From Muricauda sp. SCSIO 64092 (GTDB lineage Bacteria > Bacteroidota > Bacteroidia > Flavobacteriales > Flavobacteriaceae): DNA of 64,000 nucleotides. The notes beneath the pieces were generated by a model. That model made no database searches, was not told where the DNA came from, and worked only from the letters and a program-made list of their open reading frames with translations. Each line of letters begins with the position of its first letter. The stretch's first letter is position 1. Below are positions 1 through 64,000 of this stretch, in pieces. The DNA lies in the NCBI RefSeq assembly GCF_023016285.1, contig NZ_CP095413.1, forward strand, positions 2,852,001 to 2,916,000. The letters are read 5' to 3'. The translations under genes were made by a program, and so were the position numbers.

Positions 1-690
1 AGAAAGGTACATGGTGAAAACCCTACCATCTATGTGGTCACGGAATCTGTTTTCTCCATGGATGGGGACTCTCCCAACCTTGCGGAATTCGCGGCGCTCG
101 TTGTGGATAATGGGGCGCTTTTAGTGGTGGACGAGGCCCATGCCATGGGGATCTATGGTAAAGGGTTGATGAATACACTTGGACTTGAGGACAACGTATT
201 TGCACGAATTATCACCTTTGGAAAAGCACTGGGGACCCATGGGGCCGTTATATTAGGGAATCCTGGATTAAGGGACTTTCTTATCAACTTCTGCAGAAGT
301 TTTATATACACTACCGCCCTTCCCCTACATACCTTGGCAACGATATGGGCTGCCTACCGATTTTTTGATTCCGAACAGGGAAGACAACGCCAGCAGGCAC
401 TTACCGATAACATAGGCTATTTTAAATCCCTGATAGTCCAAAAGGGATTAAATATGTATTTTTCGGAAAGTAGTTCTGCGGTTCAAGTCTGTAGGATTGG
501 AGGAAACGACCAAACAAAAAAGCTTTCATCCGTTTTGAAGGAAGCCGGATTTGACGTACGTCCCATACTGAACCCCACAGTTCCCCAAGGTGAAGAACGG
601 TTGCGGTTTTGTTTGCACGCTTTTAATACCGGGAATGAAATGGAAAGCGTACTGACAATGGTAAAAAAACACATGTTGAATGAAGAATGA
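1..690 (+). CDS. bioF: 8-amino-7-oxononanoate synthase-like PLP enzyme, C-terminal part
   Basis: This is the C-terminal part of a fold-type I alpha-oxoamine synthase that condenses pimeloyl-ACP/CoA with alanine in biotin synthesis. The frame is open from base 1, so the 5' end lies outside the window. The motif VVDEAHAMGIYGKG carries the aspartate that contacts the PLP ring nitrogen, and TFGKALGTHGA carries the PLP-binding lysine. The overlap with the next gene and the presence of bioD, bioA and bioB nearby support BioF over the related glycine C-acetyltransferase (Kbl). The gene ends with TGA at 688-690. Confidence 0.9.
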   Translation, partial: RKVHGENPTIYVVTESVFSMDGDSPNLAEFAALVVDNGALLVVDEAHAMGIYGKGLMNTLGLEDNVFARIITFGKALGTHGAVILGNPGLRDFLINFCRSFIYTTALPLHTLATIWAAYRFFDSEQGRQRQQALTDNIGYFKSLIVQKGLNMYFSESSSAVQVCRIGGNDQTKKLSSVLKEAGFDVRPILNPTVPQGEERLRFCLHAFNTGNEMESVLTMVKKHMLNEE

Positions 691-1066
691 GTTTTATACA
701 ATTACCTCTTCTACCTATCCTGCCGATATTCAGATTTTAAAGGGAAAGCTGGAGTCAGAAGGTATTCAGGTTTTTCTTCGTGATGAAAATACCGTTAATA
801 CAGATCCGTTGATCAGTGACGCGATAGGCGGGGTGAAACTTCAGGTTTATGAATCCGATAAAGAAAAGGCCATAGCCATCTACAAACAATTAAAATCCTA
901 TGTGACCGATGAGGAAGGAAATTTGGTGGCCTGCAAAATATGTGGCAGAAAACAGTTGGAGGTCATTTATCTTAGAAACAACATTTTGTACAAGCTTTTT
1001 CCTTTTTTTGAACCCAAAAAATACCGTTGCGACAATTGTAATTTCTTATCAAAGAGTATAAAATGA
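680..1066 (+). CDS. DUF2007 protein with C-terminal zinc ribbon
   Basis: This is a 128-residue protein whose first 75 residues look like the DUF2007 (putative signal-transducing, ferredoxin-like) domain, including ILKGKLESEGIQVFLRDE. The C-terminal half has two CxxC pairs (C85/C88 and C117/C120), which fits a small zinc ribbon. Its start overlaps the end of bioF by 11 bases and its stop overlaps the bioD start in an ATGA junction, so it is translationally coupled inside the biotin operon. Its function is unknown; a role connected to biotin synthesis is suggested only by position. Confidence 0.75.
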   Translation: MKNEFYTITSSTYPADIQILKGKLESEGIQVFLRDENTVNTDPLISDAIGGVKLQVYESDKEKAIAIYKQLKSYVTDEEGNLVACKICGRKQLEVIYLRNNILYKLFPFFEPKKYRCDNCNFLSKSIK

Positions 1067-1677
1067 AACTATTTATCACTGGAATATCCACGGATGTTGG
1101 AAAGACCATAGCTTCTGCGATCATAACGGAGGCTTTGGAAGCGGACTATTGGAAACCTGTTCAAGCCGGGGATTTGCACTATGGTGACAGCCATAAGGTC
1201 AAGGAAATGATTTCCAATACAAAATCGGTCATTCATCCCAATAATTATGCCCTAAACACTCCGATGAGTCCACATGCGGCCGCCGAAATCGATGGGGTCA
1301 CAATCGATTTAAATACGATTTTGGAGCCCAAAACGGATAACCATCTGGTCATTGAAGGGGCAGGGGGCCTATTGGTTCCTTTAAATGATGAGGAAACGAT
1401 ATTGGATTTGATCAAACCAGAATATAAGGTTGTGGTGGTTTCCCGCCACTACCTGGGTAGCATCAACCATTCTTTGTTGACCATCAATGCCCTTGAACAA
1501 AAGGGATTCAAGGTAGGAATCATTTTTAGTGGGGATAAGCACCCAACAACCGAAAGCATTATCTTAAAAAAGACCAAGGCCATATTCCTTGGAAGGATTG
1601 ATGAAGAACCTGAATTTGACAAGGCGACAATTCATGGATATGCCCAAAAATTCAAAGGGACCCTACAATCCTTCTGA
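1063..1677 (+). CDS. bioD: Dethiobiotin synthetase
   Basis: This 204-residue enzyme forms the ureido ring of dethiobiotin from DAPA, CO2 and ATP. The N-terminal P-loop GISTDVGKT spans residues 7-15. K31 in YWKPVQAG corresponds to the substrate-carbamate lysine of the family, and EGAGGLLVPL lies at 98-107. It starts inside the stop of the DUF2007 gene and is the last gene of the upstream half of the split biotin cluster. The length is slightly below that of E. coli BioD (about 224 residues), with no obvious missing motif. Confidence 0.93.
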   Translation: MKLFITGISTDVGKTIASAIITEALEADYWKPVQAGDLHYGDSHKVKEMISNTKSVIHPNNYALNTPMSPHAAAEIDGVTIDLNTILEPKTDNHLVIEGAGGLLVPLNDEETILDLIKPEYKVVVVSRHYLGSINHSLLTINALEQKGFKVGIIFSGDKHPTTESIILKKTKAIFLGRIDEEPEFDKATIHGYAQKFKGTLQSF

Positions 1678-1854
1678 TTAAACCCATCCCTAACCAAAAA
1701 TGATTAGAAACCCTTGGACACATAAAAACATTAAGCTTTTTTATTATGCCAAGGGTTAAATTATGGAGGAGTTTTGATTTACAGGGGATAAAATAGTCTC
1801 AGAAAGAGGTATATATGAAAAACAGATTTATTGTTTTAAATAGTATTTGATCAA

Positions 1855-2742
1855 ATGAAAGTCACAGGTTTTTCCTTTTTAAAAAATGCCGTACTGTATG
1901 AATATCCTGTAGTTGAGGCAATCAAATCTATTTTGCCTGTTTGTGATGAATTTGTTATAGCCATTGGGAAATGCGATGATGGTTCATTGGAATTAATACA
2001 AGCTATGGGTGAGGAAAAAATTAGGATTATAGAAACGGAATGGGATGACAGTCTAAAAGAAGGAGGTCGTGTTTTGGCTGATGAGACGAATAAAGCACTC
2101 AAGCATATTTCAAAAGATACGGACTGGGCTTTTTACATACAGGCGGATGAAATTATCCATGAAAAATATTTGGATATGATTTCAGAAGCCATGATACAAT
2201 ATAAAGATAATCCCCATGTGGATGGCTTACTCTTTAAATACCTACACTTTTATGGTTCGTTCGATTATGTTGGGGCATCCTCCAATTGGTATACCCATGA
2301 AATACGAATTATAAAAAACAATACGTCTTTCTACTCATACAAAGATGCGCAAGGTTTCAGAAAGGATGATAGTAAAAAACTGAATGTTGTCCCTATTGAT
2401 GCGTACGTTTATCACTATGGCTGGGTGAGAAAACCTGATGCGATGCAGAGAAAACAAACCAATTTTGGCACCCTTTACCGAGGGAACGAATCAAAAGAAT
2501 CCATTGTGGTCTCGGAAACATTTGATTATGAAAGCCACGTTAGGGAAATAAAGCCTTTTCAAGGAACACACCCCAAAGTAATGAAAGAACGGATAAGAAA
2601 TCAAAATTGGACTTTTGATTATAATATAGCCATGAGCAAAAAAAGCACAAAGGATAGCGTAAAACATATTTTAAAAAAGTATTTGGGGTGGGATATGAAT
2701 TATAGAAATTACAAAATAATAAATCCAAAAATTTCAAAGTAG
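1855..2742 (+). CDS. Glycosyltransferase family 2-like protein
   Basis: This 295-residue protein has the layout of a small family 2 glycosyltransferase: an early KNAVLYEYPVVEAIKSILP helix, an acidic strand DEFVIAIGKCDDGS, and WAFYIQADEII (around residues 92-102), which takes the place of the DXD metal/nucleotide-sugar motif. No membrane segment is seen. It stands alone, between bioD and a repeat lipoprotein, and by eye is more AT-rich than the bio genes, which suggests later insertion. Donor and acceptor cannot be predicted. A candidate start-proximal element AATAGTATTTGA lies just upstream; the same string also precedes mutY. Confidence 0.65.
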   Translation: MKVTGFSFLKNAVLYEYPVVEAIKSILPVCDEFVIAIGKCDDGSLELIQAMGEEKIRIIETEWDDSLKEGGRVLADETNKALKHISKDTDWAFYIQADEIIHEKYLDMISEAMIQYKDNPHVDGLLFKYLHFYGSFDYVGASSNWYTHEIRIIKNNTSFYSYKDAQGFRKDDSKKLNVVPIDAYVYHYGWVRKPDAMQRKQTNFGTLYRGNESKESIVVSETFDYESHVREIKPFQGTHPKVMKERIRNQNWTFDYNIAMSKKSTKDSVKHILKKYLGWDMNYRNYKIINPKISK

Positions 2743-2842
2743 TTTTCCTCTTGGATTTAATGTGGTATTATAAAAGGTATAGAAAATCCCAAGGCTTATG
2801 GCCTTGGGATTAATAATCAATTGTTCCAAAAAAGAAGGGTTG

Positions 2843-3913
2843 TTATTTAGCTAGTGCTATGGACACGGCTCCATCATTTCCTATTTTGACTAAATCGGCC
2901 TTGTTATCACCATTAATATCGCCAAGTAAGAAATCGTTATCCCCTCTTTTTCCATAATTGTTATGCTTGTAAGGATATCCTCCACTAAAACTTCCTGAGG
3001 ATTGAGCTAAAGATACAGAAACAACACCGTCGTTTCCTATTTTGACCAAATCTGCTCTGCCATCTCTATTGATGTCACCTAGAAGAAAATCATTGGATCT
3101 TCTGTCTCCATAATTTCTTAGTTTATGAACATAGGGGCCAAAATAGGAACCAAAACTGGGATTAGAGAGGCCATATGCGATGGAAGCCGTTCCATCATTT
3201 CCAATTTTAACCAAATCGGCCCTTCCATCTTTATTTGTATCGCCCAATAGAAAATCATTTCTGTCGGAAGAGCCGTACCCATTTTGACCATAAATGTTGG
3301 GGATAATACTACCTGAAGCTTGGCCAAAACTTACGGTTACGTAACCAATACCATCGTTTTTCACCAAGTCGGCTCTACCATTCCCATCAACATCAGTTAA
3401 TGAATAATCACTGTTTCCTTTTTTTGCAAGTCTTGTGATTCTATGAACATAAGAGCTAAAACGACCAGAAAAGTTGCCCAAGGCGATATGTGTCACACCA
3501 TCTTTTCCTATTTTCACTAAATCTGCCCTTCCATCCCCGTTTATATCACCCAAAAGGAAGTCATTGTTGTTTCTACTACCATAATTGGAGTGCTTATAAT
3601 GGTATCCATTAAACCTGCCGGAGGAGTTCCCTAAAGCAATTGATACTGCCCCATCATTGCCAATTTTAACCAAATCGGCCCTTCCATCCCCGTTAATGTC
3701 ACCTAAAAGGAAGTCATTGCTGCGTCTACTACCATAGTTAGTGTGTTTGAAATGATACGATCCAAATATGGTACTGGATGTAGTAAGTTTAGTGCTCGAT
3801 AATTCTTCCTCTGTCAGTGTTGAATAGGGGTCTTCTTCAATTGAAGAGTCTTGACACGAAAAAAAGCTGAATATCAATAAGATAGATAGCAAATAATTAA
3901 AAAGAGTTCTCAT
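2843..3913 (-). CDS. FG-GAP/VCBS repeat lipoprotein
   Basis: This 356-residue protein begins with a lipoprotein signal (SFFSC, Cys at about residue 20) followed by an acidic stretch, QDSSIEEDP, resembling the Bacteroidota surface-export signal. The rest is six tandem repeats of about 50 residues with the core NDFLLGDINGDGRADLVKIG; the DxNxDGxxD loop is a typical calcium site of FG-GAP/VCBS beta-propellers. The third repeat is diverged (DVDGNGRADLVKND). It is probably a cell-surface binding or adhesion protein; its ligand is unknown. It is transcribed opposite to the flanking genes and interrupts the biotin cluster. Confidence 0.8.
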   Translation of the reverse strand: MRTLFNYLLSILLIFSFFSCQDSSIEEDPYSTLTEEELSSTKLTTSSTIFGSYHFKHTNYGSRRSNDFLLGDINGDGRADLVKIGNDGAVSIALGNSSGRFNGYHYKHSNYGSRNNNDFLLGDINGDGRADLVKIGKDGVTHIALGNFSGRFSSYVHRITRLAKKGNSDYSLTDVDGNGRADLVKNDGIGYVTVSFGQASGSIIPNIYGQNGYGSSDRNDFLLGDTNKDGRADLVKIGNDGTASIAYGLSNPSFGSYFGPYVHKLRNYGDRRSNDFLLGDINRDGRADLVKIGNDGVVSVSLAQSSGSFSGGYPYKHNNYGKRGDNDFLLGDINGDNKADLVKIGNDGAVSIALAK

Positions 3914-4319
3914 ATTTTTTATTTAAAAGTTTACACAAAAATAGTTTCAACAAATAGCGTTTATTCTTACAAAAATCATAGGATATTGACTAAAAAATCT
4001 GTAATGATTACCTCTAATTTAGAAGGTTTACTATGTTGTCCTGTTTTCAAATAAAATCTTATTGTCCGAGAAGGGTATTATCTAAATGGATTTTGATTTA
4101 TACCTGTAAAAGTGAGACATAGATTAAGGCGCAAAACAGGAATTTTATACATTTTTGTGCCTCATGGTATTTCGTGTTATTTACTTCTGTAAAATATGGG
4201 TGATAGATACTAAAATTTCAATTTTCAATCCCTATAAGATTTTAACGAAACCTACTTTGCAGTATTTTTATACACTTTAATAATTTCTAAGATTTATAAA
4301 CAATTCCCAAAGTACACAC
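3914..4319. other. AT-rich intergenic region between the repeat lipoprotein and bioA
   Basis: This 406-base stretch lies between divergent genes, and I see no coding frame in it. On the minus strand, the complement of 3936-3943 reads TATTTTTG, a match to the Bacteroidota -7 box, placed for the lipoprotein gene, but no -33 box is seen at the right distance. On the plus strand, TACTTTGC at 4253-4260 is one base short of a -7 box for bioA. No BirA-type palindrome or riboswitch was recognised. Confidence 0.4.
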
Positions 4320-5588
4320 ATGCCTGATTTAGTAATACGTGACAAAAAATACCTTTGGCATCCATTAACACAACACAAGACGGCCGCACCTCCACTTGCC
4401 ATTGTTAAAGCCAAGGGAGCCCGTATTTGGGATGACAGGGGTAAATCATATATAGATGGGATAGCATCTTGGTATTCAGCAATGTATGGTCATGGAAATG
4501 AGCACATCATTGCGGCAATGCACCAGCAGATGCAACAATTGGATTTTGTCATGTTCAGTGGTTTTACCCATGGGCCGGCAGTTGAACTTTCTGAAAAACT
4601 ATTGGCCATACTCCCGGATAATCAAAGGCGCATTTTTTTCAACGATAACGGTTCCACAGCTGTCGAGGCGGCCATTAAAATGGCACTTCAGTTCTTTTTC
4701 AATAAAGGTGAAAAAAGGGATACCCTTATTGCTTTTGAAAATGGTTTTCATGGAGATACGTTTGGAGCCATGAGCGCATCCGGACTTTCTTCCTATAATG
4801 GTCCTTTTGAGGATTTTTTGTTGAAGGTAGTGCGAATTCCAACACCCAAGGCAGACAATAGTGAGGCCCTCCTACGCGAGGTTGAAGGCATTTGTAAAGA
4901 ACATGCGGTGGCTGCTTTTGTCTTTGAGCCCTTGGTTCAAGGAGCGGCAGGGATGAAGTTTCACTCGGCACAAGGGTTGGATGCGCTGTTGGAATGTTTG
5001 CATAAGCATGATGTCCTTTGTATTGCGGACGAGATCATGACCGGCTTTGGAAAAACGGGAAGGAATTTTGCCAGTGATCACCTGGTACAAAAACCAGATA
5101 TCATTTGTTTGAGCAAAGCCCTTACCGCAGGGATGTTTCCCTTGAGTATCACCAGTGCAACGGAAGAGGTCTTTGCCGCTTTTTTAAGCGATAATGTGGC
5201 CAAAGGGTTTTTCCATGCCCATACCTACAGTGCCCACCCCATTGGTTGTGCGGCGGCTATAGCGGCAATGGATTTGCTTGCTTCTGAAAGCATTACGCAA
5301 AACATTGGCTGTATAGGACGATCCCACCAAGGGTTCAAATCAAAAATCGAACAACACCAAAAAGTAAGGGAAGTTCGTACCATGGGGGTCATCCTTGCTT
5401 TGGATTTGGAGGTGACAACAGACAGGTATGGGAGCCTAAGGGATAGGCTATATCAATTATTTTTGGATAGAGGGGTGGTACTAAGGCCTTTGGGAAATAC
5501 CATCTATGTACTCCCTCCCTACATCATAACGGAACAGGATCTGGCCTTGGTTTATAAGGCCATAGAAGAAGTATTGGAAATCGTTTAG
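4320..5588 (+). CDS. bioA: Adenosylmethionine-8-amino-7-oxononanoate aminotransferase
   Basis: This 422-residue class III aminotransferase makes 7,8-diaminopelargonic acid, normally with S-adenosylmethionine as amino donor. The N-terminal YLWHPLTQHK is characteristic of BioA. The cofactor site is seen in NDNGSTAVEAAIK (GS at 111-112), IADEIMTGFGKTG (D237) and CLSKALTAG (Schiff-base lysine K266). The following gene begins one base after its stop, so the two form an operon. It is the first gene of the downstream half of the biotin cluster, after an AT-rich 406-base gap. Confidence 0.95.
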   Translation: MPDLVIRDKKYLWHPLTQHKTAAPPLAIVKAKGARIWDDRGKSYIDGIASWYSAMYGHGNEHIIAAMHQQMQQLDFVMFSGFTHGPAVELSEKLLAILPDNQRRIFFNDNGSTAVEAAIKMALQFFFNKGEKRDTLIAFENGFHGDTFGAMSASGLSSYNGPFEDFLLKVVRIPTPKADNSEALLREVEGICKEHAVAAFVFEPLVQGAAGMKFHSAQGLDALLECLHKHDVLCIADEIMTGFGKTGRNFASDHLVQKPDIICLSKALTAGMFPLSITSATEEVFAAFLSDNVAKGFFHAHTYSAHPIGCAAAIAAMDLLASESITQNIGCIGRSHQGFKSKIEQHQKVREVRTMGVILALDLEVTTDRYGSLRDRLYQLFLDRGVVLRPLGNTIYVLPPYIITEQDLALVYKAIEEVLEIV

Positions 5589-5589
5589 T

Positions 5590-6762
5590 ATGCTCAAAGA
5601 ACCTATTTCCATTGTTGCCATTTCATCACTTTCGGCACTTGGGTCAACTCCCAAATCCATATGGGAAACTTATCAAAGTTCCGATCACCTTTTACAGGAA
5701 AGGGTGCTCAACGGTAAAAAAGTATGGGTTGGCGAACTGCCCCATTCCGAAAAAGAGGCCATTGGCAAGCTTCGTGAATCAGATTCCAAATACAAGGACT
5801 TGGATGAATCCGTACTGTTTTCCATTTATACCTCAAGAAAGGTGTTGAAACAAACAACTTGGTGTTCCGATGCTGCGGAACGGCCAAGTTTTGGAATAAA
5901 TATAGGTTCATCCCGGGGCGCAACGGCTTTGTTTGAAGCTTTCCATGATGAGTTTAAAAATACCGGAAAGGTCTCAACACTGACCTCCCCTACAACCACC
6001 CTGGGCAATATCTCTTCCTGGGTGGCCCATGATTTGCAGACAGCAGGCCCCGTGATTTCACATTCCATTACCTGCTCCACAGCGTTGCATGCCCTGTTGA
6101 ATGGGGTGGCATGGTTGCAAAGCGGAATGGCGGATAAGTTTTTGGTCGGTGGAAGTGAAGCACCATTGACTTCTTTTACCGTGGCCCAGATGCAAGCACT
6201 AAAAATTTACTCCAACGCAAAGCGGACCTATCCGTGCAGTGCCATGGACGTTAAAAAGAAAAGTAATACCATGGTGCTGGGTGAAGGTGCGGCCATGGCT
6301 TGTTTGGAAAGGGGAACACCAAGTAATTCTTTGGCCAAAATCATTGGAATAGGTTATGCCACCGAGTTATTGGAGCATAATGTCTCCCTTTCCTTAGATG
6401 CCAAATGCTTTCAAGATTCCATGAAAATGGCCATGAGTGATGTTTCCCCGCATGAGATCGATGCGATTGTGATGCATAGCCCGGGAACAATAAAGGGGGA
6501 TCTGTCCGAGATAGAAGCCGTACATCGGACATTTGGAAAACAAGTCCCTTTTATGACCACCAACAAATGGAAAATAGGCCACACTTTTGGAGCATCGGGA
6601 ATGTTGAGCATTGAAATGGCCTGTTTAATGTTGCATCATCAATTGGCAATACCCGTTCCTTTTGTAACCTATTCCAGCGTACCAAAACGATTTGAAAGGA
6701 TTTTGGTCAATGCCGTGGGATTTGGGGGCAATGCGGTAAGTGTTTTGTTGCAAAAAGCCTAG
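5590..6762 (+). CDS. Beta-ketoacyl-synthase-like protein in the biotin operon
   Basis: This 390-residue protein has a thiolase-fold condensing-enzyme layout. The triad can be read directly: C162 in HSITCSTALHALL, H296 in VMHSPGTIKGDLSEIEA and H331 in TNKWKIGHTFGASG, so the Cys-His-His set of KAS I/II enzymes is kept. The oxyanion and glycine-rich segments are shorter and more diverged than in FabF. It begins one base after bioA, and bioB follows 107 bases downstream. Position suggests a step in making or loading the pimeloyl moiety, analogous in role to BioZ (a FabH-like enzyme), but that is inference. It is not the housekeeping FabF by sequence length or motifs. Confidence 0.8.
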   Translation: MLKEPISIVAISSLSALGSTPKSIWETYQSSDHLLQERVLNGKKVWVGELPHSEKEAIGKLRESDSKYKDLDESVLFSIYTSRKVLKQTTWCSDAAERPSFGINIGSSRGATALFEAFHDEFKNTGKVSTLTSPTTTLGNISSWVAHDLQTAGPVISHSITCSTALHALLNGVAWLQSGMADKFLVGGSEAPLTSFTVAQMQALKIYSNAKRTYPCSAMDVKKKSNTMVLGEGAAMACLERGTPSNSLAKIIGIGYATELLEHNVSLSLDAKCFQDSMKMAMSDVSPHEIDAIVMHSPGTIKGDLSEIEAVHRTFGKQVPFMTTNKWKIGHTFGASGMLSIEMACLMLHHQLAIPVPFVTYSSVPKRFERILVNAVGFGGNAVSVLLQKA

Positions 6763-6869
6763 AGTGTGGAAAATCAAGATAGTTTTTTCAATTTTAGACC
6801 GTCTCTTTTACATTTAAAACATGAGATTCGTCAGGATACCCTATTTTTGATAATCTTACTTTTGCTATT

Positions 6870-7970
6870 ATGACAGAGACAAGATACAACTGGACCAAAG
6901 AAGAAATCCTTAAGATTTACAATAAACCGTTAATGGAGTTGCTGTATGAGGCGGCAACGGTGCACCGGGAACATCACGACCCAAATACCGTACAGGTGTC
7001 CACACTCCTCTCCATTAAGACCGGAGGTTGTTCGGAAGACTGTGGTTACTGTCCGCAAGCGGCCAGGTACCATACGGATATTGATGGAAATGATTTAATG
7101 TCCGTTCAACATGTAAAGGCACAGGCACTTCGGGCAAAATCATCCGGTAGCTCAAGGGTATGTATGGGCGCTGCATGGCGTAATGTAAAGGACGGACCTG
7201 AGTTTGATCAGGTGCTGGAAATGGTCCGTACCATCAACAAATTGAATATGGAAGTCTGCTGTACGTTGGGGATGGTTACGGAAAACCAGGCCAAACGTTT
7301 GGCAGAAGCAGGATTATATGCCTATAACCATAATTTGGACACTTCGGAAGAATACTACAAGGAAGTGATTTCCACCAGAGGATATGAGGATAGGCTACAG
7401 ACCATAGAAAACGTCCGTAAGACCAATGTTACCGTTTGTAGTGGAGGGATTATAGGAATGGGTGAGAAACTGGAGGACCGCGCGGGAATGCTGGTGTCCC
7501 TCTCGAGTTTAAATCCGCAGCCCGAGTCCGTTCCCATCAATGCTTTGGTAGCTGTGGAAGGAACTCCCATGGAAGATGAGAAACCTGTAGAGATTTGGGA
7601 AATGATCAGAATGGTGGCTACCACCCGAATCGTAATGCCCAAGACCCAGGTTCGTTTATCCGCTGGTAGGACAGAAATGAGCAGGGAGGGACAGGCCATG
7701 TGCTTTTTTGCCGGGGCGAACTCCATTTTTGCCGGGGATAAATTATTGACAACCCCAAATCCTGATGTTAATGAGGATATGGAACTGTTCAGAAAACTGG
7801 GATTGAATCCACAAAAAGCATTTGAGAAACATCCGCAGCCCAAGACGGTGGAAGCCCATGCGTCCAACTACGAATCTCTGGGGGAGAAACCCAAATGGTC
7901 ACGTCCCGGACATACTATTGAACGCAATGAGGCCGCCAAAGCAAAAGGGAAAATAGCTGTTGAAAAGTAA
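6870..7970 (+). CDS. bioB: Biotin synthase
   Basis: This is a 366-residue radical-SAM enzyme that inserts sulfur into dethiobiotin. The radical-SAM cluster ligands are C54, C58 and C61 in GGCSEDCGYCPQ. The auxiliary cluster ligands are seen in SSRVCMGAAWR, EVCCTLGMVT and NVTVCSGGIIGMGE, with the conserved arginine in QVRLSAGR. The tail after residue 345 is rich in Lys and Ala and not conserved. TACTTTTG at 6857-6864 matches the -7 box, but it sits only six bases from the ATG, so an own promoter is doubtful. Confidence 0.96.
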   Translation: MTETRYNWTKEEILKIYNKPLMELLYEAATVHREHHDPNTVQVSTLLSIKTGGCSEDCGYCPQAARYHTDIDGNDLMSVQHVKAQALRAKSSGSSRVCMGAAWRNVKDGPEFDQVLEMVRTINKLNMEVCCTLGMVTENQAKRLAEAGLYAYNHNLDTSEEYYKEVISTRGYEDRLQTIENVRKTNVTVCSGGIIGMGEKLEDRAGMLVSLSSLNPQPESVPINALVAVEGTPMEDEKPVEIWEMIRMVATTRIVMPKTQVRLSAGRTEMSREGQAMCFFAGANSIFAGDKLLTTPNPDVNEDMELFRKLGLNPQKAFEKHPQPKTVEAHASNYESLGEKPKWSRPGHTIERNEAAKAKGKIAVEK

Positions 7971-8026
7971 GGGCTTTCCAACATAAGGGAGCTTTTTACT
8001 AAATTAGTTGTTTCAACTTTTTAGTT

Positions 8027-8896
8027 TTGGAACTTAACCTAACACAAATTCCTAGGGTAAAGACCCTGACCAAAGAAGTATTTTTAAGAGATTACTTTAG
8101 GCCGCAAAAACCGGTGGTAATTGAAAATTGTATTGAAGATTGGCCCGCTTTTGAAAAGTGGGATCTTGAGTATATGAAAAAGATTGCCGGAGATAAGGAA
8201 GTACCCCTTTATGACGATCGCCCCGTAAAACATGATGAAGGATTCAATGAGCCGCACGCCAAAATGAAAATGGCGGATTATATTGATTTACTAAAAAGCG
8301 AACCCACAAAATATCGCATTTTCCTTTGGAATGTCCTTAAGGAAGTCCCTATACTCCAGGAGGACTTTACATATCCAAATTTTGGGATCAGACTAATGAA
8401 AGGACTGCCCATGTTATTCTTTGGTGGTAGAAACTCACATACATTTATGCATTATGATATTGATCTGGCCAATATTTTTCACTTTCATTTTGCAGGCAAA
8501 AAGCAATGTATCTTGTTTTCCCAGTCAGAAAGTAAGCATCTCTATAAAATACCGCATTCCTTAATTACGAGGGAGGATATCGATTTTGATGCTCCGGACT
8601 TTGAACAATGGCCAGCACTAAAGAATGCCAAAGGCCATATAGCACGTTTGCAGCACGGCAATGTTCTGTATATTCCTGAAGGCTATTGGCACCATATGAA
8701 ATATATCACGCCGGGATTTTCAATGAGTTTGAGGGCCGTTGCCAGAAAGCCCAAGAATTTTTTGAGGGCCGTGTACAATATCTTTTTTATGCGTTACTAC
8801 GATAATTTTATGCGAAGGCGAAAAGGGCAGGAATGGATCGACTGGAAAAATGAGGAAGCCGTAAAAAGAACAAATGATTTAATGCGTACCGCTTAA
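8027..8896 (+). CDS. JmjC/cupin-8-like Fe(II)/2-oxoglutarate oxygenase
   Basis: This 289-residue cupin-like protein carries the iron-binding facial triad: H142 and D144 in FMHYDIDLANIFHF and a distal His at 222/223 in IPEGYWHHMKY. The N-terminal KEVFLRDYFRPQKPVVIENC is typical of the JmjC/cupin_8 family of protein or RNA hydroxylases. TTG at 8027 is the only in-frame start near the beginning of homology, so I take it. It lies 56 bases after bioB and overlaps recX tail to tail by four bases. The substrate is unknown. Confidence 0.8.
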   Translation: MELNLTQIPRVKTLTKEVFLRDYFRPQKPVVIENCIEDWPAFEKWDLEYMKKIAGDKEVPLYDDRPVKHDEGFNEPHAKMKMADYIDLLKSEPTKYRIFLWNVLKEVPILQEDFTYPNFGIRLMKGLPMLFFGGRNSHTFMHYDIDLANIFHFHFAGKKQCILFSQSESKHLYKIPHSLITREDIDFDAPDFEQWPALKNAKGHIARLQHGNVLYIPEGYWHHMKYITPGFSMSLRAVARKPKNFLRAVYNIFFMRYYDNFMRRRKGQEWIDWKNEEAVKRTNDLMRTA

Positions 8897-9363
8897 ATCA
8901 ATTCCTTGATTTTTTCATATACCAGAGCGGTTTCCCAACCCCTGTACAATAAATAATCCACAAGCTTCTTTTTCCTTTTTTGAGGGTTGGCTTCGTTGAT
9001 TTCGGATAGGCGTTTATGGGCTAGGTCATCCAACGTTTCCAAGTAGTCATTTTCCGGGATTTCCCTTAAGGCAGACTGAATGTTGAAACGGGAAATGGCT
9101 TTCATTTTCAATTCATTTACAATACGGTTTCTGCCCCATTTTTTAATTCTGAACTTGCCTCTGGCAAAGTTTTTGGCAAAACGCTCCTCATTAAGATAAT
9201 TTTCTTTGATGAGGTGGGCCACAATATGGTCTATGGCTTCTGGAATCATTCCAAAACCCTTTAATTTTTCGACCACTTCCTTATGGCAACGCTCTTGATA
9301 CGCACAGTACTTTTCTATTTTTTTGGTGGCTTCTGCCACGGTATAACCTTTGGAATGGTACAT
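8893..9363 (-). CDS. recX: Regulatory protein RecX
   Basis: This 156-residue all-helical protein matches RecX, the modulator of RecA filaments: KIEKYCAYQERCHKEVVEKL, LIKENYLNEERFAKNFARGK and a C-terminal KKLVDYLLYRGW repeat. The three tandem three-helix repeats are visible in order. recA is not in the window. It follows the rng terminator on the same strand and meets the JmjC gene tail to tail. Confidence 0.88.
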   Translation of the reverse strand: MYHSKGYTVAEATKKIEKYCAYQERCHKEVVEKLKGFGMIPEAIDHIVAHLIKENYLNEERFAKNFARGKFRIKKWGRNRIVNELKMKAISRFNIQSALREIPENDYLETLDDLAHKRLSEINEANPQKRKKKLVDYLLYRGWETALVYEKIKELI

Positions 9364-9381
9364 GTCCCAAATGTAAAAAAC

Positions 9382-9415
9382 AAAAAAGCGACGCCGTTTC
9401 CGAAGTCGCTTTTTT
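9382..9415 (-). terminator. Rho-independent terminator after rng
   Basis: An 11-base inverted repeat, AAAAAAGCGAC at 9382-9392 and GTCGCTTTTTT at 9405-9415, lies directly behind the rng stop. Read on the minus strand it gives a GC-containing stem followed by a T run. Confidence 0.8.
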
Positions 9416-9416
9416 C

Positions 9417-10964
9417 TTATTTTAAAACCTTACCATCTTTATCTTTGAATCGATATTCCAAATAGGTATAGGCGTCCCTGGGCTGTATTTTCACCCATTT
9501 TTTATGCTCTAAAAACCATTTTGTCCGTATGGATGGGAATCCTTTGCTGAGGTAGGCTGCAATAAATGGATGTAAGTTCAATACAATGCCATTGTTGGTA
9601 TGCTTTCCTTTTAGGATTCTTTCCAGCTCTACATTGATTTTATCTATCAAAACTATGGGAGCTTCTACTTCTTTCCCGTTGCCATTGGGGTTTTCCTCAC
9701 TGGTTTTGATATTCATTTCAGGACGTACCCGTTGCCTTGTAATTTGGACCAATCCAAATTTACTGGGAGGAAGAATTTTGTGCTTGGCACGATCATCTTT
9801 CATTTCTTCCCTAAGGTGGTCGAAGAGTTTTCTTCGATGTTCACCTCTTGTCATATCAATAAAGTCAACAACAATGATACCTCCCATATCGCGTAATCGC
9901 AATTGGCGGGCTATCTCGGTAGCTGCCAATAGGTTTACCTCCAATGCTGTATCTTCCTGGTTTTTTGCCTTGTTGGAACGGTTTCCACTGTTCACGTCAA
10001 TTACGTGAAGGGCTTCGGTATGTTCAATGACCAAATAAGCACCCCTGCTCATGGATGCCGTTTTTCCAAAAGAAGTTTTTATTTGACGCTCAATGCCGAA
10101 CTTCTCAAAAATTGGGGAAGTCCCTTTGTACTGCTTTACGATGGATTCCTTTTCCGGTGCAATTTCATGCAAATAATCCTTTATATTTTCATAAAGGGAT
10201 TCGTCATCTACATGAATACCGGTGAAAGAATCATTAAAAACGTCTCGTAAAATGGATGAGGCCCTATTCATCTCTACCAAGACTTTTGAAGGGTGTCCCG
10301 CTCTTCTTAGGGTCTTGCACATGGCAATCCATTTGTGGTGCAGATTTTGCAGATCCCTATCCAGTTCCGCCACTTTTTTGCCTTCTGCAACAGTGCGAAT
10401 AATAACTCCGAACCCTTTAGGTTTAATGCTGGTAACCAGTCTTTTTAACCTGTCCTTTTCCTGTCTGCTCTCTATTTTTTGGGAAACGGAAACGCGATCG
10501 GAGAAAGGAACCATGACCAAGTAACGTCCTGCTATGGAAAGTTCCGAACTTATTCGCGGACCCTTGGTGGAAATGGGTTCTTTTACAATTTGCACTAAAA
10601 TGGATTGATTGGCCTTAACAACTTCGTTGATACCGCCATTCTTATCAATATCTTTTTCAAATGGAAAATTTTTGAGGGAGAAATCCTTTAGCTTTCCGGT
10701 CCGGGCCAGTTTAACAAATTTAAGAAGGGTAGAAAGTTGCGGTCCAAGGTCATGATAATGCAGAAAAGCATCCTTTTCATAACCAACATTTACAAAGGCC
10801 GCATTTAACCCGGTGACAGGCTTTCTTATTTTAGCCAAAAAAATGTCACCTACCGAGAAACTATTGTTATCCTCTTCCTTGTGAAGCTCTATTAATTTTC
10901 CATCTTTTAACAAGGCAAAATCGACAGCATCCGAACTAGAGCGTACTATTAATTCTCTATTCAC
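9417..10964 (-). CDS. rng: Ribonuclease E/G family protein
   Basis: This 515-residue endoribonuclease has an N-terminal S1-like domain (about residues 35-130) and the RNase E/G catalytic core. The magnesium-binding aspartates are D323 in HVIDVNSGN and D367 in IIVVDFIDM. The zinc-link CPxC motif that joins protomers in E. coli RNase E/G is absent where it would be expected, after ITRQRVRPEMN; an Asn/Glu/Gly-rich linker takes its place. It should act in RNA processing and turnover. The gene stands between two terminators, so it is probably transcribed alone. Confidence 0.92.
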   Translation of the reverse strand: MNRELIVRSSSDAVDFALLKDGKLIELHKEEDNNSFSVGDIFLAKIRKPVTGLNAAFVNVGYEKDAFLHYHDLGPQLSTLLKFVKLARTGKLKDFSLKNFPFEKDIDKNGGINEVVKANQSILVQIVKEPISTKGPRISSELSIAGRYLVMVPFSDRVSVSQKIESRQEKDRLKRLVTSIKPKGFGVIIRTVAEGKKVAELDRDLQNLHHKWIAMCKTLRRAGHPSKVLVEMNRASSILRDVFNDSFTGIHVDDESLYENIKDYLHEIAPEKESIVKQYKGTSPIFEKFGIERQIKTSFGKTASMSRGAYLVIEHTEALHVIDVNSGNRSNKAKNQEDTALEVNLLAATEIARQLRLRDMGGIIVVDFIDMTRGEHRRKLFDHLREEMKDDRAKHKILPPSKFGLVQITRQRVRPEMNIKTSEENPNGNGKEVEAPIVLIDKINVELERILKGKHTNNGIVLNLHPFIAAYLSKGFPSIRTKWFLEHKKWVKIQPRDAYTYLEYRFKDKDGKVLK

Positions 10965-11087
10965 CTTTATGTCAATTTTGTGGTTGCCCTATCTTGGGAG
11001 CAACCTAGATTATACAATGATGTATTTCCGATTATTAATCGATTTTAATGGAAATAGTTGTCCAGTTATGTCAAAGAACGTTAAACA

Positions 11088-11115
11088 AAAAAGTAGTCGG
11101 TGGCGACTACTTTTT
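11088..11115 (-). terminator. Terminator after the AURKAIP1-type gene
   Basis: The inverted repeat AAAAAGTAGTCG (11088-11099) and CGACTACTTTTT (11104-11115) has a four-base loop and, on the minus strand, ends in a T run. Its stem contains the stop codon of the 29-codon gene. Confidence 0.8.
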
Positions 11116-11196
11116 CTTGTGTCGGTTGGCTCTTCTGCGCTTTTTACGCTTGTGGGTGGCCACCTTATGTCTTTTTCTTTTCTTACCGCTAGGCAT
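11107..11196 (-). CDS. Very small basic AURKAIP1/COX24-domain protein
   Basis: This 29-residue frame begins MPSGKKRKRHKVATHKR and ends in NRHKKK. It is almost entirely Lys/Arg/His and matches the AURKAIP1/COX24 C-terminal (DUF1713) pattern, known from the mitochondrial ribosomal protein mS38 and from short bacterial proteins. I infer a ribosome-associated role from that similarity. It lies 26 bases downstream of the HU gene on the same strand. Its TAG stop (11107-11109) is inside the stem of the following terminator. The gene is too short for standard ORF cut-offs. Confidence 0.8.
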   Translation of the reverse strand: MPSGKKRKRHKVATHKRKKRRRANRHKKK

Positions 11197-11221
11197 ATAG
11201 TGATGCTTTAATGTTACTCGA

Positions 11222-11512
11222 TTACTTTACCTGCACATTACTTTTAACCCCCTCCACAAAAACCTTGGCCGGTTTAAATGCGGGAATGTTGTGTGCCGGA
11301 ATCTTAATGGTGGTATTTTTGGATATGTTTCTTCCAGTTTTTTCCGCTCGCGTCTTGATAATGAAACTTCCAAAACCCCTTAAATAAACATTATCCCCAT
11401 TCTCCAAGGAGTTCTTCACTTCCTCCATAAATGATTCAACCGTTGCTTGTACGTCTCCTTTTTCAATCCCCAGCTTTTCAGAGATTTTAGATACAATATC
11501 TGCTTTCGTCAT
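11222..11512 (-). CDS. HU family DNA-binding protein
   Basis: This 96-residue DNABII protein begins MTKADIVSKISEKLGIEKGD and has the beta-arm entry YLRGFGSFIIKTRAEKTGRN and the distal KIPAHNIPAFKPAK with the DNA-intercalating proline. It is a nucleoid architectural protein that acts as a homo- or heterodimer. It is the first gene of a short minus-strand unit with the AURKAIP1-type gene. It is divergent from mutY, with 103-113 bases between them depending on the mutY start. Confidence 0.93.
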   Translation of the reverse strand: MTKADIVSKISEKLGIEKGDVQATVESFMEEVKNSLENGDNVYLRGFGSFIIKTRAEKTGRNISKNTTIKIPAHNIPAFKPAKVFVEGVKSNVQVK

Positions 11513-11545
11513 TTCGTATATATAAATTGGTTTTTTTTAGGCTTG

Positions 11546-11553
11546 CAAATATA
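11546..11553 (-). promoter_or_regulatory. Candidate -7 box of the HU gene
   Basis: The minus-strand reading of 11546-11553 is TATATTTG, a perfect TAnnTTTG. It would start transcription about 27 bases before the HU start codon. A matching -33 TTTG at 19 bases is not seen, so the call rests on the -7 box and its position. Confidence 0.4.
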
Positions 11554-11625
11554 TAAATGTTTTGTATAATGCCCTAAAATTTAAGTATATAAACTCCCTA
11601 CCCTTAGAAATAGTATTTGACCCTT

Positions 11626-12672
11626 ATGGATTTTTCAAAAAAGATTCTGCATTGGTACGAACAAAATAAAAGGGAACTCCCTTGGAGACAGACCGTGGAC
11701 CCCTATAAAATCTGGTTGTCCGAAATAATGCTGCAGCAGACACGTGTGGCACAAGGCCTGCCCTATTATGAAAAGTTCGTAGCCTATTTTCCAACCGTTT
11801 TTGATATGGCCAGGGCCACGGAGGAACAGGTATTGAAATTATGGCAGGGACTGGGGTACTATTCCAGGGCCAGAAATATGCATGCCACGGCTAAAACCAT
11901 AGTACAGGAACATGGTGGTGAGTTTCCCACAACCTATGAAGGTCTTCTTAAATTGAAGGGTGTGGGCGATTATACGGCCAGTGCCATTGCGTCTATCTGC
12001 TTTAATGAACCACAACCCGTTGTTGATGGCAATGTTTATCGCGTGCTTTCCAGATATTTTGGTGTGGATTTACCCATTAATTCCACCGAAGGGGTGAAGT
12101 ATTTTAAGGAATTGGCCAAAAAGGTCATGTCCTTGGATAATATTAGGGATTATAATCAGGGCATTATGGAGTTTGGTGCCATTCAATGCGCTCCAAAAAA
12201 GCCGTATTGCCTGCATTGCCCCCTTAAGGAAAGTTGTGTGGCATTGGCTAAGAATCGGGTTTTGGAACTTCCCATCAAATTGAAAAAGACAACGATCAAA
12301 GAACGAAATTTTAACTATTTGGTTTTTTTGGATGCGAATGGGAATACAGTGCTGGAACAACGCAAGGGAAAGGGAATTTGGCAAGGACTCTATCAATTTC
12401 CCCTGCTGGAGACCAATGGCAGTACTACTGAAAATGAATTGAAGGCCAAGGCTTTGGAGCATCTGCCAGATAAGGACAAGGCTTCGGTTGTCCGCTTTAA
12501 TTCGGAGCCCATTGTCCATAAATTGTCCCATCAACATTTAAAAACAACCTTTTGGATCGTTGAGGGCCATTTTAAAATGGAAGGGGGCATTCCATGGTCA
12601 AAAGTTGAGGAATTCCCCGTACCTGTTTTGATAGCCGACTTTATCAAAAGGTTTAAAAATCACTATTTTTGA
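11626..12672 (+). CDS. mutY: A/G-specific adenine glycosylase
   Basis: This is a 348-residue base-excision repair enzyme that removes adenine opposite 8-oxoguanine. The catalytic Glu is E33 in WLSEIMLQQTRV, the helix-hairpin-helix is LKGVGDYTASAIASI (about 110-124), and D134 lies in VVDGNVYRV. The 4Fe-4S ligands C188, C195, C198 and C204 keep the C-x6-C-x2-C-x5-C spacing. The C-terminal NUDIX-like domain (from about 230) includes WQGLYQFPLLE. I choose ATG 11626 over TTG 11617 because homology begins there. It starts the mutY-ssb-gldE-gldD cluster. Confidence 0.94.
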   Translation: MDFSKKILHWYEQNKRELPWRQTVDPYKIWLSEIMLQQTRVAQGLPYYEKFVAYFPTVFDMARATEEQVLKLWQGLGYYSRARNMHATAKTIVQEHGGEFPTTYEGLLKLKGVGDYTASAIASICFNEPQPVVDGNVYRVLSRYFGVDLPINSTEGVKYFKELAKKVMSLDNIRDYNQGIMEFGAIQCAPKKPYCLHCPLKESCVALAKNRVLELPIKLKKTTIKERNFNYLVFLDANGNTVLEQRKGKGIWQGLYQFPLLETNGSTTENELKAKALEHLPDKDKASVVRFNSEPIVHKLSHQHLKTTFWIVEGHFKMEGGIPWSKVEEFPVPVLIADFIKRFKNHYF

Positions 12673-12685
12673 CAAATAAATAGTT

Positions 12686-13138
12686 ATGAGCGGAACAGTA
12701 AACAAAGTGATGTTGATAGGCCATCTGGGAGATGAGGTAAAAGTACATTATTTTGAAGGAGGCGGTTGTGTTGGGCGATTCCCATTGGCTACGAACGAAA
12801 CCTATACCAACAGGCAAACAGGCGAGAAAATCACCAATACGGACTGGCATAATATCGTAGTGCGCAATAAAGCGGCTGAAATATGCGAAAAATACCTTAG
12901 TAAAGGGGACAAAGTATATGTTGAGGGCCGCTTAAAAAATAGACAATGGCAGGGAGAGGATGGTAATACCAGATATACTACCGAGGTCCATGTACAGGAT
13001 TTTACTTTTTTGACCAACAAAAATGAAGTACAAGCTTCAACACCCGGCACCACCGAACAGGTCCAAGGGTCAACTCCCCAAGGGAGCATTAGTCCAACTC
13101 CTTCCACAATGGAGGAAGATGATGATTTGCCATTTTAA
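12686..13138 (+). CDS. ssb: Single-stranded DNA-binding protein
   Basis: This 150-residue SSB has the OB fold with NKVMLIGHLGDEVKVHYF, TDWHNIVVRNKAAEICEKYL and KVYVEGRLKNRQWQGEDGN, then a disordered Pro/Thr/Ser linker and the acidic tip EEDDDLPF that recruits partner proteins. It begins 13 bases after mutY and is followed by gldE, the gene order known from flavobacteria. Confidence 0.95.
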   Translation: MSGTVNKVMLIGHLGDEVKVHYFEGGGCVGRFPLATNETYTNRQTGEKITNTDWHNIVVRNKAAEICEKYLSKGDKVYVEGRLKNRQWQGEDGNTRYTTEVHVQDFTFLTNKNEVQASTPGTTEQVQGSTPQGSISPTPSTMEEDDDLPF

Positions 13139-13156
13139 CGATTAGAACCCTTTTAA

Positions 13157-14488
13157 TTGGATCCTGAGCCCCATAGTGCGATCGTATTAGCTGTTTTTGA
13201 TGGGATATTGGCCATAAAGTGGGGTGTTCTTTTTTTACTCCTACTTTGTTCGGCACTTATCTCCGGTGCAGAAGTAGCCTTGTTTGGACTTTCGCAAACC
13301 GATATTAATTCCATTTCTGAGGAAAACACCAAAAGGGGGGGCTTGGTGGTACAACTGCTTTCCAAACCCAAGAAGTTACTGGCCACCATTCTTATAGCAA
13401 ACAATACCATTAACATAGGGATTGTATTGCTTTTTAGTGATATTGGGGATGTCCTTTTTGGTAATATAAAGCAATTGCTATTCGGGTTCATTTCCGTTCG
13501 TTTTTTACTTGAGGTTGTTATGGCCACCTTTTTGATTTTGATGTTCGGGGAGATACTTCCTAAAATTTACGCCAACCGCAATCGGATCCAATTTGCCCAT
13601 TTTATGGCTTACCCCTTGCGGGTACTGGATTATCTATTTACGCCATTTAGTTCACCCATGCGCTCCGCCACCCTATTTTTGCATGAACGGTTGGGAAGGC
13701 AAAAATCCAATTTAAGTGTGGATCAATTATCCCAGGCTTTGGAACTGACCTCAGAAGGGGATACTACAAAAGAAGAGCAAAAAATCCTTGAGGGAATCGT
13801 CACTTTTGGAAATACGGATACGAAACAGGTCATGCGCCCTAGACTGGATATTTTCGCCCTAAACGAAGAAATGAAGTTCTCCGAGGTATTGGAAGAAATC
13901 AAAAAGAACGGATATTCCAGGATTCCGGTGTTCTCGGAACATATGGACAATGTGGTGGGGGTGTTGTATGTTAAGGATCTATTGCCCTATCTGGAACGAA
14001 AATCCTTTAATTGGATGTCTTTGTTACGAGAGCCCTACTTTGTTCCTGAAAACAAAAAGCTGGATGATCTATTACTGGAGTTTCAAGAGCAGAAAAAACA
14101 TATGGCCATTGTGGTGGATGAGTATGGGGGGACCTCGGGAATCGTAACCTTGGAGGACATTATCGAAGAAATAGTTGGGGACATTAGTGACGAGTTCGAT
14201 GATGAGGACCTTACCTATTCCAAACTGGATGAACACACCTATGTCTTTGAAGGAAAGACCAACTTGAAGGATTTTTACAAAGTGATCAAAATGCCGGATG
14301 ATGAACAGGATTTATTTGAACAGCAAAAAGGGGAATCGGAGACCATAGCTGGATTTGTTTTGGAAATCTCCGGTAGCTTTCCAAAAAGAGGGGAAAAAAT
14401 ATCCTTTGATAACTACCTGTTCACTGTAGAGGGATTGGATAAAAAGCGATTGAAACAAATAAAAATAAATCTGCCCAATGGGACGTAA
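13157..14488 (+). CDS. gldE: Gliding motility-associated protein GldE
   Basis: This 443-residue membrane protein has an N-terminal DUF21/CNNM domain with four hydrophobic segments (about 20-40, 70-95, 105-130 and 145-165), two CBS domains (about 205-330, including VMRPRLDIFALNE and AIVVDEYGGTSGIVTLEDIIEEIVG) and a CorC_HlyC-type C-terminal domain. The general family includes magnesium and cobalt exporters. The position between ssb and gldD identifies it as GldE, which works with GldD in gliding and type IX secretion. The start is TTG, chosen because no earlier ATG keeps the frame. It overlaps gldD by 11 bases. Confidence 0.9.
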   Translation: MDPEPHSAIVLAVFDGILAIKWGVLFLLLLCSALISGAEVALFGLSQTDINSISEENTKRGGLVVQLLSKPKKLLATILIANNTINIGIVLLFSDIGDVLFGNIKQLLFGFISVRFLLEVVMATFLILMFGEILPKIYANRNRIQFAHFMAYPLRVLDYLFTPFSSPMRSATLFLHERLGRQKSNLSVDQLSQALELTSEGDTTKEEQKILEGIVTFGNTDTKQVMRPRLDIFALNEEMKFSEVLEEIKKNGYSRIPVFSEHMDNVVGVLYVKDLLPYLERKSFNWMSLLREPYFVPENKKLDDLLLEFQEQKKHMAIVVDEYGGTSGIVTLEDIIEEIVGDISDEFDDEDLTYSKLDEHTYVFEGKTNLKDFYKVIKMPDDEQDLFEQQKGESETIAGFVLEISGSFPKRGEKISFDNYLFTVEGLDKKRLKQIKINLPNGT

Positions 14489-15029
14489 TCCAATGCTGTT
14501 TTTACTGTTTTTAATGCTATGGGGTTGTGGGGAACACACGATTCCCAAACCTAAGGCCATGTTACGATTGGAGTTTCCAAATGGGGAGTACAAGGAGTTT
14601 GGGGAAGAGGGTTGTGAATTTGGTTTTGCCAAGAATGAACTGTCCTTTATTACCGCCAAAAACGATTGTTCCATGGTGTTGGATTATCCCATGATGAAAG
14701 GTTCCATCTATCTTACCTATAAACCCGTGGACAATAATCTAAATACCTTGCTCACCGATGCCCAAAGGCTTTCTTACGAACATGTGGTAAAAGCGGACAA
14801 TATCATTGAACAACCTTTTGTCAATACCAGGGAAAAGGTGTACGGTATGTTTTATGAAGTTACGGGAAATGCCGCTTCACAGTCCCAGTTCTATGTTACG
14901 GATAGCATTAACCACTTTGTTACGGGTTCCCTATATTTCTATGCCAAACCAAATTATGACTCCATCTATCCGGCAGCGGTTTATCTACAGAAGGACATTC
15001 GCAGGATAATGGAAAGTTTGCACTGGTGA
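14478..15029 (+). CDS. gldD: Gliding motility lipoprotein GldD
   Basis: This 183-residue lipoprotein has lipobox LWGC at residues 14-17. Its body includes LEFPNGEYKEFGEEGCEF and GSIYLTYKPVDNNLNTLLTD, characteristic of GldD, which is needed for gliding motility in flavobacteria. It is translationally coupled to gldE by an 11-base overlap. It meets the DUF3179 gene seven bases away on the other strand. Confidence 0.9.
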   Translation: MGRNPMLFLLFLMLWGCGEHTIPKPKAMLRLEFPNGEYKEFGEEGCEFGFAKNELSFITAKNDCSMVLDYPMMKGSIYLTYKPVDNNLNTLLTDAQRLSYEHVVKADNIIEQPFVNTREKVYGMFYEVTGNAASQSQFYVTDSINHFVTGSLYFYAKPNYDSIYPAAVYLQKDIRRIMESLHW

Positions 15030-15036
15030 GTATTTG

Positions 15037-16479
15037 TCATTTGATCAACTCCGTATCGGGAAATGCGGCCTTATAGCCGAACCAAAAGGCATTATGTGTA
15101 GGAAAGCGAGCCAATTCCTTCCCCGTTGAACGTACCATTTTAGCTTCGGTCAAGGTCCATTGTACTCCATTTTGATCATATACCACCCCCTTGTCATAGT
15201 CCTTAAATTGAAACCCCTCGGTAAAATATACCCTATGTGCTCCTGTCCTATCCGTAAAAACGGTAAAGGGAATCCCATCCAGATTGGATTGATATATCTT
15301 GTTCTTTCTAAGGTATTTACTGGCTATGGCCAGTTTTTTGTCCGTTTTCTGGGGAAGCCTAATGGATAGGATTTCATCTTTATTCTTTAGTGCCGTATCA
15401 ATTTTGGGAACAGTGAACATTAAATCGTCCGTGGCAAAGTATTCTTTATAAGCAACACCTTCCCCATAATTTCTGCTATGACCTGTATCCAGGGAAAGTA
15501 CGGAAGTATCTGGATGCAATTTTTTCCATTGTCCCCATGTAGTGGTGACAACGCTCATATATTCCAATGCAATACCTTTATCCACCAAGGGGCCTATAAC
15601 GGGTTTTCCTTCCAATGTGCTCCATAGCGATTGTGTGGCCTTATCATACATCAACTTATTGGAGCGGTATAGAAACCCGCTTGTCCCCAGTTCATGGTTT
15701 TTTCCTTTATGCGCGGTCTTATAGAGGATAACCGTTCCACATAAAGTGCAATAGACACCTGCCAGGGGAACACCACCAATGGAGTCCACAAACATTTCAT
15801 GCCAAGCCAGGATACGCTTTGGATACGCTCTGGCCTCCCCATTCACCTCAATACCGAAAACGATGTTGCCATCCCTTAAGTAGGTAGCTTTTTTGGCGGA
15901 TATCATTTTAGGCTGTCGCAAGGGTGGAATTCCATCTTGAAGTACGCCTCCCCACCGTACCTCGTCCAAACGAATTAGGCTTTCTTTGACCCTATCCTTA
16001 AAATAGTTTTCGAATTTGCGGTCTATACCGCGATAGAGATTGGCTTTAAATTCAAAGTAATCCGGAGTATAGCTGGGTTCCTTGTTCCATACGTACTGAA
16101 ACCAGGAATTCAGATCAGTATCGACCGGCTGCTTGGTTTTCTCCTGAAAAAGTTCAGTTAACAGGGTCCTCACCCGTGGACTATTCGAAAAATAGAACGA
16201 CTCCAATAACAAAATTTCATAGCTTTCCTTCCAATGGTCGCCTATCTTTTTGATGATAGCGTCTTGGGCAGCTTTATCAGGTGTGGAAAGCAGCTGAAAA
16301 AAAAGCAAACTTCCATCCTCCTTCTGTGTTGGCGAGACTGGTTTGGAAATACGTTCAGTTTTGGATTGGTTTTCAAATGTCCATAGCAGAAACGAGGAGA
16401 TGACCAGTAGCGAAAAAAGCAGGGTGCCAAAAACAAATTTCATGACCAATTTTACTAATTGGTCGTAAGATATGGCCAC
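15037..16479 (-). CDS. DUF3179 domain-containing membrane-anchored protein
   Basis: This 480-residue protein has one N-terminal membrane segment (about 14-34) and a long DUF3179 domain. The family core is seen in GGVPLAGVYCTLCGTVILY followed by a segment with TSGFLYRSNKLMYDKAT. The YCTLCGT pair of cysteines is conserved in the family and may bind metal or form a disulfide, but no activity is established. An alternative start at MKFVFGTLL (12 residues later) would place the membrane segment at the very N-terminus. Confidence 0.8.
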   Translation of the reverse strand: MAISYDQLVKLVMKFVFGTLLFSLLVISSFLLWTFENQSKTERISKPVSPTQKEDGSLLFFQLLSTPDKAAQDAIIKKIGDHWKESYEILLLESFYFSNSPRVRTLLTELFQEKTKQPVDTDLNSWFQYVWNKEPSYTPDYFEFKANLYRGIDRKFENYFKDRVKESLIRLDEVRWGGVLQDGIPPLRQPKMISAKKATYLRDGNIVFGIEVNGEARAYPKRILAWHEMFVDSIGGVPLAGVYCTLCGTVILYKTAHKGKNHELGTSGFLYRSNKLMYDKATQSLWSTLEGKPVIGPLVDKGIALEYMSVVTTTWGQWKKLHPDTSVLSLDTGHSRNYGEGVAYKEYFATDDLMFTVPKIDTALKNKDEILSIRLPQKTDKKLAIASKYLRKNKIYQSNLDGIPFTVFTDRTGAHRVYFTEGFQFKDYDKGVVYDQNGVQWTLTEAKMVRSTGKELARFPTHNAFWFGYKAAFPDTELIK

Positions 16480-16601
16480 ATATTGGACTTTAACCCTACT
16501 TTAACTTGTGCTAACGGCACATAGCAGAATCAACTTATCCACTTGGGATTATAAGAAATATGGGGTGAACCCTGGGGACATTGGGTCCTGGACAAAACTA
16601 T

Positions 16602-17027
16602 TTATTTCCCCAATAGGGCCTCCGCGCGTTCGATACTGGAGTTTATCTGTTCACGCATTGCCTTTACCTTTTCTTCCTCTTCATCCAACCACTTTTGCTT
16701 TTGTGGGGTGAGTTCCTTGCCATTAAGGATTTCATCAGAATCAAATCGATCTCCAAATCCCCTCATCCAATCCATCATGGAATCATGGGCATTTTGTAGA
16801 TTTTTCATGGCAACTTCATATTGTTTGCCAGTTTCAGTGGTATCGACCTTGCTTTTTAATTCCCCTACCAACTTGCCCAATTTGCCCATTTTGGGCATTA
16901 CTTCGTCATGAATGGCCATGACATTCTGCATTTGGGTGGACTGGGCCGCTTCTTTCTTTTCTTGTTTGCAAGAGAGTGAAAATACGAGAAAAGCTATGAA
17001 GGAAAAGCTAAGTAGTTTTGATTTCAT
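16602..17027 (-). CDS. Small helical lipoprotein
   Basis: This 141-residue protein has lipobox SLSC (Cys20) followed by KQEKKEAAQS. The mature part is charged and predicted helical, with MDWMRGFGDRFDSDEILNG in the middle. Similar flavobacterial proteins are usually unannotated or labelled viral A-type inclusion protein, which gives no function. The first of the three short mobile elements begins 48 bases upstream of its start. Confidence 0.6.
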   Translation of the reverse strand: MKSKLLSFSFIAFLVFSLSCKQEKKEAAQSTQMQNVMAIHDEVMPKMGKLGKLVGELKSKVDTTETGKQYEVAMKNLQNAHDSMMDWMRGFGDRFDSDEILNGKELTPQKQKWLDEEEEKVKAMREQINSSIERAEALLGK

Positions 17028-17075
17028 GGATTCTGGTGTTGTTCCACAAAAATATAAAAGGCGCTCCTATTTTAA

Positions 17076-17237
17076 GAGCCTGTTTGGGAATTTGTCAATT
17101 GTTTTCTTATGTCCCTTTTTGCACGGCACATTGTTAAAATTTTAGTCCATAACTATGGCTATGCACAAAAATTTTGCCTCGTTCCGCACTAAAAAATGGC
17201 CTATAACAATTCCAATCACAAATTCCCAAATAGGCTC
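17076..17237. mobile_element. Short non-autonomous element (MITE-like), copy 1
   Basis: This 162-base element begins GAGCCTGTTTGGGAATTTGT and ends with its near-perfect inverse (one mismatch: AATAGGCTC). It is flanked by TAA on both sides (17073-17075 and 17238-17240), consistent with a three-base TNA target duplication. It is the shortest of three copies; the inner segment around 17155-17170 is deleted compared with copies 2 and 3. It has no coding capacity. The TNA duplication and GAGCCTGTT ends resemble IS5-type (IS1031 group) elements, but that assignment is inference. Confidence 0.8.
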
Positions 17238-17272
17238 TAAGAACGCCTTTTATGAATTTTTAAGTAAGGGGA

Positions 17273-19345
17273 TTATTCAAAATCCGCCGCACTGACACCT
17301 TCATTGATTTTAATCTCCTTAACCATAAATTCAAAGTTCATTGGACCGGCAGATTGCATGAGCCTAAAAGGGAATTGTATTCCGGAGACTTCCTTATAAT
17401 CCGCGAATTCAATTGATGCTTCAACCATTTGGCCTTGTGCCTCCTGCACCGAGACCTCCTTTACCTTTAATCCCGTCTCTACATCATAGTATGCGGTTTT
17501 ATTGTCGGAAATCTTGATTTTATATGCTTTTTTAGCGCCTACGGGCTCTACGCCCTCCAAGCTTACATCACCGGCAATTAAATAGTTGATTTCAGGAAAT
17601 GTAGTGGCTTCGGCCTTCATTTTTTCAATCTCTTCCGGAGTGAGTTCCTTTCGCTGGCCCATAGCCATGCTATAGCCCTTATTGCCATCTATTACCTGCT
17701 TCTGCATGGAATTCCCCATCATTTTAACGTCTTGCAAAAATTTATTGTTATCGCTTTTCTTCATGACCAATTCCAAAGTTTGGCCTTGTAAGGTGGCTTC
17801 GGCAATCATGGAAAATGACGTGATGGCCTCTAACTTTTCCCTGCCGCCGATAACCTCAATATACTTCTCCAAAACAGCCGTAGCATCAATCCCCTCCGGA
17901 ATGGCCGCATTGTAATCTGGTTTACTGGTCTTAGTGGCGTATTTGTCGTAAAAAAGAACGGGGACCTTTTTGTTGTTGAATTGCACTTTTTCCAGGTTCT
18001 CCAACACCTCACTTCCCTTTCCAACAACTACGATACGTGCATTATCCGTGGAGAAATACTTTTGCGCGGCGTTCTGTACCTGATCGGTGGTTATGGCGTC
18101 TATTCGCTCCAGGTACGTTTTATAAAAGTCCTTGGGTAAATCTTCCTTTTCAATATTTAACGCGTACTGGGCGACCGTTTCCGGGTTTTCCAGCGCCATA
18201 ACGAACCTACCGGCATATTTGGCCTTGGTGTTTGCCAATTCTTTTTGGGAAACCGGTTCTTTACGAATCCGATCAATCTCACTTAGTATTTGAACTACCG
18301 AACTGTCCGTAACTTGATTTCTTACCTGGGCAAAAGCATTAAAGCGGGTTGGGCCATATTTATCATTTCTGATGTTGGAATAGGAGCCATAGGTATACCC
18401 CTTGTCTTCCCTAAGGTTCAAAAACAATCTTCCTTCGCCACCGCCACCGAGAATTTGGTTGGCTATTAAAGCGGGGAGGTAATCCTCATCCTTCATTTGT
18501 AGCTCAATCAAATTTTGAACGGACACTTCGGACTGCACAGCGTTTGGAGCATCCACAAAATTGATCTGCGTATATTGGGCATCCACAGGCTTGCCATACG
18601 TTAAAGTGGGGGGCACCGCCCTGGTCCATGGCGTAAATGCACTGGTAACAAGTTCCTTTACCGTATCAAAAGTTACATCGCCCACCACAATTAAATAAGC
18701 GTTTGCAGGGACAAAGTTTTTACGATAATACTGTTGTACATCCGCAAGTGCAACAGTATTGACGGTTTCCTCCGTGATGAATTCGCCATCTGGGTTGTTC
18801 TTTCCATAGCCAAGGGCCAACTGCACTCTCCTGGCAATGGCGGAAACGTCTTTTTCCTGCGTTTTCAACCCAGTGATAAGTTTCGCTTTTTCTTTTTCAA
18901 ACTCTTCCTCCGTGAAGTTGGGATTAATGGCTGCGTCAGCCATCAATTCCAATATTCTTGGAAAATATTTGGACAGGGAACTTGCAAAAGCACTTTTTGC
19001 ACCAAAGGCTATGGTTGCCCCCAAGAAATCCACTTCTTCATTGAACTCGTCTTTTGGAACGGTAGTGGAGCCATTCCCCAGCATGCTGGCCATGAGCGAA
19101 GAAACCCCAGCTTTTTCACCTTCCAGGACGGGTGGGTTGTCAATATCCAATTGAATCCTGACCCTGGGCAATTTATTGTTTTCAACCACCATGACCTTAA
19201 GGCCATTGCTCAGTTCAAAAGTATTTGGCTCCGATAGGTTGATCTTCGGTGCTGGACCGGGCTGTGGTTGCTTGCTTCTATCAACTTGGGCATTGAGGGC
19301 AAAGGCCAGGAAAGCAAAAACGAAAATAGCTATATAGTTTTTCAT
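17273..19345 (-). CDS. M16 family protein without zinc motif, with LolA-like C-terminal domain
   Basis: This 690-residue secreted protein starts at MKNYIAIFVFAFLAFALNAQ, a clear signal peptide; upstream in-frame Met codons would lie before or in the stop of the preceding gene. Residues 40-480 form two M16 peptidase halves, but the HxxEH zinc site is replaced by SSLMASMLG, so it should be catalytically inactive. Residues 500-690 look like a LolA/outer-membrane-lipoprotein-sorting-type beta domain (ATLQGQTLELVMKKSDNN). It directly follows the active M16 gene, so the two are probably subunits of one periplasmic peptidase. Confidence 0.85.
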   Translation of the reverse strand: MKNYIAIFVFAFLAFALNAQVDRSKQPQPGPAPKINLSEPNTFELSNGLKVMVVENNKLPRVRIQLDIDNPPVLEGEKAGVSSLMASMLGNGSTTVPKDEFNEEVDFLGATIAFGAKSAFASSLSKYFPRILELMADAAINPNFTEEEFEKEKAKLITGLKTQEKDVSAIARRVQLALGYGKNNPDGEFITEETVNTVALADVQQYYRKNFVPANAYLIVVGDVTFDTVKELVTSAFTPWTRAVPPTLTYGKPVDAQYTQINFVDAPNAVQSEVSVQNLIELQMKDEDYLPALIANQILGGGGEGRLFLNLREDKGYTYGSYSNIRNDKYGPTRFNAFAQVRNQVTDSSVVQILSEIDRIRKEPVSQKELANTKAKYAGRFVMALENPETVAQYALNIEKEDLPKDFYKTYLERIDAITTDQVQNAAQKYFSTDNARIVVVGKGSEVLENLEKVQFNNKKVPVLFYDKYATKTSKPDYNAAIPEGIDATAVLEKYIEVIGGREKLEAITSFSMIAEATLQGQTLELVMKKSDNNKFLQDVKMMGNSMQKQVIDGNKGYSMAMGQRKELTPEEIEKMKAEATTFPEINYLIAGDVSLEGVEPVGAKKAYKIKISDNKTAYYDVETGLKVKEVSVQEAQGQMVEASIEFADYKEVSGIQFPFRLMQSAGPMNFEFMVKEIKINEGVSAADFE

Positions 19346-19355
19346 TTGATACATC

Positions 19356-20678
19356 TTAAAATTCGGTTTTTTCTCCGGGGAGGTAATTGATAATGACACT
19401 TTGGTTAGGCTTTAAGTATTTATTTGCCACTTCCTTGATCTCTTCCCTGGTAATGGAACGATAGATATCGATCTCCTTATTGATAAGATTGGTGTCGCCA
19501 TATAACATATGATATCTTGCCAGGGAATTTGCAATGCCTTCCACGCTTGAGTTGGAATTCACAAAGTCATTCTCAAATTTGTTCTGTAGTTTTTGGTAAT
19601 CTCTTTCCGAAATAAGTTCGTCCCGTACCTTGGTGACTTCCTCCTCCATTTCCCCTTTCAAAACATCAAGGCTGGTTTCCCCAACAGGCAATGCAAAAAC
19701 CAGGTACATGCCATAATCTTCCTGTCCAATATTGAATGCCCCTACTTGTAACGCCTGTTTTTGCTCATCGACCATTTTTTTGTACAGCTTGGAACTTTTG
19801 CCATCGCTTAAATAGGTGGAAATCATATCCAATACGTAAGCATCCCTTTCCCTAAATCCCGGGGTTCTATAAGCGAGACCAATAGCCGGTATTTGAATGT
19901 TGGCATCGTAAGCGTTGGCTGTCCGCTGCTCGATAATGGGGTCTTCCTTGGGATAGTTTCTAACAATATCCGCACCTCTTGGGATGGAGCCAAAATAATC
20001 CTGGATCATTTTTTTTGTCGAGGGAATGTCAAAGTCTCCGGCTACGACCAGAACAGCATTGTTGGGAACATAGTATTTTTTGTTGTAGGCCTCAACATCT
20101 TCCAATGTCCCTGCATCCAAATCCTTCATATAGCCTATGTTAGGGTCTTTGTAAGGATGTTTGTCGAAAAGGTTTTTTCCAAGGACCGTTAGGAAAGAGC
20201 CATAGGGCGTATTATCATATCTGAGTCTCTTTTCCTCCTTAACCACTTCTTTTTGGGTGTCCACACCTTTTTGGTCTATGACCGGATGTAACATGCGTTC
20301 GGATTCCATCCAGAGGCCCAACTGAAGATTGTTGGAAGGAAACACTTCATAATAATACGTGCGATCTTGGGAGGTGTTGGCATTGTTTTTTCCGCCATTT
20401 GAAGATACGATTTCAAACCATTTTCCCCTTTCAATATTTTTGGTCCCCTCAAAAAGAAGGTGTTCAAAAAAATGGGCGAAACCTGTTCTGCCTTCGGTTC
20501 TGTCCTTTCCTCCCACATGGTACATTACCGATGTGGTTACTACTGGGGCACCATTGTCCTGGTGCAAGATCACGTGGAGTCCATTATCCAAATCATACTC
20601 CTCAAAAGCCACTTCCTGTGCACTGAGCATTCCAGTACCCATAAGGAGCAGGCTAAGAGCAATGTAAAATCTTCTCAT
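19356..20678 (-). CDS. M16 family zinc peptidase, active subunit
   Basis: This 440-residue periplasmic peptidase has signal peptide MRRFYIALSLLLMGTGMLSA. The inverted zinc motif HFFEH is at 69-73 in GFAHFFEHLLFEGT, and the third ligand Glu is expected in VVKEEKRLRYDNTPYG near residue 145. The C-terminal inactive half ends in ANKYLKPNQSVIINYLPG. It is the first gene of a two-gene unit; its partner begins about ten bases downstream and lacks the zinc motif. M16B peptidases commonly act as such pairs on short peptides. Confidence 0.9.
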   Translation of the reverse strand: MRRFYIALSLLLMGTGMLSAQEVAFEEYDLDNGLHVILHQDNGAPVVTTSVMYHVGGKDRTEGRTGFAHFFEHLLFEGTKNIERGKWFEIVSSNGGKNNANTSQDRTYYYEVFPSNNLQLGLWMESERMLHPVIDQKGVDTQKEVVKEEKRLRYDNTPYGSFLTVLGKNLFDKHPYKDPNIGYMKDLDAGTLEDVEAYNKKYYVPNNAVLVVAGDFDIPSTKKMIQDYFGSIPRGADIVRNYPKEDPIIEQRTANAYDANIQIPAIGLAYRTPGFRERDAYVLDMISTYLSDGKSSKLYKKMVDEQKQALQVGAFNIGQEDYGMYLVFALPVGETSLDVLKGEMEEEVTKVRDELISERDYQKLQNKFENDFVNSNSSVEGIANSLARYHMLYGDTNLINKEIDIYRSITREEIKEVANKYLKPNQSVIINYLPGEKTEF

Positions 20679-20718
20679 TTTTTAGTGTTTAGAATAAATT
20701 TAGTTCAATAAGTGTCGA

Positions 20719-20738
20719 GTAACACTTGTATTTGTTAC
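20719..20738. promoter_or_regulatory. Inverted repeat upstream of the M16 pair
   Basis: GTAACA at 20719-20724 and TGTTAC at 20733-20738 form a perfect six-base inverted repeat with an eight-base spacer, 40-60 bases before the M16 start and in the divergent region shared with the membrane-protein gene. It could be an operator, but no second copy was seen. Confidence 0.25.
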
Positions 20739-20839
20739 AAAAATTCTAAAATAAACAGCTGTATGGAAAATAAGAAGTGATTAACAATAATTTATACAAT
20801 TCATTTTTTTATCTTAAGTGGATAAGAAAAGTATTGAAA

Positions 20840-21286
20840 ATGAAAACCTTATCCCTTCCCTTTCGTTTTGGATTGGTGACCAGTGCTTGTTTGGTGGCCT
20901 ATTTTTTGATTTTGTCCCTCCTGGGCAAACACATTAACGTCTTCTTTAGTTTGTTCAATGGAGTTATCACGGGCTTTGCCATTTATGAGACCATAAAATA
21001 TACCAAGATCAGGGAAGGCTCTAAATTCACCTATGGGAGTGGATTCAAGGCGGGGATAACCACTGGTGTCGTTGCCACACTATTTTTCACCGTATTCTTT
21101 GCGTTATACTCCACCGAGTTAAGCCCTTCATTTTTGGACGAGCTTTCCGAGGTTTGGGCCAAGGACTATTCCAATTTCAAGGGAATTGTGTTTTTTACGG
21201 TATTCATTATGGGAATCGCTACCACCATTGTACTTACCCTGACTTTCATGCAATTGTTCAAAGCTTCCAATAATCCCAAAAAATAA
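20840..21286 (+). CDS. DUF4199-type membrane protein
   Basis: This 148-residue integral membrane protein has four hydrophobic segments (about 9-29, 35-50, 70-90 and 118-140) and the family-type segment FKAGITTGVVATLFFTVFFA. The start at MKTLSLPFRFGL is preferred over an upstream GTG because it gives the expected cytosolic N-terminus. Function is unknown. Confidence 0.7.
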   Translation: MKTLSLPFRFGLVTSACLVAYFLILSLLGKHINVFFSLFNGVITGFAIYETIKYTKIREGSKFTYGSGFKAGITTGVVATLFFTVFFALYSTELSPSFLDELSEVWAKDYSNFKGIVFFTVFIMGIATTIVLTLTFMQLFKASNNPKK

Positions 21287-21306
21287 TACTTAAACCGCTT
21301 GCACTA

Positions 21307-21337
21307 CTTGTGAATTAGGGAATTAGCAGTATATTTG
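21307..21337 (+). promoter_or_regulatory. Promoter of rplU-rpmA
   Basis: CTTG at 21307-21310 and TATATTTG at 21330-21337 are separated by exactly 19 bases, matching the Bacteroidota housekeeping promoter TTTG-19-TAnnTTTG. The predicted start of transcription is about 40 bases before the rplU ATG. Confidence 0.75.
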
Positions 21338-21385
21338 CACCCGCTATTCGCAGAATGGCACTAATTATAAATCAATAGAATAGAT

Positions 21386-21940
21386 ATGTACGCAATTGTA
21401 GAGATGGCAGGGCAGCAATTTAAAGTTGCAAAAGACCAGAAAGTGTACGTTCACCGTTTGCAGACGGAAGAGGGCAAAAAGGTAGTTTTTGACAAAGTCC
21501 TTCTTTTGGAAGATAATGGAAACGTTACCATTGGCGCCCCGGTCATAGAAGGTGCAGCTGTTGAGGCAAAAGTGGTAAAGCACCTAAAAGGGGACAAGGT
21601 CATTGTCTTTAAGAAAAAGAGAAGGAAGGGTTACCGAAAGAAAAATGGTCACAGACAGTATTTGACCGAAATTTTGGTTGAAGGTATTGTCGCAAAAGGT
21701 GCAAAAAAAGCTACCCCTGCAAAGGAAAAAGTGGTAAAACCTAAAGCTAGGGCCGTTACCCCAAAAGAAGAAAAGATCGAAGCTCCAAAGACGGCCCCCA
21801 AAAAGGAAGCAGCCCCAAAGGCTACGACCGACTTGAGCAGTAAAACGGTGGCAGAGCTAAAGGAAATGGCCAAAGCTGCTGGAATCACAGGAATCTCATC
21901 AATGAAAAAAGCAGAGCTTATTGAAGCTTTGAGCAAATAA
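21386..21940 (+). CDS. rplU: 50S ribosomal protein L21 with SAP-like C-terminal extension
   Basis: The first 100 residues are ribosomal protein L21 (MYAIVEMAGQQFKV, KKKRRKGYRKKNGHRQ). Typical bL21 has about 103 residues, while this one has 184. The extra part is a Lys/Ala/Pro linker (about 105-148) and then a helical LSSKTVAELKEMAKAAGI segment ending in MKKAELIEALSK, which resembles SAP or Rho-N/HeH nucleic-acid-binding motifs. It forms an operon with rpmA, 18 bases apart, from the promoter at 21307. Confidence 0.95.
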   Translation: MYAIVEMAGQQFKVAKDQKVYVHRLQTEEGKKVVFDKVLLLEDNGNVTIGAPVIEGAAVEAKVVKHLKGDKVIVFKKKRRKGYRKKNGHRQYLTEILVEGIVAKGAKKATPAKEKVVKPKARAVTPKEEKIEAPKTAPKKEAAPKATTDLSSKTVAELKEMAKAAGITGISSMKKAELIEALSK

Positions 21941-21958
21941 AATTTAAAACGAAACATC

Positions 21959-22216
21959 ATGGCTCACAAGAAAGGTGTAGGTAGTTCTAAAAACGGTAGG
22001 GAATCAGAATCGAAACGCTTGGGCGTTAAGATTTTTGGTGGCCAAAAAGCAGTTGCAGGCAATATTATTGTTCGTCAACGGGGTACAAAGCACAACCCAG
22101 GTGAGAACGTATATGCCGGTAAGGACCATACCTTGCACGCAAGGGTGGACGGAACCGTTAAGTTTGAAAAGAAAACAGGAGGGAAATCCTACGTTTCCAT
22201 AGTTCCGGAGGCTTAA
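21959..22216 (+). CDS. rpmA: 50S ribosomal protein L27
   Basis: This 85-residue protein begins [18 protein letters not shown] and has the L27 core [10 protein letters not shown] and [12 protein letters not shown]. Its N-terminus starts directly with the mature MAHKKG form, without the cleaved extension seen in Firmicutes. It is followed by a strong terminator. Confidence 0.97.
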
Positions 22217-22243
22217 CGAAACGACCTCTTCACATAAAACAGA

Positions 22244-22270
22244 CCCCTGATAGTACTATCAGGGGTTTTT
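22244..22270 (+). terminator. Rho-independent terminator of rplU-rpmA
   Basis: CCCCTGATAG (22244-22253) and CTATCAGGGG (22256-22265) form a perfect ten-base stem followed by TTTTT. It lies 28 bases after the rpmA stop. Confidence 0.92.
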
Positions 22271-22277
22271 GTTTTTA

Positions 22278-22468
22278 GATCCTGTTTGGGAATCTGTCAA
22301 TTATTTTCTTAAGTCCCTTTTTGCACGGTCCATCGTTAAAATTTTAGTCCATAACCATGGCTATGCTTTTCCATCGCACTGGCTCGCCCATAGCTTTCGC
22401 CATGTCGTGCCTCGTTCCGCACTAAAATGGTCCATAACAATTCCAATCATAAATTCCTAAACAGGTCT
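22278..22468. mobile_element. Short non-autonomous element (MITE-like), copy 2
   Basis: This copy of about 190 bases begins GATCCTGTTTGGGAATCTGT and ends AAATTCCTAAACAGGTC(T). It shares the inner blocks TTTTAGTCCATAAC and TGCCTCGTTCCGCACTAAAA with copies 1 and 3. Both ends carry substitutions relative to the other copies, so it is the most decayed and probably the oldest. The target duplication is uncertain (TTA on the left; TTA or TAA on the right). It sits directly behind the rpmA terminator. Confidence 0.75.
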
Positions 22469-22544
22469 TAATGTTTTAATAAAGCTATAATAATATACCG
22501 TACCATTAGGATTAGTATCCTTCCCTCTTTAAAAGGATCAAAGG

Positions 22545-24125
22545 ATGAAGAAGGGGATTTACATTTGCTTTCTGGTCGTTGCTGAAGCCCTGTTTGCACA
22601 GTCTTACAAAGGGTTCTTGTCGCACAATAAACAATCTGACTCCATTTTTTTTGAACTCAAATCCGGGCTTGAAGAAGCGAAAAAGGGGGCTTCTTCCCCT
22701 ATAGTGGCAAAAAGGCATTGGGAACTTGGGGAATTTTATCGAAATACAGGGGTGTATTCCGAAGCAATCGAACAGTTTAACCAATCATTGAAGCTATTAG
22801 GAACCCCTCCCGAAGATACGCTCCAGGTCATAGTGAACAATTGCATTGGAAAAGTACATCTATCGACCCATAAATTTGGGTTGGCACTGCAATACTTTAC
22901 GGAAGGGGCAAACATTTCCAATATCTTGGATTATACCAAAGGGAGGGCCGTTTCAAAAAGCCTTTTGGGAACATGTTATGAAAAAGAAGGAAACTATGTA
23001 GAGGCTTTGGAACATCAAAAAGAAAGTCTTTCCCTTTTTCAAAGTCTGCAGGACGATAGTGGAATTTCCATGGTCTATGAGAACATCGGTAGTATTCATG
23101 AAGATTTGGGGGACTATGACCTTGCTTATGGTTATTTTCTCAAATCCCATCACTATTTACAGGGAAAGGGAACGGCGCGTGAAGCGAATGTGCTGAACAA
23201 TTTAGGGGACATTTATCGAAAAAGCGGGAATTATGAAAAAGCTTTGGCATATACACAAAAAGCCAAGGATGTAGCAATGGGAATAACCGATTACCATCAA
23301 TTGGAAAGCGCCCATAAGGACCTTTCCAAAACCTATGTGCTGATGGGGAATTTTAAACAGGCCCACCACTATCTTTCAGAGGCCGAAGAATACAACAGAA
23401 TAGGGCTGGAAAATCAGAACACTAATCAGCTCAATGTGCTCCAAACCATTTATGAGACCCACAAAAAAGAAGGTGAGATACAGCTTTTGAGGGAACAAAA
23501 TAAAGTGAGCAAGGCCAATCAAAACCTACTGTGGGTGGCACTATTTGCCCTTGCGGCCATACTTACCATTCTGTATACCTATCTGGGGAGAAAGCGAAAG
23601 GCGAAGCTCAAACTCCAGGAGTACAAACAACGCGTGCTCAAAGCAGAATTGGAAAAGAAAGCATTTGAGGAGAAAAACCTGCAACAACAAGTGCAATTGA
23701 AGACAGCGGCATTGTCCAGATACAGTCTTCATTTGGCGCAGAAAAACAAGATTTTGCTCGATTTGTCCAAAACCCTTAAGAATAGCATTGTTCGGCGAAA
23801 TGTGGATCTTAATTTCAAGATAAATGAGCTTGTAAAGGAAATAGACTTCAATTTGCAACAGGAAGATGAATGGGACGAGTTTATGAACTTTTTCAAGGAA
23901 ATCCATCCTAACTTCATCAAAAAGCTATCTTCCCTGTCCGGTTGTAATCTTTCCCCGGCAGAAATGCGTTTGGGAATGTTGTTACGCCTTAACCTATCTT
24001 CAAAGGAAATTGCGTCCATTTTAAGGGTTACTCCAGATAGTGTTAGGGTAGCAAGACACAGACTTCGAAAAAAACTTCCCATAGACCAAAAAGAGGAGTT
24101 GGTCAACTTCATGGTAGACTTGTAA
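22545..24125 (+). CDS. TPR sensor with LuxR-type helix-turn-helix
   Basis: This 526-residue protein has a signal peptide or N-terminal anchor (1-19), about six TPR units (55-290, for example NNLGDIYRKSGNYEKALAY), one membrane segment (about 327-347), a coiled coil (350-395) and a C-terminal helix-turn-helix (about 465-515, LSSKEIASILRVTPDSVRVARHRLRKKL). This is the layout of Bacteroidota tetratricopeptide regulators that sense in the periplasm and bind DNA in the cytoplasm. It lies just upstream of a TonB receptor and phytase on the same strand and may control them; that is inference from position. Confidence 0.85.
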   Translation: MKKGIYICFLVVAEALFAQSYKGFLSHNKQSDSIFFELKSGLEEAKKGASSPIVAKRHWELGEFYRNTGVYSEAIEQFNQSLKLLGTPPEDTLQVIVNNCIGKVHLSTHKFGLALQYFTEGANISNILDYTKGRAVSKSLLGTCYEKEGNYVEALEHQKESLSLFQSLQDDSGISMVYENIGSIHEDLGDYDLAYGYFLKSHHYLQGKGTAREANVLNNLGDIYRKSGNYEKALAYTQKAKDVAMGITDYHQLESAHKDLSKTYVLMGNFKQAHHYLSEAEEYNRIGLENQNTNQLNVLQTIYETHKKEGEIQLLREQNKVSKANQNLLWVALFALAAILTILYTYLGRKRKAKLKLQEYKQRVLKAELEKKAFEEKNLQQQVQLKTAALSRYSLHLAQKNKILLDLSKTLKNSIVRRNVDLNFKINELVKEIDFNLQQEDEWDEFMNFFKEIHPNFIKKLSSLSGCNLSPAEMRLGMLLRLNLSSKEIASILRVTPDSVRVARHRLRKKLPIDQKEELVNFMVDL

Positions 24126-24288
24126 ACCACCTATGTTTTAGCAATGGTTACTGCAATGTAAATTAATTGTGATTGTTGCCCTATTGTTTCCCTCCCAAAG
24201 CGGGTTTGTTTCCCTTTTGTTGCCATTTACATTAAATGGTAATCAATTGATAGTGATACATTTGAGTGTAAACCTATACAATAAGATC

Positions 24289-27153
24289 ATGAAACTAATT
24301 AACGTATCAAAAGTGTTGTTTGTAACGCTTTTTGCCCTTTTTGGGATGGTGGAAAGTTATGCTCAAACAGGAAATATTACCGGTACAATTTCCGATGAAA
24401 ATGGCATCTATGTTTCTGGTGCCAATATTTTTATTTCGAGCTTAAACAGGGGAACAATTTCTGATTTTGATGGACGATTTACCCTTGTTGGAATTCCGGA
24501 AGGGAGTCATACTATCCAGATTACCTACATAGGATATGGTGATATTGCGCAAGATGTTGCCGTTAGCGGCGGGGAAACGGCGAGCATGGTTGTGGAACTT
24601 ACCCCTACCAATTACCAGTTGGATGAGGTTGAGGTCGCAGCCCACGGTTTAAGTGGTCAGGCCAAAGCACTAAATACCCAAAGGACAAATTTGAACATTA
24701 CCAATGTAGTATCCACGGACCAAATTGGAAAATTTCCGGATGCCAATATTGGGGATGCCGTTAAGCGTATCCCTGGGATTACAATGCAAGTAGATCAGGG
24801 GGAGGCACGTAATGTTATTGTTAGGGGGCTTTCGCCACAGCTCAATTCCGTGACCTTGAACGGGAGTCGTATTCCCTCCGCCGAAGGGGACAATAGGAAT
24901 ATCCAAATGGATTTGATTCCTTCGGATATGATTCAGACTATTGAAGTAAACAAAGCAGTGACCCCGGACATGGATGGGGATGCACTCGGGGGTTCCATAA
25001 ACCTGGTCACACGTACCGCTCCCCAGGGATATCGCCTTTCTGCGACCCTGGGTTCGGGAATCAACTTCATAACCGATAGGAGAAACCTCAATGGTTCGTT
25101 CCTCTTGGGAGATAGGACGAAAGATGGAAAATTTGGATGGATGTTGGGAGCGGTAATCCAGGACAACGATTTTGGTTCCGACAATATAGAAGCAGAGTGG
25201 AACAATGAATTTGCGTTCACCAATGCCGATGGGGATGAAGAGGAACTGGATGTAAACCCATACACGGATGTTTTTGAGCAGCGTACTTATTTAGTACAAC
25301 GGGTGAGACGAAGTTTTTCCGTCAATTTGGATTACCAATTCGATCCCAACAACTCCATTTACCTAAAAACCATGTATAACTGGAGGGATGACCGGGAGAA
25401 CCGTTTTGTAACGGCCCAGGAACTTTTGGATGCAGAGGACATTCAAGAAGGGGACTTTACGATAACAAATGGGACGCCCACCCGCTTTCCCGTTGAAGTT
25501 GCGAGGGAAACAAAAGGAGGTATAGACAATGACCGTAACCAGAATACAAGGCTTGAAGATCAACGGATGCAAAACTATACGCTTGGTGGAAATCATTTAT
25601 GGGGCAAAGTTAAGATCGACTGGCTGGCATCCTATGCCAGGGCATCCGAAGAACGTTTGGACGAACGCTACGCCCAATATACAACGGAGTACATCGCCAA
25701 CATTGATAACAGTGATCCGGAGTTTCCCAATATGACCGCGGAAAACCCTGAAAACACCAATGATTTGTCCTCTTTTGAGTTTGACGAAATTACCAATGAG
25801 ACCCAATTCACCGATGAGGACGACATCAACCTTTTCCTAAATGTTGAAGTACCGGCAAATCTCTTTGGGGATAAGGATGGAACGCTAAAATTTGGTGTTC
25901 GGGGAAGGTTTAAAAATAAGGCCAGGGACAACGATTTCTTCGAATACGATCTGGAGGATACCTTTCCCGTTTTGGGTGGCATTCCCACGGTGGATATGAC
26001 CGATCCCGATTTTTTGGTTGGCAGTGAATATGCCGCAGGATTTTATCCGTCCCCAAGTTGGTTGGGAGGCCTTGATTTGAACGAGACCAATGGCTCACCC
26101 GTTTTGGAGGAGTTTTTACCGGGAAACTTTGATATTAGAGAGGATGTACTGGCAGGATATGTGATGGTAAATCAGAAATTGTCGGATAAATTTGGTCTCC
26201 TGGCAGGACTCCGAATAGAAAACACCCAGTTGGAGTCGGATGGTTTTAGTCTGAATTTTGGCGAGGACGATGTGGTGGTTGAAGAAGTAAGCGATGATAC
26301 CTCGTACACCAATATCTTACCAGGGGTACATCTTAAATACGATATCACGAACAATACCATTTTACGATTTGCATGGAGCAATACCCTGGCACGACCCAAC
26401 TATGAGGATTTGATTCCCAGGGCAGAAATTGTGAATGCCGATAATGAGATTATCCTGGGAAATGCTGAACTCGATCCCACAACCTCCATGAACTTTGATT
26501 TGATGGGAGAGCATTATTTTCAAAGTATTGGAGTGATTTCTGGAGGACTTTTTTATAAACGTATCAGTGATTTCATCTATACCTTTATTTCTGAGGCCCC
26601 CGATGATTCCTTTGGACCGGGAACAGCAGGTTTTGATGTGTTCCAACCTTTGAATGGGGACAATGCTTCCATTTTTGGTGTGGAATTCGCTTTTCAGCGC
26701 CAGCTTGACTTTTTACCTGGATTTGCCAAAAACTTCAACATCTATTTAAATTATACCCACCTTACCTCCAGTGCCGATGGCATACGAAACGAGGATGGGG
26801 ATGAACGGGCAGACGATTTGGACCTTCCCAATACGGCCCCCAACATGTTTAACGCCTCCCTGGGCTATACCGGAAAACGATTCAGTGCCCGGTTATCGGC
26901 AAACTATTCCGATGCCTACATCGATGAGCTCGGGGGGAATGCCTTTGAAGACCGTTTCTATGACGAACAGTTTTTTCTGGATTTTAACTCCAGTTATGCC
27001 ATTAACAATAAACTTAGAATTTATGCGGACCTCAATAATATCACAAACCAGCCCTTGCGCTTTTTCCAAGGCGTGAGTAACCGGACCCAGCAATCGGAAT
27101 TCTATGGGTTACGCCTTACTTTTGGTTTAAAATATGATGTCTTCAAAAAATAA
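24289..27153 (+). CDS. TonB-dependent receptor paired with phytase
   Basis: This 954-residue outer-membrane receptor starts with signal peptide MKLINVSKVLFVTLFALFGM and a carboxypeptidase-like regulatory domain (about 30-115). The plug follows with ISTDQ-like VSTDQIGKFPDANIGDAVKR and IRG-type VIVRGLSPQLNSVTLNG, then a 22-strand barrel ending in FGLKYDVFKK. The start at 24289 is preferred over 24169 because it gives a proper signal peptide. Its neighbour is a beta-propeller phytase, so the substrate may be an inositol phosphate or a phytate-metal complex (inference). Confidence 0.9.
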   Translation: MKLINVSKVLFVTLFALFGMVESYAQTGNITGTISDENGIYVSGANIFISSLNRGTISDFDGRFTLVGIPEGSHTIQITYIGYGDIAQDVAVSGGETASMVVELTPTNYQLDEVEVAAHGLSGQAKALNTQRTNLNITNVVSTDQIGKFPDANIGDAVKRIPGITMQVDQGEARNVIVRGLSPQLNSVTLNGSRIPSAEGDNRNIQMDLIPSDMIQTIEVNKAVTPDMDGDALGGSINLVTRTAPQGYRLSATLGSGINFITDRRNLNGSFLLGDRTKDGKFGWMLGAVIQDNDFGSDNIEAEWNNEFAFTNADGDEEELDVNPYTDVFEQRTYLVQRVRRSFSVNLDYQFDPNNSIYLKTMYNWRDDRENRFVTAQELLDAEDIQEGDFTITNGTPTRFPVEVARETKGGIDNDRNQNTRLEDQRMQNYTLGGNHLWGKVKIDWLASYARASEERLDERYAQYTTEYIANIDNSDPEFPNMTAENPENTNDLSSFEFDEITNETQFTDEDDINLFLNVEVPANLFGDKDGTLKFGVRGRFKNKARDNDFFEYDLEDTFPVLGGIPTVDMTDPDFLVGSEYAAGFYPSPSWLGGLDLNETNGSPVLEEFLPGNFDIREDVLAGYVMVNQKLSDKFGLLAGLRIENTQLESDGFSLNFGEDDVVVEEVSDDTSYTNILPGVHLKYDITNNTILRFAWSNTLARPNYEDLIPRAEIVNADNEIILGNAELDPTTSMNFDLMGEHYFQSIGVISGGLFYKRISDFIYTFISEAPDDSFGPGTAGFDVFQPLNGDNASIFGVEFAFQRQLDFLPGFAKNFNIYLNYTHLTSSADGIRNEDGDERADDLDLPNTAPNMFNASLGYTGKRFSARLSANYSDAYIDELGGNAFEDRFYDEQFFLDFNSSYAINNKLRIYADLNNITNQPLRFFQGVSNRTQQSEFYGLRLTFGLKYDVFKK

Positions 27154-27164
27154 TCGGTTACACT

Positions 27165-27198
27165 CCCTGTCCATTCCTACCCGTGGGCAGGGTTTTTT
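27165..27198 (+). terminator. Hairpin with T run between receptor and phytase
   Basis: CCCTGTCC (27165-27172) pairs with GGGCAGGG (27185-27192) with one G-T wobble, followed by six T. It lies between the receptor stop and the phytase start and may reduce, not abolish, read-through. Confidence 0.6.
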
Positions 27199-27213
27199 CC
27201 TAAAAATTCGTTC

Positions 27214-28230
27214 ATGAAAGCCTATTTTTTAGTTTTTGTTGCCGTGTCCCTCCTTTCCTGCAATCAAAGTAAGTTGCCTCCCATTGCTCCTGATATCATT
27301 ACCGAGAAAACCCCCAACGATACGGACGATCCCGCCATTTGGGTCAATGCGGAAAATCCTTCCGAAAGCATCGTTTTCGGGACGGATAAAGAAACCAACG
27401 GGGGCGTTTATGCCTTTGATTTGGACGGTAAAATTATTGGGGACAAAAGCATAAAAAACCTGCAAAGACCCAATAATGTGGACATTGAATACGGATTTCG
27501 ATTGAATGACTCCACACGGGTCGATCTTTTGGCCTTTACCGAAAGGGAGAAACAACAAATTCGCCTGTTTTCCGTACCGGATATGAAACCATTGGATAAT
27601 GGCGGTTTTCCAGTTTTTGAGGATGCCAAGGGTTTTGAACAAAACCTTCCTATGGGAATAGCACTGTACAAATCCCCAAGGGATAGTTCAATCTATACTA
27701 TTGTTGGACGTAAAACCGGTCCATTGGAGGGCTATTTATATCAGTACGTATTAAAACCGGATAGTTTGGGTGTCCGAGCTGAACTTGTTCGAAAATTTGG
27801 TAAATATAGTGGCCAAAAGGAAATTGAGGCCATTGCCGTGGATGACGCGGAAGGCTATGTCTATTATTCCGACGAGGGCGTGTGCATTCGTAAATACTAC
27901 GCCGAACCAAGTATGGGCAATACGGAAATTTCCTGTTTTGGAGGGGAGCATTTTTTAGAGGATATTGAAGGGATTGCCATTGCCTGTTATCCCAACGGTG
28001 GGGGATACGTCATTGTTTCCAACCAACAACTGGGGGAGTTCAACATCTTCTCAAGAAGGGAAAACGAATTCCTAAAAGCGGTAAATCTAAGCACTTATGG
28101 AACGGACGGTTGTGAGGTGGTGACCATCCCATTAAACGATACTTTTCCCAATGGCCTTTTTGCGGCCATGAACGATACCAAGGAATTCTATTTCTATGAC
28201 TTAAACAAACTAGGGTTTAAGCCTAATTAA
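27214..28230 (+). CDS. Beta-propeller phytase (3-phytase) lipoprotein
   Basis: This 338-residue protein has lipobox SLLSC (about residue 16). It matches the beta-propeller phytase family: NDTDDPAIWVN, FGTDKETNGGVYAFDLDGK and RPNNVDIEYGF carry the acidic residues that bind calcium, and the C-terminal QQLGEFNIFSRRENEFL completes the propeller. It hydrolyses phytate to release phosphate, probably at the cell surface or in the periplasm. The upstream TonB receptor and TPR/LuxR regulator suggest a phytate-use locus. Confidence 0.9.
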   Translation: MKAYFLVFVAVSLLSCNQSKLPPIAPDIITEKTPNDTDDPAIWVNAENPSESIVFGTDKETNGGVYAFDLDGKIIGDKSIKNLQRPNNVDIEYGFRLNDSTRVDLLAFTEREKQQIRLFSVPDMKPLDNGGFPVFEDAKGFEQNLPMGIALYKSPRDSSIYTIVGRKTGPLEGYLYQYVLKPDSLGVRAELVRKFGKYSGQKEIEAIAVDDAEGYVYYSDEGVCIRKYYAEPSMGNTEISCFGGEHFLEDIEGIAIACYPNGGGYVIVSNQQLGEFNIFSRRENEFLKAVNLSTYGTDGCEVVTIPLNDTFPNGLFAAMNDTKEFYFYDLNKLGFKPN

Positions 28231-28258
28231 CGATGCATCTCTGATTGCATTTACTGGG

Positions 28259-29095
28259 TCAGAACGCTTCAGCAAAAAGTGCTTGCAAACTGTCCCAGGA
28301 TTTCTTGTCGGCGTCCGCGTCATAAGCCAAGGGCAATCCAAATTTCTCACCATTGGCATCCGCTTCCTTACTTGTAAAACTATGCTTTACCCCGGGATAG
28401 GAGATATAGTTATAATCGGCACCAATGGAGTCCATAGCGGTTTTAAAACCGGTTATGGATTCAGGACTGATAAAGGGATCATCAGCACCATTGCACACCA
28501 ATACCTTGGCCTTTAGTTGGTCGTTGGGCATTACCGGAAGTTGAACCCCACTGTGGAATGCCGCCACGGCATCCAAATCCGCGCCGGAATTGGCCATGGT
28601 CAAGACCACGCTACCACCAAAACAATAGCCAATGGCCCCAATTTTATCACCATCTACAGATTCATGGGACTTTAACAAGTCCAAAGCGGCATTAAAGCGT
28701 GCCGTGGCTTCTGGCAGATTGGTCATTACACTTGACGCGAACTTCCCTGCATCATCGGGATGATCGGCCAGTTTGCCATCACCATACATGTCCACGGCAA
28801 TGGCCGTATACCCCAATTCGGCCAACATATCGGCACGTTGGCGCACATAATCGTTATGTCCCCACCACTCATGGACAATTAAAACTCCAGGACGTTTTCC
28901 CGCAACATTTTCGTCATAGGCAATATATCCTTTAAGATTTGTGGAATCGGTGGCATAGGTAACCTCTTCCCCTTTCACTTTTACGGGAAGCTCTTCCTGG
29001 GTTTCCTTGGTATCAGTGGTGTTTTCTTTTTTGGGTTTGCAGGATGCGATGCCGATCAAACCTGCAACAAGCAATAGGGCCGCTATTTTTTTCAT
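28259..29095 (-). CDS. Dienelactone hydrolase family lipoprotein
   Basis: This 278-residue alpha/beta hydrolase has lipobox GIASC (Cys19) and a charged linker. The catalytic triad of the family is visible: C158 in IGYCFGGSVV, D205/D206 in NGADDPFIS and H238 in YPGVKHSFTS. VLIVHEWWGHNDYVR is the usual oxyanion segment. It is periplasmic or surface anchored. The physiological substrate is unknown; the dienelactone name is a family label. Confidence 0.88.
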   Translation of the reverse strand: MKKIAALLLVAGLIGIASCKPKKENTTDTKETQEELPVKVKGEEVTYATDSTNLKGYIAYDENVAGKRPGVLIVHEWWGHNDYVRQRADMLAELGYTAIAVDMYGDGKLADHPDDAGKFASSVMTNLPEATARFNAALDLLKSHESVDGDKIGAIGYCFGGSVVLTMANSGADLDAVAAFHSGVQLPVMPNDQLKAKVLVCNGADDPFISPESITGFKTAMDSIGADYNYISYPGVKHSFTSKEADANGEKFGLPLAYDADADKKSWDSLQALFAEAF

Positions 29096-29141
29096 TTTGG
29101 TATATTCAGGATTTGTCTAAAGATAATCAACCTTTCCCAAA

Positions 29142-29681
29142 TTATTCCTCCAAAATATCCTGAATGATTTTTAGGTGATGGTTGGTATGAATTTCCAAAA
29201 ACCTTCGGGATTGGTCCCGGTCCAAATGATCAAAAACAGGGTGGGCAAAAAAGGCGTTTTCATCCAAACTGGAAATATCTATTAGATTTTGCCGGGCCTT
29301 TTGGAGTTGCGCCGTTAAACTATCCAAAAGCACAACATCCGGGGGTCTTACACTGGGAGGTGATTGGGCTGCGCCCCTGGGGATTATTCCAGAAGTATGC
29401 ACAACAATTCGCTGCATATTAAACTTGGAGGTATACGCATTAGGGTCGGAGCGAAGCAAATTTTCCGAAATCCTGTTTATGGTTTTGAGCATATGATCCA
29501 AATGCCACGCTACATCAGCTTGGGATATCGCTTCATTTTTGATGGCCCTTTGGTCAAAATAACCTTCTATTTCTACAAGTTGACCATCCAGAAAGTCACT
29601 ATCGCTTTCCCGGTTATTACTAATGGAAACCACGGTAACAATGATGATTAAAATTGAAACTGCCCAAGAGATTTTCTTCAT
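29142..29681 (-). CDS. DUF1569 (DinB-like) protein, paralogue A
   Basis: This 179-residue protein starts at MKKISWAVSILIIIVTVVSI, a signal anchor; the upstream in-frame GTG/Met region adds nine unlikely residues. The body matches DUF1569 of the DinB-like four-helix superfamily: VAWHLDHMLKTINRI, IPRGAAQSPP and FLEIHTNHHLKIIQDIL. The histidines of WHLDH and HTNHH are likely metal ligands. A second copy of this family lies at 30448-30984, on the other side of a START-like lipoprotein. Confidence 0.75.
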   Translation of the reverse strand: MKKISWAVSILIIIVTVVSISNNRESDSDFLDGQLVEIEGYFDQRAIKNEAISQADVAWHLDHMLKTINRISENLLRSDPNAYTSKFNMQRIVVHTSGIIPRGAAQSPPSVRPPDVVLLDSLTAQLQKARQNLIDISSLDENAFFAHPVFDHLDRDQSRRFLEIHTNHHLKIIQDILEE

Positions 29682-29871
29682 TTTTATGTGGTTTTCCACC
29701 CCCACCATACAAAAGTAGGGCGTACAGCTTTTCTTTTCTTAAAGGTAAAGGGAGTTGTCTGCAACTTTTTCTCTTTCTCCCGATACTTGTTCTCACTTTT
29801 TTTCATGATTATTGGTGTTCTTGATTGATAGTAATGGGACGTCCAAAATTGAAATTTGTAACCAAAATTTA

Positions 29872-30441
29872 TCATAAATCTTTTTGTTCGGCCTTTTGCA
29901 TGATTTCTTCCAACCAAATTTGGTGTAGGCCCTCCAGTTTTCTGGGTTGAAATACCTTTTGCATAAAGGTCAGGAAACCGGTTTGTGATTCCTGGGTTAT
30001 TAGTTTGCAACCGTTGTCCGTTGGAACGATCAACCATGCATGGTACCCCTTAATACTGTTTTTTTTGGATTCCCAACTTAATCTGGAGTAGGGCTCATAT
30101 TCCCGTATAAAAGATTCAAAGTTCAGTCCCATGGTCTTCCACGTAAAGACAGCATCCTCCAAAAGGATTGTTGTATCGTCCGGACTTGTTATGGCCACGT
30201 TTCGTGCCCCTTCGTACCAATTGGGCCAGGTTTCGGCCTGGATCAAAATGTTCCAAACGGTTTCCGGGGATGCCCTAATGTCTATTTCATTATGGACAAA
30301 AAAACCGGCCTTTTTCGGGTCGTAGGCGTTTGGCCAATTGATTTGATCGGTATAAGGCTGCCCACTGGCCACCTTTTCTTTCGTTGATACACAGGAAATC
30401 AGGCAAAATGCAATGGCAAGTATGAAACCACTTTTTTTCAT
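29872..30441 (-). CDS. SRPBCC (START-like) lipoprotein
   Basis: This 189-residue lipoprotein has lipobox CLISC (Cys17). The rest is a Bet v 1/START-type fold: DIRASPETVWNILIQAETWP is the standard N-terminal helix-grip segment, and ESFIREYEPYSRLSWESK follows. It starts six bases after paralogue B of the DUF1569 pair, so the two are co-transcribed. It probably binds a hydrophobic ligand in the periplasm; the ligand is unknown. Confidence 0.75.
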   Translation of the reverse strand: MKKSGFILAIAFCLISCVSTKEKVASGQPYTDQINWPNAYDPKKAGFFVHNEIDIRASPETVWNILIQAETWPNWYEGARNVAITSPDDTTILLEDAVFTWKTMGLNFESFIREYEPYSRLSWESKKNSIKGYHAWLIVPTDNGCKLITQESQTGFLTFMQKVFQPRKLEGLHQIWLEEIMQKAEQKDL

Positions 30442-30447
30442 AGCAAC

Positions 30448-30984
30448 TTATTTTTTTAAAATATCCCTTATTATTTTTAGATGGTGTTCGGTATGGATTT
30501 CCAGAAACTTTTTGGAGGTTTTGCGATCCATGATTCCCAAATAGGGGTGTTCAAAAAAAGCCTTTTTGGGAAGCGAGTCGTAGGCTGTAAGATTTTTTCT
30601 TGCCAACGCGAGTTGCCCATACAGACTGTCTGTATGGATAACTTCCGGAGGGGTCACAATTTTAGGGGATTCCGCCCTCCCTCTTGGGATTTTGTTGATC
30701 AGTAAAAGTAGGGTACGACCAAGATTGATCCTTCCTTTGTAATTCTCCGGATTTGATTTTTTTACAGCTTTGTGGATTTCATTGATGGTGCGCAAGGAAT
30801 GATCGAGGTGCCAAGCCACTTCCACTTTGGAAACCGCAGGGTTCAGGCTGTCCCTAAAGGCAATATAACCCTCTATTTCGGTCAGTTCTCCTTTTAAAAA
30901 ATGGGAACAGCATTCTTTTTTTGGATTATCCATGAGCAGAACTGTTGCAACCAAAAAGGAGCATAACAGTAGTGTTGTTTTCAT
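30448..30984 (-). CDS. DUF1569 (DinB-like) protein, paralogue B
   Basis: This 178-residue protein starts at MKTTLLLCSFLVATVLLM and shares the whole domain with paralogue A: VAWHLDHSLRTINEI, IPRGRAESPK and FLEIHTEHHLKIIRDILKK. It begins 17 bases beyond the SDR stop on the same strand and lies six bases before the START-like gene. The repeated arrangement points to a tandem duplication with the START-like gene between the copies. Confidence 0.75.
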   Translation of the reverse strand: MKTTLLLCSFLVATVLLMDNPKKECCSHFLKGELTEIEGYIAFRDSLNPAVSKVEVAWHLDHSLRTINEIHKAVKKSNPENYKGRINLGRTLLLLINKIPRGRAESPKIVTPPEVIHTDSLYGQLALARKNLTAYDSLPKKAFFEHPYLGIMDRKTSKKFLEIHTEHHLKIIRDILKK

Positions 30985-31001
30985 TTGAATGGCGCTTAAC
31001 A

Positions 31002-31820
31002 TTAGAGTGATGCTTGCTGATGTTCGGTCATCTTCCCCATCACCATTTTCATGATACGTATCTTACCCCATCTGGGTACGGTCCTAAGACCTGATACCAA
31101 TAGTTTGGTCAGCAATCCGGGAAATACGGTATGCTTCTTGCCGAGGGCCTTTAAAATGGGTATGGCTATATCATTGGGCTTTAAGGCGTTTTCCATTCGC
31201 ATATCGGCCACTTTTCCAAAACCGGTGTCCACTGGACCGGGAGCAGCAGCTATGACATCCACCCCATAAGGTTTAAGCTCGTGGTACAAGCCTTCTCCCA
31301 AAGACTGTACATAGGCTTTTGTAGCCGCGTAATGGGAGGCGTTGGGAACCCCTTGAAAACCCACAATGGAACTCATCAAAACAATTCCACCCTTTTTCTG
31401 CTCCGCAAACTTCCGGGCGAAATAATGCGTGAGCATCATCAGTGCCAGGGAATTCACTTTTAACATACGGATCTCCTCGTCAAGATTTGCCTCCCTAAAG
31501 TGGCCCGATGTTCCAAAACCGGCCGAGGCAACAAACAACCCAATGGAAATGTTCCTTAGTTCCTCAACCATCCTATAGACCTCGGGAGTAGAGGAGATGT
31601 CGGCAATCACAACTTCGGTAAGAATCCCATATTCCTCTTCAAGTGAATTGCTAAAGGAGCGTAGCTTTTCCTTGTTCCTCCCCGAAAGGACAATGTTCAT
31701 GCCCATAGTGGCGAGATTTTTGCACAATGCCTCGCCGATTCCAGAGGAGGCCCCGGTGACCAGTGCCCAGGAACCATATTTTGCTTTGAATGTTTTTTTG
31801 AAGTGGTTTGAAAATCCCAT
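31002..31820 (-). CDS. Short-chain dehydrogenase/reductase
   Basis: This 272-residue classical SDR has the cofactor motif TGASSGIG at 22-29, the catalytic Ser at 150/151 in LMSSIVGFQ and YAATK with Y164 and K168. SGRNKEKLR after the second strand contains an arginine that favours NADP(H). It is the first gene of the SDR, DUF1569, START-like, DUF1569 unit. The substrate is not predictable; similar proteins are annotated as oxidoreductases of unknown specificity. Confidence 0.88.
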   Translation of the reverse strand: MGFSNHFKKTFKAKYGSWALVTGASSGIGEALCKNLATMGMNIVLSGRNKEKLRSFSNSLEEEYGILTEVVIADISSTPEVYRMVEELRNISIGLFVASAGFGTSGHFREANLDEEIRMLKVNSLALMMLTHYFARKFAEQKKGGIVLMSSIVGFQGVPNASHYAATKAYVQSLGEGLYHELKPYGVDVIAAAPGPVDTGFGKVADMRMENALKPNDIAIPILKALGKKHTVFPGLLTKLLVSGLRTVPRWGKIRIMKMVMGKMTEHQQASL

Positions 31821-31830
31821 GGCCTATGGT

Positions 31831-34218
31831 TTAGAATTGAAACTTGTATCCAAAGTCAGGGAAGAACCCTATTTGATTTACCTGATCTACTTGATTCGTC
31901 AATCGGTTATACCTTCGTACAAACACGTTCTCATTGTTCGTAACATTTTGCAGATCCACATAGAACTGATGGGACCTTTTTTTCGTCTTGCTGTTTAATC
32001 GAATTCCGAATTTTACGTCCCAGCGGAAATAATTGTCAAAACGTTCGCTAAAGGCTAGGTCCTCCTGTTGTACTTCAAAACCGGCTTGTTGCGATGCTTC
32101 AAGATCAATGGGCGTAAAGTATTGTCCCCCGGAGGTGGCCAAACGGGTATCCACAAAGAATACGTTGCGTCCTGCAGCGCCGATTTTAAATTCCCTGCCG
32201 GTCAAAAAATTAACGACGTACCCATTGTTAAAAGGGGTGTTGCGCTCAATACCATCACTGCCCTCGTACCTACTTTCAAAAAACGACCCTGTTAAAAGAC
32301 CATAATATCCCTTGCTAAAGAATTTTTCCAAAGTGAATTCGATACCGCGGTTGAACCCTGTCCCTTCGTTTACCAGACCGGTGCGATCGTTATCAAAAAC
32401 AAAGTCGGCCCCTTCGGTCAGGGAAGAATAACTGGATGGGAAGGACTCTACGGCGGCATTGTCGATGTCCTGATAGTACACTTCTACCTTGCCCCTCCAA
32501 CTGGGCGCCAATTTCACATCGTAACCCAGGACATAATGGGCACTGCGAACAAAATCCAGGTTACGGTTGGTTTGAACGGCTTCCCCATTTACATTTTCAT
32601 TAATAAATAAGAGGGGCAACGGTGCAGGCTGGTGGTGCAGACCATACCCCAGGCTAAGGCTTTGGGACGCGGTGATATTGTATTTTAGGCCTGCCCGTGG
32701 CTCAAAGACAAACTGTTCGTTCAGGGCGCTGTAAAGGCTGTGTAATCCGGCATTGAGTGCAAGTTTTTCAGTAATCCTAAATCGTCCCTGCACATAGGGT
32801 TGTAGCACTACAAAGGATTCATCCACATCGCGGAACGTAGTAAGGTCGGGATCACCATCACCATCATTGTCCGGTTGTTCCTCCCTGTCCCGAAGCAAGG
32901 ATTGCAGACCGAAATTCTCGAGCAATACCCCGCTACGAAAAGTAATCTTATTGCTGATTTTACTATTAAAAAGGGTGGAAAACGTAAGTCTGCTCTCACG
33001 GTCATCGGTATCAAAAAATGGGAGCAACCGTTCCTCTGGAGTGTCCTTGTTGATAAAACGCTCCGCATTGATCTCACTTTGTGCCAGTGACCCCCCAATA
33101 ATGGTCCTTAGATAGGAGTTTTTCCCAATTGCCAAACGGTGTTTTAGCCCCAAGACCCCAAAGCGGGATTCAACAAAAAGATTCTCGTCCTCGGCAGCAA
33201 AAAGGTCATTCTCGTCAATCTCATCCCCTAAAAAGTCGATATTGGAAGTGGCCAAAATCCCAAATACCGAAAAGGTTCCGAGTTTCCCCTTTCCAAAATT
33301 TAGGTTGAAGGAAACATCCGCATAGTTGGGTACGGCGGTGGAAGCTCCCCCTGCGCCTCCACCCACAAGCCCTACCAGGGAGTAGCGTGCGGCCAAAAGG
33401 AAGGAGCCCTTGTTTTTGCCCATAGGGCCTTCTGCTGTAGCCTCAAGCCCGGTAAATGCCCCGGCCTGGGCCGTGAATTCATAATCATCCACATTTCCCG
33501 TTCGAAATCCAAGATCAAATACCCCACCCAATGCATTCCCATATTCTGCGGGAAAGGCAGAAGTGATGAAATCCGAGTTTTTGAGCATATTGGGATTGAT
33601 GGCAGAAACAGGTCCTCCCGTAGTGCCAAAGGCAGCGAAGTGGTTGGGATTTGGTGTTGGGATACCTTCAACGCGCCAAAGCAGCCCAATTGGGGAATTC
33701 CCGCGGACCACAATATCATTCCGGCTATCATCCGGAGTGGAAACCCCGGCAAAATTGGCAGCCAAGCGCCCCACGTCACTGCGTCCCCCGGAAAACCGGG
33801 TTACCTCCTCTATACCAAATTGCCTGGCCGAAACTGCGGCGGCCTTATTTAAAGGCTGGTCTTTATTGGTTTCAGTGGTAAGTACAATTTCATCCAGTTG
33901 GTTAAAGGATTCCAAAAGTGTGATGTTCACGCTAACGTCCTTGCCCGTGGTAACCACAACATTGGGGATGGTAGCACTTTCATAGCCTATAAAACTTACC
34001 CTTATGGCCTGTCTTCCCAGTGGGACACCGGTAAGGGTAAAACGACCGTCAAAGTCCGTAATTACCCCAGTGGCAACTTCTGTGTTCAAAAGTTCCACAG
34101 TGGCTCCCTCCAAAGGGTTTTCGGATTGTTTGTCCACAACAATCCCTTTGATGGTTCCGGTTTGCGAAAAACCAAAATGGACAGTTAAAATAATTAGGAT
34201 AGCAATTGTTTTTTTCAT
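31831..34218 (-). CDS. TonB-dependent receptor
   Basis: This 795-residue receptor has signal peptide MKKTIAILIILTVHFGFSQ, a carboxypeptidase-like regulatory domain (about 22-105), a plug domain (RNDIVVRGNSPIGLLWRVEG) and a barrel ending in the aromatic-rich FPDFGYKFQF expected for outer-membrane insertion. It lies ten bases before the SDR and may head the same minus-strand unit. No clue to substrate is visible; unlike the receptor at 50125 it has no riboswitch. Confidence 0.87.
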   Translation of the reverse strand: MKKTIAILIILTVHFGFSQTGTIKGIVVDKQSENPLEGATVELLNTEVATGVITDFDGRFTLTGVPLGRQAIRVSFIGYESATIPNVVVTTGKDVSVNITLLESFNQLDEIVLTTETNKDQPLNKAAAVSARQFGIEEVTRFSGGRSDVGRLAANFAGVSTPDDSRNDIVVRGNSPIGLLWRVEGIPTPNPNHFAAFGTTGGPVSAINPNMLKNSDFITSAFPAEYGNALGGVFDLGFRTGNVDDYEFTAQAGAFTGLEATAEGPMGKNKGSFLLAARYSLVGLVGGGAGGASTAVPNYADVSFNLNFGKGKLGTFSVFGILATSNIDFLGDEIDENDLFAAEDENLFVESRFGVLGLKHRLAIGKNSYLRTIIGGSLAQSEINAERFINKDTPEERLLPFFDTDDRESRLTFSTLFNSKISNKITFRSGVLLENFGLQSLLRDREEQPDNDGDGDPDLTTFRDVDESFVVLQPYVQGRFRITEKLALNAGLHSLYSALNEQFVFEPRAGLKYNITASQSLSLGYGLHHQPAPLPLLFINENVNGEAVQTNRNLDFVRSAHYVLGYDVKLAPSWRGKVEVYYQDIDNAAVESFPSSYSSLTEGADFVFDNDRTGLVNEGTGFNRGIEFTLEKFFSKGYYGLLTGSFFESRYEGSDGIERNTPFNNGYVVNFLTGREFKIGAAGRNVFFVDTRLATSGGQYFTPIDLEASQQAGFEVQQEDLAFSERFDNYFRWDVKFGIRLNSKTKKRSHQFYVDLQNVTNNENVFVRRYNRLTNQVDQVNQIGFFPDFGYKFQF

Positions 34219-34454
34219 GGCATGTCTTTTTTGTTGAAACCAAAAGTGTGGATTGCATTGGGGTTGACCACACCAATTTCACCCAAGTGGGTTTTTTCCT
34301 TTTGAACGGGAAGGATTTGGACTGAACTGATAAAAAGCCATTTAAAGGCACATTTTACAATTCAATCCTTAATTTGACGGTTCAGTGTAAAGTGTAACGG
34401 TAAAGAAAAAGTTGGGGTGGTCCGAATGGTTACTTGTGTATCTTTAAAGTTGAA

Positions 34455-35540
34455 ATGAAAAGGATGTTTTCAAAAAAAGGGGTTCGTAAGTTCTTGTTCC
34501 GTTGGATGGTGGTCAATGTGGTTTTTTTGTTGATAAAACTTTCAGTGGAACACGGCCAAGGGGAAGAAGGCACATTTTTTGAACCTACGCCCATATTTTA
34601 TTACCTCACCGCTTTTTTATTTTTCATGGTCGCCTGGGAATATAACGATAGGCTGATTTATAAACAGTTGGAACGGGGCGGGCTTGATTTTAAAAACAGT
34701 CTTATCATTTTTGGTAAGACCATGGCGGTACTGGTTCCCATGACCGCCATAATCTATTATGTGGCCCTTTTTCCCCTAAGGGAAACCATTGGTATTGTTT
34801 GTGAGGATCCCGTTCTGGAATTTCGTGGAAATGTCCTTAGGGCCTGGTTATTGGGCTTTGCCGTGATTTTTGTGAACCTCTTCTATTTTACCATGAAACA
34901 GAAAGATGAACTTACACGTCAGATGGAAGATTTAAAACGGGAAATGATGGTATCCCAATATGCCATGTTGAAAAATCAGATAAGCCCACACTTTTTGTTC
35001 AACAGTCTAAATACCCTTACCTCATTGATGTATGAAGACCGTGACCTGGCTTCCGATTTTGTAACACGTTTGGCCAGTAGCTATCGCTATATTTTGGACA
35101 ATCGCGAACGTGATTTGGTTACCCTTCAAAAGGAACTGGGCTTTTTGGACTCCTTCATCTTTATGATGAACGTTCGCCATAAACAGGCGGTTCAGATACA
35201 ATTGGAGATCAAGGTAAATCCCGAAAAATATGTAATACCCACACTTTCATTGCAGATGTTGGTCGAAAATGCACTGAAACACAATAGGTACAGCAAGGAA
35301 AAACCGTTGAAGGTGGTCATTTCCTCCATTCAAAATGACGCCTTGGCCATCAAGAACAACCTGCAAAAGCGCGAATTAAAAAATGGGACTACACAGTTGG
35401 GAATCAAGAATATCAAAAGACGCTATGCCTTTTATACGAACAAACAGGTTTTGGTCCGGGAGGAAACCGATCACTTTGAGGTCATCATCCCGTTGTTGGA
35501 TGAAAGCATTACCAAAATGAACCTAAAAGCGATTTCCTGA
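34455..35540 (+). CDS. LytS-type sensor histidine kinase
   Basis: This 361-residue kinase has four predicted membrane segments (about 13-30, 48-64, 86-106 and 130-147), then a His_kinase (PF06580) domain with the phospho-acceptor H179 in NQISPHFLFNSLNTL and an ATPase domain with QMLVENALKHNRY. The start at MKRMFSKKG is preferred over GTG 34434. Its TGA stop overlaps the ATG of the next gene, so sensor and regulator are translationally coupled. Confidence 0.9.
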   Translation: MKRMFSKKGVRKFLFRWMVVNVVFLLIKLSVEHGQGEEGTFFEPTPIFYYLTAFLFFMVAWEYNDRLIYKQLERGGLDFKNSLIIFGKTMAVLVPMTAIIYYVALFPLRETIGIVCEDPVLEFRGNVLRAWLLGFAVIFVNLFYFTMKQKDELTRQMEDLKREMMVSQYAMLKNQISPHFLFNSLNTLTSLMYEDRDLASDFVTRLASSYRYILDNRERDLVTLQKELGFLDSFIFMMNVRHKQAVQIQLEIKVNPEKYVIPTLSLQMLVENALKHNRYSKEKPLKVVISSIQNDALAIKNNLQKRELKNGTTQLGIKNIKRRYAFYTNKQVLVREETDHFEVIIPLLDESITKMNLKAIS

Positions 35541-36295
35541 TGAAAGCCGTCATTGTAGAGGATGAGGAATTTGCTGCCAAACGCCTGGGGCAGTTGGTGG
35601 CCGAACTGGCACCTGAAATCCGTTTGGAGGCCATACTGAATTCCGTGGAAAGCGGGACCAGATGGTTCTCCAACAATGCCCAACCGGACTTGATTTTCCT
35701 GGACATTCAATTGAACGATGGCTACGGCTTCGATATCTTGGATGGACTTGAAGAGCACCCACCCGTAATTTTCACCACGGCGTACAACGAGTTTGCCATT
35801 AGGGGCTTTAAGTACAACGGAATTGATTATCTGTTGAAACCCATTGTAAAGGATGACCTTAAAAAAGCGCTTGAGAAATTCAAAAAGAACATTACCCAAA
35901 ATGGGCGGGGTACAGCTGAAAATCTGGAACATCTAAAACAATTGTTCCACAAGGAGTATAAGCATCGGTTTATGGTCAAAGTGGGCAATATGTTCAAGTC
36001 GTTCAACGTGGAGGACATCGCCTATTTCAAGTCCCATGAAGGCATGATCTGCCTGTACACCCATTCGGGTCAAAGCTATCCCATAGAATATACCATAGAC
36101 CAATTGGAAAACATCCTGAATCCCATTCATTTTTTCCGAATCAACCGAAAGTTTATGGTCTCTGTAAAGTCCGTAGTGGAAATACACAGCTACTTCAACA
36201 GTCGTTTACTATTGAAAATCCTTCCTAAGGAAGAAAACCAGGTCATTGTATCCCGGGAACGTACGACCAACTTTAAACGCTGGTTGGATATGTAG
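35540..36295 (+). CDS. LytTR-family response regulator
   Basis: This 251-residue regulator has an N-terminal receiver domain with acidic pocket VEDEE (D8), phospho-acceptor D55 in LIFLDIQLND and K100 in YLLKP. A LytTR DNA-binding domain occupies about 140-250 (HRFMVKVGNMFKSF, FFRINRKFMVS, RTTNFKRWL). It pairs with the upstream LytS-type kinase. Targets are unknown; the divergent TonB receptor or the following M61 gene are possible. Confidence 0.92.
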   Translation: MKAVIVEDEEFAAKRLGQLVAELAPEIRLEAILNSVESGTRWFSNNAQPDLIFLDIQLNDGYGFDILDGLEEHPPVIFTTAYNEFAIRGFKYNGIDYLLKPIVKDDLKKALEKFKKNITQNGRGTAENLEHLKQLFHKEYKHRFMVKVGNMFKSFNVEDIAYFKSHEGMICLYTHSGQSYPIEYTIDQLENILNPIHFFRINRKFMVSVKSVVEIHSYFNSRLLLKILPKEENQVIVSRERTTNFKRWLDM

Positions 36296-36380
36296 GCCGG
36301 CAATTTTCATTTCTCCTTTTGGCCAAAGGATAGGTTTTCTCCATATCTTCACCCACGGTTTCAATTTAAAACAGCAACTA

Positions 36381-38276
36381 ATGATTAAAAAGTTTGGTCT
36401 ATTGGTCTTTGCCCTGGGTATACTATCCGCGTGCGGCACAAAAAATGTAGTCAATGATTTGGCCACGGATAACCCAATTATCGCAGCATTGGATTTGGTA
36501 AATAGTAATGACGATAAAGTTGCGGTTTCCATTGACCCGGGAAGATTTGTCACCGATACCGTACTATACAGGTTGCCCAGGGTAGTCCAGGGAACGTATT
36601 CGGTATCGGATTTCGGTAAATATATCGAAGGCATAAAAGCTTTTGATTATCAAGGGGAAGAATTGGTGGTAAACAAAGTGGATACCAATACTTGGATGTT
36701 CCCCAATGCCAAACAACTGGATCGAATATCGTACTGGGTCAACGATACCTTTGACCAGGAAGTACAGGGTGGTATAGGCGAGGAAGTCCCCTTTTCGCCT
36801 GCGGGAACAAACATTGAACCCAAGCAGATAATGTTGAATCTACATGGTTTTATAGGTTATTTTGATTCTTTGAAGAACAACGCTTACCAAATAGACATTA
36901 CTGCCCCATCACATTTTAACTATACCTCCCCCCTCCAGGAAATTGAATCTTCAACCAGTGAGGATGGAAAGACCAAGAATTCGGTTTTTTTGGCCAATCG
37001 CTATTTTGAGGTAACGGACAATCCCATGATGTATGGCGAAACGGAAGTGGAAGAGTTTATGGTCGGGGATATTAAAATCGTATTGAGTGTTTTTTCTCCC
37101 AATAAGGTGCATACCGCTGCCGGGATCAAAGAGACGGTAAATAAAATGATGTTGGCCCAAAAAAAGTACCTGGGCGATTTAAACAGTACGCCCCGTTATG
37201 ATATTCTACTTTATTTATCCGATACGGCGAAAGAAGATTCCCCAAAAGGTTTTGGGGCTTTAGAACATCATTCCTCCACAGTGGTGGTCCTACCGGAGCA
37301 AATGGAACCGGAAGCCTTCGCAGAATCCATGATAGATATTGTGGCACACGAGTTTTTCCATATTGTAACCCCTTTGTCCGTACATTCTGAGGATGTACAC
37401 TATTTTGATTACAATGCGCCCACCTTTAGTAAGCATCTATGGCTCTACGAAGGCGTTACCGAATATTTTGCACAGCATTTCCAGGTCTATGAGGGCTTGA
37501 TCGATAAAGAAGAGTATTATTCCAGGACCACACAAAAAATAAATGCGTCACGCTCCAATTATGACGATACCATGAGCTTCACGCAAATGAGTGAGAATGT
37601 CTTGAAAAGTCCTTATAAGGAAAACTATACCAATGTTTATATGAAGGGCGCGCTTATAGGAATGTGTTTGGATATCTTAATTCGTGAAAACAGTGATGGT
37701 AGTAGAAGCCTGCTGACCCTAATGAAGGAACTGTCCAATACCTATGGCAAAAATAAGCCCTTTGTTGATGACGATTTGATCCAAGAGATCACAGGGATGA
37801 CCTACCCAGTGGTAGGGGAGTTTTTGAATACCCATGTAGTGGGGACCGATCCCATTGATTATGGTGCTTTTTTTGAAAAAGTGGGACTTTATTTTGCCGA
37901 AGCCGAAGTAGAAACAAACTATATCCAAAATGCAGGAAACCTAATTGTTGGTGCCGACCCTGAAAAAGGCGCCATAAAGTTCAATGACTTGGTAACCAAC
38001 AATAGTTTCTGGAATGACAATGGTGCCCAACCGAATGATGTGTTCAAGTCCATTAACGGGGTGGAAGTGAGCCTGGCCAACGCCAATCAAATCTTTGGGG
38101 AGGTCTTTACCTGGCAACCTGGTAAAGAAATAGAAGTGGTCCTTATGCGTGAAGCTGAGGAAGTGGTGATAAAAACGACCACAACACCTTCGTATACCAA
38201 AGCGAATACCTTAATGGAAAATCCAGAGGCTTCCCAGGGACAGAAAGCGCTTAGGAATGCCTGGTTGAAGCGCTAA
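36381..38276 (+). CDS. M61 family glycyl aminopeptidase-like lipoprotein
   Basis: This 631-residue lipoprotein starts at MIKKFGLLVFALGILSACG (lipobox at about 15-18); upstream in-frame sequence belongs to the end of the regulator gene. The zinc motif HEFFH is at 323-327, followed by the third ligand in LYEGVTEYFAQHF. The N-terminal beta domain and a C-terminal PDZ-like domain (about 530-610, NDVFKSINGVEVSLANANQI) complete the M61 layout. It should be a periplasmic or surface aminopeptidase. Confidence 0.9.
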   Translation: MIKKFGLLVFALGILSACGTKNVVNDLATDNPIIAALDLVNSNDDKVAVSIDPGRFVTDTVLYRLPRVVQGTYSVSDFGKYIEGIKAFDYQGEELVVNKVDTNTWMFPNAKQLDRISYWVNDTFDQEVQGGIGEEVPFSPAGTNIEPKQIMLNLHGFIGYFDSLKNNAYQIDITAPSHFNYTSPLQEIESSTSEDGKTKNSVFLANRYFEVTDNPMMYGETEVEEFMVGDIKIVLSVFSPNKVHTAAGIKETVNKMMLAQKKYLGDLNSTPRYDILLYLSDTAKEDSPKGFGALEHHSSTVVVLPEQMEPEAFAESMIDIVAHEFFHIVTPLSVHSEDVHYFDYNAPTFSKHLWLYEGVTEYFAQHFQVYEGLIDKEEYYSRTTQKINASRSNYDDTMSFTQMSENVLKSPYKENYTNVYMKGALIGMCLDILIRENSDGSRSLLTLMKELSNTYGKNKPFVDDDLIQEITGMTYPVVGEFLNTHVVGTDPIDYGAFFEKVGLYFAEAEVETNYIQNAGNLIVGADPEKGAIKFNDLVTNNSFWNDNGAQPNDVFKSINGVEVSLANANQIFGEVFTWQPGKEIEVVLMREAEEVVIKTTTTPSYTKANTLMENPEASQGQKALRNAWLKR

Positions 38277-38539
38277 GAAAAGTGGTACGGGCTCAGAACA
38301 TATTTTGTTAAGCGCTATAATGAGCCAATGGTATTGGCTTAAAACCTAATCAACCAATTCAACTTAACAACTAGGGTAGCTCAGCGTGCCCTTAGGAAAA
38401 TCCCTTTCAAGCGTTCCTCCATAAAAAGGGTCGAGAGCATCTTTTTTTTCTAGAACTACATAAAAACAAGGCAATCAAAGGAGAGTCCAAAGATTGATTT
38501 TTGTAGTTTCATGAGGTATTAACGTAAACATCTTTTATT

Positions 38540-39124
38540 ATGAAAAAACCTGTAATTGCCGTAATGCTTTCATTGACCCTGTTATGTTCAAGTTGCCTTG
38601 GATCTTATCAAGCCTTTAATAACCTTAGGGATTGGAACGATGGTTTGACCGATAGTAAGTTCCTGGATAACCTCATATTTTGGGGACTGAACATCGTGCC
38701 CGTATATGGATTGTTTTTTATAGGGGATACCCTTATTTTCAACGTCATTGAGTTTTGGTCGGGGTCTAACCCTATTGCCATGAAAGAGGGTGATGTGGAA
38801 ACACAACTTGTGGAACATGAAGGAAATACCATTGAGATGGTAGGAACAAAAAACCGGATCCAACTAACGGTTTTGGAAGGCCCCAAAAAGGGAAGCAAAT
38901 TGGAACTATTCTATAAACCGGATGAAAAGTCGTGGAACGCCATTCGGCCCAATGGTGAGATCATTAAACTTTCCTCCATGGAAGAGGGCTTTTATATTGT
39001 TTACTTACCAAATGGGAAAGAGGTCCGAATAAACCCACTGGATTCCAGAGAAGAGAATTTGGCACTCCTGGAAGAAAACAAAAGTTGCTACTATATGGAA
39101 GGGATGCTTGCCACCATAGAATAA
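38540..39124 (+). CDS. DUF3332 lipoprotein
   Basis: This 194-residue protein has lipobox CSSC (Cys19) followed by a membrane-like segment IPVYGL-type (about 50-70) and the DUF3332 pattern SYQAFNNLRDWNDGLTDSKF. Function is unknown. The 263 bases before it contain no gene I can support. It is convergent with ahcY, and both share the hairpin at 39137. Confidence 0.8.
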   Translation: MKKPVIAVMLSLTLLCSSCLGSYQAFNNLRDWNDGLTDSKFLDNLIFWGLNIVPVYGLFFIGDTLIFNVIEFWSGSNPIAMKEGDVETQLVEHEGNTIEMVGTKNRIQLTVLEGPKKGSKLELFYKPDEKSWNAIRPNGEIIKLSSMEEGFYIVYLPNGKEVRINPLDSREENLALLEENKSCYYMEGMLATIE

Positions 39125-39130
39125 GCAATA

Positions 39131-39156
39131 AAAAAACCCCCGAGCAATCGGGGGTT
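39131..39156 (-). terminator. Terminator of ahcY
   Basis: CCCCCGA (39137-39143) and TCGGGGG (39148-39154) form a seven-base GC stem with loop GCAA. On the minus strand it is followed by six T (39131-39136), so it serves ahcY; the plus-strand T run is too short for certainty. Confidence 0.85.
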
Positions 39157-39176
39157 CTTAGTAAGGCTGTATAAAA

Positions 39177-40493
39177 TCAATATCTATAATACTCCGGTTT
39201 ATAAGGGCCTTCCACGGTTACCCCAATATACTCGGCTTGATCTTTCTTCAATTCTGTGAGTTCGGCACCCAATCTGGCCAAATGCAATTTTGCGACTTTT
39301 TCATCCAAATGCTTAGGGAGCATATACACCTCGTTGTTGTAGTTTTCACTGTTGTTCCACAATTCGATTTGTGCCAAGGTTTGGTTGGTAAATGAATTGC
39401 TCATCACAAAACTTGGGTGGCCTGTAGCGCAACCAAGGTTTACCAATCGACCTTCAGCCAAAATCACAATGTCCTTACCATCAACAGTATACTTATCTAC
39501 CTGGGGCTTGATTTCATCTTTGGTATGTCCATAGTCCCCATTTAGCCAGGCCATATCAATTTCATTGTCAAAATGCCCAATATTACATACAATGGCCTTG
39601 TCCTTTAACGCCCGGAAATGTTCTTCCCGGATAATGTCCTTGTTTCCTGTTGCGGTAATGACCACATCCGCATTTTGCACAACACTTTCCAGCTTTTTCA
39701 CTTCATAACCATCCATACAGGCCTGCAAAGCACAGATGGGATCAATTTCGGTTACGGTAACGATGGCCCCTGCACCTCTAAAAGAAGCAGCGGTTCCTTT
39801 TCCAACATCACCATACCCTGCAACAACCACCCGCTTTCCGGCCAACATGGTATCCGTAGCCCTACGGATGGCATCAACCGCACTCTCCTTACAACCGTAT
39901 TTGTTGTCAAACTTGGATTTGGTCACCGAGTCGTTTACATTGATTGCGGGCATGGGCAGTGTTCCATTTTTCACACGATCGTACAAACGGTGCACGCCAG
40001 TGGTGGTTTCTTCGGACAGTCCTTTGATCGCGCTGGTCAATTCAGGATATTTGTCCAATACCATATTGGTCAAATCCCCACCATCGTCCAAAATCATATT
40101 TAATGGCTGTCTTTCTTCCCCAAAGAACAAAGTCTGTTCTATACACCAGTCAAATTCCTCTTCGTTCATACCTTTCCAGGCATAAACAGGTATCCCGGCA
40201 GCGGCAATGGCGGCGGCGGCATGATCCTGGGTAGAGAAAATATTGCAGGAACTCCAGGTAACATCAGCACCAAGTTCCACAAGGGTTTCTATGAGTACGG
40301 CGGTCTGGATGGTCATATGGAGACATCCCGCTATACGGGCCCCTTTTAAAGGTTGCTCGTCCTTGTACTCTTCACGTAAGGCCATCAATCCTGGCATTTC
40401 TGCCTCGGCCAGTTCTATTTCCTTTCTTCCCCAATCTGCCAATGAAATGTCTTTCACTTTAAAAGGAACATATGCTACAGTTTTGGTGCTCAT
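39177..40493 (-). CDS. ahcY: Adenosylhomocysteinase
   Basis: This 438-residue enzyme hydrolyses S-adenosylhomocysteine to adenosine and homocysteine with bound NAD. The family signatures are present: [19 protein letters not shown], the NAD-binding [15 protein letters not shown], and the C-terminal [10 protein letters not shown] that reaches into the neighbouring subunit. It stands as a single gene with its own terminator and a -7 box 39-46 bases upstream. Confidence 0.97.
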
Positions 40494-40531
40494 AATTGTG
40501 TATTTGAATTATTTATAGCAATTTTCGGCTG

Positions 40532-40539
40532 CAAAGATA
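40532..40539 (-). promoter_or_regulatory. Candidate -7 box of ahcY
   Basis: The minus-strand reading is TATCTTTG, a perfect TAnnTTTG, placed 39 bases before the ahcY start. The -33 position at 19 bases reads CAGC, so the upstream half is not conserved. Confidence 0.4.
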
Positions 40540-40561
40540 CAAATTCACCTTACTATTAGCT

Positions 40562-41197
40562 GTGCCACTTCACAAAACCATAACAGTTTCAGAGCATATA
40601 AAATCCTTTATTTGGAAGGTAACCGAAAAGGAAAATGAACTGGCCACCGGTATAGAACTCAGCCAACGTTGCCAGGATCGATTAAGGGATATGAAGTCGG
40701 AAATGCACCGCAGGGCATTTTTAAGCATACGGCATTTATTGGGTTTGGCGGGATATGAGGGGAAGCACTTGTTTTATAATGAATTTGGGAAGCCCTTCTT
40801 GATGGATGGCACCCATATCTCCATATCGCATTCCCATAACTTTACGGGAATCATTGTAAGTACCTCCAATAAAGTTGGGATAGATATTGAAAAGCAGCGG
40901 GAAAAAATTCTGAGGATAGCCCATAAGTTTACACCCTTGCATGAATATAGAACCGTAGCCAATGCCGAGGCATTGATCCTTAAACTGACCCAGGTTTGGT
41001 GTGCCAAGGAAGCCCTTTATAAAATTTATGCACAGCCAGGGCTCAGTTTCTTAAATCATATCATGGTAAACGATTTTAAACTAGGGGATTTAGGGACTAC
41101 GGCGGAGATCCACTATCAGGGAAGGAAATCCAGCTATCAAATCACCTTTGATGAATTTGAAGGGTTTTCCTATGCTTATGCCCTGGATGGCAATTAA
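40562..41197 (+). CDS. 4'-phosphopantetheinyl transferase superfamily protein
   Basis: This 211-residue Sfp-type enzyme transfers phosphopantetheine from CoA to carrier proteins. The magnesium site is D108 and E110 in VGIDIEKQ, and WCAKEALYK (W146, K149, E150) is the second signature. The start is GTG. Its TAA stop (41195-41197) is part of the target duplication of mobile-element copy 3, which begins at the next base, so insertion left the protein intact. Confidence 0.9.
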   Translation: MPLHKTITVSEHIKSFIWKVTEKENELATGIELSQRCQDRLRDMKSEMHRRAFLSIRHLLGLAGYEGKHLFYNEFGKPFLMDGTHISISHSHNFTGIIVSTSNKVGIDIEKQREKILRIAHKFTPLHEYRTVANAEALILKLTQVWCAKEALYKIYAQPGLSFLNHIMVNDFKLGDLGTTAEIHYQGRKSSYQITFDEFEGFSYAYALDGN

Positions 41198-41441
41198 GAG
41201 CCTGTTTGGGAATTTGTCAATTGTTTTCTTATGTCCCTTTTTGCGGCCAGCGCACCATCTGGCCCCTCTTTCAAAGGCCAAACCGTTGGCCTTTTCTTTC
41301 GGTCCTGTTAAAATTTTAGTCCATAACTATGGCTATGCTTTTCCATCGCACCGGCTCGCCCATAGCTTTCGCTATGTCGTGCCTCGTTCCGCACTAAAAA
41401 TGGCCTATAACAATTCCAATCACAAATTCCCAAACAGGCTC
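41198..41441. mobile_element. Short non-autonomous element (MITE-like), copy 3
   Basis: This is the longest copy (244 bases). Its ends GAGCCTGTTTGGGAATTTGT and ACAAATTCCCAAACAGGCTC are perfect 20-base inverted repeats, and TAA flanks it on both sides (41195-41197 and 41442-41444). Compared with copy 2 it has about 55 extra bases (41245-41304) with its own GGCC-rich inverted repeats. No transposase frame is present. Perfect ends suggest it is the most recent of the three insertions. Confidence 0.85.
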
Positions 41442-41461
41442 TAAGTTTACGTGTTTAATAC

Positions 41462-41469
41462 TAGATTTG
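41462..41469 (+). promoter_or_regulatory. Candidate -7 box before the thiamine-binding gene
   Basis: TAGATTTG matches TAnnTTTG and lies 25 bases before the ATG at 41495. The -33 position at 19 bases falls on the very end of mobile-element copy 3 and reads CTCT, so the element may have replaced the native upstream half. Confidence 0.35.
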
Positions 41470-41494
41470 TCCCTTAAATAGATAAACATATCCA

Positions 41495-41755
41495 ATGAAA
41501 ATCTCCGTAGAGCTTACCCTGACCCCATTACAGGATGATTTTGAACCCCCCATCATCAATTTCATTACAAAACTTCGGAACTCTGGATTAAGGGTTTTGG
41601 AAAATCCTTTGAGCACACAGGTTTACGGTCCTTATGATGCTGTAATGGCAATAGTTGCCCAAGAGATTAAAGTGGCTTTTGAAAATACGGATAAGGTGCT
41701 GTTATATATGAAAATCGTAAAGTCCGATCGAAGCGATTATGAGCCCCATTTTTGA
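41495..41755 (+). CDS. YkoF/MTH1187-type thiamine-binding protein
   Basis: This 86-residue protein is a single ferredoxin-like domain of the Thiamine_BP (PF01910, MTH1187/YkoF) family: KISVELTLTPLQDDF, FITKLRNSGLRVLENPLST and GPYDAVMAIVAQEI. In the family, such domains bind thiamine or its HMP moiety in the cytoplasm. It overlaps the PnuC start by 17 bases and heads a four-gene operon. No TPP riboswitch is visible upstream. Confidence 0.8.
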   Translation: MKISVELTLTPLQDDFEPPIINFITKLRNSGLRVLENPLSTQVYGPYDAVMAIVAQEIKVAFENTDKVLLYMKIVKSDRSDYEPHF

Positions 41756-42377
41756 TTTTTTTCTTGATGCCTATCGCGGGAAGGAAACCTATATTGTTAT
41801 TCTGGAAGCGATTGTTTTTGTATCAGGGATACTCAGCGTTTGGTTTGCGAAGCATGAAAACATTTGGGTGTATCCAACAGGGCTTTTGGCAACGGTGATT
41901 ACGGTGTATTTATTCCTAAAGGATGGACTCTTGGGAGATATGATGATGAATTTTTATTGGTCCGCCATGAGCATCTACGGGTGGTGGAACTGGTCAAGAA
42001 AAAAGGGGAACAGGACAATTGTCAAGATTTCAAGAACCACTGCCAGGGAAAAATGGATTGGATTGGGATTGTTCTTGGCAACCATGGGCTTTAATTATTT
42101 GGTTTATCGTCTCTTCGGTTATGAAATTTTGACTTCCAATTACATCGATATTTTTACGTCGGGACTGTTCTTTACGGCAATGTGGTATATGGCACTGAAG
42201 AAGTTGGAAAACTGGACCCTTTGGATTATCGCGGATGTTATTACCGTTCCACTTTATGCCTATAGGGGGTGGGGAATGTTGTCCTTTCAATATCTTATTT
42301 TTACGGTTTTGGCAATACAAGCATATGCTGCATGGAAGAGAAGCTTAAGCAACAGCCCTCAGACCTTATTAAGATAG
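41739..42377 (+). CDS. pnuC: PnuC-family transporter
   Basis: This 212-residue membrane protein matches PnuC: WFAKHENIWVYPTGLLATVI, MMNFYWSAMSIYGWWNW and LENWTLWIIADVITVPLYAY, with about seven membrane helices. PnuC-type transporters move nicotinamide riboside, or thiamine or riboflavin in relatives, by facilitated diffusion with metabolic trapping. The next gene, a NadR-type kinase, favours nicotinamide riboside, while the preceding gene favours thiamine; the substrate is therefore open. Confidence 0.9.
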   Translation: MSPIFDFFLDAYRGKETYIVILEAIVFVSGILSVWFAKHENIWVYPTGLLATVITVYLFLKDGLLGDMMMNFYWSAMSIYGWWNWSRKKGNRTIVKISRTTAREKWIGLGLFLATMGFNYLVYRLFGYEILTSNYIDIFTSGLFFTAMWYMALKKLENWTLWIIADVITVPLYAYRGWGMLSFQYLIFTVLAIQAYAAWKRSLSNSPQTLLR

Positions 42378-42898
42378 TCCTGTTTGGACCTGAATCGACC
42401 GGAAAAACTACTTTGGCAAAACAATTGGCCAAACATTACCATACCCATTGGGTCCCGGAATATGCCCGGGAATACCTTCAAAAAAAATGGTATGATGAGG
42501 GAAAGATTTGCGAACTGGAAGATCTTTTGCCCATAGCTAAGGGACAAATGGCCCTGGAGAACCAATTGGCCAAACGAGCCAATAAGATTCTTATATGCGA
42601 TACGGACCTATTGGTGACCAAGGTATATTCCGAAGCCTATTTTGATGATTTTTGTGATCCGCTCCTGGAGAAATATGCCCTTCAAAATACCTATGACCTT
42701 TATTTTTTGACTGGCATTGATGTACCATGGGTGCCAGATGACCTTAGGGATAGACCAAATGAGCGGGTGAAGATGCTTAACCTTTTCAAAACAGCTTTGG
42801 AGAAATATCAACGTACTTTTGTTATTTTAGAAGGTAATCAAGAAAAACGATTGGATACGGCCATTACCGAAACTGACAAACTGATGAACAATGATTGA
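42332..42898 (+). CDS. nadR: NadR-type ATPase/ribosylnicotinamide kinase
   Basis: This 188-residue P-loop kinase corresponds to the C-terminal kinase domain of NadR, without the nucleotidyltransferase or repressor parts. Walker A is GPESTGKTT (19-27), followed by WVPEYAREYL and CDTDLLVTKVYSE. It should phosphorylate the imported nucleoside to trap it. I place the start at MEEKLKQQ, giving a 46-base overlap with pnuC; an earlier ATG would overlap further without homology. Its stop overlaps the next gene by eight bases. Confidence 0.82.
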   Translation: MEEKLKQQPSDLIKIVLFGPESTGKTTLAKQLAKHYHTHWVPEYAREYLQKKWYDEGKICELEDLLPIAKGQMALENQLAKRANKILICDTDLLVTKVYSEAYFDDFCDPLLEKYALQNTYDLYFLTGIDVPWVPDDLRDRPNERVKMLNLFKTALEKYQRTFVILEGNQEKRLDTAITETDKLMNND

Positions 42899-44420
42899 CT
42901 TTACACAAAAAGACGAAGCACAACTCAACGAAAAGGGGATTGCCAAGGAAAGGGTATTCCAACAGATTGAAACCTTTAAAGAGGGCATTCCGTTTGTAAC
43001 CCTTGAAAAGGCCGCCATAATTAAGGGAGGCATTGTAAAGGTTGAAAATGAGGGAGAATTGGTTTCGTACTATGAAGACACTATTGAGGACAAGACAATC
43101 TTAAAGTTTGTTCCAGCTTCAGGTGCCGCCTCCCGTATGTTCAAGGCCATGTTCAATTTTGTGGATGCCTTTGACCCATCAAAGGAGACATTGGCAACCT
43201 ATTTTGACCGTACTGGGGATAAGGCCGTACAGCAATTTGTTGAAGGCATGGATAAATTTCCTTTTCATGATGAATTGCTACAAAAAATTGAAGGGCAATA
43301 TGCCAATGAAGATGAGAAAGTCCACCTTTTTGTCAAAACCATGTTGGCAGAAGACGGTCTCAATTTTGGTTTTTATCCCAAAGGTTTGCTGCCCTTTCAT
43401 GTGTGCAAGCGGGGCGCTGCCACACCTTTTAAAGAACATTTAAAGGAAGCGGCGTGGTATGCCAAAACCAATGGAAAGGCCAATTTGCACTTTACCATTT
43501 CGCCGCAGCATGAGGAAATGTTCAAAAAGGAAGAAGGTATTTCCGTACCAAGAATTTCGCAAAAGACCGATACGGAATTCAAGGTATCCTATTCCTTTCA
43601 AAAACCATCAACGGATACGGTGGCCGTCAATATGGACAATACCCCTTTTCGCGATACCGATGGAAGCCTATTGTTCCGACCTGGAGGTCACGGCGCTTTG
43701 ATTGAAAACCTCAACGAACAGGATGCCGATGTTATTTTTATCAAGAACATCGATAATGTGGTCATTGACAAAAATTTGGAAGCGGTGGGCAACAGTAAAA
43801 AAATGCTTGGGGGGCTATTGTTAAAACTTCAAAGCGCAACATTTGCCTATGCCCGGGAATTGGATAACGACCCAGATACCGAAAAAATCAATGAGATAGC
43901 AACATTCGCCGCCGACCAATTGAACGTGGTACTCCCTGATGGCTTCCAAAATATGGACGATGATGAAAAACAAGCTGTCCTAAAGAAATATATCAACCGC
44001 CCTATCCGTATTTGTGGGATGGTAAAAAATGAGGGGGAACCTGGTGGAGGGCCTTTTTTCATAAAGGATGGCCAAGGAAATATTTCGCTTCAAATAATAG
44101 AATCGGCACAGGTGGATATGTCGGATTCAGCGCAGGTATCCATCCTTAAAAATTCAACACATTTTAACCCCGTGGATTTGGTTTGCGGTATTAAGAACTA
44201 TAAAGGGGAAAAATACGATCTTATACAGTTTGTGGACCACAAACAAGGTTTTATAACCGATAAAACCAAAGATGGTAAAGATTTAAAGGCAATGGAACTT
44301 CCAGGACTTTGGAATGGTGCCATGGCCTTTTGGAACACTATTTTTGTTGAGGTTCCCTTGGTCACCTTTAACCCCGTAAAAACGGTAAACGATCTTTTGA
44401 AGCCTTCCCACCAGGCTTAA
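42891..44420 (+). CDS. DUF4301 family protein
   Basis: This 509-residue protein matches DUF4301, common in Bacteroidota. The segment LKFVPASGAASRMFKAMF has the look of a nucleotidyltransferase nucleotide-binding loop (G-x-G-T/S-R), and FRPGGHGALIENLNE and FIKNIDNVV resemble UDP-sugar pyrophosphorylases. A sugar-1-phosphate or nucleotide transfer activity is therefore possible. It ends the thiamine-binding/PnuC/NadR operon, and a terminator follows. Confidence 0.85.
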   Translation: MIDFTQKDEAQLNEKGIAKERVFQQIETFKEGIPFVTLEKAAIIKGGIVKVENEGELVSYYEDTIEDKTILKFVPASGAASRMFKAMFNFVDAFDPSKETLATYFDRTGDKAVQQFVEGMDKFPFHDELLQKIEGQYANEDEKVHLFVKTMLAEDGLNFGFYPKGLLPFHVCKRGAATPFKEHLKEAAWYAKTNGKANLHFTISPQHEEMFKKEEGISVPRISQKTDTEFKVSYSFQKPSTDTVAVNMDNTPFRDTDGSLLFRPGGHGALIENLNEQDADVIFIKNIDNVVIDKNLEAVGNSKKMLGGLLLKLQSATFAYARELDNDPDTEKINEIATFAADQLNVVLPDGFQNMDDDEKQAVLKKYINRPIRICGMVKNEGEPGGGPFFIKDGQGNISLQIIESAQVDMSDSAQVSILKNSTHFNPVDLVCGIKNYKGEKYDLIQFVDHKQGFITDKTKDGKDLKAMELPGLWNGAMAFWNTIFVEVPLVTFNPVKTVNDLLKPSHQA

Positions 44421-44446
44421 AAACCAATATAGTATATCCGTTAAAG

Positions 44447-44469
44447 CCACCTTTTTTAGGTGGTTTTTT
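44447..44469 (+). terminator. Terminator of the pnuC-nadR-DUF4301 operon
   Basis: CCACCT (44447-44452) and AGGTGG (44458-44463) form a stem with a T-rich loop, followed by six T. It lies 27 bases after the DUF4301 stop. Confidence 0.8.
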
Positions 44470-44524
44470 GTTTTATGTGACTTTTCCAAAAAAGAGGTGT
44501 CTTACCAATAGAAAAGCAAAAGGA

Positions 44525-44683
44525 ATGGCAGACATCATAAAATCGGGACTATTGGGAATTGCATGGGTAGGGACCTTGATTTTTTCCGCGCCACTTTTGA
44601 ACGATACGGAAGACAAAAGAATAGTTACAGCTGCTAAAGAGGTGGAGCTGAAAACAGAAAATGATATTTGCACTCCGCTGTAG
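44525..44683 (+). CDS. Small hypothetical protein
   Basis: This 52-residue frame (MADIIKSGLLGIAWVGTLIF at the N-terminus) has one hydrophobic segment (about 8-24) and a charged tail ending TENDICTPL. An upstream in-frame start (44468) would begin inside the preceding terminator and is less likely. A hairpin with T run follows at 44724. I do not recognise the family. Confidence 0.45.
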   Translation: MADIIKSGLLGIAWVGTLIFSAPLLNDTEDKRIVTAAKEVELKTENDICTPL

Positions 44684-44723
44684 CCAGTAAGGCTCACGGA
44701 TTTTTGGTTGGTTGATTTGGTTG

Positions 44724-44758
44724 AAAGGACCGTAAAGTGGATACGATACGGTCCTTTT
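44724..44758 (+). terminator. Hairpin after the small hypothetical gene
   Basis: AAAGGACCGTA (44724-44734) and TACGGTCCTTT (44747-44757) form a perfect 11-base stem with a 12-base loop. The T run is short (TTTT to 44758). Confidence 0.6.
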
Positions 44759-44824
44759 CATGAAAAAGGAATAAAAAGTATCCGAACGGGTGATGCTATG
44801 CTACACTAACCAGGCGTTATCCCA

Positions 44825-44873
44825 GATTCCCAAACCATGGGAATCGGAAAGGCTGCCATTGACAGCCTTTTTT
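44825..44873 (+). terminator. Two adjacent hairpins upstream of the PepSY-like genes
   Basis: GATTCCCA/TGGGAATC (44825-44832 and 44838-44845) is followed two bases later by AAAGGCTG/CAGCCTTT (44848-44855 and 44863-44870) with a T-rich run. The second hairpin is a typical terminator. No gene I can support ends between this and the hairpin at 44724, so a short transcript of about 100 bases may end here. Confidence 0.5.
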
Positions 44874-44900
44874 CTTTTCAGGAGGATAAAAAAATCAAAA

Positions 44901-44915
44901 AGGGCATCCAATTGC
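44901..44915 (+). promoter_or_regulatory. Weak candidate sigma-54 site
   Basis: The sequence keeps GG, ten bases, then GC (AGGGCATCCAATTGC), with a full TTGC -12 element but a poor -24 element. It lies 46 bases before the first PepSY-like gene. It is listed because the neighbouring regulator is a sigma-54 activator and its paralogue has a better site. Confidence 0.3.
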
Positions 44916-44960
44916 TTTTTTTGGTCGTAAATAAGGGGTATATCCCAAAACATAAGAAAA

Positions 44961-45257
44961 ATGAAGAAGCGTATTCTCCTTGCTATAGTATCAATGGCTA
45001 CCTTGTCCATTTCCAATGCGCATACGGTACACCCAATGGAAGTATCCGTGGAAAAAACGGACGAGTACCAAAAAATTGATGCTTCGGAATTGCCGCCAGC
45101 CGTAGTGGAAGCATTGCTTAAGGATTATCCCACCTCTAAATTAAGTCAAGCTTTTAAGAACCGATATGGTAAGTACAAGCTCATTATGGTATTACAAAGT
45201 GGTACAAGAAGAACGGTCTACATCGATTCCTACGGTCGTTGGTTACCTAAAAAATAG
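44961..45257 (+). CDS. Secreted PepSY-like protein A
   Basis: This 98-residue protein has signal peptide MKKRILLAIVSMATLSISNA and one PepSY-like domain: ASELPPAVVEALLKDYPTSK and KYKLIMVLQSGTRRTVYIDS, ending in GRWLPKK. It is a paralogue of the next gene (shared LP-AV--A--DYPT pattern). Such domains are thought to act as inhibitors or ligand-binding modules in the periplasm. A terminator follows, so it is transcribed separately from its paralogue. Confidence 0.7.
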   Translation: MKKRILLAIVSMATLSISNAHTVHPMEVSVEKTDEYQKIDASELPPAVVEALLKDYPTSKLSQAFKNRYGKYKLIMVLQSGTRRTVYIDSYGRWLPKK

Positions 45258-45281
45258 CTATCGTCTTCGAAAAACCTGGAG

Positions 45282-45307
45282 GACCATCTAACAGATGGTC
45301 TTTTTTT
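45282..45307 (+). terminator. Terminator after PepSY-like gene A
   Basis: GACCATCT (45282-45289) and AGATGGTC (45293-45300) form an eight-base stem with a three-base loop, followed by seven T. Confidence 0.85.
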
Positions 45308-45430
45308 GTGTAAAAAATATACAGTCTGTTGGGTTTGGTAAACATAATTACACAACTCCTATTTTTATTGTAAAATCATAAACATCTTATTTTCAAACAG
45401 TTAAATCCTATTTTGCTCTTTGAAAAGTAT

Positions 45431-45446
45431 TGGCACTGGATTTTCA
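45431..45446 (+). promoter_or_regulatory. Candidate sigma-54 (-24/-12) promoter of PepSY-like gene B
   Basis: TGGCACTGGATTTTCA has a perfect TGGCAC -24 element and TTTCA in the -12 position, one base away from TTGCA, with the correct five-base spacer. It lies 34 bases before the ATG at 45480. The gene two positions downstream encodes a sigma-54 activator, which makes the call more credible. Confidence 0.55.
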
Positions 45447-45479
45447 TAAGGGTAAGCAAGTTTAATTTTTAAAACATAC

Positions 45480-45788
45480 ATGATGAAAAAATTGATTTTT
45501 GCAACCATTTTATCCATAGCTGGTCTTACGGCTATGGCACAGGAAGAGATTGCCGAACAAATTGGGGATGGGGTGAGTTCAATGAACATTACCCAGGATT
45601 TTGAGGAAATAAGTGTTTCCGACCTCCCAGAGGCTGTTACGGCAGCCGTGGCAAGGGACTATCCTACCGCTAAAATTACCAAAGCATACAAAGACGCTTC
45701 CGATATCTACAAAATGGAAGTTGCTATGGAAGATGGTAGCTCAGGTACGCTATATGCAGATGCGGAAGGGAACTGGATAAAGGTATAG
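45480..45788 (+). CDS. Secreted PepSY-like protein B
   Basis: This 102-residue protein has signal peptide MMKKLIFATILSIAGLTAMA and one PepSY-like domain: VSDLPEAVTAAVARDYPTAK, IYKMEVAMEDGSSGTLYADA, ending in EGNWIKV. The second ATG (45483) is an equal alternative start. A near-consensus sigma-54 promoter precedes it and a sigma-54 activator gene follows it 137 bases downstream, suggesting regulated export of a small envelope protein under that system. Confidence 0.75.
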   Translation: MMKKLIFATILSIAGLTAMAQEEIAEQIGDGVSSMNITQDFEEISVSDLPEAVTAAVARDYPTAKITKAYKDASDIYKMEVAMEDGSSGTLYADAEGNWIKV

Positions 45789-45925
45789 CGTATGTGATTC
45801 ATAGCATATGTGCTTGTTTGGTTTGGAAAGGGGGCCCACATTCGTGGGCTCCCTACTTTTATGATAATTTTACGGCACTTCCAACGTCCAATTCTTTTCC
45901 AGCGCCGTAATTATGGTATTAAGAC

Positions 45926-47275
45926 ATGCCCAAAATCTTAATTATTGAGGACGATACCGCTTTCTGTCAAATGCTACATACGTTTTTGACCAAGCATGGC
46001 TTTGACATTTCATCAACAAGCACAATAAGTGAGGCGGAGAAAGAGTTGCGACTTACTTTTTTTGATGTTATCCTGTCCGATGTCAGATTACCTGAGGGCA
46101 ATGGTATCGCCCTACTTTCCAAAATAAAAAAGCAATTCCCGGGGACACAGGTCATATTAATGACCGGTTATGCAGAGGTAAAAACAGCAGTGGAGGCAAT
46201 GAAAAAGGGAGCGTTCGATTACATTTCCAAGCCCTTTACCCCAGAAAGTATGTTATTGGCCATTACTAATGCACTAGGTAAGGAATCTCAGGGAAAAACA
46301 CTGCCCCCAAAAAAGGAAACTGCCATGGCGCAACCTTCAGGGAAAGGGAATTATGACGCTGTTTTTGGCAGCAGTGAGGCTTCCAAAAAATGGAAACAGT
46401 ACATGGATTTGGTAGCCCCTACGGATATGTCCGTTTTGATTACCGGAGAGAGCGGGACAGGAAAGGAAGTTACGGCGAAGGCCATTCACCGTGGCAGTAG
46501 GCGAAAGCGCGAAAACTTTGTTGCCGTGGATTGTGGCGCCATTCCAAAAGAAATTGCAACCAGTGAGTTTTTTGGACATGTCAAGGGAAGTTTCACGGGT
46601 GCCGTTGCCGATAAAGCAGGGCATTTTGAAACCGCAAACGGCGGTACGCTTTTCTTGGATGAAATAGGAAACCTTTCCTACGAAAACCAAGTGTTACTGC
46701 TTAGGGCACTACAGGAACGAAAGATAAAGCGCGTGGGTAGCTCACAAGAGATTTTGATAGATGTACGAATCATAACCGCAACAAATGAAAGTTTATTGGA
46801 TAGGGTTGCAGAAGGAAGTTTTAGGGAAGATCTATACCATCGTTTGAATGAGTTTTCCATAGAAATCCCTTCCCTAAAGGATCGTGCTGAAGATCTAGTG
46901 CTCTTTGTCAATTATTTTTTGGACAGGGCAAACGAAGAACTCGATAAGAAAGTGACGTGTTTTTCAGAAGATGTGATGCAGATGTTCCATAGGTATGCGT
47001 GGCCGGGTAACCTGAGGGAGCTAAAAAATGTCATAAAACGTGCCGTTCTTTTTACCAAAGGGGATACCATTGAATTAAGCGCAATAGCAAATACATTACA
47101 TGAAAGGACTGGCTTGGACTATGAATCCAAATTCTCAAAATCCAGTTACGAGAGGGAAAAAATCCTCAGTGCCCTAAAACAGACCAATTTTAACAAGAGC
47201 AAAGCAGCCAAGCTATTGCAGATGACAAGAAAGACCCTTTATAATAAAATCGACAAGTATCAATTGGAAGTGTGA
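45926..47275 (+). CDS. Sigma-54-dependent response regulator (NtrC family)
   Basis: This 449-residue regulator has a receiver domain (phospho-acceptor D52 in ILSDVRLPEGNG), an AAA+ domain with Walker A GESGTGKE (174-181), Walker B FLDE (243-246) and a GAFTGA loop that reads GSFTGA (221-226), and a C-terminal Fis-type helix-turn-helix (NKSKAAKLLQMTRKTLYNKI). It activates sigma-54 promoters by ATP hydrolysis. It is convergent with a hybrid kinase, with no base between the two stop codons; that kinase is its likely partner. Confidence 0.93.
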   Translation: MPKILIIEDDTAFCQMLHTFLTKHGFDISSTSTISEAEKELRLTFFDVILSDVRLPEGNGIALLSKIKKQFPGTQVILMTGYAEVKTAVEAMKKGAFDYISKPFTPESMLLAITNALGKESQGKTLPPKKETAMAQPSGKGNYDAVFGSSEASKKWKQYMDLVAPTDMSVLITGESGTGKEVTAKAIHRGSRRKRENFVAVDCGAIPKEIATSEFFGHVKGSFTGAVADKAGHFETANGGTLFLDEIGNLSYENQVLLLRALQERKIKRVGSSQEILIDVRIITATNESLLDRVAEGSFREDLYHRLNEFSIEIPSLKDRAEDLVLFVNYFLDRANEELDKKVTCFSEDVMQMFHRYAWPGNLRELKNVIKRAVLFTKGDTIELSAIANTLHERTGLDYESKFSKSSYEREKILSALKQTNFNKSKAAKLLQMTRKTLYNKIDKYQLEV

Positions 47276-49699
47276 TCAAAGACATTGTAAGATTCCTTTT
47301 TTCAAGTCCAAAACAAGGACCCGAAGTTGCTCAAAGCTTTTTATGGCTTTTGCGTGCGGTACATCAACGGAAAGATTTTCAAACCTTTCAAGGATCGTAA
47401 TGGCATTCTTGACCTCCAATTGACGGAACATGGGCAACATCTTATGGGAAATGGATTTTATCCCATTGTAATCTGATTGTTCCACGGCTGTGGAGAGCAG
47501 TTTCATGTTTTGGGCCGTATTCTCCAAAAAGCTTTTCAAAATTTCGTTTATTCCCTCGGTGTCGTGCACAAAAGCTGAAATACCCTTCAAGTTGAACAGG
47601 GTGGGGTTGATTGGCACTACCCCTGTGTCACAATCATGGAAATCCATAACTTTTGAGATGGCATCAAAAAGCTCTTGTTGTGAAAAAGGTTTTGCCAGCA
47701 CATGGCTAAAACCAGCGTTAGCATAGACGCTTTGGTCCATGCTTCGTTGACCCGTCATCGCAATAAAGGGTTGGCCCTTATAATGTTTATGGTCTTCGCC
47801 TTTTAGTTTCTTAACTACTTCAAAACCATTGATTTTTGGCATTTGGATGTCCGTTAGAACAATATCATATTGAAAATTCACTGTTTTCTGTAGATGCTCG
47901 AAACTTGAAAAAGCTTCAGTACGCATTCCATAGGTTTTTCCGGTTTCGATCAGCAGTTCCAATAAGGTATCGTCGTCATCAAAAATGAGCAATGAAGGCG
48001 GTTTTTTCAAATGATTTCTTTTGGATTGTCCTCTAGAAACTGGGGTATCTGAAAATTGTAGTGGAAAGGTGAGCGTAAAACAACTTCCCTTGTTTTTTTC
48101 ACTTTCCAGATGCAGGGTACCGTCCAATAGCCTGGTTAACTTTTTGGCAATGGTAAGCCCTAAACCATAGCCCCCATATTTTTTTTCTATGGAACTACTC
48201 CCTTGGGTGAACTCTTTAAAAATGGATTCCTGTTTTTCCAAAGCAATGCCAATACCGGTATCAAGGACCTTAATTTCAATATGTGGATTAGCTGTTATCC
48301 CTTGGGTTCGCGCTTGGACTTCCACATCCCCTTTGTCCGTAAACTTAAGTGCGTTCCCCAATAGATTGGCAAGTATTTGGCGCATTCTAAATGGATCCCC
48401 AACGATGGGGATTTCCAACGTATCTTCAATCTCCAACCTAAGCGCTATGGACTTTTTTTTACGTAGGCCTTCAAAATCCAAAGCAATTTCAGTGATTAAG
48501 TGGGACAGCACAAAAGGTATTTTTTCCGGTCGTATTTTACCTGCCTCCAACTTTGAAAAGTCCAGAAGGTCGTTCACCAACCTGTCCACGTATGTAGCAG
48601 CGGATTTTATATGCTTTATATACTCTCTTTGCTTGGTCTCCAGATAGCCATGCTCCATTAATTCAGTATATCCACTTATGCTGTTCAATGGGGTTTTTAG
48701 ATCGTGGCTTACCGTGGATATCAATTGTTCCCTGCTTTTGAGAAGGGACTCGGAATATTTTTTTTCCCGTTCCAATTGTTGACGGTATTGTTGAACCTTC
48801 CAAAAGTCCCTCGTAATTAAAAATGTAGAAATTGAGACCACAATCAGTCCAAGAAAAATGGCAGCTCCGGTCAAATGGTTGCTTCGCCTTATAGCTTCTT
48901 GCTTATGAAGATTATCCAAATAGGTATGGGCAATGATTTCTTTTTCAAAAGCTGTGATCATACTTCTTAGCTTTTGTGAAAGCTCCATATCGGCCCTGTA
49001 GATTTCAAGTTCCTTTACCAATACCGAGCGTTCCATCCGCGACTTTTCCGTTTTGGCGTGTTCCAAAATGGAGCGGGATATGCGCAACATGGAATCTATA
49101 CCTATTTTCGGTGCATTTCCATCTGTTTCATCCGGAATATTGTTATTGAGTAGGGCCACATATTCCCGTATGGAATTTTTGGCCTTTGGGGGCAATTCCT
49201 TAAAATTGGGGACAAAGGTCTCCGGAGTGATCCTTCCCATATCAACCGCTATTTTATCAAACCTTTTGAGCAAGGAATCAATGGGGGCACTTTTGGTATT
49301 CTCTACCTTTAGTTTTCGTAGTTCGGCATTATTGTAGACTTTTTGCTGCAAGAGTTTTTGAATACTGTCCAGCTTTTGAAATTGCCCCTGGTCTTTGGTC
49401 AATAGTTGAATGCTCTCAATGGAATTGAATATGGAATCCACCTTTTTGGCATAGGCCTTAAGGTTTGCCCGTTTTTTGGTTTGCAATACCAATTTGGATA
49501 AATTTTCGGCCTCATACAGTTCTGTGAGCAATGCACTGGTTTTTAACAATTTTTTATTGTCTTCTTCCCTATTGTGTGAGGAGTCGTATTCCTTGAATTC
49601 CGAATAAATGAAAAAAGCAGCAAGCAATACCAATACACCTAAAATAGAATAACTAGCAACAACTTTTAAGATAAACCTTTGCTTGGACTTGGGGTACAT
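47276..49699 (-). CDS. Hybrid histidine kinase with receiver and HPt domains
   Basis: This 807-residue kinase starts at MYPKSKQRFILKVVASYSIL. It has TM1 (12-32), a helical periplasmic sensor rich in Lys/Glu/Leu (40-270), TM2 (277-296), HisKA with H332 in STVSHDLKTPLNS, an ATPase domain (NLLGNALKFTD, GYGLGLTIAKKL), a receiver with D617 in IVLTDIQMPKINGFE and an HPt domain with H752 in SISHKMLPMFRQL. The four-step layout allows phosphorelay to a separate regulator, most simply the adjacent sigma-54 activator. Confidence 0.92.
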   Translation of the reverse strand: MYPKSKQRFILKVVASYSILGVLVLLAAFFIYSEFKEYDSSHNREEDNKKLLKTSALLTELYEAENLSKLVLQTKKRANLKAYAKKVDSIFNSIESIQLLTKDQGQFQKLDSIQKLLQQKVYNNAELRKLKVENTKSAPIDSLLKRFDKIAVDMGRITPETFVPNFKELPPKAKNSIREYVALLNNNIPDETDGNAPKIGIDSMLRISRSILEHAKTEKSRMERSVLVKELEIYRADMELSQKLRSMITAFEKEIIAHTYLDNLHKQEAIRRSNHLTGAAIFLGLIVVSISTFLITRDFWKVQQYRQQLEREKKYSESLLKSREQLISTVSHDLKTPLNSISGYTELMEHGYLETKQREYIKHIKSAATYVDRLVNDLLDFSKLEAGKIRPEKIPFVLSHLITEIALDFEGLRKKKSIALRLEIEDTLEIPIVGDPFRMRQILANLLGNALKFTDKGDVEVQARTQGITANPHIEIKVLDTGIGIALEKQESIFKEFTQGSSSIEKKYGGYGLGLTIAKKLTRLLDGTLHLESEKNKGSCFTLTFPLQFSDTPVSRGQSKRNHLKKPPSLLIFDDDDTLLELLIETGKTYGMRTEAFSSFEHLQKTVNFQYDIVLTDIQMPKINGFEVVKKLKGEDHKHYKGQPFIAMTGQRSMDQSVYANAGFSHVLAKPFSQQELFDAISKVMDFHDCDTGVVPINPTLFNLKGISAFVHDTEGINEILKSFLENTAQNMKLLSTAVEQSDYNGIKSISHKMLPMFRQLEVKNAITILERFENLSVDVPHAKAIKSFEQLRVLVLDLKKGILQCL

Positions 49700-49800
49700 G
49701 TAAAGGGGCTTTCCATAGATATACGTGACAGCATAAGGGTAAAGGTTGTTAAAGGGTGCGAAACAATTCAGTTTTATTATGAAAAATGATCGGTAAGGAT

Positions 49801-49808
49801 TACTTTTG
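49801..49808 (+). promoter_or_regulatory. -7 box of the thiamine operon
   Basis: TACTTTTG matches TAnnTTTG, and transcription would begin about base 49815, just at the first paired bases of the riboswitch. The -33 position reads TATG and is weak. Confidence 0.45.
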
Positions 49809-49810
49809 GC

Positions 49811-49966
49811 GCATCTCAAAGGGGTGCTTTACCAAAGGAGGGGTTTTGAAAGATCAAACCGGAACAGTACGATTCTAAATTTCGACAATCAAAATTCCAA
49901 ATTCCGTAAGGCTGAGATTATACCCATTGAACCTGGGCAGGTAATGCTGCTAAGGGACCGAGCGTT
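49811..49966 (+). promoter_or_regulatory. TPP riboswitch (THI box)
   Basis: The conserved aptamer blocks appear in order: GGGGTGC (49821-49827), GCTGAGA (49910-49916), ACCC (49922-49925), GAACCTGGGCAGGTAATGC (49929-49947) and AGGGA (49953-49957). The P3 arm is unusually long and AT-rich (about 80 bases), which is allowed in the class. It should bind thiamine pyrophosphate and switch off the receptor-oxygenase-PnuT operon. A strong hairpin at 49969-50015 follows, without a T run. Confidence 0.93.
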
Positions 49967-50124
49967 GGGAAAATGTTCCATCCGTCCTGAGCTTCATCGA
50001 AGGATGGACATTTTCAACAAAGGACCAACTGCGCTGTTGGCGAAGTTACCTTTGAATTGGGTCGCTCAAAAAAATTAAGTGTAACCAGAATAATAGCCCC
50101 TTTTATTCGTAAAATTCTTTACGG

Positions 50125-52341
50125 ATGAAAACATCTATTTTCACAACACTGGCCCTGTGCAGCCTAGCGGTATCGCTCAACGCACAAAATCAACAACAGG
50201 ATACTACCCAAGGGACCAAAGTGGTTTTGGATGAGGTTTTGGTATCCGCAGTTAGGGTAACCAAAGAATCTCCGGTCACTTTCTCAGATTTGGACAAGGA
50301 AGAAATCGCCCCCCGAAACCTGGGGCAGGACATTCCCATTTTGATGAACTTTTTGCCTGCCGTGGTCACCACCTCCGATGCTGGAGCTGGTATTGGCTAT
50401 ACCGGAATACGGGTACGCGGAAGTGATGCCACCAGGGTCAACGTGACCATAAATGGAATCCCATATAATGATGCCGAATCACAAGGAACGTTTTGGGTGA
50501 ACATGCCGGATTTTGCTTCTTCCACCCAGAGTTTACAGTTGCAACGTGGTGTGGGAACATCCACCAATGGGGCAGGTGCTTTTGGAGCCAGCCTTAATAT
50601 GCTGACCGATGCTTTTTCCGAAGACGCTTATGGGCACATTTCCTCATCTTTCGGTAGCTTCAATACGTTAAGAAATAATATCAAATTCAGCACGGGTTTA
50701 ATGAATGACCATGTTGAACTTTCTGGGCGGTTATCACGCATTACTTCTGATGGCTATATAGACAGGGCTTCCGCAGAATTGGACTCCTATTTCCTACAAG
50801 GGGTCTACAAGGATGATAATACTTTGGTAAAAGCACTCTTGTTTGGGGGGCACGAAATTACGTATCAAGCTTGGTATGGAACCCCTTTGGCAAGAATAAA
50901 CAATGACGAAGAAGGCATTGAACAGTTTATTGTAGACAATGGACTTACCGAAGAACAAGCTGAAAATCTGAGGAATTCAGATAGACGATACAACTTCTAT
51001 ACTTATGAGAATGAGGTGGACAATTACAAACAAGACCATTTTCAACTGCATTGGAACGAACAACTGGATGCCAATTGGAACACCAATATAGCCTTACATT
51101 ACACTAAAGGAAGGGGCTTTTTTGAGCAGTTTCGGGAAGATGACGATTTTGAAACCTATGGTTTTGAACCCTTGGTTGTAAATGGGGAAGAGGTCAATAC
51201 TACGGATTTGATTCGTAGAAGATGGCTGGACAATGACTTTTATGGAACCGTCTTTTCGGCAAATTATCAAGATGAAAACTTGCAGTTGATCTTGGGCGGA
51301 GGATACAATATCTACAAAGGCGATCATTTTGGCGAGGTCATTTGGGCGCGTTTTGCCAATAACAGTGAATATCGAGATCGGTATTATGACGATACTTCCA
51401 CAAAGACCGATCTAAACCTCTACTCAAAGGCCATCTATAAATTGAATGACCAATGGAGCCTTTTTGGAGATCTTCAATACCGAACTGTGGGTTATGAGGC
51501 CAATGGGGAGGATACCGGCTTGGTAGACGACACCTTTAATTTTTTCAATCCAAAAGCAGGGCTCACATTTGACCTTAATAAAAACAACAACTTTTACTTT
51601 TCTTATGCCCGTGCAAATAGGGAACCCAATCGTAACGATTATGAAAATGGAAATCCCAGGCCAGAAAGGCTTAATGATTTTGAATTGGGTTGGCGTTATA
51701 TCAATCCGTCCGTTCAGTTGAATACCAATGTGTATTATATGCGTTATAAGGACCAATTGGTCCTTACAGGTGAATTAAATGATGTTGGAGCTCCATTGCG
51801 GGCCAATGTTGGGGACAGTTACCGATTGGGATTGGAGATAGACGCCAGATTTTCCCTGGGCAATAAATGGTTTTTACAGCCCAATGTTGCGTTGAGCAGC
51901 AACAAAAACATTGACTTTATCTTTCAGCGAGATGGTGAAATCCAGAATTTGGGCAATACCAATATTGCCTATTCGCCAAATGTGGTGGCTGGCAATATTT
52001 TGGGATACATGCCCCATGCCAATTGGCAATTTTCCCTATTGTCCAAATACGTTAGTGAGCAATATATGGGCAATATAGATGCTGAAGGTTCCATTTTGGA
52101 AGCCTATTCCCAAACGGATTTAAACATTCAATATACCTGGCAGGCCAACTCATTTATCAAGAGTATCGTATTCTCAGGTCTGGTGAACAATATTTTTGAT
52201 CAAGACATTGTGTCCAATGGCTTTTTCTTCACTTTTGATGACGATTCTATTAACCCGGGTACCGTAACCACAGTGGAAGGAGCTGGATTTTATCCCCAGG
52301 CTGGGATTAACTTTTTGTTGGGAGCAACTGTAAACTTTTAA
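50125..52341 (+). CDS. TonB-dependent receptor for thiamine (OMR1 type)
   Basis: This 738-residue receptor has signal peptide MKTSIFTTLALCSLAVSLNA and no regulatory domain; the plug begins directly with VVLDEVLVSAVRVTKESPVT and continues with GYTGIRVRGSDATRVNVTIN. The barrel ends in GINFLLGATVNF. A TPP riboswitch upstream and a PnuT-type transporter downstream place it as the outer-membrane thiamine receptor described for Bacteroidota. The next gene starts nine bases after its stop. Confidence 0.92.
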   Translation: MKTSIFTTLALCSLAVSLNAQNQQQDTTQGTKVVLDEVLVSAVRVTKESPVTFSDLDKEEIAPRNLGQDIPILMNFLPAVVTTSDAGAGIGYTGIRVRGSDATRVNVTINGIPYNDAESQGTFWVNMPDFASSTQSLQLQRGVGTSTNGAGAFGASLNMLTDAFSEDAYGHISSSFGSFNTLRNNIKFSTGLMNDHVELSGRLSRITSDGYIDRASAELDSYFLQGVYKDDNTLVKALLFGGHEITYQAWYGTPLARINNDEEGIEQFIVDNGLTEEQAENLRNSDRRYNFYTYENEVDNYKQDHFQLHWNEQLDANWNTNIALHYTKGRGFFEQFREDDDFETYGFEPLVVNGEEVNTTDLIRRRWLDNDFYGTVFSANYQDENLQLILGGGYNIYKGDHFGEVIWARFANNSEYRDRYYDDTSTKTDLNLYSKAIYKLNDQWSLFGDLQYRTVGYEANGEDTGLVDDTFNFFNPKAGLTFDLNKNNNFYFSYARANREPNRNDYENGNPRPERLNDFELGWRYINPSVQLNTNVYYMRYKDQLVLTGELNDVGAPLRANVGDSYRLGLEIDARFSLGNKWFLQPNVALSSNKNIDFIFQRDGEIQNLGNTNIAYSPNVVAGNILGYMPHANWQFSLLSKYVSEQYMGNIDAEGSILEAYSQTDLNIQYTWQANSFIKSIVFSGLVNNIFDQDIVSNGFFFTFDDDSINPGTVTTVEGAGFYPQAGINFLLGATVNF

Positions 52342-52350
52342 ATAAAAGGG

Positions 52351-53127
52351 ATGTTGGACCAGGTTAAACTTGAAATAGATGAATATGGTTTGGTAAGGAC
52401 CAACATCCCGGTATTTTCAGATATTGAACTAAGAGCGGCACTCGTTACATTTGTTAAACGAACTTGGGATTATCGTAAGACCTACTTGCAAAAAGAATTA
52501 AAAGTCGCTTTTGATGGATATTCTTACCTCGGACAAGAAGATAGTCTTAACCAGTATTCCTTTGATCAGTTACATTCTTTTGTTATTTCCGACCTCTTAC
52601 CATATTCCAGTTTTCCAAAAGAATTCCATACGTTTCTTTTGCAAGAATGGGAACCAATGGTTCAGTTTTTGACAGGACTGCAAGAATTGCTTTTAAGAAA
52701 ATTTAATATAGAGCACTTAAAAGGAGAGTTACGTAATAATATGGGCTATATGGCCAGTTGCAACTATTATCCTTCATTGTCCGATAAAAAAATAAAAGGT
52801 CAGCGTCTGTCCACTCATAGAGATGTTTCGTTTTTTACGGTTTTTCCATTTGGCCTAGATCGGGGATTAGTTATGCAAAAGGATGGCCAAAAACAAAATG
52901 TGGGAGTAATGGAAAGGGTTTTTGCGTTTCCCGGATATATGGCAGAGGTTATGACAGAAGGCAAGATAAAGGCATTGGACCACTATGTAGAAGAATCAAA
53001 AAGACCAAACAAGGAACGGTTTAGTTTTGCATTTTTCTCAATACCTAGACCTGAAGCCGTCATTAACTTCCCAAAAGGCGAGATGGATGGGAAGGACTAT
53101 TACAAGCAATACCTTTCACTTTTTTAA
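52351..53127 (+). CDS. Isopenicillin-N-synthase-like Fe(II)/2-oxoglutarate oxygenase
   Basis: This 258-residue protein has the complete motif series of the IPNS/2-oxoglutarate oxygenase superfamily: NYYP (138-141), the iron ligands H156 and D158 in THRDVSFFTVFPFG, distal H211 in ALDHYVEE, and RFS (R223, S225) for the co-substrate carboxylate. FAFPGYMAEVMTEGKIKALD corresponds to the Gd-xxE-xxTnG segment. It lies nine bases after the receptor and before the PnuT-type gene, under the TPP riboswitch. Its substrate is probably thiamine-related, which is inference; I know of no characterised enzyme with this context. Confidence 0.85.
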   Translation: MLDQVKLEIDEYGLVRTNIPVFSDIELRAALVTFVKRTWDYRKTYLQKELKVAFDGYSYLGQEDSLNQYSFDQLHSFVISDLLPYSSFPKEFHTFLLQEWEPMVQFLTGLQELLLRKFNIEHLKGELRNNMGYMASCNYYPSLSDKKIKGQRLSTHRDVSFFTVFPFGLDRGLVMQKDGQKQNVGVMERVFAFPGYMAEVMTEGKIKALDHYVEESKRPNKERFSFAFFSIPRPEAVINFPKGEMDGKDYYKQYLSLF

Positions 53128-53140
53128 TCATACATTTATT

Positions 53141-53707
53141 TTGGATTTAGGTATTGAAATTGCATCCATAGCCCTGGCCTTGACCTATCTTTTCTTTTTA
53201 ATGCGGCAAAATAAAATCTGTTGGTTTTTTGGTATTGCCTCTTCACTTTTGGGCATTGTCCTCTTTTACAAAACTGCCCTTTATTCTGAAGCCTTGTTGT
53301 ATGTCTACTACGTCATCATTGGGATATATGGATATATATTATGGTCAAAAAAAAGGGATAGGGAAGCACTTAGTGTTACTTGGTTAAAATCAAGGCCCCT
53401 ATTAATTTTTCTGGGGTTAAGTATTATTGGTGGCCTTGTCCTGGGCTTTTGGTTCAAAAACTACACCAATGCTGACTTACCCTATTTTGATGCTTTTACC
53501 ACTTCATTTAGTTTCATGGCCAGTTATTTAGAGGCTAAAAAGTATATTAACGCTTGGGTGTTTTGGATATTCATTAATGGGGCCAATATTGCACTTTATG
53601 GGACAAAGTTGCTCTATGGTTATGCTATATTGGCGTTTATCTATTTTGTTTTCTCTGTAATTGGATATGTGCAGTGGAAGAAATCGTATCAACTTAAATT
53701 CCATTGA
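53141..53707 (+). CDS. pnuT: PnuT-type thiamine transporter (PnuC family)
   Basis: This 189-residue membrane protein is of the PnuC family (NKICWFFGIASSLLGIVLFY, VYYVIIGIYGYILWSKK, INAWVFWIFINGANIALYGT) with about seven helices. Under a TPP riboswitch with a TonB receptor it fits PnuT, the inner-membrane thiamine transporter. The start is uncertain: TTG 53141 avoids overlap with the oxygenase gene, while ATG 53087 would overlap it by 41 bases. The thiamine kinase that often accompanies PnuT in Bacteroidota is absent here. Confidence 0.87.
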   Translation: MDLGIEIASIALALTYLFFLMRQNKICWFFGIASSLLGIVLFYKTALYSEALLYVYYVIIGIYGYILWSKKRDREALSVTWLKSRPLLIFLGLSIIGGLVLGFWFKNYTNADLPYFDAFTTSFSFMASYLEAKKYINAWVFWIFINGANIALYGTKLLYGYAILAFIYFVFSVIGYVQWKKSYQLKFH

Positions 53708-53843
53708 GGCCCTATTTTATTTTGCGCTACCTTAATTTTTTGATGAATCGGAAGAAATAACCCCCGGAGCACAGCCCTTGGCATACCATTGGTGTAGTTC
53801 TCCTGGTCAATTTCATTGGTTAAGGGTTTTCCTTGAGATTGCC

Positions 53844-53867
53844 ATTCCCATGAAAATGGGAATTTTT
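53844..53867 (+). terminator. Terminator of the thiamine operon
   Basis: ATTCCCAT (53844-53851) and ATGGGAAT (53856-53863) form an eight-base stem with loop GAAA, followed by TTTT. It lies between the PnuT-type gene and the oxidoreductase gene. Confidence 0.75.
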
Positions 53868-53916
53868 ATGATGGAATGCCCAAGAATCCTTTATTTTACA
53901 TAGACCAAAAAACAGT

Positions 53917-54906
53917 ATGGAACCTTTCTTTACCAAGAAACCTATCCGCTGGGGGATTATAGGTTGTGGCAATGTGACCGAAGTAAAAAGTGGACCACCC
54001 TATCAAATGACCCAAGATTTTGAATTGGCCATGGTAATGCGACGGGATGATGGGAAGGCCAAGGATTATGCCATCCGCCATAAGGTGCCCCATTGGACTA
54101 CGGATGCCGGGGAAGTCATTGAAAACCCTGGGATTGACGCGGTGTATATTGCGACTCCCCCGGACACCCATAAGTTTTATGGCCTGCAAGTGGCAAGGGC
54201 AGGGAAACTGTGCTGTATCGAAAAACCGATGTCCCCCTGTTATGCAGATAGCCTGGAAATTTACAATGCTTTTCAGGAAAGGAATATCCTCTTGTTTGTT
54301 GCCTACTATCGCAGGTCCCTTCCAAGGTTCCGCAAAATAAAGGAATGGCTGGACTTAGGATTGATAGGCGAAGTACGGCACATCCATTGGGTAAAAACGA
54401 GGACCGCAAGTCCCTTAGATCTGAGCGGTGAATACAATTGGCGCACCGATGCCAAAATTGCCCCCGCCGGTTATTTTGATGATTTGGCCAGTCATGGATT
54501 GAACCTTTTTACCTATTTACTTGGGGATATTACGGAAGCAAAAGGGATTGCCTCTAATCAGCAGGGATTGTACACGGCTTTTGATGCCATCACGGGAAGT
54601 TGGAAACATAAGAACGGGGCAACCGGTTCCGGCAGTTGGAATTTTGGAAGCCACGAGCCCAAAGATCATGTGGAAATCTTGGGTTCCAAAGGGGAGATTC
54701 GGTTCTCGGTTTTGGATGAATCCCCGTTGGAATTGATTTACGGCTCAAATAGGGAGTCCGTTTTTATTGAACATCCCAAACATTTACACCAGTATCATGT
54801 GGAAAATATGCGCAAGCAATTGTTTGGGGAGGCAAAACATCCTTCTTTGGGCAGTTCAGGCCTGCATACCAGTTGGGTGATGGACAAAATATTGGGAGTG
54901 ATCTAA
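53917..54906 (+). CDS. Gfo/Idh/MocA family oxidoreductase
   Basis: This 329-residue NAD(P)-dependent enzyme has the Rossmann start RWGIIGCGNVTEVKSGPPYQ, the family motif CIEKPMSP (EKP around 103-105) and a C-terminal beta sheet with GYFDDLASHGLNLFTYLLGD. It probably oxidises or reduces a sugar or inositol derivative. It is monocistronic, behind the terminator at 53844, and meets the next gene tail to tail with a four-base overlap. Confidence 0.9.
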   Translation: MEPFFTKKPIRWGIIGCGNVTEVKSGPPYQMTQDFELAMVMRRDDGKAKDYAIRHKVPHWTTDAGEVIENPGIDAVYIATPPDTHKFYGLQVARAGKLCCIEKPMSPCYADSLEIYNAFQERNILLFVAYYRRSLPRFRKIKEWLDLGLIGEVRHIHWVKTRTASPLDLSGEYNWRTDAKIAPAGYFDDLASHGLNLFTYLLGDITEAKGIASNQQGLYTAFDAITGSWKHKNGATGSGSWNFGSHEPKDHVEILGSKGEIRFSVLDESPLELIYGSNRESVFIEHPKHLHQYHVENMRKQLFGEAKHPSLGSSGLHTSWVMDKILGVI

Positions 54907-55343
54907 TTGGAAATAATAACGGAATTGCCGGACAAAACCGCCCGGTAAGGCTTCAGATTGTAAAATCTGCTGCCATCGTCAGGAGGGTTGAGCAATTGTC
55001 CAAAGAATAGATTGTATTCAAAATCATCACAGGGGCAACGTACATTTTGGCCTTCCAAGGTCATCGTAGAACAATCACTGGGCGCTTGGTTGGGGCAACT
55101 GGCTTCCCATGCCACGAATTGATTGCCAGTTCCGGTTCGCATCACAAATGCACCTCTTATTCCAACGCCGTCGTTACCAACGTAAATAGGATTCCCAATA
55201 TTGTTAAGGTCAGTATATAAGGGAAGGTTAAGGTTAAGTTCAAACCTAAAATTGGCATCCGGTAGAAAAGGGTTTCTATTGGGACTATCACTTTCGCATG
55301 AAAACAGTAAGGGTATGAAAATCAGGTAGAAAAGCTTTTTCAC
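54903..55343 (-). CDS. Rieske-like lipoprotein without histidine ligands
   Basis: This 146-residue lipoprotein has lipobox LLFSC (Cys16) and ESDSPN after it. The body resembles a Rieske fold: VAWEASCPNQAPSDC and QNVRCPCDDFEYNLFFG sit where CxH and CxxH would be, but the two histidines are Asn/Asp, so a normal 2Fe-2S Rieske cluster is unlikely. The four cysteines (83, 91, 103, 105) could form disulfides or bind another metal. It precedes greA divergently. Confidence 0.65.
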   Translation of the reverse strand: MKKLFYLIFIPLLFSCESDSPNRNPFLPDANFRFELNLNLPLYTDLNNIGNPIYVGNDGVGIRGAFVMRTGTGNQFVAWEASCPNQAPSDCSTMTLEGQNVRCPCDDFEYNLFFGQLLNPPDDGSRFYNLKPYRAVLSGNSVIISN

Positions 55344-55391
55344 GGCATCTAATTTTAGGTAAAAATCACTAAATTTTGTGTATATTTGCGT

Positions 55392-55475
55392 TAAATCCTC
55401 GCTAAAAGCTGTGCAGGCACGGTGAAAGCAGAGGATTTTTCAATTAAAATAAGGAAGAACCGTGGGGAGAACCCG
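55392..55475 (+). ncRNA. Structured 5' leader of greA with possible pseudoknot
   Basis: AAATCCTC (55393-55400) pairs perfectly with GAGGATTT (55431-55438). The enclosed loop contains CACGGT (55418-55423), which is exactly complementary to ACCGTG (55459-55464) downstream, giving a potential pseudoknot. A small hairpin GGG-AGAA-CCC (55465-55474) follows at once. A TATATTTG box (55381-55388) directly precedes it. No known riboswitch consensus was recognised. Confidence 0.5.
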
Positions 55476-55514
55476 TCTTTTCCCTAATGGTCTTTTGTGT
55501 TAAATATGAATGTT

Positions 55515-55991
55515 ATGTCGAAAGTTTCTTACTATACCGCAGAAGGATTGAAAAAATTGAAGGAGGAATTGGACCAGCTAAGGGATGTGGAGCGCCCCAA
55601 GGCTTCGCAGGCAATTGCCGAAGCACGTGATAAGGGGGATTTATCGGAGAATGCCGAATATGATGCCGCTAAGGAGGCCCAGGGGCTTTTGGAAATGAAA
55701 ATCGCCAAATTGGAAGAGACGGTAGCCAATGCTCGTATCATAGATGAATCCCAATTGGACACTTCCAAAGCATTGGTATTGTCCACGGTTAAAATTCGTA
55801 ACCAGGCCAATAAAATGGAAATGAAGTATACCTTGGTGGCCGAGAGCGAGGCAGATCTAAAAGCTGGAAAAATATCGGTTACCTCCCCAATCGGCAAAGG
55901 ACTACTGGGTAAATCCGTAGGTGATATTGCGGAAGTTCAAGTGCCCAACGGAACCCTAAAATTTGAGATTTTGGAAATCAGCCGTACCTGA
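55515..55991 (+). CDS. greA: Transcription elongation factor GreA
   Basis: This 158-residue protein begins MSKVSYYTAEGLKKLKEELD and has the GreA coiled coil with AEARDKGDLSENAEYDAAKE (the acidic D-x-x-E tip that enters the RNA polymerase channel) and the C-terminal FKBP-like domain (VTSPIGKGLLGKSVGD). The start at 55515 gives the standard GreA length; two earlier in-frame starts add nine or six residues. It follows a structured leader and is closed by a terminator. Confidence 0.95.
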   Translation: MSKVSYYTAEGLKKLKEELDQLRDVERPKASQAIAEARDKGDLSENAEYDAAKEAQGLLEMKIAKLEETVANARIIDESQLDTSKALVLSTVKIRNQANKMEMKYTLVAESEADLKAGKISVTSPIGKGLLGKSVGDIAEVQVPNGTLKFEILEISRT

Positions 55992-56017
55992 ACCAAAAGG
56001 GAAAAGCCCTATCTTTA

Positions 56018-56046
56018 ATCCTGTCCGGGTATGGGCGGGATTTTTT
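56018..56046 (+). terminator. Terminator of greA
   Basis: ATCCTGTCC (56018-56026) pairs with GGGCGGGAT (56033-56041) with two G-T wobbles, followed by six T. The HIT gene begins 16 bases later. Confidence 0.75.
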
Positions 56047-56061
56047 ATTTGTACGTTAAAC

Positions 56062-56451
56062 ATGGCCAGTATTTTTACTAAAATCATCAATGGGGAAATT
56101 CCTTGCTATAAGATTGCGGAAACCGAGGATTTTTTCGCTTTTTTGGACATTAACCCAAATTCCAAAGGCCACACCTTATGTGTCCCCAAAAAGGAAGTGG
56201 ACAAAATTTTGGACCTGGACGAAGAAACCTATTTGGGATTAATGGCCTTTTCCAGAACGGTGGGTAAGGCCATAGAAGCTTCCATTCCTTGTGAACGGGT
56301 GGGAATAACCGTAATTGGATTGGAGGTCCCCCATGTGCATGTGCACTTAATTCCATTGCACACCATGGCAAATGCCACTTTCCAAAGCAAGGTGCAAATG
56401 CCTTCCGAGGAATTTGAGGATATTGCCTCCCAAATCCGGGGAAAACTTTAA
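56062..56451 (+). CDS. HIT family protein
   Basis: This 129-residue protein begins MASIFTKIINGEIPCYKIAE and has the histidine triad HVHVHLIPL (H91, H93, H95), so it is a nucleotide hydrolase or transferase of the Hint branch. The start is chosen at the Met after the greA terminator; an upstream frame start overlaps greA without homology. It overlaps the next gene tail to tail by four bases. Confidence 0.92.
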   Translation: MASIFTKIINGEIPCYKIAETEDFFAFLDINPNSKGHTLCVPKKEVDKILDLDEETYLGLMAFSRTVGKAIEASIPCERVGITVIGLEVPHVHVHLIPLHTMANATFQSKVQMPSEEFEDIASQIRGKL

Positions 56452-56798
56452 GGGGTGTTTTCCAAGTAAAAATAAACGCCAATGGCTACGGCCAGGGTAA
56501 AAAGAAGTAATAGTAAATAGAACAGGCTTGTGAACCTAACGGACGCCTTATCCGGAGTTACCAGTTTGTTAAAGTATTCAAATACCCTTTCAATGTCCAC
56601 GGTCCAATTTACGGGATAGATGATCGACTCGCATTTTTTACACTTTATTTCATGGCTTACCTCAGCAGTGGTACGATGAAAAAAGGAATTGAAGGTATGT
56701 TTTTGATAAAAGGTAAGCTGTAGTTCCTGATTGTAGCACTCAGGACAATTATTGGTAATGTCCGCTTCTTTTATGACAACCTGCTTTACTTTTGACAT
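56448..56798 (-). CDS. Zinc-ribbon membrane protein
   Basis: This 116-residue protein has a zinc ribbon with CPEC (18-21) and CKKC (53-56) and one C-terminal membrane helix (about 90-111, YLLLLLFTLAVAIGVYFYL). The cytosolic side carries the ribbon, as in many small Bacteroidota proteins of unknown function. It lies three bases downstream of the histidine kinase gene, so the two are co-transcribed. Confidence 0.7.
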   Translation of the reverse strand: MSKVKQVVIKEADITNNCPECYNQELQLTFYQKHTFNSFFHRTTAEVSHEIKCKKCESIIYPVNWTVDIERVFEYFNKLVTPDKASVRFTSLFYLLLLLFTLAVAIGVYFYLENTP

Positions 56799-56801
56799 AC
56801 A

Positions 56802-57947
56802 CTAGGCAATGCGAAGGGAAATCTGCATAATGGTACCCTCCTTACTGGACGAAAGTACTTTAATTTTTCCTTTATGGTACTCCTCTATAATTCTTTTAAC
56901 TAAAGATAGACCAAGTCCCCATCCCCTTTTCTTTGAGGTAACGCCTGGGTTAAAAATATTTTGAAAATCACTTTTTGGGATTCCATGACCGGTATCGGAA
57001 ATAAGTATGTGTACCTGGTTTCCTGCCTTTTCAATTTGAACGGCAATATTGCCCTTTCCCTTCATTGCATCTATCCCGTTCTTGACCAAGTTTTCAATAC
57101 TCCAATTGTAAAGCGGGGGATTCAGAAGCACGGGAAGTTCATCTATCTGGGAATTAAAGGAAAAATGAATGAGTTTGGAACTTCGCTTTTTTAGGTAGTC
57201 AAAGGCCTTGATGGTTTCCAGGACAATATCATGGATTTCCAGATTTGGAGTGGAACCTATTTTGGAAAACCGTTCCGTAATGGTATGCAATCGGGAAATG
57301 TCCTTTTCAATTTCTTTCGTGATTTCCGGATTGATTTGTTCACTTTTCAGCAATTCGTTCCAACCCAATAAGGAAGTTAGGGGAGTGCCAATTTGATGTG
57401 CGGTTTCCTTGGCCATACCCGCCCATAGTTTGTTTTGTTCCGAAGCTTTATTCGTCTTGAAGAAAAAGAAGATAACGGTCCCAAATAAACAAATGATCAA
57501 CAACAGGGCAATGGGATAGTACTTGAGCTTATTCAACACCTCGGAATTTCCATAGTACAGGGTCTGGAGCAAATCCCCGCCTTGAATGATCTCTATTGGC
57601 TTGTTTTCCCCCGCGAATTTTTTGATTAGGGACTGGATCTTTAAAGAGTCCTCAGCGATTTCAAGAGGTATGTTGTGTGTTTTTATGGAACCCTCCTCGT
57701 TCACCAGGATCATTGGGGTAGAGGTATTGTTGCCCATAATGATCAGGGGCAAATTGCCCAATTCCTGATCAATTGGTGATTGGAGCACTTCAAGCTCCGC
57801 AGCGGCCCAATTCTCCATTTTCAGGCGTTCCTCTTCTTTGAATTTTTCAAAAAAGCTGTTGGTGTTCCATAAAATAAGACTTACCACAACAAAGGCAGAA
57901 ACAAGTAAAAAGATATTGGATGTCCGCTTTTTGGGGTTGAATTTCAT
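56802..57947 (-). CDS. Sensor histidine kinase
   Basis: This 381-residue kinase starts at MKFNPKKRTSNIFLLVSAFV. Two membrane helices (about 11-29 and 145-163) enclose a periplasmic sensor. The H-box is the variant MAKETAHQIGTPLTS (H184), and the ATPase boxes are NLVKNGIDAM and GWGLGLSLVKRI. An earlier in-frame Met (58070) would run into the divergent promoter and is rejected. No response regulator gene lies beside it. Confidence 0.9.
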   Translation of the reverse strand: MKFNPKKRTSNIFLLVSAFVVVSLILWNTNSFFEKFKEEERLKMENWAAAELEVLQSPIDQELGNLPLIIMGNNTSTPMILVNEEGSIKTHNIPLEIAEDSLKIQSLIKKFAGENKPIEIIQGGDLLQTLYYGNSEVLNKLKYYPIALLLIICLFGTVIFFFFKTNKASEQNKLWAGMAKETAHQIGTPLTSLLGWNELLKSEQINPEITKEIEKDISRLHTITERFSKIGSTPNLEIHDIVLETIKAFDYLKKRSSKLIHFSFNSQIDELPVLLNPPLYNWSIENLVKNGIDAMKGKGNIAVQIEKAGNQVHILISDTGHGIPKSDFQNIFNPGVTSKKRGWGLGLSLVKRIIEEYHKGKIKVLSSSKEGTIMQISLRIA

Positions 57948-58016
57948 ACGAATTCCTGTTGGATATAAAGATACTGGAAAAAGGATTCTTTTGTTGAAAA
58001 AGGATGGGATACCATA

Positions 58017-58047
58017 GTTGCGCCGCGCTCCATTTTCCCTATTTTTG
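58017..58047 (+). promoter_or_regulatory. Promoter of the DUF3127 gene
   Basis: GTTG at 58017-58020 and TATTTTTG at 58040-58047 are separated by exactly 19 bases. This gives a full Bacteroidota promoter with a start of transcription about 16 bases before the ATG at 58069. Confidence 0.65.
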
Positions 58048-58068
58048 GTGAACATAAAATTAATACGC

Positions 58069-58449
58069 ATGGAAATTCAGGGAAGGATAAAATTGATAGA
58101 TGAAACCAAAACCTATGGCACCAATGGTTTTAGAAAACGCGAACTTGTCGTTACCACTGAGGAGCAATATCCCCAACATATTTTGGTGGAATTTGTTCAG
58201 GACAAAACAGATTTATTGAACAGTTATCAAGTAGGACAATTGGTAAAGATCAGTATTAATCTAAGGGGTAGGGAATGGGTCAATCCCCAAGGGGAGACCA
58301 AGTATTTCAATTCCATCCAGGGTTGGCGTATTGAAAATATGGAAAACGCCGCACAGAACAACCCGGAAATGCCGCCCGTTCCCCCAATGGAAGCTTTTGA
58401 ACCTGCAGAGGAATTCTCAGACGACGATCACGACGACCTTCCTTTTTAA
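58069..58449 (+). CDS. DUF3127 OB-fold protein with SSB-like acidic tip
   Basis: This 126-residue protein begins MEIQGRIKLIDETKTYG and carries the DUF3127 pattern KRELVVTTEEQYPQHILVEF and REWVNPQGETKYFNS, which reads as an OB fold. The C-terminus is disordered and ends in DDDHDDLPF, nearly identical to the SSB tip of this genome (EEDDDLPF). It may bind single-stranded nucleic acid and recruit the same partner proteins as SSB; that is inference from the tip. It is followed three bases later by the transporter gene. Confidence 0.8.
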   Translation: MEIQGRIKLIDETKTYGTNGFRKRELVVTTEEQYPQHILVEFVQDKTDLLNSYQVGQLVKISINLRGREWVNPQGETKYFNSIQGWRIENMENAAQNNPEMPPVPPMEAFEPAEEFSDDDHDDLPF

Positions 58450-58452
58450 CCA

Positions 58453-59829
58453 ATGGGCTTTACCAAGCTCATAGAACATACTTTTAGGCGCTTTTTACCT
58501 TCTCCATTTACAATTGCAGTGTTGCTTACCGTATTCACCTTGGCCCTGGCCTTGGTTTTTGGTAAAGCACCTGAGGAAGGTAATCATTTGTTTCATGTAC
58601 TGAGGCTATGGGAACAAGGGATTTGGAACAACGGGCTATTGGTCTTTGCCTATCAGATGATGTTGATTTTGGTTCTTGGGCATGTATTGGTACTGAGCAG
58701 GCCCATGGAGCAATTGATCATGCGACTGACGGGATTTGTTAAAAACCCTGCGAACGCAGCCATTTTGGTTGCATTGCCCACGATGCTGGTTTCATTTTTT
58801 AATTGGGGTTTGGGATTGATTTTTGGGGCCCTTTTGGCAAGAAAGGTCGGGGAATATGCCCAAGAACGGGATATTCCCATTAACTACCCCCTCATTGGTG
58901 CCTGTGGGTACTTGGGATTGCTGGTTTGGCATGGGGGGATCAGTGGTTCTGCACCTTTAAAGGTCTCCGAGAAAGGACATCTGGAAGGGCTGATGAAAAG
59001 CTTTCAGAACAATGTATTGGTGCATGGGTTGCCCGAATCCATTTCCACCTTGGAGACGGTTTTTAGTATGGCAAATATGCTCACCTTTATTGTGGTAGTA
59101 CTGTCAATTTCAGTATTGGTGTATTATTTGGGACGGAGAACAAAGCCTACCGCAATGGATTTACGTCCGTATCAATTTCAGAAGATCCATAAACAAGGAC
59201 TTTCAGGAGCCGAAAAATTGGAACATTCCAAACTATTGTCCTTAACATTTGGCGCATTGATTTTGGTAGCCTTCCTTGTCCAATATCTCCCCTTTCTAAA
59301 AAAAATGAACTTAACCCCCAATTTATTGAACTTTTTCATGTTGGGGCTTGCCATTATACTCCATGGGAGCTTTTCAAGTTTTTTAAGGGCCGTGGAAGAG
59401 GCCATAGGTGATGTCTCCGGCATCCTGATACAATTTCCGCTCTATTTTGGCATAATGGGGGTAATGGGGGGCAGCGGAATGATAGGGCTAATTTCGGATT
59501 TTTTCGTATCCATCAGCAGCAGTACCACTTTGCCCTTATTTACCTTTTTTAGTGCAGGTTTGGTGAATGTATTCGTTCCCAGTGGTGGAGGTCAGTGGGC
59601 CATTCAGGGTCCCTTGGTGCTGGAATCCGCAATGGCTTTGGGGGTTCCCCTGCCCAAAGCGGTGATGGCCTTGGCCTATGGGGACCAGGTAACAAATATG
59701 CTTCAACCCTTTTGGGCCTTGCCATTATTGGGCATTACAAAGCTAAAGGCCAAGGAAATTTTACCCTACACCCTGTTGTTTATGTTTTTGGGCGGTACCA
59801 TCTACATTGTGGGATTATTGTTTTTTTAA
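58453..59829 (+). CDS. Short-chain fatty acid transporter (AtoE family)
   Basis: This 458-residue membrane protein has about 12 helices and the AtoE-type pattern LVSFFNWGLGLIFGALLARK, YLGLLVWHGGISGSAPL and VNVFVPSGGGQWAIQGPLVL. The family moves short-chain fatty acids such as butyrate. It starts three bases after the DUF3127 gene. No acyl-CoA transferase genes are beside it. Confidence 0.88.
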   Translation: MGFTKLIEHTFRRFLPSPFTIAVLLTVFTLALALVFGKAPEEGNHLFHVLRLWEQGIWNNGLLVFAYQMMLILVLGHVLVLSRPMEQLIMRLTGFVKNPANAAILVALPTMLVSFFNWGLGLIFGALLARKVGEYAQERDIPINYPLIGACGYLGLLVWHGGISGSAPLKVSEKGHLEGLMKSFQNNVLVHGLPESISTLETVFSMANMLTFIVVVLSISVLVYYLGRRTKPTAMDLRPYQFQKIHKQGLSGAEKLEHSKLLSLTFGALILVAFLVQYLPFLKKMNLTPNLLNFFMLGLAIILHGSFSSFLRAVEEAIGDVSGILIQFPLYFGIMGVMGGSGMIGLISDFFVSISSSTTLPLFTFFSAGLVNVFVPSGGGQWAIQGPLVLESAMALGVPLPKAVMALAYGDQVTNMLQPFWALPLLGITKLKAKEILPYTLLFMFLGGTIYIVGLLFF

Positions 59830-59870
59830 GGGAATTTGCAATAATTTTGGATAAAAATTGCACTGTGGAA

Positions 59871-60542
59871 ATGGAAGGTAAAGGCTTGCCACTTTATTTT
59901 TTGGATGATCGATTGGAATTCCCTCCCGTGGAGAATGCGAATGCGGATGGGCTATTGGCGGTTGGAGGGGATTTGTCCCCAGAACGGATTTTACTGGCGT
60001 ACAAAAATGGAATATTCCCTTGGTTTAATGATGATGACCTTATCCTGTGGTGGAGTCCCGATCCCAGGATGGTCCTGTTTCCGGAAAAAGTAAGGATTTC
60101 CAAGAGTATGCGGAAGGTAATGCAAAGTGGAACGTTCCGATTGACAAAGAACGAAGCTTTTGATGTGGTATTGGACCATTGCGCCAAACAAAAACGAAAA
60201 GGGCAGCAGGGTACCTGGATTACCAAAAATATGCGGGAGGCTTACCTACAACTCCATCAAAAAGGATTTGCAAAATCGTATGAAGTCTGGAGTGATGACG
60301 AATTGGTTGGAGGCCTTTATGGCGTTGACCTAGGAGGTGTTTTCTGTGGGGAAAGCATGTTCAGTAAGGTTTCCAATGCCTCAAAATATGCCTTTATAAA
60401 ATTAGCCCGGGAACTGTCCCAAAAAGGGTATGCCCTAATTGATTGCCAAGTGCATACCAAACATCTCCAAAGCTTGGGGGGAGAAGAAATACCCCGGAAA
60501 AAATTTATAGGGATTCTAGAGCGAAACGTTAAAGGTGCTTAA
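59871..60542 (+). CDS. aat: Leucyl/phenylalanyl-tRNA--protein transferase
   Basis: This 223-residue enzyme adds Leu or Phe to N-terminal Arg/Lys of proteins for N-end-rule degradation. Signatures are LLAVGGDLSPERILLAYKNG, FPWFNDDDLILWWSPDPRMV and GVFCGESMFSKVSNASK, with LIDCQVHTKHLQSLGG at the end. ATG 59871 is chosen because the frame before it belongs to the end of the transporter gene. It overlaps the next gene tail to tail by 27 bases. Confidence 0.93.
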   Translation: MEGKGLPLYFLDDRLEFPPVENANADGLLAVGGDLSPERILLAYKNGIFPWFNDDDLILWWSPDPRMVLFPEKVRISKSMRKVMQSGTFRLTKNEAFDVVLDHCAKQKRKGQQGTWITKNMREAYLQLHQKGFAKSYEVWSDDELVGGLYGVDLGGVFCGESMFSKVSNASKYAFIKLARELSQKGYALIDCQVHTKHLQSLGGEEIPRKKFIGILERNVKGA

Positions 60543-61202
60543 GAAGAAAAGCACATGCTGTAGGTCTTGACTAAAATCCTCCGTTCGGTATTCCACACCA
60601 AATTGAAATTTGGAAGTATCACTTACTCTCCACCCTAAATTCAATGTCAAACGGGCGTCATATTGAGGCATGGTTCCGTTGGCTATGCTTAAAAGACTTT
60701 CCGCGTTTCCAACAAAATAGGGCTCTCCCACATCCAGCTTTTCACCTTGTAAGGGAAAGTCGAGGCTGAAACGGTAGCGAAACCGATGTGTGGTCCGGGC
60801 ACTTGTTATTCGTTGCTCTGTTCGCCATCGCTGCCCATACCGGATTACAAACGGTTTGGAGGTAATATTGTACTGCTGTGTAAGTCTGAGTTCATTGGTT
60901 CCGTCGTCAAACCCTTCTCGAAACCTATATAGGACTCCAAAGGCAATACTTTGGTTATCCTGAAGTTGCAGATTGGAAAAATGGACCAAGTCCAAATGCC
61001 GTACATTAAGTTGTAACTCCTCCTCCTCAAAAATATAGTTACGGTTCTGAAGGGAAAAATTATGGGAATACGTCTCCGTAACCCCATAGTTAATGGCCAG
61101 CGAAGGTTGCCAATAGGCAGTTAGGTTTTCTTGGGAGTGTCCTAAAAAAACAATGAAAAGGAAGGGCAGGGATAACCACAACGGTCTACTGGAACAGCAC
61201 AT
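60516..61202 (-). CDS. DUF2490 outer-membrane beta-barrel protein
   Basis: This 228-residue protein has a signal peptide ending GHSQ (about residue 24) and then alternating beta strands of the DUF2490 type: YRFREGFDDGTNELRLTQQY, PFVIRYGQRWRTEQR and FGVEYRTEDFS, ending in FFLSTFNVSL with the C-terminal aromatic pattern of barrels. Function is unknown. Its start overlaps the end of the next upstream gene by 17 bases, so they are co-transcribed. Confidence 0.8.
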   Translation of the reverse strand: MCCSSRPLWLSLPFLFIVFLGHSQENLTAYWQPSLAINYGVTETYSHNFSLQNRNYIFEEEELQLNVRHLDLVHFSNLQLQDNQSIAFGVLYRFREGFDDGTNELRLTQQYNITSKPFVIRYGQRWRTEQRITSARTTHRFRYRFSLDFPLQGEKLDVGEPYFVGNAESLLSIANGTMPQYDARLTLNLGWRVSDTSKFQFGVEYRTEDFSQDLQHVLFFLSTFNVSL

Positions 61203-61767
61203 GGTCGTATTTGGTTTTTACCGCTTTTCGGGTCAAAAGATGTTCACCATTGGCATCAAAGGTCAATTCAAATTCCCCGTACCCATTTTCATCTTTTGTG
61301 GCAATGATCAATTCATACTTGAGTTTTGGGAGGATTCGATTTTGAAAGGCCTCTTTTAAAGTTTGTGCTGCATCACCGGTATTTACATATTGCCGTTGTA
61401 TCTTTTTAATGCGATATTTTTTATGATTCGACTGTAAATATGTGGTCATATTGTCAAAGGCTGCATTGGGAATGTCCGTTTGTTTTATAAGGAGTTCCAC
61501 ATCTTCCAATGCTCCTTTTTCGTCAAATTCGATACTGTAGTGAAGCTTGTCTTTTTTGAACTTTACTTCATACGATGATTTTTCACCGTCTCGTTCCTTG
61601 TAGTAACGCAATCGTTTTGTGTTCTCCAAGTAATTGGACAATAAAGCCAAAACCCCGTTGGGGAGTTCCTTTTTGTCTATTCTAAATTCCTGTTCCTGCT
61701 TTTTTTGGCCAAAAGACGCAACGCAAAAGAAGAGGAGGATAACCAAGGTTGGGGATTTTAGTAACAT
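61186..61767 (-). CDS. Secreted protein with two PepSY-like repeats
   Basis: This 193-residue protein has signal peptide MLLKSPTLVILLFFCVASFG. The mature part reads as two PepSY-like units: KELPNGVLALLSNYLENTK with SSYEVKFKKDKLHYSIEFD, and IPNAAFDNMTTYLQSN with LKYELIIATKDENGYGEFEL. It resembles the two small PepSY-like proteins at 44961 and 45480 in pattern, not in close sequence. It heads a two-gene unit with the DUF2490 barrel, which may be its outer-membrane partner. Confidence 0.65.
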   Translation of the reverse strand: MLLKSPTLVILLFFCVASFGQKKQEQEFRIDKKELPNGVLALLSNYLENTKRLRYYKERDGEKSSYEVKFKKDKLHYSIEFDEKGALEDVELLIKQTDIPNAAFDNMTTYLQSNHKKYRIKKIQRQYVNTGDAAQTLKEAFQNRILPKLKYELIIATKDENGYGEFELTFDANGEHLLTRKAVKTKYDHVLFQ

Positions 61768-61788
61768 GCTTCCTTATACTGCAGTTTT

Positions 61789-63453
61789 TTAACAATTGGA
61801 TTTTTTTAAAATCTTGGTCTGCCAGGGTCCAAGATGGAAGGGTCTTTTCAAATTCTCCAAAAGATTGGTCTTGCACAGTTCAAACTGTTCCTCCCTCAAA
61901 TCGGTGATAAACTCTTCTGGTCCATCACCCATATTATGGAGTATAAGGAATTCGGAATCCAAATCCCACCTTCTATACACAAATAATTGTGGATGTTCTT
62001 CCTGTATACATTCATAATCCCCGTAAACCAATACCGGGTTTTCCTTTCGGAATGCAATCATCTCCCGATAATGGTTAAGGATGGAGTTTTCATTTTTTTC
62101 TTGCTCCGCTACGTTTATGGAACCATGGTTGGGATTTACGGCCAACCACAGGTCCCCGGTACTGAATCCAGCATTTTTGCCGGAATCCCATTGCATGGGT
62201 GAGCGGGCATTATCACGGCTTTGGGCATGTACCACCTTTAAGAACCCTTGCATATCCTTTCCCTTATCTTCCATCTCCTTCCACGCATTGAGTGTCTCTA
62301 CGTCATTATAATGTGAAATGCTTGGGTAGGCCACATTGGTCATTCCAATCTCATCCCCTTGATAAAGATACACCGTTCCTCTTAGGGTCAATAATAGTGT
62401 GGCCAGGAGTTTAGCGGAAACTTCATGGTACTTGCCATCATTTCCAAAACGGGACAGCATTCTGGAAAAATCGTGGTTGCCCAAAAAAATACTACCCCAT
62501 CCCTTGTTTTTTAAAGCGTTGTCCCAATCGGAAAATACTTTTTTGAATTTGGGGAGCCCAAAAGGTTGCGGATCGTACTTTCCCCCTTCACCGCAATCAA
62601 TGTACATATGGTCAAAATGGAAGACCATATGCAACTCCCTTCTTTTTTCATCAACATAGTGGGGAGCATTTTTCAGGTTTATACCCGGACCTTCCCCAAC
62701 GGTCATGATATCATAATTGGAAAGTACTTCGTTGTTCATCTCATGCAAGTAGTCATGTATTTTTGGTCCATTGGCATATTGATTGACAATGGTGTCCTGG
62801 AATTTAACGTAGGATGTATCCTGGAAGGTTTCTGGCTTTGAAATCAGGGAAATGACATCCATCCGGAAACCATCCACTCCCTTTTTGAACCAAAATTCGA
62901 TAACATCAAAGATTTCCCGTCTGACTTTGGGATTTTCCCAATTCAAATCCGGTTGTTTTTTCGTGAAATAGTGCAGATAATATTGATTGGTGGCATTGTC
63001 ATACTGCCAGGCACTTCCACTAAAAAAGGACATCCAATTGTTGGGCGGCCCTCCATTTTTGCCTTCATGCCAAATGTAATAGTCACGATACGGATTGTCC
63101 TTGGATTTTTTGGATTCCCTAAACCAAAAATGTTCATCGGAGGTGTGGTTGGCCACCAAATCCATGACCAACTTTAATCCCTTTTGGTGCGTTTGCTCCA
63201 ATAAGCTGTCAAAAGCGGATTGTCCTCCAAAATCTTCGGAAATTCTACGATAATCACTGATGTCGTACCCATTATCATCGTTGGGGGACTCATATACCGG
63301 GCAAAGCCATATCACATCCACCCCAAGTGATTTGATATAATCCAGTTTGTCCACAATTCCAGGAATATCCCCCACCCCATTGCCAGAAGTATCCTTAAAT
63401 GAGCGTGGATAAATTTGATACACCACACTCTCCTTCCACCAGGTTCTCTCCAT
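61789..63453 (-). CDS. GH13 alpha-glucosidase (oligo-1,6-glucosidase type)
   Basis: This 554-residue enzyme begins MERTWWKESVVYQIYPRSFK. The catalytic triad is D199 in GFRMDVISLI, E254 in TVGEGPGI and D328 in FLGNHDFSR, numbered almost exactly as in Bacillus oligo-1,6-glucosidase. The residue after the nucleophile is Val200, which in this family favours alpha-1,6 bonds, whereas Thr or Ala favours alpha-1,4. No signal peptide is seen, so it is cytoplasmic and acts on imported isomalto-oligosaccharides or maltose. The next gene is an SGLT-type symporter. Confidence 0.93.
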   Translation of the reverse strand: MERTWWKESVVYQIYPRSFKDTSGNGVGDIPGIVDKLDYIKSLGVDVIWLCPVYESPNDDNGYDISDYRRISEDFGGQSAFDSLLEQTHQKGLKLVMDLVANHTSDEHFWFRESKKSKDNPYRDYYIWHEGKNGGPPNNWMSFFSGSAWQYDNATNQYYLHYFTKKQPDLNWENPKVRREIFDVIEFWFKKGVDGFRMDVISLISKPETFQDTSYVKFQDTIVNQYANGPKIHDYLHEMNNEVLSNYDIMTVGEGPGINLKNAPHYVDEKRRELHMVFHFDHMYIDCGEGGKYDPQPFGLPKFKKVFSDWDNALKNKGWGSIFLGNHDFSRMLSRFGNDGKYHEVSAKLLATLLLTLRGTVYLYQGDEIGMTNVAYPSISHYNDVETLNAWKEMEDKGKDMQGFLKVVHAQSRDNARSPMQWDSGKNAGFSTGDLWLAVNPNHGSINVAEQEKNENSILNHYREMIAFRKENPVLVYGDYECIQEEHPQLFVYRRWDLDSEFLILHNMGDGPEEFITDLREEQFELCKTNLLENLKRPFHLGPWQTKILKKSNC

Positions 63454-63468
63454 AAAAAATCCGCTTTG

Positions 63469-64000
63469 TTAAGTGAAAATGAAATAGGTGCTTACGACCA
63501 ATAGGGTGATAAAAGCCCCAATGGCAAAAGCATACTTCCAAGGGGTGATCTCTATGGCGTCGGTGTCCTTTTCCAAGGTAAATACCTTTTTGGGCCGTAA
63601 CCAACCAAAAAGAAGCATGACCAGGATGTTAAAGGCAAATAGGATTCCCATTACATGCAGGTAATGAGGGTATGCTTCCGCTTTTATGACACTTAGTTGG
63701 GCCACATCCGTAATGCCCTGGGCCTGTGCGGTAGTAAGGGCGCTTTCCCTAAAATAGGGTTCGAGGAAAAGAAGGCTGATCAAGTACAGGACAACCCCTC
63801 CGATCATCACTACCTTGGCTCCCAAAGCGGGAACTTTTTTTGTCATTATGCCGGTCATTACCACTGCAAGAATGGGAACGCTTAGACTCCCTAAAGACTG
63901 TTGAATGTACGTAAAAAGGCCATCTGGGGCATTGGCAATAAACGGGGCAATAATCATGGATATGAATCCGAGGCCAAGCCCAAAACGCTTTCCGGCCTTT
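63469..64000 (-). CDS. Sodium/sugar symporter (SLC5 family), C-terminal part
   Basis: The frame runs off the right edge of the window, so only the last 170 or so residues are present. They contain FTYIQQSLGSLSVPILAVVM and four hydrophobic helices, as in the C-terminal half of SGLT-type transporters, with a short linker (KVFTLEKDTDAIEITPWKY) before the last helix. It is upstream of the GH13 gene, 15 bases away, and probably imports the sugar that the glucosidase uses. Confidence 0.87.
   Translation of the reverse strand, partial: KAGKRFGLGLGFISMIIAPFIANAPDGLFTYIQQSLGSLSVPILAVVMTGIMTKKVPALGAKVVMIGGVVLYLISLLFLEPYFRESALTTAQAQGITDVAQLSVIKAEAYPHYLHVMGILFAFNILVMLLFGWLRPKKVFTLEKDTDAIEITPWKYAFAIGAFITLLVVSTYFIFT

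Follow-up and report, generated by a model that had tools for sequence, protein, structure and literature searches.

A possible oxygenase–transporter module for vitamin salvage in a TPP-riboswitch operon of Muricauda

The 64,000-nucleotide stretch of the Muricauda sp. SCSIO 64092 genome analysed here (the window) contains a TonB-dependent receptor gene preceded by a TPP riboswitch and followed by genes for an oxygenase-type protein (OXY) and a PnuC-family transporter (PnuT). We propose, at a probability of roughly 45%, that OXY and PnuT constitute a mobile two-gene vitamin-salvage module, in which a thiamine-related compound would enter through PnuT and be converted by OXY, through oxidation, to a usable or trapped form. 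The operon layout, the protein family, the pairing with one transporter subfamily and the presence of a different slot occupant in sister genomes are established.

The operon begins with a divergent TPP riboswitch aptamer (positions 49810–49974, + strand) carrying about 75 additional bases in its P3 region. A 501-base scan against all families yielded a covariance match to RF00059 over model positions 1–105 (37.3 bits, E = 8.8e-6), whereas a default whole-window scan at the gathering threshold reported no TPP riboswitch because this score lies under the gathering score of 54.3. The TPP core (CTGAGA...ACCC...GAACCTG...) is complete, and the core motif is found 5′ of the syntenic receptor gene in all 24 relatives' loci containing the receptor (25 loci examined). 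The window element combines a significant full-length match and core with a position before a receptor whose relatives keep such an element. The riboswitch claimed in an earlier note on this DNA is borne out in these respects, and its match was kept in the covariance-model check, albeit under the gathering score. The canonical aptamer was not recovered in the minimum-energy fold of the leader RNA (z −2.49), and that fold was left unused.

The riboswitch is followed by a gene encoding an OMthi-like TonB-dependent outer-membrane receptor of 738 residues (50125–52341, + strand), in which both receptor domains score over cut-off (PF00593, 88.7 bits; PF07715, 33.7 bits) and which shares 74.8% identity with its counterpart in Maribacter antarcticus. 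Nine bases separate its stop codon from the start of the 258-residue OXY (52351–53127, + strand), and 13 bases separate the OXY stop codon from the TTG that begins the PnuT-type gene (53141–53707, + strand; PF04973, 161 bits against a cut-off of 27.3). This start was set by homology, as the listed TTG at 53027 would overlap OXY and homologue comparison favours 53141. The earlier identification of a TonB receptor 5′ of OXY and of a PnuC-family gene after it therefore holds. The terminator proposed after the last gene fares less well: a hairpin followed by a T-rich stretch is present (53844–53863, + strand; consensus match only), but the scan yields 11 such terminator-like sites where shuffles lead one to expect 6.6, making the hairpin alone weak evidence.

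By family, motifs and predicted fold, OXY is an uncharacterised Fe(II)/2-oxoglutarate oxygenase-type protein. It matches PF03171 at 31.0 bits (cut-off 23), and residues H156, D158, H211, R223, S225 and N138/Y140/P141 are invariant across 79 aligned family members (19 taken from the loci, plus 60 drawn from 120 listed among 238), which agrees with its earlier description as a complete oxygenase. We take HxD...H to be the iron triad and RxS the 2-oxoglutarate-binding motif. The structural model (pLDDT 95.0) has double-stranded beta-helix oxygenases as its nearest folds, and PDB profile matches include thymine 7-hydroxylase, thebaine 6-O-demethylase and isopenicillin N synthase, which share a like fold. 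The fold search gave no hint of the OXY substrate, with dozens of oxygenases, thymine dioxygenase among them, tied as best. The family is rare (238 clusters in 5.8 billion proteins), and plasmid carriage was set aside after none of 72,556 plasmid records yielded an OXY match.

The transporter is the partner of OXY. A single PnuC subfamily directly adjoins OXY in 18 of 19 Bacteroidota loci, 15 co-directional and three divergent, a count that takes in a locus (L018) where only the first 40 transporter residues precede the contig end. In the one exception (L031), OXY lies 379 bases from a contig edge and a subfamily member is found on another contig (L079). The pairing with PnuT put forward in the earlier note is thus corroborated, and this adjacency is stronger evidence for a transporter link than for a riboswitch link. 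The subfamily is present in 18/18 OXY-bearing but 1/39 OXY-lacking Bacteroidota genomes (Fisher p 6e-14, without correction for phylogeny). All 17 OXY-adjacent transporters of full length form one group, for which the tree requires a single gain (support 90/57, and in 88% of bootstrap trees), and the OXY and PnuT distance matrices of these 17 pairs are correlated (r 0.71; 0 of 2000 permutations as high). The linkage is absent in three Gammaproteobacterial OXY relatives: the Francisella OXY genes (L029 and L053) adjoin AraC-type regulators, not a vitamin transporter, and Cysteiniphilum carries a broken OXY 3′ of a PQ-loop transporter. This transporter shares 38% identity with one that immediately follows a TPP riboswitch in Francisella sp. 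SYW-9, a point in favour of the salvage module.

Comparison with two sister genomes (loci L118 and L119) shows a gene exchange in the slot behind the receptor, not a kinase replacement. The blastn alignment breaks off after 52342 and picks up again at 53938; identity is 93–96% on either side, and the segment 52343–53937 (+ strand) is missing from both sisters. They hold instead a 302-residue THI5/ThiY-like gene, whose type of protein belongs to a fold family unrelated to OXY and which appears to be the gene displaced by OXY–PnuT. Among the solved structures closest to it are those of the FAMP-binding protein (3ix1) and of THI5, and it carries a serine in the THI5 histidine column (presumably His66, the active-site histidine of the yeast enzyme) in a phmmer alignment to 4h6d. 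In Maribacter antarcticus, receptor, OXY, PnuT and a THI5-like gene follow one another, which, like the sisters' gene, speaks for the salvage module. A THI5-like gene occupies the slot in six of 24 OXY-lacking receptor loci and was not found in the remaining 18. The OXY–PnuT pair has a low G+C content, which fits a recent arrival with little time for adaptation in the window lineage and counts against a functional salvage module.

Placement of the pair under thiamine control is less general than its internal cohesion. OXY–PnuT lies behind a TPP-receptor in eight of 19 Bacteroidota loci, or 8/22 with the three Gammaproteobacterial loci added; the thiamine role had been tied to a high share of riboswitch-linked homologues, whereas most homologues lie outside thiamine operons. 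A TPP match precedes receptor–OXY–PnuT in seven of the eight linked loci, the eighth ending at a contig start; that in L016 is weak (28.3 bits, E 0.15). The receptor-linked arrangement is kept across several genera, and seven of the eight loci (L020 being cut at a contig end) occupy one common chromosomal position, and their co-regulation could therefore trace back to a small number of insertions. That the arrangement arose only once was not upheld: on the OXY tree the arrangement needs three changes, a number as low as this in one of 500 shuffles, and few branches of the tree are starred. The unlinked pairs (11/19) count against our interpretation, the six of their loci scanned directly (L014, L015, L017, L018, L022 and L028) having no TPP match, as does the missing PnuT linkage of the three Gammaproteobacterial relatives, with the Francisella genes beside AraC-type regulators. 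In seven OXY-bearing genomes whose pair sits elsewhere, a TPP match nevertheless precedes a TonB receptor.

These unlinked loci, together with the variable occupancy of the slot, also speak for a different explanation, according to which the pair handles another compound, perhaps one resembling a nucleoside or related to nicotinamide, and was inserted neutrally into the thiamine operon. Known PnuC relatives indeed carry nicotinamide riboside (4qtn). We consider this rather unlikely, as the arrangement is maintained in eight loci of several genera, the alternative slot occupant belongs to a thiamine-pyrimidine family and the OXY-linked transporters share their side of the tree (modest support, 96/73, with a long branch of 2.18) with L081, a PnuC encoded between TPP-receptor and kinase genes. 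The TPP linkage described in the earlier note is supported, and the role in handling a thiamine-related compound that the note suggested is likely.

The distribution of OXY is patchy, with the gene in eight of 397 genomes of the family and one of 395 genomes of a phylum sample (window genome counted in each). A distant member of the OXY family occurs in Polaribacter, Algibacter mikhailovii is a cultured OXY-bearing flavobacterium, and Roseovarius, Oceanisphaera and Reichenbachiella are also named among the bearers. The patchy pattern is compatible with protection, whereby OXY would destroy or alter a toxic thiamine analogue entering by thiamine uptake, such as methoxy-thiamine from bacimethrin. 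TPP riboswitches usually lower expression when thiamine is abundant, and expression dropping at plentiful thiamine suits salvage better than defence; moreover, the pair's own transporter would raise toxin import. Protection appears very improbable on these grounds.

Genome-wide searches addressed the earlier proposal that the oxygenase takes the place of thiamine pyrophosphokinase. This kinase is absent from the window operon and has no match in the window genome, but it is rare with or without OXY (canonical form in 5/18 OXY-bearing and 4/39 OXY-lacking Bacteroidota genomes), and the replacement idea is rejected on this ground; the sisters' slot holds the THI5/ThiY-like gene. ThiC likewise lacks a match in the window genome, whose ThiE match lies under a second TPP riboswitch, so a source of HMP is needed. 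OXY might provide it by hydroxylating a pyrimidine vitamer, for instance the 5-methyl group of 4-amino-2,5-dimethylpyrimidine, to yield HMP for ThiE. Thymine 7-hydroxylase acts likewise on the methyl of thymine. The THI5/FAMP-binding family of the sisters' gene, the thymine dioxygenase among the tied best folds and the side-by-side ThiM (PF02110), ThiE (PF02581) and TenA (PF03070) matches in Maribacter antarcticus, which also has no ThiC match, are in line with this route. It is nonetheless improbable: 13 of 18 OXY-bearing Bacteroidota genomes have no ThiE match over cut-off (three of the 13 with weak partial sub-cut-off matches), so HMP would be useless there via ThiE, and many of the enzymes tied in the fold search act on different substrates. 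A ThiC match was found in four of the 20 OXY-bearing genomes, the only genomes in which it was counted.

In the salvage module that we favour, the TonB receptor would carry a thiamine-related vitamer over the outer membrane, PnuT would take it over the inner membrane and OXY would hydroxylate it in the cytosol. Three elements of this scheme are inferred: the nature of the cargo as a thiamine vitamer, the action of OXY upon that vitamer, and the identity of the group oxidised. The likeliest chemistry would be the hydroxylation of a methyl or alkyl substituent, or its removal by demethylation, to give a usable or trapped vitamer. In the window lineage, the module would fill the slot given in the sisters to a pyrimidine-vitamer-binding gene and, through its place in the TPP-riboswitch/receptor operon, would come under thiamine control. 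The presence of an oxygenase in a riboswitch-controlled uptake operon of some marine bacteria hints at an unknown oxygen-dependent step of vitamin B1 salvage. More tentatively, OXY could be the first oxygenase of this salvage, making usable thiamine from a methylated or otherwise unusable vitamer imported by PnuT, with the pair passing from one bacterium to another as a portable cassette able to displace the THI5/ThiY-like gene.

Vitamin B1 and its breakdown products influence which marine microbes grow. A conserved oxygenase–transporter pair under thiamine control would, if confirmed, imply an oxygen-dependent salvage reaction and a vitamer pool so far uncounted, and the proposal makes a concrete prediction that calls for one purified enzyme and one vitamer panel.

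PMC5613172 describes a gut Bacteroidetes thiamine uptake operon composed of a TPP riboswitch, OMthi, pnuT and tnr3. The window operon resembles it in combining such a riboswitch with genes for a TonB receptor and a transporter of the PnuC family; compared with the genes named there, it has no kinase gene, an oxygenase between receptor and transporter, and a transporter of a separate, OXY-linked subfamily. A precedent for an oxygenase step in a riboswitch operon is the methylguanidine hydroxylase MgdH, a 2-oxoglutarate dioxygenase of a guanidine-riboswitch operon that, according to PMC12508155, hydroxylates methylguanidine as a step of its demethylation. OXY may similarly be a 2-oxoglutarate-type oxygenase feeding the pathway of the ligand, although the ligand differs, no lyase partner was seen here and the likeness drawn is one of context. 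Among the matches listed in the open-licence PMC literature (titles and abstract openings), no report of an oxygenase in thiamine loci was found. One candidate parallel for the combination of TPP riboswitch, receptor and NMT1 was set aside as not relevant, since PMC9870897 concerns an algal gene. Separately, the window genome contains a second TPP-controlled operon, which includes a methyltransferase.

The arrangement described in the earlier note, a TPP riboswitch followed by a TonB receptor, an oxygenase and a transporter, is real and exceeds chance. On the plus strand of the window, which lies in one contig of 5.69 Mb and has its nearest named relatives in the Flavobacteriaceae, a TPP-riboswitch match (RF00059; 49810–49974; 37.3 bits, E 8.8e-6, below the curated 54.3) precedes the TonB receptor (50125–52341), a 258-residue Fe(II)/2-oxoglutarate-type oxygenase (OXY; 52351–53127), a PnuC-family transporter (PnuT; 53141–53707, with TTG at 53141 as the best-placed start) and a terminator-like hairpin (53844–53863). 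The G+C contents of OXY (37.2%) and PnuT (36.0%) are low versus a mean of 42.9% (s.d. 3.0) in the 39 window ORFs of at least 200 residues, as acquired DNA would be. The P3 of the window TPP element carries about 75 additional bases. Relatives support this element as genuine: its core motif precedes the syntenic receptor in 24 of 24 receptor-containing loci among 25 examined. Further scored elements upstream of this receptor all fell below the cut-off (44.7, 46.7, 44.8, 43.4, 37.2, 36.2, 36.7, 35.9 and 28.3 bits, the last being weak with an E of 0.15). Elsewhere in the same genome (L036, G000:C1:1412000–1422000), a second TPP riboswitch of 65.6 bits (1417461–1417549, minus strand) is followed by genes for a methyltransferase, an AIRS/ThiL-like and a ThiE-like protein and by a short 129-residue ORF.

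The close relatives G003 and G007 (hereafter sisters) yielded no OXY match and align with the window from 41 to 58 kb at 93–96% nucleotide identity with short gaps. The match breaks off at 52342, one base past the receptor stop, and restarts at 53938, an interval that both sisters fill with a 302-residue NMT1/THI5-family gene. This THI5/ThiY-like gene occupies the TPP operon at 7382–8290 and 7087–7995 of the sister loci L118 and L119, and at 11078–11986 and 7234–8142 of loci L120 and L122. It is also carried by G005, G008, G004 and G009 of the same genus, and was detected in 6 of the 24 loci that have the receptor but lack OXY, all from that genus; no such gene turned up in the remaining 18. 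The sister protein matches 4nmy, the FAMP-binding protein 3ix1, THI5 and THI13 in the PDB, aligns a serine with the yeast THI5 histidine, and displays no signal peptide obvious by eye. The sole NMT1-family match in the window genome (49.5 bits, over the Pfam cut-off) better fits another binding-protein type. Since the Maribacter antarcticus gene row, receptor–OXY–PnuT–THI5-like, holds both occupants, either order is possible: replacement, or insertion followed by loss.

We compared OXY loci of Bacteroidota, 19 in all with each genome counted once: the window, G056, G012, G480 and 15 on named contigs. A PnuC-family gene directly adjoins OXY in 18 of them, although the L018 contig holds just its first 40 residues; in the exception, L031, OXY starts 379 bases from the contig edge and the same genome has an OXY-type transporter on another contig. 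Fifteen pairs are co-directional with OXY first, and three (L014, L015 and L030) are divergent, with a gap of roughly 0–20 bases between the likely starts, as judged by eye; because this gap is nearly nil, ordinary promoters would not fit within it. The 17 OXY-adjacent transporters of full length fall together in a phylogeny of 63 PnuC-family proteins (support 90/57; one change; 88% of bootstraps). Adding those of L077 and L079 gives a starred group (95/98), and the usual flavobacterial PnuC, adjoining a NadR-like AAA_28 gene, sits elsewhere. Kinship ignored, the OXY-linked subfamily occurs in 18/18 Bacteroidota genomes with OXY (G061 by a fragment) versus 1/39 without (G042), and OXY distances track those of PnuT across 17 pairs (r 0.71, a value reached in none of 2000 permutations).

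The pair lies behind the receptor in eight of the 19 loci (the window, L016, L020, L021, L024, L025, L026 and L032), seven of which have an upstream TPP match, the remaining locus, L020, being cut off. It is located away from the receptor in the other 11, and the six of these scanned directly gave no TPP match. In seven genomes with an unlinked pair (G056, G060, G061, G065, G066, G071 and G073), a genome search placed a TPP match before a TonB receptor that lacks OXY–PnuT; in G062, for which this search reported no TPP match, a THI5-like gene follows a TonB receptor. The operon, its protein families, the OXY–PnuT pairing and the presence of another gene at this site in the sisters are direct observations. 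The proposal that an uncharacterised oxygenase serves thiamine salvage can be kept and made more precise: OXY–PnuT would be a mobile module occupying, in the window lineage, the slot that the sisters give to a THI5/ThiY-like gene. Outside Bacteroidota the thiamine link of OXY is weaker. Francisella OXY genes adjoin AraC-type regulators, and in Cysteiniphilum (L033, no match in a TPP scan) a broken OXY gene lies behind that of a PQ-loop transporter 38% identical to the TPP-riboswitch-linked one of Francisella sp. SYW-9. In the latter strain (L054), a TPP riboswitch (5439–5534, minus strand) lies directly upstream of the PQ-loop transporter gene (4745–5404, minus strand), a context in which PQ-loop proteins are a possible thiamine transporter family.

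The earlier argument that the oxygenase takes the place of thiamine pyrophosphokinase was wrong: the canonical kinase is also scarce in relatives lacking OXY (4/39), so OXY is no stand-in for it. Among genomes with OXY, ThiC was found in 4/20, the kinase in 7/20, and ThiE over the cut-off in 8/21 (any match, 11/21). The 18 Bacteroidota members include two with ThiC, five with the kinase, five with ThiE and nine with neither kinase nor ThiE over the cut-off; several OXY-bearing genomes are incomplete metagenome bins, unlike G480 (100%), G056 (99%) and G064 (same contig as G027, 99%). If OXY acts in salvage where ThiE is missing, it would be expected to yield a whole thiamine-like molecule, as the known route could not couple free pyrimidine to thiazole there. 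The window genome has a ThiE match, but none for ThiC or the kinase, and a pyrimidine substrate is equally possible there; we therefore keep to "thiamine-related compound".

PnuC-type transporters are thought to require a trapping reaction. We propose that at low TPP the receptor and PnuT would import a vitamer, which OXY would hydroxylate, perhaps with loss of a methyl group; the product could then join the pool or be retained in the cell. Costliow and Degnan set out the canonical thiamine operon and the role of PnuT (PMC5613172). A precedent for OXY comes from PMC12508155, in which a guanidine-riboswitch operon holds an oxygenase acting in demethylation of a ligand relative. Measurements of FAMP, AmMP and other breakdown products exist for sea water and for a culture of Pibocella, which the authors class with Flavobacteria (PMC10470507).

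The usual PnuC gene and the NadR-like AAA_28 kinase-fold gene (window 41739–42886) are adjacent in 25/25 relatives' loci (L118–L142), which were selected for carrying this PnuC, and the couple lies upstream of the TPP–receptor unit in all 24 whose stretch includes the receptor. AAA_28 is retained near a TonB receptor in three genomes having the OXY-type PnuC alone (L055, L021 and L079). Since canonical thiamine pyrophosphokinase occurs in only 9/57 genomes, AAA_28 is a candidate for a missing thiamine kinase.
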